Shown here: positions 1 to 22,500 of the stretch, piece by piece | How the letters are laid out: each line of letters opens with the position of its first letter | How positions within the stretch are numbered: the stretch's first letter is position 1 | NCBI GenBank assembly: GCA_023150835.1 | Contig: JAKLKB010000166.1 | Location: 1 to 22,500 of the forward strand | DNA length: 22,500 nucleotides | Reading direction: 5' to 3' | From: Myxococcota bacterium | Lineage (GTDB): Bacteria > Myxococcota_C > UBA6777 | Notes under the pieces: model-generated | Told to the model about the DNA's origin: nothing | Database searches by the model: none | Seen by the model: the letters and a program-made list of their open reading frames with translations, nothing else | Translations under genes and position numbers: made by a program

Positions 1-126
1 GTTTGTGATAAGAAGCCTCTGGTTTGTGATAAGAAGCCTCTGGTTTGTGATAAGAAGCCTCTGGTTTGTGATAAGAAGCCTCTGGTTTGTGATAAGAAGC
101 CTCTGGTTTGTGATAAGAAGCCTCTG
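1..126. repeat. 21-bp perfect tandem array (six copies, cut by the window edge)
   Basis: Six identical 21-bp units run head to tail from base 1 to 126, followed by the first four bases of a seventh unit. The array continues to the left of the window for an unknown distance. The unit is seven codons long; five of the six frames have no stop inside it. Frame 1 would read VCDKKPL repeated and then run to a TGA at 160-162, so this could be the 3' end of a gene with a heptapeptide repeat. It could equally be a non-coding minisatellite. There are no spacers, so it is not a CRISPR array. Confidence 0.95.
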
Positions 127-170
127 GTTTTTATCAAATCATACTTTTCGAATATCGTATGAAGAGTAAA

Positions 171-203
171 GAAGTTGACAAAACTTCGTCTTTGCGCTAT
201 CCA
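171..203 (+). promoter_or_regulatory. Possible promoter with a dyad over the -35 box
   Basis: A perfect TTGACA lies at 175-180, followed after 17 bp by the weak -10 candidate TATCCA (198-203). The -35 box is embedded in a perfect 6-bp dyad, GAAGTT (171-176) and AACTTC (182-187) around five bases, which could be an operator. It points towards the gene at 399 but is almost 200 bp upstream of it, with a repeat in between. This is a sequence-match inference only. Confidence 0.3.
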
Positions 204-262
204 AAGCGGAAGAGCCGTTTGTTTAGAAAGTGACGGAACGGCAAATTTGATATAAACAAATC

Positions 263-377
263 ATACGAAATCCGCCCGTTGCGTGATCGTAAAAATGTAG
301 GGGCAGCCCTCTGTGGATGCTCAACAATCGGGCGTCTACGCGCTCTATTTCGATCACAGATCACTCGGATGTCGTAT
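263..377 (+). repeat. Family A MITE-like repeat, copy A1
   Basis: This 115-bp element starts ATACGAAATCCG and ends CGGATGTCGTAT, so its ends form imperfect terminal inverted repeats. It closely matches 17051-17165 and 16935-17049 over the full length. Its internal hairpin (GGGCAGCC with its partner) is damaged in this copy. An open frame runs through it into the downstream gene, but that is chance. The 1-398 stretch has no convincing complete gene: it holds the tandem array, the possible promoter and this element. A further short inverted repeat, TATCAAAT (132-139) and ATTTGATA (245-252), brackets the segment between them. Confidence 0.85.
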
Positions 378-398
378 CAGATGACGAAGGAGTTTTTG

Positions 399-854
399 AT
401 GAAAATTGACAAGGATACGTTGGATCTTTCAGGTGTTGCGATCCGCAATCTTACAGAACAAGAAAAAAAGCGATTGAAGCGTGTTCGAGAGGGGTACACA
501 GAAAAAGCGAAAGATGTTCTTTTGGCTCTTTCTTCAAAACCGACATCGCTTCGTGTTCCGTCGGTGGATATTCCAGCGATGATCGTGGAAGCCGAGACAA
601 TCTTGCAATTGCAAAAAGCGCTGGCTTGGGTGACTGAAAAGCAAGAAGTTCTTGAAGAAACATTGCGTTGGAAGCAAGACCAACTCAAGAAGCAGATGGA
701 TCTTCTTTCGGACGTTGCCAAGCCGATGTCTACGCAAGAAGATCAGCTTGCGGGTATTTTTGCGGATTACTGGGATTTTTCTGCTGAACCTGCCAAAAAA
801 GCAGCGGTGACGCGCCGCAAAAAAAAGAGTGACTCTTCTCCTGATAATGCTTAG
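399..854 (+). CDS. Small helical protein of unknown function
   Basis: This 151-residue protein is not one I recognise. The chosen start is the ATG at 399, preceded six bases away by AAGGAG (387-392). The open frame reaches back to about 279, but that part lies in repeat A1. The protein is soluble, with no signal peptide or membrane segment. Its middle (about residues 60-120) is rich in E, K, L and Q and should form long helices or a short coiled coil (for example QEVLEETLRWKQDQLKKQ). The C-terminus is a basic, disordered-looking tail containing RRKKKSD. It is probably co-transcribed with the thioesterase gene that follows after about 55-70 bp. The context does not reveal a role. Confidence 0.8.
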   Translation: MKIDKDTLDLSGVAIRNLTEQEKKRLKRVREGYTEKAKDVLLALSSKPTSLRVPSVDIPAMIVEAETILQLQKALAWVTEKQEVLEETLRWKQDQLKKQMDLLSDVAKPMSTQEDQLAGIFADYWDFSAEPAKKAAVTRRKKKSDSSPDNA

Positions 855-908
855 TTCTCCGACGAGCGGCGTCTATTCTTTGAAGTGGACGAGCCTTGAC
901 ACGGGTGG

Positions 909-1385
909 ATGGGCATTGAAGCAATGAGTATCACGCGAGAAGAATTGATCGAAACCATCATGTACTATTTCAACGAGCATATCCCTTTTAACAAGCTGGT
1001 TGGGATCGTGGTGGATGAAGTATCGACGGAAGAAGTGGTCTTACGCTTTGCGATGAAGCCAGATCTGGTGGGGAATACGTTCAAAGGCATCTTGCATGGC
1101 GGTGTGACTTCGACGGTGTTGGATGTGGCGGGTGGTTTGGTGGCGATGATCAACGCGATCGATCGGGTGTTTCAAAGCGATCCATCGTTGATCCAAGAGA
1201 AGATGAGCAAGATCGGGACGATCGATATGCGTGTGGATTATTTGCGACCGGGTTATGGGAACGAATTCACTGCTCGGGCCAAGGTTATCCGTCACGGAAA
1301 AAAGATCGCCGTCACGCGGATGGAGTTGCGCAACGAACAAGGCGAAGAGATCGCTTTGGGGACGGCCACGTATCTGGTGGGCTAG
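909..1385 (+). CDS. YigI-like hotdog-fold acyl-CoA thioesterase (PaaI/4HBT superfamily)
   Basis: This 158-residue protein should hydrolyse acyl-CoA thioesters in the cytoplasm. The hotdog signature is clear: ILHGGVTSTVLDVAGG at residues 61-76, with the HGG loop (H63) and D72 where PaaI-type enzymes have their active site. The C-terminal half resembles Escherichia coli YigI as I recall it, in the GTIDMRVDYLRPG stretch and the ending ATYLVG. YigI is reported to act on medium- and long-chain acyl-CoA; the substrate here is inferred from that resemblance. The start could be the ATG at 909 or the one at 924 (153 residues); neither has a strong ribosome site. The gene lies between 399-854 and 1416-3236 on the same strand with short gaps, so the three probably share a transcript. 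Confidence 0.88.
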   Translation: MGIEAMSITREELIETIMYYFNEHIPFNKLVGIVVDEVSTEEVVLRFAMKPDLVGNTFKGILHGGVTSTVLDVAGGLVAMINAIDRVFQSDPSLIQEKMSKIGTIDMRVDYLRPGYGNEFTARAKVIRHGKKIAVTRMELRNEQGEEIALGTATYLVG

Positions 1386-1415
1386 GCTTTGCTGATCGAT
1401 AGAAGGGAGTTGCCG

Positions 1416-3236
1416 ATGGTGGGGATGCGTTCTTGGCTGATTCTTGGATTGTTGGGTTGGTTGGGCTTGGGCTTGCTTCGTTGCGTGCCTGTCGGGGTGG
1501 ACGAGCCTTCAGGCGAGTTGGTGGTGATCGGGGAGGGGGTGGGCCGAGATACAGTCACTACGCAGGAGATATCGTCATCGCAAGAAGATACATCGAACGA
1601 GCCTGTTGCGAGCGATCAGGCTAATGATGCGGCAGAACAAGAATCCCTGCCTACGGAAGATTCCGTCGCAGAAGGAACACTTGTGGATGGTTCTTCGGTG
1701 GAGGGAGTTGTGCCAGAAGAACGTGCTTCGCAAGAGGCCGCGCCGCTGGAAGCCTCGGAGGATGGGGGATCTTCCGAGGTTTCGGTTGTAGAAAAGAACT
1801 CTCCTGAGGCTGCGGAGCCGATGCCTGAGCCGACAGTCGAACGCCTTGCAGCGTGTCGAAGTGCCGATGGCAAGGACTTGTGCGATGATGGGAATGCTTG
1901 CAATGGCGTGGAGCGTTGTGAGGATCGGACAGGCCAGTGCATCGCAGGAAAGCCGATGGTTTGTGATGATGGCGATGACTGTAACGGAACGGAGACGTGT
2001 GATCCAAAGCTTGGGAAGTGCGTTGCTGCGTCATCGTGGGTGTGTCCGATCGCACCGAGCGAATGCAATCAGACGGGAGGCGCAGGGCAGCCTGTGGCGG
2101 GGCGGGTGGTTTCGTTTCAACCTGTGGGCGGGTTTCGTTTGCGTGATCTCGAACAATGGTCGTCTTCTGAGCAGATCGCCGATCAGATCGCGGCACATCC
2201 GAGCGTTGCAAAAGTGGCGTTGTCTGCGGTGTTGCAAGATCTCAATCGTTCGGGGAGCAAAGTGAGCGCGATCAACGGTGTTTCTTGTCTTGCGCGGGGC
2301 TATTCGTGGGAGAGCGGGGACAATGCGGTGGCGTATTGGTATCCCCAAGGTCTGACGGGGAGTGCTTCGGCCAACAGCACAGGAAAAGTGGATGGAAAGA
2401 GCGTATTGATCGCCAGTTGGTATCACAAACCCGAAGAAGACAGCAGCACCACCGTCAACAAAGGTGTGCGGGTGAGCATCGTGGACAGCAGCAACCAAGC
2501 GGCGTGGCCGTATCGCCACGCTTTGTTGGTTGAGCCGATGATGAGCAACGGCAAGCCGAGTTATCGACCGATCGAGATCCATGCAGGAGGGATGGCATGG
2601 TTTGGAAATTATCTCTATGTGGCGGATACTTCAAAGGGCTTTCGGGTCTTTGATCTGCGGCGGATCTTGCGCGTGCAGACAGACGATAACAACGCCATCG
2701 GATACGTTGCTGCAAAAGACGAATATCACGGCTTTGGATACAGATATGTGATCCCCCAAGTGAATCTTTACACGCGCTGCTCAGGGTCGTGTTGTGTGCG
2801 CTTTTCTTTTGCTTTCATGGCGGTCTCTGCGCAAAGTCCGTCGCTTTTGTCAGGAGAATACACCAACGTCAATACCAACGCTCGGTTGCATCGTTGGCGT
2901 TTGGACCCCACGAGCGGAAAGCTGGTGGTCAAGAACCGAACAGCCGTTGCGACGGAGATCTTGTTTCCGGGCGTGATCAAGATGCAAGGAGCCGCCATCG
3001 AAGGAACGCGGATCTGGGTATCGAGCAGTCAGCCCAAAAACAGCTCCCCCACTTCGCCCGGGAGCCTGTACACGGGCATGATCGGCGGTGCGATAGCGAC
3101 TTATCGTTATCCGTACCCGCCCGAAGATATGCACCTTTCCCACACCGACGACCTGCTGTGGAGTCAAACTGAAAACCCCAACAGTCGGTATGTTTACGCG
3201 ATCCAACATACGCGCCTTGGTAGCGCCTGTCCGTAG
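1416..3236 (+). CDS. Secreted or lipid-anchored Cys-repeat protein, myxobacterial type
   Basis: This 606-residue protein starts at ATG 1416, six bases after AAGGGAG (1403-1409); an in-frame TTG at 1389 lies before that site. A hydrophobic N-terminus (about residues 5-22) ends in LLRC, which resembles a lipobox but has R at -1, so lipidation is uncertain. Residues about 35-150 are an acidic, Ser/Glu-rich linker. Then come two cysteine-rich units around CDDGNACNGVERC and CDDGDDCNGTETC, a pattern common in exported Myxococcota proteins. The remaining ~400 residues hold beta-rich stretches such as HAGGMAWFGNYLYVADTSKG that suggest a propeller. I know of no enzymatic function. It is the last gene of the three-gene run and is followed by a terminator-like hairpin. 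Confidence 0.8.
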   Translation: MVGMRSWLILGLLGWLGLGLLRCVPVGVDEPSGELVVIGEGVGRDTVTTQEISSSQEDTSNEPVASDQANDAAEQESLPTEDSVAEGTLVDGSSVEGVVPEERASQEAAPLEASEDGGSSEVSVVEKNSPEAAEPMPEPTVERLAACRSADGKDLCDDGNACNGVERCEDRTGQCIAGKPMVCDDGDDCNGTETCDPKLGKCVAASSWVCPIAPSECNQTGGAGQPVAGRVVSFQPVGGFRLRDLEQWSSSEQIADQIAAHPSVAKVALSAVLQDLNRSGSKVSAINGVSCLARGYSWESGDNAVAYWYPQGLTGSASANSTGKVDGKSVLIASWYHKPEEDSSTTVNKGVRVSIVDSSNQAAWPYRHALLVEPMMSNGKPSYRPIEIHAGGMAWFGNYLYVADTSKGFRVFDLRRILRVQTDDNNAIGYVAAKDEYHGFGYRYVIPQVNLYTRCSGSCCVRFSFAFMAVSAQSPSLLSGEYTNVNTNARLHRWRLDPTSGKLVVKNRTAVATEILFPGVIKMQGAAIEGTRIWVSSSQPKNSSPTSPGSLYTGMIGGAIATYRYPYPPEDMHLSHTDDLLWSQTENPNSRYVYAIQHTRLGSACP

Positions 3237-3278
3237 ATAGGACAGTGGTGGGGCTTGTTTTCGGTTCAAGAGAGGGGT

Positions 3279-3397
3279 GATATCCGAGAGAAGTGTACAC
3301 AAAAGGTAGGTGCGATCTGCTGTAAGCGCCCTGTTGTCGGGCAGCCACAGGGGGCTGCCCCTACGTTTTTCGATCACACGATGGGCGGATTTCGTAT
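3279..3397 (-). repeat. Family A MITE-like repeat, copy A5 (reverse)
   Basis: On the minus strand this copy starts ATACGAAATCCGCCC (ending at base 3397) and its far end retains GATATCCGAG (3279-3288). The middle holds the intact GGGCAGCC/GGCTGCCC hairpin. It begins about 40 bp after the stop of the Cys-repeat gene and abuts repeat B1 on the right. Together A5 and B1 fill nearly all of the 328-bp gap between 3237 and 3564; no gene is visible there. Confidence 0.8.
3339..3370 (+). terminator. Terminator-like hairpin inside repeat A5
   Basis: GGGCAGCC (3339-3346) pairs perfectly with GGCTGCCC (3353-3360) across a six-base loop, followed five bases later by TTTTT (3366-3370). It points the right way to end transcription of the gene that stops at 3236. 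The T-tract is short and slightly distant, so efficiency is uncertain. Confidence 0.5.
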
Positions 3398-3399
3398 GG

Positions 3400-3561
3400 C
3401 GCAGTGTCCCAAAAAAGCCGTGTTCGCGCTCCTTCGAGCGACAGCGTCGTTGGTTTGAAAAACGGTGATCTCTTCGCCGATACGGGGTCAAGGGGCCAAT
3501 GGTCTATGGCGGGGTTTGGTACCTCGTCCCACAAAAACCATCCAAATGCGTAAGTCCTATC
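3400..3561 (-). repeat. Family B MITE-like repeat, copy B1 (reverse)
   Basis: The reverse complement of this segment matches 9029-9193 along most of its length. Shared blocks include GCCCCTTGACCCCGT, TTTTTCAAACCAAC and GCGAACACGGCTTTTTTGG. One end is TGCGTAAGTCCTATC (3547-3561), which stops only three bases from the stop codon of the S9 peptidase gene (3565-3567). At the other end only the TGCG core of the inverted repeat remains, and it abuts repeat A5. Confidence 0.8.
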
Positions 3562-3564
3562 GGA

Positions 3565-5532
3565 TCAAGAGAACAGGACGTGTTCTTTCAAGAAGGCCAT
3601 GAGTTCGCGGTAATAGGCGAGGATGGTTTCGGATCTTCGCCAGCCGTGCCCTTCGCCCTCGAATAGTCGGTAGATATGGGGGACGCCACGGGCTTTGAGG
3701 GCTTGAGCGATCGATTCGGATTGATCGGGCGGGACGACGCGATCTTCGCTACCTTGGAAGATGGCGATCGGATCTTGGATCTTGTGGGCATGAAAGAGCG
3801 GAGACCATGCGCGGTAGCGATCGGCGGCTTGGGGGAGAGGGCCGATCAGGGAATCGAGATAGTGGGATTCAAACTTGTGTGTATCGGCGGCCAAGGTGAA
3901 GAGGTTGGAGACTCCGAATAGGCAAACGCCCGCCCGAAACAACTTGGGGTGGTGGATTAGGGCATTGAGTACTGTATAACCTCCCGCACTTCCGCCTCGA
4001 ATGATCAAGCGGGTGGGATCGCCCAAGCCTTGATCGATCAAGGCTCTTGCGCCACCTGCGGCGTCTTCAACATCCAACGCGCCCCATTGTTGGCGCAAGG
4101 CGTTTCGATAGGTCTTTCCGTAGCCTGTGCTGCCGCGATAATTGACGGCCAACATCCCGAAGCCTCGGCTTGTAAAGAAGGCGGTATCTGCTGAATAAGA
4201 AGCGATGCGTTGCGCGGTAGGGCCACCGTGTATGTCGACAAGTACGGGGGGCAAGCCTTCACCTTCGCAAGTGGCGGAAGCAGGAGCGTAATACAAGCCG
4301 AAGACTTGGGTGCCGTCAGGAGCCGACCAAGAGATCGGTTTGGGCGTGGGCAAAGCGTCTTCTGTGAAGCGTTCACCGCTGGCGCGGCGCAAGATCAGCG
4401 GTTTCATGGGGGAAAGGGTGGGTTCGCGCTCTCCGTCTGCGGAAAAGGGAGATCTTTCGGGGCTTGTGTAAGGTGAGGTGTCTGCATCGGTGCGCTCCGC
4501 AGCGGGCCACGAAAAGACCACGACGCGCTGCGAGATCTGCGCAGAGGACACCAAACACGCGACCTGTGCGCGAGATGCCGATGTGACGGGCTGCATCAAA
4601 GCGGTGTAGGGGCTTTCGATCGCAAGACAGACGCCGCTTTGGATATCGCAACGCCACAGCGAACCGACGCCTTGATCGTTGCGCAAAAACAAGATCTCGC
4701 GGCTGTCATGCGACCAAGCATACGTGCGCATCCCTTGGCCCCAAGCAGGCTCGATCAAGGTGCATCCAAGATCCAGCAACACCCGCCATTCCCCCGCTTC
4801 GAGGTCATACAACACCAACTGATCCCACTCGCCTTCGTTGATCAGATAGCTGAGATAACGGCCATCAGGCGAAAAACTTGGTTGAAAAACAGGGGTGCCT
4901 TTTCCTCCCGCGATCAAAGTGATATCGCTGCTGTCCGTTCCTGACGCATCGACGTGAGCGATCATCAGGCGGCAGCCATCCCACGGCATATTGGGATGAT
5001 CCCATTCGACCCACGAAACCGTCGCCCCATCCGCATGGATCGTCGGCTGCATATAAAAGTCGGCTCCTGAAAACAATCGATACGGCCAACGTCGGCCTTC
5101 GATATCCACCGTCGCAAGGCAATCTTTGCCCTCATAAGAATGAACATACAGCACCCACCGACCCAACGGATCGATCACAGGTGACGCTGCCGAACCAAAG
5201 GCAGGTGTTAAGGCCCAAGGTGCGCCCGCTTCGATGCGTTGGGCATACAAACGCCCGCTCTTTTCGGCATACACCACATGCCCATGTAGCGCGTCGAAGT
5301 CGCCCCCGCCGTATCCGACACCTGCCCGCACATGGTGTTCTTCCGTCAGATCGTGCGGTGCATCGTCCAAGGCACACCCGACCAAGACTCCCCGATCAGA
5401 ACGCTCTTCGAGCCACACCAACGTATCACTCGAACCATCCCAGCGCAGATCACGAAAACGCAGGCTTTGTGACAAGGCTTCCGCCGAGATCGGACTGGAC
5501 CACAGACCATAAGGAACTTTTTGTTTTGACAT
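3565..5532 (-). CDS. S9 family prolyl oligopeptidase-type peptidase
   Basis: This 655-residue serine peptidase would cleave small peptides. The N-terminal ~390 residues look like the beta-propeller that gates S9 enzymes, and the C-terminal ~260 form the alpha/beta-hydrolase. The catalytic triad is visible: S515 in GGSAGGYTV, D597 in QGSEDRVVPP, H629 in EGEGHGW. HGGPTAQ near residue 435 is the expected oxyanion-side motif. This layout fits the S9C acylaminoacyl-peptidase / dipeptidyl-aminopeptidase group. I chose the ATG at 5532, with AAAGG upstream and a length typical of the family; a GTG at 5634 would add a basic 34-residue extension. No signal peptide is seen, so it is probably cytoplasmic. 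It follows threonine synthase on the same strand by about 120 bp. Codon use changes along the gene (see findings). Confidence 0.92.
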   Translation of the reverse strand: MSKQKVPYGLWSSPISAEALSQSLRFRDLRWDGSSDTLVWLEERSDRGVLVGCALDDAPHDLTEEHHVRAGVGYGGGDFDALHGHVVYAEKSGRLYAQRIEAGAPWALTPAFGSAASPVIDPLGRWVLYVHSYEGKDCLATVDIEGRRWPYRLFSGADFYMQPTIHADGATVSWVEWDHPNMPWDGCRLMIAHVDASGTDSSDITLIAGGKGTPVFQPSFSPDGRYLSYLINEGEWDQLVLYDLEAGEWRVLLDLGCTLIEPAWGQGMRTYAWSHDSREILFLRNDQGVGSLWRCDIQSGVCLAIESPYTALMQPVTSASRAQVACLVSSAQISQRVVVFSWPAAERTDADTSPYTSPERSPFSADGEREPTLSPMKPLILRRASGERFTEDALPTPKPISWSAPDGTQVFGLYYAPASATCEGEGLPPVLVDIHGGPTAQRIASYSADTAFFTSRGFGMLAVNYRGSTGYGKTYRNALRQQWGALDVEDAAGGARALIDQGLGDPTRLIIRGGSAGGYTVLNALIHHPKLFRAGVCLFGVSNLFTLAADTHKFESHYLDSLIGPLPQAADRYRAWSPLFHAHKIQDPIAIFQGSEDRVVPPDQSESIAQALKARGVPHIYRLFEGEGHGWRRSETILAYYRELMAFLKEHVLFS

Positions 5533-5655
5533 CTTTGTGCCTTTCTTTCTTCGAGCTTCAGACGCGGAGGCCGATCGAACGGGTGACGAATCCAGCCTCG
5601 AATCACTCGGATGTTTCGAGGTCTTGTGTTTCACTGCTTCGATCGGTCTGTGCTA

Positions 5656-6999
5656 TCAGACGCGGAAGGTGTCGCGGAGGTATTGGGAAAAGGCTTCATA
5701 GGAAGCGTTGATCGAAGTGAAGGATTCTTCGCCGAGCAACGCGGCTTCGATGGCGGGTGGGAGAGGCGGATCGATGCCCAAGATCGCTTGCATCGCTTCG
5801 GGGAATTTGGCGGGGTGCGCGGTTTCGACGACCAATGTCGGGCAGGATGCGCCGTGTCGTTGGCGATATCGCTGCATTCCACACCATGCAACCGCTCCGT
5901 GTGGCTCAAGCAGGATGCCTTCAGACCACGCACTACGCATCGCTGCTGCGGTGTCTGGGTCGCTCACGCTGGTGGAAAAGAAATCTCTTTGGAGTGCAAG
6001 CATCTCGGGTGACTTGTGGATCTGCCCGATCTCGTCCATCTGTCCGTCATAAACGGACACCACACGCGCAAGATTCGAGGGATGTCCAACATTCATCGCA
6101 TTGGATAAACAATTGCGCGAAGGGACGATCTTTTCGTATCGTCCTGTCTGCAAAAAGCGGGGGAACTCGTCATTTTCGTTGACGGCAGCCACGAGATGAC
6201 GCAGCGGCACGCCGCATCTTCGGGCGATCCAAGCGCCCATGATGTTGCCAAAGTTTCCACACGGTACGACCACGCTGATCTCGCCCTGTCCTTGGGTGAT
6301 CTGCGCCCATGCGTAGGCGTAATACACGCTTTGCGGTAACAAACGCCCGATGTTGATCGAATTGGCCGAAGACAAGGGCAGAGAAGAAAAGGTTGGATCG
6401 GAAAAAGCGCGTTTGACGAAGGCTTGGCAATCATCAAACTTGCCGTCCACCGCCACACAGCGGATGTTTCCGTTGAGCGTGGTCATCAGCTTGCGTTGGC
6501 GGAGGCTCACCTCGGTTTCGGGAAACAAGACCACCACTTCGATGCCCGGGACACCATAAAAGGCGTGTGCGATCGCGCTGCCTGTATCTCCCGATGTTGC
6601 GGTCAAGATCAAGAGTTCGCGGCCTTCTTGTTCCAAAAACCGTGACATCATGCGCGCCATCGCTCGGGCGGCAAAGTCCTTAAACGAGGCGGTGGGGCCT
6701 TGATCGAGACGCAGCAGAAAACGCCCCGATCCCGCCTCTTCGATCGGTATGGGAAAAGGGTAAGCTTCTTCACACAACGAAGCCAACGCATCGGACGGCA
6801 GATCGGCTCCGACAAAGGGCTTCAAGATATCGTGCGCCAACGCCGCATAAGACAAGGACGGCCATGTGGCCCGTTCCTCCGCTGAAAACGTCGGATATTC
6901 GGTGGGTAGATACAATCCGCGATCGGGGGCTTGGCCTGCAAGCAGCGCCTCCCGAAACGAGACGAGGGGCGATTGAAGATTGGTGCTGCGATAGCGCAT
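5656..6999 (-). CDS. thrC: Threonine synthase
   Basis: This 447-residue PLP enzyme converts O-phosphohomoserine to threonine, the last step of threonine synthesis. The PLP lysine is K107 in GPTASFKDFAAR. TATSGDTGSA (about residues 133-142) is the phosphate- and substrate-binding signature, and VPCGNFGNIMGAW follows in the second half. N-terminal features (RGLYLP near residue 27) and length match the longer bacterial class rather than the short one. The ATG at 6999 is preceded by AAGGAA about nine bases upstream. It is transcribed away from the 7118 gene across a 118-bp gap that must hold both promoters. No other threonine genes are in the window, so the S9 peptidase neighbour is probably not functionally linked. 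Confidence 0.96.
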   Translation of the reverse strand: MRYRSTNLQSPLVSFREALLAGQAPDRGLYLPTEYPTFSAEERATWPSLSYAALAHDILKPFVGADLPSDALASLCEEAYPFPIPIEEAGSGRFLLRLDQGPTASFKDFAARAMARMMSRFLEQEGRELLILTATSGDTGSAIAHAFYGVPGIEVVVLFPETEVSLRQRKLMTTLNGNIRCVAVDGKFDDCQAFVKRAFSDPTFSSLPLSSANSINIGRLLPQSVYYAYAWAQITQGQGEISVVVPCGNFGNIMGAWIARRCGVPLRHLVAAVNENDEFPRFLQTGRYEKIVPSRNCLSNAMNVGHPSNLARVVSVYDGQMDEIGQIHKSPEMLALQRDFFSTSVSDPDTAAAMRSAWSEGILLEPHGAVAWCGMQRYRQRHGASCPTLVVETAHPAKFPEAMQAILGIDPPLPPAIEAALLGEESFTSINASYEAFSQYLRDTFRV

Positions 7000-7117
7000 T
7001 CGCTCTTGTTCCTTTTTTATCGGATCGGTGTGACTGTGATGGTTTGATGGGGTCTTGCAGTTTCAAATAGAACAGGCAATCCTAGGGGCGTGACAAGACG
7101 CATAGAGGATCCATCGT

Positions 7118-8554
7118 ATGTTTGCAACTGCCCAAACAATCTCCCTTTTGGACCTTGCTTTCCAAGGCCCGCTCCACATCGGTTATAGCCTTGCTCTCTT
7201 GTTGTACGGAGCGTTTGCGGGTGTTTGGTTTGTGCGGCGCTTCCGCCATGACCGACAACAAATACAGGCGTCCGTTGAACAAGCACAAGCCACCCTCCAA
7301 CGCCTGCAACAAACTTCTGTCCCGATCGATGCGGCTGCATGGCCCGCATTTTTGCGTGAACACAAACTGTACGAACTGGCTGCAACGCTGGAATCGGGAC
7401 CCTCTTCTGCGACGCTGGAAACCCAGTCTGTGCGTTGGCTTGCACGCACGTCTGCTGACCCCCCCGTCAGTCCGCCGTCATCGTTGCTACCGCCTGCATT
7501 TTTTGTCGCGTTGGGCGTCTTGGGGACGCTGTGGGGGGCGCTGTCTTCGACTTCGCAGACGTGGATGTTTGCGCTGTGGCCCTCGGTCTGCGGGCTTTGT
7601 GTAGCGCTGATCGCCAGCCTGTTCGAGCGCGGGCTTCAATACACACACCAACGCCTTTTGCAACAACACCAAGAAGCCGCTGCCCAACGCCGCGCTTGGA
7701 TTGATCAAGTGATCTTGCCCCAACTACCGAATCTTCGCCGTTCGCGTGGTGTTCATGCACTCGAACATCTCCAACGCACGCTCTCGCAATTTATCGAAGC
7801 GCAGTCTGCCTCGTCGCCTTCGGAGGTGTGGGCTTCCTTGGCTCAACGGCAAGAGCAAACCCAACAAAAGCTTGAGCAGATCCTCCAATCCCTTCAATCT
7901 CTTCAGACCTTACCGCAGATCCTTCAAGGTTGGAGTACGCCTTTTGAGCGGGTCGAGCAAAGCCTTGAGGCGTGGTGCGCGACTCTCGATGGCATGGATG
8001 AAAAATTACAACGATTCTCTCGCGTCCTTGCGGAAGGTCTCGAACCGATCGCCCACAGCGAGCGGCTGCTAAGCGAGCGCATCGCCGCGCTCAGTCGGCA
8101 TTATGTCGCGCTGAGCGATATGCTCGAACGCATCGAACAACACGAACGCTTGCTCCCACAACGCACCGCTGATCTACTCAAGCTCTCCCTGCGGCCCGCA
8201 CACCAACTCCTCCAACGCGCAAGCCTCAGTCTTGTCGGGCTTCTTGAACAGTCGCTGAATCAACAAACGCGTGAACGAGAAGGCTGGCGCCGATTGATGG
8301 GCGAGATGAATGAGCGATTGAACAGCTTTGATCGTTTGACCCACGCTTACGAGAAAATGAACCACGAACTCAGCAGCGTGGCCGATACCCTCACCGAACT
8401 CTCGACACAGATCCGCTTTCGCCCGATCATCCCGACCCTCAACCAACAAGACACACAAAACATCAATGAAGCCCTCGAAACAGAGATCGAACAACTTCTC
8501 AACGATGGCTTCCGCGATCTGCAAGTGCCTCCCCCCTCGCAAGAGCCTTCTTAG
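7118..8554 (+). CDS. MotA/TolQ/ZorA-like membrane protein with long coiled-coil tail
   Basis: This 478-residue protein starts at ATG 7118, nine bases after GAGG. Three membrane segments are visible at about residues 21-40, 124-143 and 148-168. The second carries LGVLGTLWGAL (132-142) and the third WPSVCGLCVALIASLFERG (154-172). These match the paired pore helices of MotA/TolQ/ExbB proton channels, with a small polar residue (S156) where the family has a key Thr/Ser. From about 180 to 440 the protein is rich in Q, E, L and R and should be a very long coiled coil; the end is a short Pro/Ser tail. Long tails of this kind occur in ZorA of Zorya anti-phage systems. No MotB/ZorB/TolR-type partner lies next to it; the next gene encodes a TerB-like protein. 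Family assignment is good, function is inferred. Confidence 0.72.
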   Translation: MFATAQTISLLDLAFQGPLHIGYSLALLLYGAFAGVWFVRRFRHDRQQIQASVEQAQATLQRLQQTSVPIDAAAWPAFLREHKLYELAATLESGPSSATLETQSVRWLARTSADPPVSPPSSLLPPAFFVALGVLGTLWGALSSTSQTWMFALWPSVCGLCVALIASLFERGLQYTHQRLLQQHQEAAAQRRAWIDQVILPQLPNLRRSRGVHALEHLQRTLSQFIEAQSASSPSEVWASLAQRQEQTQQKLEQILQSLQSLQTLPQILQGWSTPFERVEQSLEAWCATLDGMDEKLQRFSRVLAEGLEPIAHSERLLSERIAALSRHYVALSDMLERIEQHERLLPQRTADLLKLSLRPAHQLLQRASLSLVGLLEQSLNQQTREREGWRRLMGEMNERLNSFDRLTHAYEKMNHELSSVADTLTELSTQIRFRPIIPTLNQQDTQNINEALETEIEQLLNDGFRDLQVPPPSQEPS

Positions 8555-8596
8555 CCCTCTTGCCACCGCGTCTTGCGATCGCCAAAGGAGTGAGCC

Positions 8597-8989
8597 ATGA
8601 CCGTTCTCGCCGAATGTACCGATGCTTTGCTCTACTTGCTTGATTACATGGTTGGCATCGACAAAAATCTCGACGCCCAAGAAACGCGCTACTTTATCCG
8701 CATCGCACGCCAACTCCACCAAGACGACTTTCTCTCCGTCCAAAAAAAGATCCAACGCATCGCCCAACTCGGCAACGATCCCCAACACGATCCCCAAACC
8801 CTCCTCCAAGAAGCCTGCGCCACCATCCGAAAAGAGCAACGCGCCGAAGAAGCCGTACAGATGTTGCGCAAGATGGCCGCCGTCGACGGCCACATCCACG
8901 ACCGCGAACAAGCACTGTTTGATCAGATCTGCCAACTTCTCGGCATCCCCACGTCCCCTCTGACCCTTGACGCCAACGCCGCCTCTTAA
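8597..8989 (+). CDS. TerB-like tellurite-resistance domain protein
   Basis: This 130-residue all-helical cytoplasmic protein begins at ATG 8597, six bases after a perfect AAGGAG (8585-8590). It has the internal two-fold pattern of TerB/DjlA-N domains. The first half has LLDYMVGIDKNLDAQETRYF (residues 14-33) and the second MLRKMAAVDGHIHDREQALF (89-108), each with the acidic D...E metal-binding-like positions (D22, E29, D97, D102, E104). TerB domains are associated with membrane-linked stress and defence complexes. The gap to the upstream channel-like gene is 42 bp with no terminator, so the two probably form an operon and the proteins may work together. No other ter gene is nearby, so tellurite resistance itself is not supported. 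Confidence 0.78.
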   Translation: MTVLAECTDALLYLLDYMVGIDKNLDAQETRYFIRIARQLHQDDFLSVQKKIQRIAQLGNDPQHDPQTLLQEACATIRKEQRAEEAVQMLRKMAAVDGHIHDREQALFDQICQLLGIPTSPLTLDANAAS

Positions 8990-9019
8990 CTACAAAGACG
9001 CGAGTGTGCGTGGGCTTTC

Positions 9020-9208
9020 TCTTGATTTGACTTACGCATTTGGTTCGGTTTTGTGGGGTTGGAACCCCACACCCCGCCATAAACTGTCGCCCCTTGACCC
9101 CGTGTTGGCCTCCGTGATCGATGGTTTTTCAAACCAACAGCACAGCCGATCGAGCGTTCGCGAACACGGCTTTTTTTGGCAACTGCGTAAGTCCTATCTT
9201 GATTTGAC
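9020..9208 (+). repeat. Family B MITE-like repeat, copy B2, with perfect terminal inverted repeats
   Basis: GACTTACGCA at 9029-9038 and TGCGTAAGTC at 9184-9193 are perfect 10-bp inverted repeats enclosing about 145 bp. Outside them TCTTGATTTGAC occurs directly repeated at 9020-9031 and 9197-9208, overlapping the left inverted repeat by three bases. This may be a target duplication or part of the element. The interior contains a TGGGGT/ACCCCA hairpin near 9056. It fills the 273-bp gap between the TerB-like and C2-domain genes. No coding capacity is evident. Confidence 0.82.
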
Positions 9209-9262
9209 GCACCTGCACGTTCACTTGCGCCCTGCCCCAAACCTCTCGTAAAGGAGTCTGTG

Positions 9263-10012
9263 ATGCTTCTCTCTCGCTCTCTCCGATGGTTGCTTTGTTC
9301 TTTTGTTTTCGCTGCCTCCTTGTCTTACGCCTGCCCTTCGCACGCACAAACAGAAACTTATCTCGTCACGGTTGTTGACGCTCAGATCGCACCCCTCAAA
9401 CAAAACAAACGACGATGGGATGGCGGTTTTGGCAAGATGACTCTCCCTGACGTCTTCGTCCAATTTGAAATCGGCGGAAAGCGCTATCGCACCACCGTCA
9501 TCAACAACACCCTTCTCCCTTCTTGGAAGATGACTTGGACCGTCCAAGCCCGACCCGACGAACGCATCTACATCAAAGTCCTCGACAAAGACCTCTCCGA
9601 CAACGACCTCATCGGCGAAGGTGACGGCCTGATCGGACAAATGCCTCCCAAACTTTTCTTTGGACAAGTTCTCTCCCTCCGCATCACCGTTGAAAAAGTT
9701 TCTCCCCCAAAACCTGTGAAGCCCGTTGTGCCCGTTGTACCTGTAAAACCCATCGTACCTGTAAAACCCGTTGTACCTGTAAAGCCCGTTGTACCTGTAA
9801 AGCCCGTTGTACCCGTTGTACCTGTGAAGCCCGTTGTGCCTGTAAAGCCCGTTGTACCTGTAAAACCCGTTGTGCCCGTTGTGCCCGTTGTACCTGTAAA
9901 ACCCGTTGTGCCCGTTGTGCCTGTAAAGCCCGTTGTGCCTGTAAAGCTCGAACTACCGACAACAAAGCCAGCGGATGTGCCGACGTCTCGGCCAGTTTCA
10001 AGCCCGAAGTGA
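9263..10012 (+). CDS. Secreted C2-domain protein with Pro-Val-Lys repeat tail
   Basis: This 249-residue protein starts at ATG 9263, six bases after AAGGAG (9251-9256); the GTG at 9260 is too close to that site. A Sec signal peptide spans about residues 1-28, with likely cleavage after SHA. Residues about 31-145 form a C2 domain. [20 protein letters not shown] (61-80), NNTLLPSW and [15 protein letters not shown] (106-120) match the family pattern, including aspartates D63, D108, D110, D113 and D115 where calcium-binding C2 domains have theirs. Residues about 150-235 are repeats of PVVPVKP, probably an extended rod such as a spacer across periplasm or wall. Calcium-dependent binding to membrane or envelope is inferred. 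No partner is adjacent, though it could be linked to the channel/TerB pair upstream. Confidence 0.82.
9713..9947 (+). repeat. In-frame tandem repeats coding PVVPVKP
   Basis: About 235 bp consist of irregularly alternating 9- and 18-bp modules that encode PVV and PVK(P) steps. Synonymous differences (GTA/GTG/GTT, AAA/AAG, CCT/CCC) are scattered between units. The tract therefore shows slippage and exchange while staying in frame. It ends where the unique sequence [15 protein letters not shown] begins. Confidence 0.92.
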
Positions 10013-10100
10013 GGCGAAACAGGGACCCGCAGAATGGGTGAAGTGCCTTGCTTTTTGGAGGTGGTTGTGCAACCTTCCGTCGAATCGGATAGGTGTGATA

Positions 10101-10228
10101 TGTTGACAAAAAACGCCATGTTCGTGCCCGTACAAGCGAGAGAGTCGTTGGTGTGAGACGCGACGATCTGTTCGCCAACATGGGGTCAAGGGGCGACAGT
10201 CCCTTGCGGGGTGTGGGGCAGCGCCCCA
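10101..10228 (-). repeat. Family B repeat, copy B3 (reverse, divergent)
   Basis: Its reverse complement shares CAAGGGACTGTCGCCCCTTGACCCC with B4, and then an interrupted match through ACACCAACGAC, CGAACATGGCG and TTTTTTGTC. The terminal TGCGTAAGTC repeats are not recognisable. It runs directly into repeat C1, as if C replaced or was inserted at one B end. With C1 and D1 it occupies most of the 574-bp gap 10013-10586, which has no credible gene. Confidence 0.7.
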
Positions 10229-10363
10229 TACGCGCCTTGTTCAGGTGGAAACCTCGTAGAGTCGGTCTTGATCGCCTTTTTTTTTCTCCCCCCCTCAATC
10301 CCCCCGGCCAACGGGGGGAAGTTGGAACGGGCAGCGTCTGCATTTCGTGCATACAGCGTGCGT
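10224..10363 (+). repeat. Family C repeat, copy C1
   Basis: These 140 bp match 22361-22500 at all but one position by direct reading. The element has a nine-base T-run, seven Cs, and a CCCCCC/GGGGGG hairpin around GGCCAAC. The flanks differ from those of C2 except for a few bases of GC-rich sequence on the left. Confidence 0.93.
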
Positions 10364-10416
10364 CATGAAAAAACAAAATCCCAAAAACAAAATCCCCGAT
10401 GCTTCCGACTTTCGCT

Positions 10417-10440
10417 CCCTCCCCTGTTCACGGGGGAGGG
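10417..10440. repeat. Family D GC-rich hairpin, copy D1
   Basis: CCCTCCCC (10417-10424) pairs perfectly with GGGGAGGG (10433-10440) around an eight-base loop, and is followed by more G-rich sequence. A related hairpin is at 22222-22256. There is no T-tract, so it is not a standard terminator. Further right, 10483-10500 carries the small GGGGC-AGC-GCCCC palindrome also seen at 10215-10227. Confidence 0.6.
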
Positions 10441-10586
10441 CGGGGTGGGGGGCTTTCCTCCGCTTCACCTAACGCCTATGGGGCAGCGCCCCACCAACCA
10501 TCGAACAAGCGGCACTTGTGAGAAGACGAAACATCCGATCTCGTTAGAACGCTCGCCGTTTACGCATCGAAGAAGGAACGCGACAC

Positions 10587-11789
10587 ATGGCTTCACAGGC
10601 ACAGACAGGACAATATCTCGGTATTCGCTTGACCGTGCAGTGTGATCTTCCGCAAGATCCGTATTACGCGGCCAAAGATTTCTTTCCCTCCGAAGGAGCC
10701 GAAGGAATCCGCGTGGGCCGAACCAAAGACTGCGATATCTTTTTGCAAGACGCGGGTGTGTCGGGGCTTCATTGCCGTTTGAAAAGCGGACCGCAGGGAT
10801 TTTGGTTGGAGGATATGGGGAGCCGGAATGGGACTTATTTGGGGGGGCGGCTGTTGGAGCCAGACGAGCAGGTGATCTTGCAAGACGGCGATGTGATCGA
10901 TCTTCATCCGTATCGGATTACGGTGCATTTGGGGGCCTCGGTGTTCCAAAAACCCGCACCTCCAAGCGATGGGATGGACAGTACGCGAGATCTCGGCAAG
11001 CAGATGCTCCAGAGTATGTTGACAGGCGAAGAAAGCGCAACGCCGACGCTGCAATGGCTCAACGCTCCGCAAGGTCCACAATCTTTTGCGCTCAAGGAAT
11101 ACGAAGACTTTACGATCGGGCGAAGTGATCAATCCTCTTTGTTTCTCAACGACGAAGCGATCAGTCGAGAACACGCGATTATCCGACGCGATTGGACAGG
11201 GGTGACCATCCGCGATCTCGAAAGCCGCAATGGTGTCGTTGTCAACGGTGTGATGGTGCGGCGTGGGAGTGAAGTCGAACTCAAACACAACGACCGCATC
11301 GTCCTTGGTTCGCATCAGTTTGTTTTTCGAGATCCTTTTGCGGCAGAGATGGCCCAAAAACTCAACGCTCTGCCTGTGCATCTCCGCAGTGACGATGATT
11401 CCACGCTGCCGCCTACCGCCATGACCACAGGGGCTTTTGCTTCTTTGGCCGCAGGCGACGAACCGACATCAGGCCAATGGCAAGCCCCAAAGCGCTCTGC
11501 CCCCTCGCCTTCTTTTGTGCCTCCACCCAAACGCTCGATCCCACCGCCCACGACGACGCCTCCTGTTGCGCCTGTCCCTGCAAAAATGCCCGTTGCTTCG
11601 CCTCCACCGATGGCTGTGATGGCTCCATCCTCTCCGCCGTCCACTTCGGCTTTACCCTCTTCGCAGTCTCCCGCTCCTGCACCCGTTGCGGCGCTGCGTC
11701 CTGCACAACAAGTCTTCCTCTGGATCGGCGGCTTTCTCCTTGCCCTTCTGTTGGGGATCTTGGGGTTCTTGTTGTTTTTGTATCCTTAA
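10587..11789 (+). CDS. Double-FHA-domain tail-anchored membrane protein
   Basis: This 400-residue protein starts at ATG 10587 with AAGGA nine bases upstream. It has two forkhead-associated domains, which bind phosphothreonine peptides. FHA1 covers about residues 35-115, with GR (44-45), SGLH (59-62) and SRNGT (79-83). FHA2 covers about 170-248, with GR (178-179), SREHA (193-197) and SRNG (213-216). Both keep the key Arg, Ser, His and Asn. Residues about 265-370 are a Pro/Ala/Ser-rich linker, and about 376-398 a single C-terminal membrane helix, so the FHA domains should face the cytoplasm. It lies 194 bp before a Ser/Thr kinase gene on the same strand; recognition of that kinase or its substrates is the natural inference. 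The last coding bases are duplicated downstream. Confidence 0.9.
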   Translation: MASQAQTGQYLGIRLTVQCDLPQDPYYAAKDFFPSEGAEGIRVGRTKDCDIFLQDAGVSGLHCRLKSGPQGFWLEDMGSRNGTYLGGRLLEPDEQVILQDGDVIDLHPYRITVHLGASVFQKPAPPSDGMDSTRDLGKQMLQSMLTGEESATPTLQWLNAPQGPQSFALKEYEDFTIGRSDQSSLFLNDEAISREHAIIRRDWTGVTIRDLESRNGVVVNGVMVRRGSEVELKHNDRIVLGSHQFVFRDPFAAEMAQKLNALPVHLRSDDDSTLPPTAMTTGAFASLAAGDEPTSGQWQAPKRSAPSPSFVPPPKRSIPPPTTTPPVAPVPAKMPVASPPPMAVMAPSSPPSTSALPSSQSPAPAPVAALRPAQQVFLWIGGFLLALLLGILGFLLFLYP

Positions 11790-11828
11790 TCTGCTGTTGG
11801 GGATCTTTGGGGTTCTTGTTGTTTTTGT
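11748..11828 (+). repeat. Tandem duplication of the FHA gene 3' end
   Basis: The 34 bases at 11748-11781 recur at 11794-11828 with one extra T, a period of 46 bp. The first copy codes for the end of the membrane helix; the second lies just after the stop codon. Confidence 0.9.
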
Positions 11829-11914
11829 CCCATCCACCTTCGGGGGCGCTCTGAGATCCCCAGCCCTACAAGGAGTCGCTCGTTGCAAAGATATCACGAA
11901 AACAGAACAGGTAT

Positions 11915-11943
11915 TTGACAAGGACAGCAAACCTGCGTAGCAT
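11915..11943 (+). promoter_or_regulatory. Probable sigma-70-type promoter of the kinase gene
   Basis: A perfect TTGACA (11915-11920) is separated by exactly 17 bp from TAGCAT (11938-11943), which matches four of six -10 positions. Transcription would begin near 11950, giving a leader of about 34 nt before the ATG at 11984. Hence the kinase is probably transcribed independently of the FHA gene. Confidence 0.55.
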
Positions 11944-11983
11944 GGCTCCCGATGTCTTTTCACTGCATTTTTAGCGTTGTCGA

Positions 11984-14119
11984 ATGAGTAAACAAAACGA
12001 AACCACACCTTGCCCTATCTGCGAACACCTCAACGCGTCCAACGCTGTTTTCTGCCAAAATTGCGGAAGCAGCCTTCAGGCTCATGATCCTGAAGATCCC
12101 CTTGTTGGCCGGATGGTGGGCAATTATCGCCTCCTTCAGAGAAAAGGGGAGGGCGGATTTGGTGTCGTTTATCGTGCCGAACACCGCGAGCTTCACACTT
12201 CGTTTGCTGTCAAGATCCTTCATCCGCAGTTTTCTGCAAATCGCCAAGCTGCCGAACGTTTCCGCCGCGAAGCCTTGGCTGCGGGAAAACTCCGCCACGA
12301 ACACGTCGTGTACATCGCTGACTTTGGACAAGCCAAAGGCATCGGATACTACTACGCGATGGAGTTCTTGCAGGGCGAAACGCTCAAAGAAGCCATCGAA
12401 AAAGCACAGGTCTTTCCCAAAGAACGCATCCTCCATATCGCCCGCCAAGTGACTTCGGCGATGGATCGCGTGCATGCACTCAAGATCGTCCACCGCGATC
12501 TCAAACCTGAAAACATCTTCTTGATCGAAAAAGACGGATCACCCGACTACGTCAAGCTCGTCGACTTTGGCATCGCCAAGATCATGGACGAGGCCACAGC
12601 CTCGATCACGCGCACGGGACTCAGCGTCGGAACCCCCTTGTATATGTCCCCCGAACAAGCACGCGGAAACCTCCGAACCCTCGACCAACGCTCCGATATC
12701 TACTCGTGGGCCATCATCGTCTACGAGATGTTGACAGGACGCCCCCCCTTCTACAGCGACAATCCGCACGATGTGGTCATGCAACACATCCGCTCCGCTG
12801 TCCCCGCCATGAGCGAGCGTAGCAAGCTTCGCTGCTTTAGCGATGAACTCGAAGACCTCTTCCAACGCGCTCTCGCCAAAGATCCCGAACAGCGGCCCCC
12901 TTCGATGATCGCTTTCTACCAAGAACTCGAACCCTGTTTGCTCGATCCCGACGCCATCGAAGAAAAAAAGCGTACACGCGGCCCGCTGCTTTCTCTTGCA
13001 CGAAAACGCAAGAAGCTCGCCCAAACCACCAAAGAAGAAAATGCCGAACATACGCCTCCGTCGAACCCCAGCGCCCGTGAGATCTTTGGCGGGGCCGCAG
13101 CCGTCACTTCTACAGGCGAGCAACTGACCGCCAACGAAGCGAACAAACCAAACAAATCAAACGATTGGCGCAGTGTCTTCCAAACGCACGATCCCTCTGT
13201 TCAACGCGAAGCTGCGTTGGTGAGCGCCCCCCACGCCCAAGACGCTGCCCAGCCCCGAAGTAGGCTCGCTTTGCCTCCCCACGCAAGCGAGCCTGTCGCC
13301 CTCCAATACCTCAATGCCAGCGTCGAAGACACCATTCTTTCGCTCGCACCGCAACTTGAACCGCACGAAACCTCTCGCCCCGAAGAAGATTCTCACCCCG
13401 AAGAAGACTCCTCTCCGTCCATGCGGATCGCCGATGAGATCACTCTGACCAAGCCTCGACCCGCTCCCCCCCAAAGAGCCGATTTTGACGAAGACGACGA
13501 TATCGCCCGTTATGGCGGAATGACCGCCGTCCAGCGGATGTGGTGGATCTTGGGTGGCGTCGGCTTGATCTTTCTGTTTATCTTGATCTTTATCCCTTCG
13601 CCTCCCCCTCCCACACCTTCGCCCAAACTCCCTCAACCCCACACACAAACCTCGAATCCTCCTGCCCCGATCGTGACGGTTCAACCGTTGCCTTCGGCTC
13701 AACCAAGGACTTCTCCTCGCCCTCAACCCACGCACACTCCCCCGACAACACCCGATGCACGGGTTGTTGGGCCGAGCATTCCTTCCAATGTTCTTGTGAT
13801 CCACGCCCAACCGCGTGCCAAGTGCTTTGTCAACGGCCAACCCATCGGCAAAACGCCTTGTCAGATCCTGCGCACACAAAAGTCCGTCCTACTCGAATTG
13901 AAACAAACAGGCTTTCGCACACACAGCGAGCAGATCGAACCCGCCAAGATCAAACAAGAACGCCTTGAGATCCGCCTCAAACGCAGCAAACCCAAACCCC
14001 GCACTCCAACCGAAACTCCAGTCCCCACACCACCTCGCAAAACAGGGGATATCTTTGAGAACGCTGACAATCCCTTTGGCATCCAACACGATAACCCCTT
14101 CAAAAAACCCAAAAAATAG
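11984..14119 (+). CDS. Hanks-type Ser/Thr protein kinase with zinc ribbon and PEGA domain
   Basis: This 711-residue transmembrane kinase phosphorylates Ser/Thr in cytoplasmic proteins. In order: a zinc ribbon with CPIC (C10, C13) and CQNC (C24, C27); a kinase domain at about 47-310 with GEGGFG (55-60), K77 in FAVK, E96, HRDLKPEN (170-177, catalytic D172), DFG (194-196) and SPE (222-224); then a charged Ser/Pro/Glu-rich juxtamembrane region. One membrane helix lies at about 520-538, followed by a Pro-rich stalk and a PEGA domain at about 600-670 outside the membrane. All catalytic residues are present, so it should be active. The ATG at 11984 lacks a strong ribosome site. The TPR/PEGA protein gene follows after 58 bp, suggesting a shared transcript and a shared envelope task. 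Confidence 0.95.
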   Translation: MSKQNETTPCPICEHLNASNAVFCQNCGSSLQAHDPEDPLVGRMVGNYRLLQRKGEGGFGVVYRAEHRELHTSFAVKILHPQFSANRQAAERFRREALAAGKLRHEHVVYIADFGQAKGIGYYYAMEFLQGETLKEAIEKAQVFPKERILHIARQVTSAMDRVHALKIVHRDLKPENIFLIEKDGSPDYVKLVDFGIAKIMDEATASITRTGLSVGTPLYMSPEQARGNLRTLDQRSDIYSWAIIVYEMLTGRPPFYSDNPHDVVMQHIRSAVPAMSERSKLRCFSDELEDLFQRALAKDPEQRPPSMIAFYQELEPCLLDPDAIEEKKRTRGPLLSLARKRKKLAQTTKEENAEHTPPSNPSAREIFGGAAAVTSTGEQLTANEANKPNKSNDWRSVFQTHDPSVQREAALVSAPHAQDAAQPRSRLALPPHASEPVALQYLNASVEDTILSLAPQLEPHETSRPEEDSHPEEDSSPSMRIADEITLTKPRPAPPQRADFDEDDDIARYGGMTAVQRMWWILGGVGLIFLFILIFIPSPPPPTPSPKLPQPHTQTSNPPAPIVTVQPLPSAQPRTSPRPQPTHTPPTTPDARVVGPSIPSNVLVIHAQPRAKCFVNGQPIGKTPCQILRTQKSVLLELKQTGFRTHSEQIEPAKIKQERLEIRLKRSKPKPRTPTETPVPTPPRKTGDIFENADNPFGIQHDNPFKKPKK

Positions 14120-14154
14120 TGTTGTTCTTGTGTTGTTCTCGTCTTTTCTCAACC

Positions 14155-14219
14155 TTTGTCGCCTCTCTTTGACACCCATGCACAAACGCTTTTTTTGTCG
14201 CCTCTCTTTGACACCCATG
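14155..14219 (+). repeat. Direct repeat that doubles the start of the TPR/PEGA gene
   Basis: A 26-base sequence ending in TTTGACACCCATG occurs at 14155-14180 and again at 14194-14219, a period of 39 bp. Since 39 is a multiple of three, both copies place an ATG in the same frame (14178 and 14217). Confidence 0.9.
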
Positions 14220-15257
14220 TACAGGCTCTTTTTTTCATCCATACACCGCCGCGTTGTTTGCCCTGTGGCCCGCTCTTGGGTCGGGGCTTTGCTTGCTGTG
14301 TGCTGTTTTCTCGTGGCTTCGCGATGTTTCGCCCAAAGCCCTCAACCTCCCCGCAGCGACAGCGATATCATGTCCTCTGGCTTGCTTAAAGAAGCCGAGC
14401 GCCTCTGGCGTGAAGGACTTGTTCTCGCCCGCGAGCGCAAATACCCTGAAGCCTTGACCAAGTTTCTCGCTTCTCGCCGCCTGATCCCTGCCCAAGAACA
14501 GAAGAATGATGTTGCCCGCGCTTTGCTTTCTTATTATATCGGGCGGACTTATCACATCCTCAACAAGCCCCTCCCCGCACGCGACAACTATCGTGGCTAT
14601 CTCCGCATCGCACCCACAGGAAAACATCAAGCGCAGATCCGACTCTGGCTCAAGCAGCTTTATCCGCAGATCCGCGCAAAGCTGCTCCTTGATACCGTCC
14701 CCGCTGCGCGTTGTCGGATCGAACATCCCGCTGGTGTTCACGAAGCCCAAACGCCGATCGAACAAGAAGTCGAAGCGGGTTCTTTGTTTATCCGATGCTT
14801 GAAACAAGACTTCCTCCCCGAAGAGATGCGACTCACTCTTGCCCCACAACAGGAACAAAATCTGCGACTCGCCCTGCGCCCCAAACCCAAGCCGCGCATC
14901 GCTCCGCCTCCGCCCAAACCTCTCGAACTGCGTTGGGTCGGTTATCTTCTTGGCGGTGTTGGGCTTGCCGCGCTCGCAACTGCCGGAGGCTTCGGCATCT
15001 CTGCGATGCTTCTTGATCAAGACGCCCAAAACAACCGCGAGCTACGAACGCCTGCTACTTCTCGCCTTGCTATCGATCAACACAACCAAGCGCAATCCAA
15101 CGCCACCCTTGCCAATGCCTTTTACATCACAGGAGGCGTTCTGACTCTCGCGGGAGTCATCGTCGCGGTCGTGGTGTGGCCGCGTACGCCTCCTCCTCCA
15201 AAAACGCCTGCTATCGGCAAAGATCGTGTGGTACTTCTGGATATCGAAATCAGGTGA
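14178..15257 (+). CDS. TPR/PEGA membrane protein beside the Ser/Thr kinase
   Basis: From ATG 14178 this is 359 residues; from ATG 14217 it is 346. Neither start has a clear ribosome site, and the two arise from a direct repeat. A signal sequence with a long basic front ends near SRCFA, around residue 52 of the longer form. Residues about 65-165 look like TPR helices (AERLWREGLVLARERKYPEA, then ARALLSYYIGRTYHILNKPL). Residues about 166-234 resemble a PEGA beta-domain, then a Pro-rich linker, then two membrane helices at about 254-277 and 313-335. This architecture is frequent beside Myxococcota kinases; exact function is unknown. The final 13 or so codons lie in a sequence that is repeated just downstream, at the edge of a protease gene remnant, so the C-terminus may be recently altered. 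Confidence 0.8.
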   Translation: MHKRFFCRLSLTPMYRLFFSSIHRRVVCPVARSWVGALLAVCCFLVASRCFAQSPQPPRSDSDIMSSGLLKEAERLWREGLVLARERKYPEALTKFLASRRLIPAQEQKNDVARALLSYYIGRTYHILNKPLPARDNYRGYLRIAPTGKHQAQIRLWLKQLYPQIRAKLLLDTVPAARCRIEHPAGVHEAQTPIEQEVEAGSLFIRCLKQDFLPEEMRLTLAPQQEQNLRLALRPKPKPRIAPPPPKPLELRWVGYLLGGVGLAALATAGGFGISAMLLDQDAQNNRELRTPATSRLAIDQHNQAQSNATLANAFYITGGVLTLAGVIVAVVVWPRTPPPPKTPAIGKDRVVLLDIEIR

Positions 15258-15301
15258 GTGGAAAAACGCCTGCTATCGGCAAAGATCGTGTGGTACTTCT
15301 G
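15200..15301 (+). repeat. 40-bp duplication joining the TPR/PEGA gene to the Lon remnant
   Basis: Bases 15200-15239 are repeated perfectly at 15262-15301, a period of 62 bp. Weak similarity continues about 20 bases beyond each copy. The first copy is read as KTPAIGKDRVVLL at the end of the TPR/PEGA protein. The second reads the same peptide in another frame, straight into the Lon-like remnant. Confidence 0.93.
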
Positions 15302-16026
15302 AACACCGAATACAGACAGTTGATCCGCCCCGGACTGGTCCACCAAGCCAACGGCGGTTATCTACTGATCGAAGCGCGCAAGCTCCTGACGCAGCCGTTT
15401 GCATGGGAAAGCCTCAAACGCGCACTCCAACAGTCTGCGATCCGCATCGAATCGCTGGAGCAGATGCTTGCGCTCAACAGCACCATCTCGCTCGAACCAC
15501 AGCCGATCCCGCTTCAACTCAAGGTGATCCTGTTGGGCGACCGAATGCTATATTACCTGCTTTCTTTGTATGATCCTGATTTTGAAACGCTTTTTAAAGC
15601 GGCGGCAGACTTTGGCGAAGAGATCGCTCGGACCTCCGAAAATCAACGCTTGTACACGAGGTTGCTTGCGACAAGATCGAGGGCTTTTTCGACTTGTGCA
15701 AAGCACGCGGTCTGACGGGGACGCAAGGCGTCTTGATCCCTGCTTCCAACGTCAAACACCTGATGTTGCGGCCCGATGTGGTGTATGCCGCGACCCAAGG
15801 ACAATTTCATGTCTATCCGATCAAGGATATCGCCCAAGGGATCGCGCTTTTGACGGGTATCCCTGCGGGTGAGATCGATGAACACGGCGCGTATCCCGAC
15901 GGCAGCATCCATGCTTTGGTGATGGCGCGACTGCGCGATCTGACGCAGAAACGCATCGCGTTTCAACACACCGAAACACAAAAATCCGTGGATCTGTCGT
16001 CAAACAAAGATCCGGATGCTCCATAA
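15302..16026 (+). pseudogene. Lon-like (LonB/YcbZ type) ATP-dependent protease remnant
   Basis: Two pieces of a Lon-related protease survive in different frames. The first (about 15302-15660) reads LIRPGLVHQANGGYLLIEAR, ESLEQMLALNSTISLEPQPI and LLGDRMLYYLLSLYDPDFET, which is the late AAA+ part of the family. The second (about 15664-16026) reads KIEGFFDLCKARGLTGTQGV, LIPASNVKHLML and IALLTGIPAGEIDEHGAYPD, the family's extreme C-terminus, ending at TAA 16024-16026. Between them the stretch carrying the catalytic-serine segment of the protease domain, roughly two hundred residues, is absent, and the join changes frame. Everything before the first piece, including both Walker motifs, is also gone. 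It cannot make a working protease. A functional copy may exist elsewhere in the genome. Confidence 0.88.
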
Positions 16027-16067
16027 GCAGGTTGAGCGGTACAAAGCAAGCTGAGAGTGCGTGCAAG

Positions 16068-16958
16068 ATGGTGGAACAAAAGCAGATCTTTGGGTCGATT
16101 CTTCCTTTTGAGCGCATCGTGATCGCGCTGGATTCTTCGCCCCATAGCGTTCAGGCCCTTGAGGCGGCCTTGACTCTTGCGAGGTTATGGGATCTCTCGA
16201 TACACGGTGTTTTTGTGGAAGACAGCCAGCTTCATTACGCTGCCGAGATATCGTTTTCCCGCGAAGTCTCTCGCTTTTCCAGTACCCCTCAACCCCACAC
16301 CGCCGTATCCATCGCCCAACAGATCGCCGCGCAACGCAACCGCATCACGCAACATTTTCAACAGTGCGCACAACGCGCAAAGATCGCGGCTTCTTTCCAA
16401 TCGCTTCGCGGCTCTGTTCGCCACATGATCGCGCAAGCTCTTTCGCCACAAGACTTGCTTGGCCTCGGTTGCGCGGGGCATTCATCCTCTCCCTCCAAAC
16501 AAGTCGGTTCCAACACCTTGCACTGGCTCACCCAAACACGTCGCGCTTTGTTGATCGCACACGAAAGCGCCCAATACGGCGAAGAGATCGCCGTATTTTT
16601 TGACGGTCAACCCGCCAGTTTGCGTGCGCTTGATATCGGGGCGGCCTTGGCCTTGCGATCGGGCCGTCAGACGATCCGCGCCTTTCTTCCGCAACAGCCC
16701 GTCGCCAACTTCGAGCAGCGTCTTGCTTTGTTGCAAGAACATACTCGCAAACTACCGTTGTCTGTGCATTTGGTGCTGTTGCCTTCGCCTGTGCTGCTTC
16801 ATCTTGTCCGAGCCATCGAAGCGCACCGATGCGGGTTTTTGTTGTTGCCCGACTCGACAGAAACATCGTCGCACGATCTTTTCCGCTGGATCGGCCTTTT
16901 GTGTTGCCCGCTGTTGGTGATCCGAGAGTCGACTATGCGAGATCCGCAGGGCGCGTGA
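16068..16958 (+). CDS. Universal stress protein (UspA superfamily)
   Basis: From ATG 16068 this is a 296-residue cytoplasmic protein; an in-frame TTG at 16032 would add 12 residues. Neither has a good ribosome site. The N-terminal half is typical of UspA domains: FERIVIALDSSPHSVQALEA (about residues 14-33) followed by RLWDLSIHGVFVEDSQL. The second half (from about residue 180, EEIAVFFDGQPASLRALDIG) looks like a second, more divergent Usp unit, making a tandem Usp. The classical nucleotide-binding GxxGxG pattern is not obvious; GLGCAGHSSSPSKQVGS (about 146-162) is the nearest equivalent. The final residues, MRDPQGA, and the TGA lie inside repeat A2, so the original C-terminus was probably different. 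Confidence 0.85.
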   Translation: MVEQKQIFGSILPFERIVIALDSSPHSVQALEAALTLARLWDLSIHGVFVEDSQLHYAAEISFSREVSRFSSTPQPHTAVSIAQQIAAQRNRITQHFQQCAQRAKIAASFQSLRGSVRHMIAQALSPQDLLGLGCAGHSSSPSKQVGSNTLHWLTQTRRALLIAHESAQYGEEIAVFFDGQPASLRALDIGAALALRSGRQTIRAFLPQQPVANFEQRLALLQEHTRKLPLSVHLVLLPSPVLLHLVRAIEAHRCGFLLLPDSTETSSHDLFRWIGLLCCPLLVIRESTMRDPQGA

Positions 16959-17049
16959 TCGCAAAACGTTAGGGGCAGCCATAGGGGGCTGCCCAAGAAT
17001 CGGGCGTCTACGTGTTCTCCTTTGTGTACGCATTACTCGGATATCGTAT
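16935..17049 (+). repeat. Family A MITE-like repeat, copy A2, overlapping the Usp gene end
   Basis: This 115-bp copy runs from ATGCGAGATCCG to CGGATATCGTAT. Its first 24 bases are coding sequence of the Usp gene and include the stop. The hairpin GGGCAGCC (16973-16980) with GGCTGCCC (16987-16994) is intact. One base separates it from copy A3. Confidence 0.88.
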
Positions 17050-17050
17050 T

Positions 17051-17165
17051 ATACGAGATCCGCCCGTAGTGTGATCGTAAAAATGTAGGGGCAGCCCCCT
17101 GTGGCTGCCCAACAATCGGGCGTCTGGGCGCTCTCCTTCGATCACAGATCACTCGGATATCGTAT
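17051..17165 (+). repeat. Family A MITE-like repeat, copy A3, in tandem with A2
   Basis: This 115-bp copy starts ATACGAGATCCGCCC and ends ACTCGGATATCGTAT. The last base coincides with the last base of the histidine kinase stop codon on the other strand. It is the most regular copy of the family and matches A1 with few differences. Confidence 0.92.
17079..17110 (-). terminator. Terminator-like hairpin of repeat A3, serving the histidine kinase
   Basis: On the minus strand GGGCAGCC (17110-17103) pairs with GGCTGCCC (17096-17089), followed after five bases by TTTTT (17083-17079). It lies about 55 bp beyond the histidine kinase stop in the right orientation. Copy A2 offers a second such hairpin further along. 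Confidence 0.5.
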
Positions 17166-18703
17166 TACTCCGAGAGATTCGAGCATTTTGAGCTTGTCTG
17201 CAAAGGAAGAGTGATCCGAAAACAAGCTCCTGTGGTGTTGCGTGTGTTGTCCGTCACTTCGAGGGTTCCGCCTGCTTCGAGCAGCGTTCGTTGACAGATC
17301 GCAAGCCCGAGGCCCACGCCTTTTCCGGGTTCTTTGGTCGTAAAAAAGGGTTCAAATATCTTTTCGCGCAGCGTTGCGGGGACGCCCGGACCGGCATCTT
17401 CGACGCAAAGCACGAGTAGGGCAGAGCCTTCTGTGGGTTGAAGCGCAGCGGACAGCCAGATCGGCCCCTTGCCCTGTGTCGCATCGGCAGCGTTGAGCAG
17501 AAGGTTGATCAAGACTTGCATCAGGGCAGAGGATTCGATGGGGACGATGGGAAGGTCAGGAGCGACTTCTTGTTGCAAGGTGGCTTGTCGAAAACGCGGT
17601 TGCAAAGACAACAACTCGATGGCTTCTTCGATGGCTTGGTTGGGCCAACAAGAAGCAGTTTGTGTTTGTTTGGGGCGTGCGTAGTCCAGCAGATCCCGAA
17701 TGATCCGATCGATGCGTTTGGCTTCTTTTTCGATGCGCTTAACAAGGTCTCGTTCGGCTTCGCTCCACGTCTCAGAAGTCGCAAGCAGATCGCTGTAGCC
17801 CATGATGGCGCTTAGTGGATTGCCGATCTCGTGCGCAACACCAGCGGCCATCTGCCCGACAGAAGACAGCTTTTCGCGTTGGATCAACTCGTTTTGGGCG
17901 CGTTGAAGGATCTTGTTGGCTTCTTGGAGGGCTTGGAGCTGCGTTTCTCGGGTGGTTTGGTGGACTTGTAAGATCGACTCCATCCCCACAAAAGAACGCG
18001 CAAGATCGCCGATCTCGTCTTGGCGCGTCACTTCGATCTCCAAGCCATCGCTGCGGCCTTTGGCTGCAAGGTGATCCATCGCGTGTCCAAGACGCTCAAG
18101 GGGTCGGACAAGACGCCTCGTAAGAAAAAAAAGTAAGATGAAGAGGATGATCGCGCAAAAGAGAAACAGGTAGATCAGAAGCAGCGTTTGATAAGCAAAA
18201 AATGCCTGTCGATCCAAGGCGATACGCCAGCGGATCCATACCGCGCCGATCTTTTTATTGGCTTCGTACAAAGGAACGCTGCGTTCCCACACTTCGCCGC
18301 GTTGTTGGGGGTCGCGCTGGATCTCAAAACGGGGGGTGGTCGCTTGGTGTGTGGTTTGGATGTAGAGGGTCTTTTCTTGTGCGCGGATCCGCCCCATCTG
18401 CCACACTAGATGTCCCCGTACATCTAGGCAAAAGGCCGCCTCAGGCTGGTGTGGGCGGATCATCCGAAGCCAACGGTGCAGCCACTGCAAACGTTGCGAG
18501 GCCGAAGCTGCGGAGATCGGGTGCGTTTGCCAGCCCACCTCCAAAAATTCCGCCATCTCTTGAAGATGTCGCCGCCGAAGCTGCATATCGCGCACCTGTG
18601 CGACGTACAGCGCAAGAAAGCTCAACCCCATCGATGCCAACAACATCACCAAACCAAGATTAAACGCCAATTGGCTGCGCAGACCATAACGAAAACTTGG
18701 CAT
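17165..18703 (-). CDS. Membrane-bound sensor histidine kinase
   Basis: This 512-residue kinase starts at ATG 18703 with a GAGAGAGG-type ribosome site. It has membrane helices at about residues 12-37 and 171-197 enclosing a periplasmic sensor of about 130 residues that I cannot assign. A HAMP linker (about 197-249), a short coiled coil and the HisKA helix follow, with the phospho-acceptor H291 in [20 protein letters not shown]. The ATPase domain shows the N box NLLLNAADA, the G1 box EDAGPGV, the F box FEPFF and the G2 box [10 protein letters not shown], so it should be active. The HEIxNPL motif is typical of NtrB-like kinases. No response regulator lies in the window, so it is an orphan. Its stop codon touches repeat A3. 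Confidence 0.94.
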
Positions 18704-18739
18704 CTCCGCCTCTCTCTCGGTATTGAAATAGATCGAAGC

Positions 18740-18896
18740 GACTTGTTGGGTTTGTTTTGGTTTTGTGGGGCTTTGCCCCACGCCCCACAAGGGACTGTCG
18801 CCCCTTGACCCCTGTGTCGGCGGGTCGAACAGATGTTTTCAAACAAACATCTCTGCCGCTTGGTGTCACGCGAACACGGGAGTTTTTGTCCACCAT
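18740..18896 (+). repeat. Family B repeat, copy B4
   Basis: It shares with B2 the GGTTTTGTGGGG start, ACTGTCGCCCCTTGACCCC, and a block near the end containing GCGAACACGG. The terminal inverted repeat is degenerate; only GACTT is left at 18740. The TGGGGC/GCCCCA hairpin near 18766-18780 is intact. It occupies the whole gap between the histidine kinase start and the end of the prepilin peptidase gene. Confidence 0.75.
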
Positions 18897-18911
18897 ACCG
18901 CTCCTGTCTGC

Positions 18912-20072
18912 TCAATAAAAAAGAAAGATCCGTCGTATCGTTTCCATCCACCACGCAACGATGCGCTCTCCCCAAAAGATCACTTCAAACGCACCAAGCG
19001 CCAAAAAAGGCCCAAAGGGGATCGCGACCCGACCCCATCCGATATCTTTTTGCGCCTCTTCCACTTGGGGCGTCTCGGAGGTCTCGGTAGATGGGGCAGC
19101 TTGGGATGTTTCGGAGGTCTCGGTAGATAGGGCAGCTTGGGATGCTTCGGATGTCTCGGTGGATGGGGCGGTTTGGGATGCTTCGGATGTCTCGGTAGAT
19201 AGGGCAGTTTGGGATGTTTGGGAGGTCTCGGTGGATAGGGCAGTTTGGGATGTTTCGGAGGTCTCGGTGGATAGGGCAGCTTGGGATGTTTCGGAGGTCT
19301 CGGTGGGTGGGGGGGAGAGGGGAGAAGGGGCTTGTTCATCCCAATCTTCAGGGACTTGTTCGCGCCATCCGAGGAGATAAAGGAAGATCGCCACGACGAC
19401 ACCTTGGACAGATGCAAGGAAGACGACTGTGAGCGTGTTTTTCCATCCGACGAAAGCCCCGATCAGTGCGAGAAGTTTCACATCGCCAAGCCCGAGACCT
19501 GTTCGTCGCAAGACCCATTCATAAAAGAGATGGATCACCAGCAAAGAACCGCCGCCCAAAGCTGCGCCCAACGCGGCGTCTTGCCACGTCGGCAACAAGG
19601 GAGGCCCAAACAAGGCGGCGGCTCCGATGGCAAGGGGGATCGTCGGAAGAGACAGGACATCGGGGATGATCCAATAAGCCAAATCGATGAACGTGATGAC
19701 GATCAACACGCAGACAAAAGCAAAGATCACGAGACTTTCCCAACGTGGCCCAAAACGCCGAACCACCGCCACCGCCATCACCGCCGTCATCAGCTCAACA
19801 AGCGGATATTGCAGAGAGATCGAGTACTTTTCGCAACGGCAACGGCCTCGCAACCAAAGGTAGCTTAAGATCGGGATGTTGTCGTACCAAGCGATCTGTT
19901 GGTTGCAACCGAAACAGATCGAGCGTGCGGGCGAAAACACAGACATCCCTTCAAGCGGGATGCGGATGATGCAGACATTCAGAAAACTTCCGACAAAGGC
20001 TCCATACACAAAAGCCATGCCGTAGAGATACAGCGGTGGAAGTTGTTCAAAGAGGTTGACGGCAAAGAGCAA
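18912..20072 (-). CDS. pilD: Type IV prepilin peptidase (A24 family) with repeat insert
   Basis: This 386-residue integral membrane protein would cleave the leader of type IV pilin-like precursors and N-methylate the new end. I chose TTG 20072, seven bases after AAGGAG (20085-20080); a longer TTG frame from 20108 includes that site. The N-terminal GSFLNVCIIRIP is typical. The zinc-type cysteines are CFGC (C53, C56) and then C78 and C80, a CxC where most relatives have CxxC. The aspartyl-peptidase sites are FID (D130, with IPD at 138) and GLGLGDVKLL (D197). Between the seventh and eighth helices about 85 residues of 12-residue repeats (STETSETSQAAL) are inserted, before the conserved IPFGPFLALGA. 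No pilin or secretion genes are in the window. It sits 67 bp after the lipoprotein gene. Confidence 0.92.
   Translation of the reverse strand: MLFAVNLFEQLPPLYLYGMAFVYGAFVGSFLNVCIIRIPLEGMSVFSPARSICFGCNQQIAWYDNIPILSYLWLRGRCRCEKYSISLQYPLVELMTAVMAVAVVRRFGPRWESLVIFAFVCVLIVITFIDLAYWIIPDVLSLPTIPLAIGAAALFGPPLLPTWQDAALGAALGGGSLLVIHLFYEWVLRRTGLGLGDVKLLALIGAFVGWKNTLTVVFLASVQGVVVAIFLYLLGWREQVPEDWDEQAPSPLSPPPTETSETSQAALSTETSETSQTALSTETSQTSQTALSTETSEASQTAPSTETSEASQAALSTETSETSQAAPSTETSETPQVEEAQKDIGWGRVAIPFGPFLALGAFEVIFWGERIVAWWMETIRRIFLFY
19066..19312 (-). repeat. 36-bp in-frame tandem repeats within the prepilin peptidase gene
   Basis: About seven units of 36 bp encode 12-residue steps of the type STETSETSQAAL. 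Variation is limited to E/Q, T/A and L/P swaps. The DNA is strongly G-rich and C-poor on the plus strand. The unit length keeps the frame open. Confidence 0.93.
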
Positions 20073-20139
20073 GTCGGGACTCCTTTTCGAGACGGCGCGT
20101 GTCCACAAGAGAAGGGTATTTCACAAAAGAAAAGCGGAT

Positions 20140-21153
20140 TTAGGGGGTTCGAGGGAAATAAAAGAGGCGGAGTTCTTTCCAAAGGGTTTTGGGATCTTGT
20201 CCCGTGACATCTTGGATGGCTTGCCAAAAAGAGAGTTTGGGGTTTTTTTGAAGGTTTCGCACGATGACCGCGAGGGCTCCGCGACTAAAGCGATCTTCGA
20301 GGTAGCCGAGTACGACCATGCTGAGGCGGATGGCGCGTTCGTGGGCGGCAGGAGGAAGTTTTTTCTGTTGGAAAAGAGACCAATATCGCTGCATCTCGTC
20401 AGGAAAAGGGCGGCCCGATTCTTCGAGGATCATGCGAAATTTGGGCAGGGCGGTTTTGTTGTATTCGGCGTCCAACATGGCGCAGATCCCGCGAAATGCA
20501 AAGTAGGCAGGGATCGCGATGCTGCGCCAAAAGTCGTCGGGATGGGGTTGGCTGTGTTGGGTGATCAGGACGCGGGTGGCGGCATCGACCAAAGCGCTGA
20601 CACGCCCGTAGTTCGAGAGGTAGGGGACTTGGTCGCTGCCTGTGTAGATCACGACCCGAGGTTCCAAGGTTTGGGGTTGAGAGAGGCGAGGCTGTTCCCA
20701 AGGGAAGATCGCATCGGATGGATCGGATTCGGGCATCAAGACGACTTGGATACGCCGCGCAAAGGGGCGATCAAGCCATTGGCGCAAAAAGGCGGTTGCG
20801 CTGTCGGCGACCACAAAAAAGCTGTGGGCGATCATGGCGTTTTCGCGTTGAAAATAGAACTCGAAGGCTTTGCTGCTGCCTTCACGTAACCAAGGTCGTC
20901 CTTGAAGGCGCACAGGTTCGGGTTGGAAGAGACGGCCCGGGAGGGGTTGGCTGATCTCGGTCCAGACGGGAAGATCGGTCGGAACCTTGACTTTGAGTTG
21001 TGCTGCGACGATCTGCTCTTTGGAGGCGGTGCTTTGTTGGTGTTCGGGAAGGCGAAAGCGTTCTTCGTCATCACAACCGAGCAAAAGGCCGAAGCAGGCC
21101 GACCATGATAGCAAAACGATCCACGAAGCGCACAGTCGCTTGGGGAGACGCAT
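20140..21153 (-). CDS. Lipoprotein resembling MA-clan peptidases but lacking the zinc motif
   Basis: This 337-residue protein starts at ATG 21153, about nine bases after GGAGG. Residues 1-26 form a lipoprotein signal with lipobox LLLGC (C27), followed by DDEE, so it should be membrane-anchored. The C-terminal part has the layout of gluzincin (peptidase MA-like) domains: VSALVDAATRVLI (185-197), PAYFAFRGICAML (215-227), then SMVVLGYLEDRFSRGALAVI and FWQAIQDVTGQDPKTLWKEL. Where active relatives have HExxH, this one has DAATR (190-194), and the expected later Glu is R221. Catalysis is therefore unlikely and the fold assignment is an inference. It is probably co-transcribed with the prepilin peptidase downstream, and is divergent from 21226. 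Confidence 0.75.
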   Translation of the reverse strand: MRLPKRLCASWIVLLSWSACFGLLLGCDDEERFRLPEHQQSTASKEQIVAAQLKVKVPTDLPVWTEISQPLPGRLFQPEPVRLQGRPWLREGSSKAFEFYFQRENAMIAHSFFVVADSATAFLRQWLDRPFARRIQVVLMPESDPSDAIFPWEQPRLSQPQTLEPRVVIYTGSDQVPYLSNYGRVSALVDAATRVLITQHSQPHPDDFWRSIAIPAYFAFRGICAMLDAEYNKTALPKFRMILEESGRPFPDEMQRYWSLFQQKKLPPAAHERAIRLSMVVLGYLEDRFSRGALAVIVRNLQKNPKLSFWQAIQDVTGQDPKTLWKELRLFYFPRTP

Positions 21154-21225
21154 TCTACTTTTCCTCCGTTGTTGAGAAACTGTTTTGCGGCGCGTCATGC
21201 GCCATCACAAGAGAGCCAAAGTACA

Positions 21226-21903
21226 TTGTTCTATCAAATCCTTCAATGGTTAACACGCCTGCGTCGCGCCTCGGCGTATCCACGCGGGTTTTTCTTTCAT
21301 GGTGTGGTGATCTTTGTATTCACGATCATTCCATTCACGCTGTGGATGCGCCGTTTGCTTGAGTCGCCTGAGGTGCGTTTGGATCGTGAGGCCTTGAGGT
21401 ACTGCCCACCTACGGCCCCTGCTGTGCTTTCGGATGTCTTGCGTTATCCCGAACGCTACCAACTGCGCCCGATCTGGTTGACGGGGATCTTGCGAGAAGG
21501 TGAGCGGCATTGTTTTCAGCGGGCTTGCGCTGCTCGGCAAGCGTGTTGTCATCCTTGCCATGCGCGGTTGCTCTTGGAGTCTGGTCCCGTTCGTCTGCAC
21601 TTGTCGGGATTACCGAAGGAAGGGGGGTTATCGTGTCAAGGAACTTCGTGTGCGATGGTTTGTGGTGCGTATCGGGTCGGACAACCTTATGCGGCGTATG
21701 GCCTGCCGCGCCTGCTGCGGGAGTTCCCCTCGCAGGGAAAGCCGATCGAATTTTCGATGAAAAGCTTTTGGGTGCAACGCCTTTGTAAGATGAATTACAC
21801 CCTACCCACAGCCCCTTACGCTCTGCCTGATCCTCGACTTCCCGCTATGCTTCGTCGCGTCCCTGTTTCCCGCCCTGCTTTGCGCCCTGTTTCGCCTCGC
21901 TGA
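21226..21903 (+). CDS. Membrane-anchored Cys-rich protein, unknown function
   Basis: I do not recognise this 225-residue protein with certainty. The start is uncertain. TTG 21226 leaves room for a promoter, whereas TTG 21169 would be only 15 bp from the opposing gene start. One membrane helix lies at about residues 21-40, then a soluble, presumably periplasmic domain. The domain has cysteines at 60, 96, 101, 107, 108, 111, 137, 142, 146 and 187. The spacing C-x4-C-x5-CC-x2-C followed by CAMVCGAYRVGQPYAAYGL suggests an OB-like, disulfide-rich or metal-binding fold seen in some Myxococcota exported proteins. That last comparison is from memory and weak. Downstream lies only repeat sequence. Confidence 0.6.
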   Translation: MFYQILQWLTRLRRASAYPRGFFFHGVVIFVFTIIPFTLWMRRLLESPEVRLDREALRYCPPTAPAVLSDVLRYPERYQLRPIWLTGILREGERHCFQRACAARQACCHPCHARLLLESGPVRLHLSGLPKEGGLSCQGTSCAMVCGAYRVGQPYAAYGLPRLLREFPSQGKPIEFSMKSFWVQRLCKMNYTLPTAPYALPDPRLPAMLRRVPVSRPALRPVSPR

Positions 21904-22000
21904 AGGGGTGGTGAGTTCTCCATGCGCAGGTATCTGGAGAATTGACCTTCCATCGGGGCGACGTTTTGTTGCGTTGAACGAGGCCTTCGTTGTGTTGGTC

Positions 22001-22073
22001 ATACGATATCCGAGTGGTGTGTGATCGTAAGATAGTGCGTAGACACCCGATTCTTGGGCAGCCACAGGGGGCG
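22001..22073 (-). repeat. Family A repeat, truncated copy A4 (reverse)
   Basis: It starts ATACGATATCCGAG at 22001 and follows the reverse family A sequence to GGGCAGCCACAGGGGGC. The match then breaks off, so half the hairpin and the other terminal repeat are missing. It is the first recognisable item in the 597-bp gene-free stretch 21904-22500, which otherwise holds D2 and C2 and no credible gene. Confidence 0.78.
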
Positions 22074-22221
22074 AACACTCGGACACATCGTCTGTAAAGC
22101 CCATCGGTCGGGGGGGGGATGGCATGGGCAGATGTCGTCTCACCCCACAGGCATCGGGTTAAGAAAAGAGACCGAACTGTCATACCGATACGAAAAAGGC
22201 CGATGTTCTGGCGCGGGTTTT

Positions 22222-22256
22222 CCCCCCTCGCCTCTGCGACAGCAGGGAGAGGGGGG
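22222..22256. repeat. Family D GC-rich hairpin, copy D2
   Basis: CCCCCCTC (22222-22229) pairs perfectly with GAGGGGGG (22249-22256) across a 19-base loop, followed by G-rich sequence. It is similar in kind, not in exact sequence, to D1. Confidence 0.55.
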
Positions 22257-22360
22257 CTGGGGGGGTGAGGGTCAAACGACGTATTGCCATTTTTTTCAAC
22301 AAAATCAAATTTTTCGTAAAAAGACGTCCAATTAGTTCGATCAAATGGTATGGGGGCAGC

Positions 22361-22500
22361 CCCCATACGCGCCTTGTTAAGGTGGAAACCTCGTAGAGTC
22401 GGTCTTGATCGCCTTTTTTTTTCTCCCCCCCTCAATCCCCCCGGCCAACGGGGGGAAGTTGGAACGGGCAGCGTCTGCATTTCGTGCATACAGCGTGCGT
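22361..22500 (+). repeat. Family C repeat, copy C2, cut by the window edge
   Basis: This is the second copy of the 140-bp sequence at 10224-10363, with a single mismatch near its left end (A instead of C in CTTGTTAAGG). The match reaches the last base of the window, so the true repeat may be longer here. Confidence 0.93.

Follow-up and report, generated by a model that had tools for sequence, protein, structure and literature searches.

The closest described counterparts of the locus reported here are ZorA and ZorB of the Zorya defence system (PDB 8VVN, 8QYH; PMC11890865), in which the A subunit combines a three-helix membrane core with a long cytoplasmic coiled-coil tail. In the ZorA structures, a collar built from the loops and periplasmic extensions of TM2 and TM3 packs against ZorB (PMC11890865). 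What the long tail does, and whether ion flow must rotate it, is treated as a hypothesis in that work (PMC11890865). The broader MotA/TolQ/ExbB family (PF01618) shares the hairpin motif GxLGT...A[LF]W.S..GL, and ExbB-family proteins without a B partner have been annotated in some Gram-positives (PMC9389320). Here, we describe an A subunit, A1, that resembles ZorA in its core and tail and differs from it in having neither a B partner nor the hairpin extension.

The window, i.e., the whole stretch of DNA that was analysed (22,500 nucleotides), comprises contig G000:C112 in its entirety; the draft genome measures 7.56 Mb. Five genomes of the phylum were examined: the window's genome (G000); a sister species of the same genus, a Myxococcota MAG (labelled L004/G001); G003 and G004, which represent two other genera of the same family; and G002. 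The window's genus (g1) thus comprises two species, whose draft assemblies are 93% and 86% complete. The comparison set for A1 consisted of these two species together with a further three A1 proteins, drawn from two genomes outside the genus. The features are as follows:

5656-6999, minus strand: threonine synthase, the synteny marker divergent from A1, with homologues beside A1 in G004 and on G003 contig C146 (named from sequence, without a profile search)
7118-8554, plus strand: A1, a wheel subunit of the ZorA/MotA family that lacks a B partner (478 aa, ATG start), homologous over its full length to A1 of G003 and G004, with a 92% identical orthologue in G001/L004
7169-7234, plus strand: TM1-like segment of A1 (aa 18-39), from hydropathy and alignment with TM1 of relatives
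7484-7633, plus strand: truncated TM2-TM3 hairpin of A1 (aa 123-172), with 19 residues absent after G140 compared with relatives and with T137 and S156 kept, from alignment, hydropathy and spacing counts
7988-8425, plus strand: conserved coiled-coil tail block of A1 (aa 291-436), with 146/146 residues the same in both species of the genus and 35-41% identity to A1 elsewhere in the family
8555-8596, plus strand: 42-bp gap between A1 and TerB, containing AAAGGAG; in G004, this place is taken by B, a gene on the opposite strand and a kelch gene (~3.9 kb)
8597-8989, plus strand: TerB-domain protein (130 aa, ATG start; PF05099, E 4.8e-11, 43.4 bits against a cut-off of 24.4; dN/dS 0.056)
9023-9210, no strand: repeat-rich stretch between TerB and C2, extent approximate, in a gap of 270 bp that measures 92 bp in the sister species
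9260-10012, plus strand: C2-domain protein, exported-looking, with PV/KPV repeats (PF00168, E 2.4e-10); a homologous C2 gene follows TerB in G004

A ZorA-type subunit without its B gene

The two open reading frames of the initial annotation, 42 bp apart, and the hairpin motifs that it quoted are all present, and its view of the first product as a ZorA-like protein of MotA/TolQ type with a long tail was confirmed through the relatives of A1. Taken alone, the window A1 gave no PF01618 (MotA_ExbB) match at the curated Pfam cut-off, and its best motor match was PADLOC ZorA2 (E 0.0098). The A1 proteins of G003 and G004 lie above the PF01618 cut-off (E 3.6e-06 to 8.2e-08) and match the ZorA models of PADLOC (E down to 1.8e-19), and it is because of these matches that we assign MotA/ZorA kinship to the window A1, which aligns with these PF01618 members at E 2.6e-40 to 6.5e-26, as expected from common descent with A subunits. 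An A1 profile also matched solved structures (ZorA 8vvn, E 1e-07; ZorA 8qyh, 2e-04; TolQ, 0.008). The curated NCBIfam cut-offs for ZorA and ZorB were not reached. Identity between the window A1 and A1 of G003 and G004 was 28-31% overall in a five-sequence alignment and 31-33% in a four-sequence one, with 41% identity to G004 A1 over the tail.

Hydropathy marks three hydrophobic segments in A1 (18-39, 120-146 and 147-171), and from residue ~173 onward the protein is predicted, at low confidence, to be helical. The ~300 residues after the hairpin resemble the long cytoplasmic tail of ZorA. AlphaFold2 models of the window A1 and of G004 A1, built from four-sequence alignments, were too poor for use (mean pLDDT 50.8 and 50.1). 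A search of 290 genomes, the majority from other phyla, returned matches at E 1e-12 in the same five only; there were none in plasmids or viral contigs, and a contig-level genome search returned the sister species alone. The alignments are best explained if the ancestor of A1 was the wheel (A) subunit in a ZorAB-like 5:2 ion motor of the same bacterial family.

In that family, A1 has a partner. In G004 and on contig C354 of G003, a B gene of 332-343 aa directly follows A1. Its product combines an N-terminal TM helix, in which the usual Asp is present, with a coiled coil and, at the C terminus, an OmpA domain (PF00691), and it matches ZorB1 (E 2e-34 and 5e-32). The gene order in G004 reads threonine synthase (divergent), A1, B1, opposite-strand gene, kelch gene, TerB and C2; a second A1 of G003 also adjoins threonine synthase (C146), on a contig that stops at the A1 stop codon. 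In neither species of the window's genus is there a B gene at the A1 locus, in agreement with the initial annotation, and the locus thereby departs from the 5:2 rotary motors, whose B is encoded with A. A B1 homology search of G000 and G001 found no close homologue, returning paralogues and general OmpA proteins only; the best match in G000 was a 32% identical paralogue that has its own A2. The annotation had also left room for a conserved B gene that is merely displaced: B is indeed conserved directly after A in the relatives, but in the window's genus these searches indicate that it is missing rather than displaced, although it could sit in unassembled parts of the two genomes. Given that an A is paired with a B in A1B1, A2B2 and ZorAB alike, the lone A1 most likely reflects a loss of B. 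Evidence from G002 for a loss of the whole locus was considered and rejected, as threonine synthase is absent there as well as the A1 locus, which is probably missing from that assembly. The B-less ExbB proteins annotated elsewhere (PMC9389320) similarly are A subunits without an annotated B; they are database entries for which a loss is not established, whereas the loss inferred for the window A1 is placed by synteny and comes with matching changes in the protein.

Membership of Zorya itself was rejected: Zorya effector genes were not found, and the window locus does not hold the combination of ZorB and an effector. No ZorC, ZorD or ZorE was found beside A1B1 in the relatives examined. Profile scoring of the window neighbours identified TerB, C2, FHA and kinase genes, and the neighbours of G003 A1B1, scored against PADLOC, included RapA-like and restriction-modification proteins. 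There (C354; L035:7135-8751), a type II restriction enzyme and a methyltransferase lie ~4 kb upstream of A1B1, with the RapA-like gene in between.

The paralogous pair A2B2 occurs in the family, the window's genome included. This ZorAB/MotAB-like pair directly follows a gene for a giant TamB-domain protein (L041:1159-12429 on G004 C103; L039:373-9423 on G000 C191; PF04357, E 4.5e-43 in G004), and downstream of it lies a conserved protein of ~410-430 aa without a Pfam match, joined in G004 by a three-repeat PEGA protein. In G002, A2 and B2 are split onto contigs C35 and C22 (L040:7127-8371 and L064:6325-7368), with B2 still after the giant TamB-like gene. A motor pair beside a TamB-type envelope bridge may merit separate study.

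The shortened hairpin and the constrained tail

The window A1 differs from its relatives in the TM2-TM3 hairpin. Counted from the Thr of the TM2 GT motif to the first Ala of the TM3 motif, the hairpin spacing was 15 residues in both species of the window's genus. Every A1 and A2 protein of the family with a full hairpin has 34, and the remaining MotA/ExbB-type hairpins encoded in G000 have 29-31. With 19 residues deleted, the full TM2-loop-TM3 hairpin around the B axle is not present. By this geometry, the deletion would amount to about ten residues per helix beyond the membrane, and it appears to map to the collar that packs against ZorB. Both pore hydroxyls are retained: in the alignments, T137 and S156 fall on the Thr and Ser/Thr positions of ZorA and TolQ. 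A replacement of the TM3 ion-site Thr by Pro was considered and rejected, since the TolQ/ZorA alignment puts the pore residue at S156 and the T-to-P change at the adjacent position 155. Both species, which differ by ~9% in nucleotide sequence over A1, share this deletion and the gene order, with open frames throughout the contigs. Because the axle-contacting hairpin is truncated, a motor role for the window A1, and with it the membrane-motor half of the earlier proposal, is unlikely.

Among A1 proteins whose hairpin is full-length, no other part is as well conserved across the family as the hairpin (58-65% identity), and identity drops to 34-42% between those proteins and the window's genus; in the tail, it falls little, from 42-47% to 35-41%. 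In this genus, constraint has thus been relaxed in the hairpin but not in the tail. Between the two species, which are separated by ~0.3 synonymous changes per site, dN/dS was 0.126 for A1 overall, about 0.26 for the hairpin (aa 126-175), where some constraint is still present, and 0.008 for the tail (aa 290-470), the most constrained part of A1. In aa 1-289, 45 codon changes were synonymous and 35 non-synonymous, against 29 synonymous and a single non-synonymous change in aa 290-470. The Fisher p of 2e-5 for this contrast is indicative only, given that the border between front and tail was picked after viewing the alignment. Recent gene conversion as the source of the identical tail was rejected, as synonymous divergence in the tail (0.29) is normal and like that in the rest of A1.

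TerB, C2 and the downstream region

The complete TerB domain that the initial annotation had seen next door, and the C2-domain protein after a repeat, were both recovered by profile search. The AAAGGAG in the gap between A1 and TerB resembles a ribosome site and is also found in G001, which keeps the same gene order and a 98% identical TerB; A1 and TerB are probably co-transcribed. Like described TerB proteins, this one carries a complete domain above the PF05099 cut-off; unlike them, it has no tellurite-resistance (ter) operon in view around it, and its counterparts in G003 and G002 lie away from A1. The literature excerpts that we consulted on TerB with motor proteins or Zorya held nothing linking them.

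All five phylum genomes examined (5/5) have a TerB match, which adjoins A1 in the window's genus only. In G004, TerB lies ~3.9 kb downstream of A1 on the same strand and is followed by C2; in G003, TerB and A1B1 occupy separate contigs; and TerB of G002 is flanked by other genes, a case that is no test of a dependence between A1 and TerB given the probable gap in that assembly. The linkage of A1, TerB and C2 is thus probably older than the loss of B, but not general. The survey of co-occurrence suggested earlier gave a divided answer, with the genes adjacent in both species of the genus, linked in G004 and apart in G003 and G002.

The repeat before C2 belongs to a ~180-bp stretch that the sister species lacks, which is suggestive of a mobile repeat of small size. 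Copies related to it, with partners in inverted orientation (pairs I1-I9), are dispersed over the window (3322-3561, 9024-9187, 10109-10228, 16932-17168, 18766-18812 and 21998-22072). Tandem repeats also occur within genes, namely the PV/KPV repeat of C2 at 9685-9972 and a 36-bp repeat at 19029-19351 inside ORF 18912-20108. The C2-domain family is expanded in G000, with six matches to the G004 C2 protein (e.g., L067:5768-7522).

A probable membrane-anchored scaffold and its alternatives

The loss of B, the truncation of the hairpin and the constraint on the tail are each supported by sequence evidence. We consider it probable (roughly 0.62) that A1 is a former motor subunit of ZorA type kept as a membrane-anchored coiled-coil scaffold. 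The loss of B would have come together with the loss of the B-packing collar, and A1 would no longer be an ion-driven rotor. It would persist as an oligomeric membrane anchor whose coiled-coil rod extends into the cytoplasm, as in ZorA, and may bind or position a cytoplasmic partner there. TerB, encoded by the next gene, is a possible partner of the A1 tail and, as a guess, the first candidate. The retained T137 and S156 and the hairpin dN/dS of ~0.26 speak against a complete departure from the motor, and a channel or motor function of A1 with a foreign B is still conceivable.

The initial annotation had proposed that A1 and TerB form a system of their own. That the two are parts of one working system, a membrane sensor or scaffold with TerB and perhaps the C2 protein, is a rather unlikely alternative. 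It would account for the 42-bp gap on the same strand, conserved in both species, for the strong constraint on both the A1 tail and TerB, and for the presence of TerB and C2 less than 4 kb from A1 on one strand in G004. The separation of the genes in G003 and G002, however, and their direct adjacency only where B is gone, argue against it.

Alternatively, A1 could still be a motor that receives its B in trans from another operon (A2B2 or ExbD/TolR-type pairs), with the shorter hairpin fitting a shorter B. The pore hydroxyls are kept, a complete A2B2 pair is present in G000, and 11 other PF01618 matches in that genome make it likely that B-type subunits of other pairs are available; moreover, the possibility that variants of MotA assemble around specific MotB proteins has been raised in a review (PMC9389320). 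A spacing of 15 is, however, far outside the range of 29-34 of all other MotA/ExbB hairpins examined, and conservation fell in the hairpin and not in the tail, which leaves this alternative unlikely.

A decaying gene left behind after the loss of B is very improbable: while the lost partner, the truncated and relaxed hairpin and a long branch to the genus (1.2 against 0.5-1.0) would fit decay, the intact frame in two species and the low dN/dS values, above all that of the tail, largely refute it through purifying selection. Assembly or binning errors as the source of both the missing hairpin segment and the missing B, conceivable with two draft genomes, are more improbable still in view of the identical deletion, gene order and open frames in two diverged species.

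We thus return to the reading of A1 as a retained scaffold. Should its rod work with TerB, this ZorA-type protein and TerB would form a new, rotation-independent signalling or scaffolding unit, a suggestion that we make tentatively. Because the tail has remained almost unchanged despite the loss of B and the cut in the hairpin, the data suggest that the tail does useful work without the motor. A lineage without an axle, with a trimmed hairpin and with the tail as its most constrained part would show the function of the tail uncoupled in nature from that of the motor, and A1 would provide a compact protein for finding the partners of the tail.
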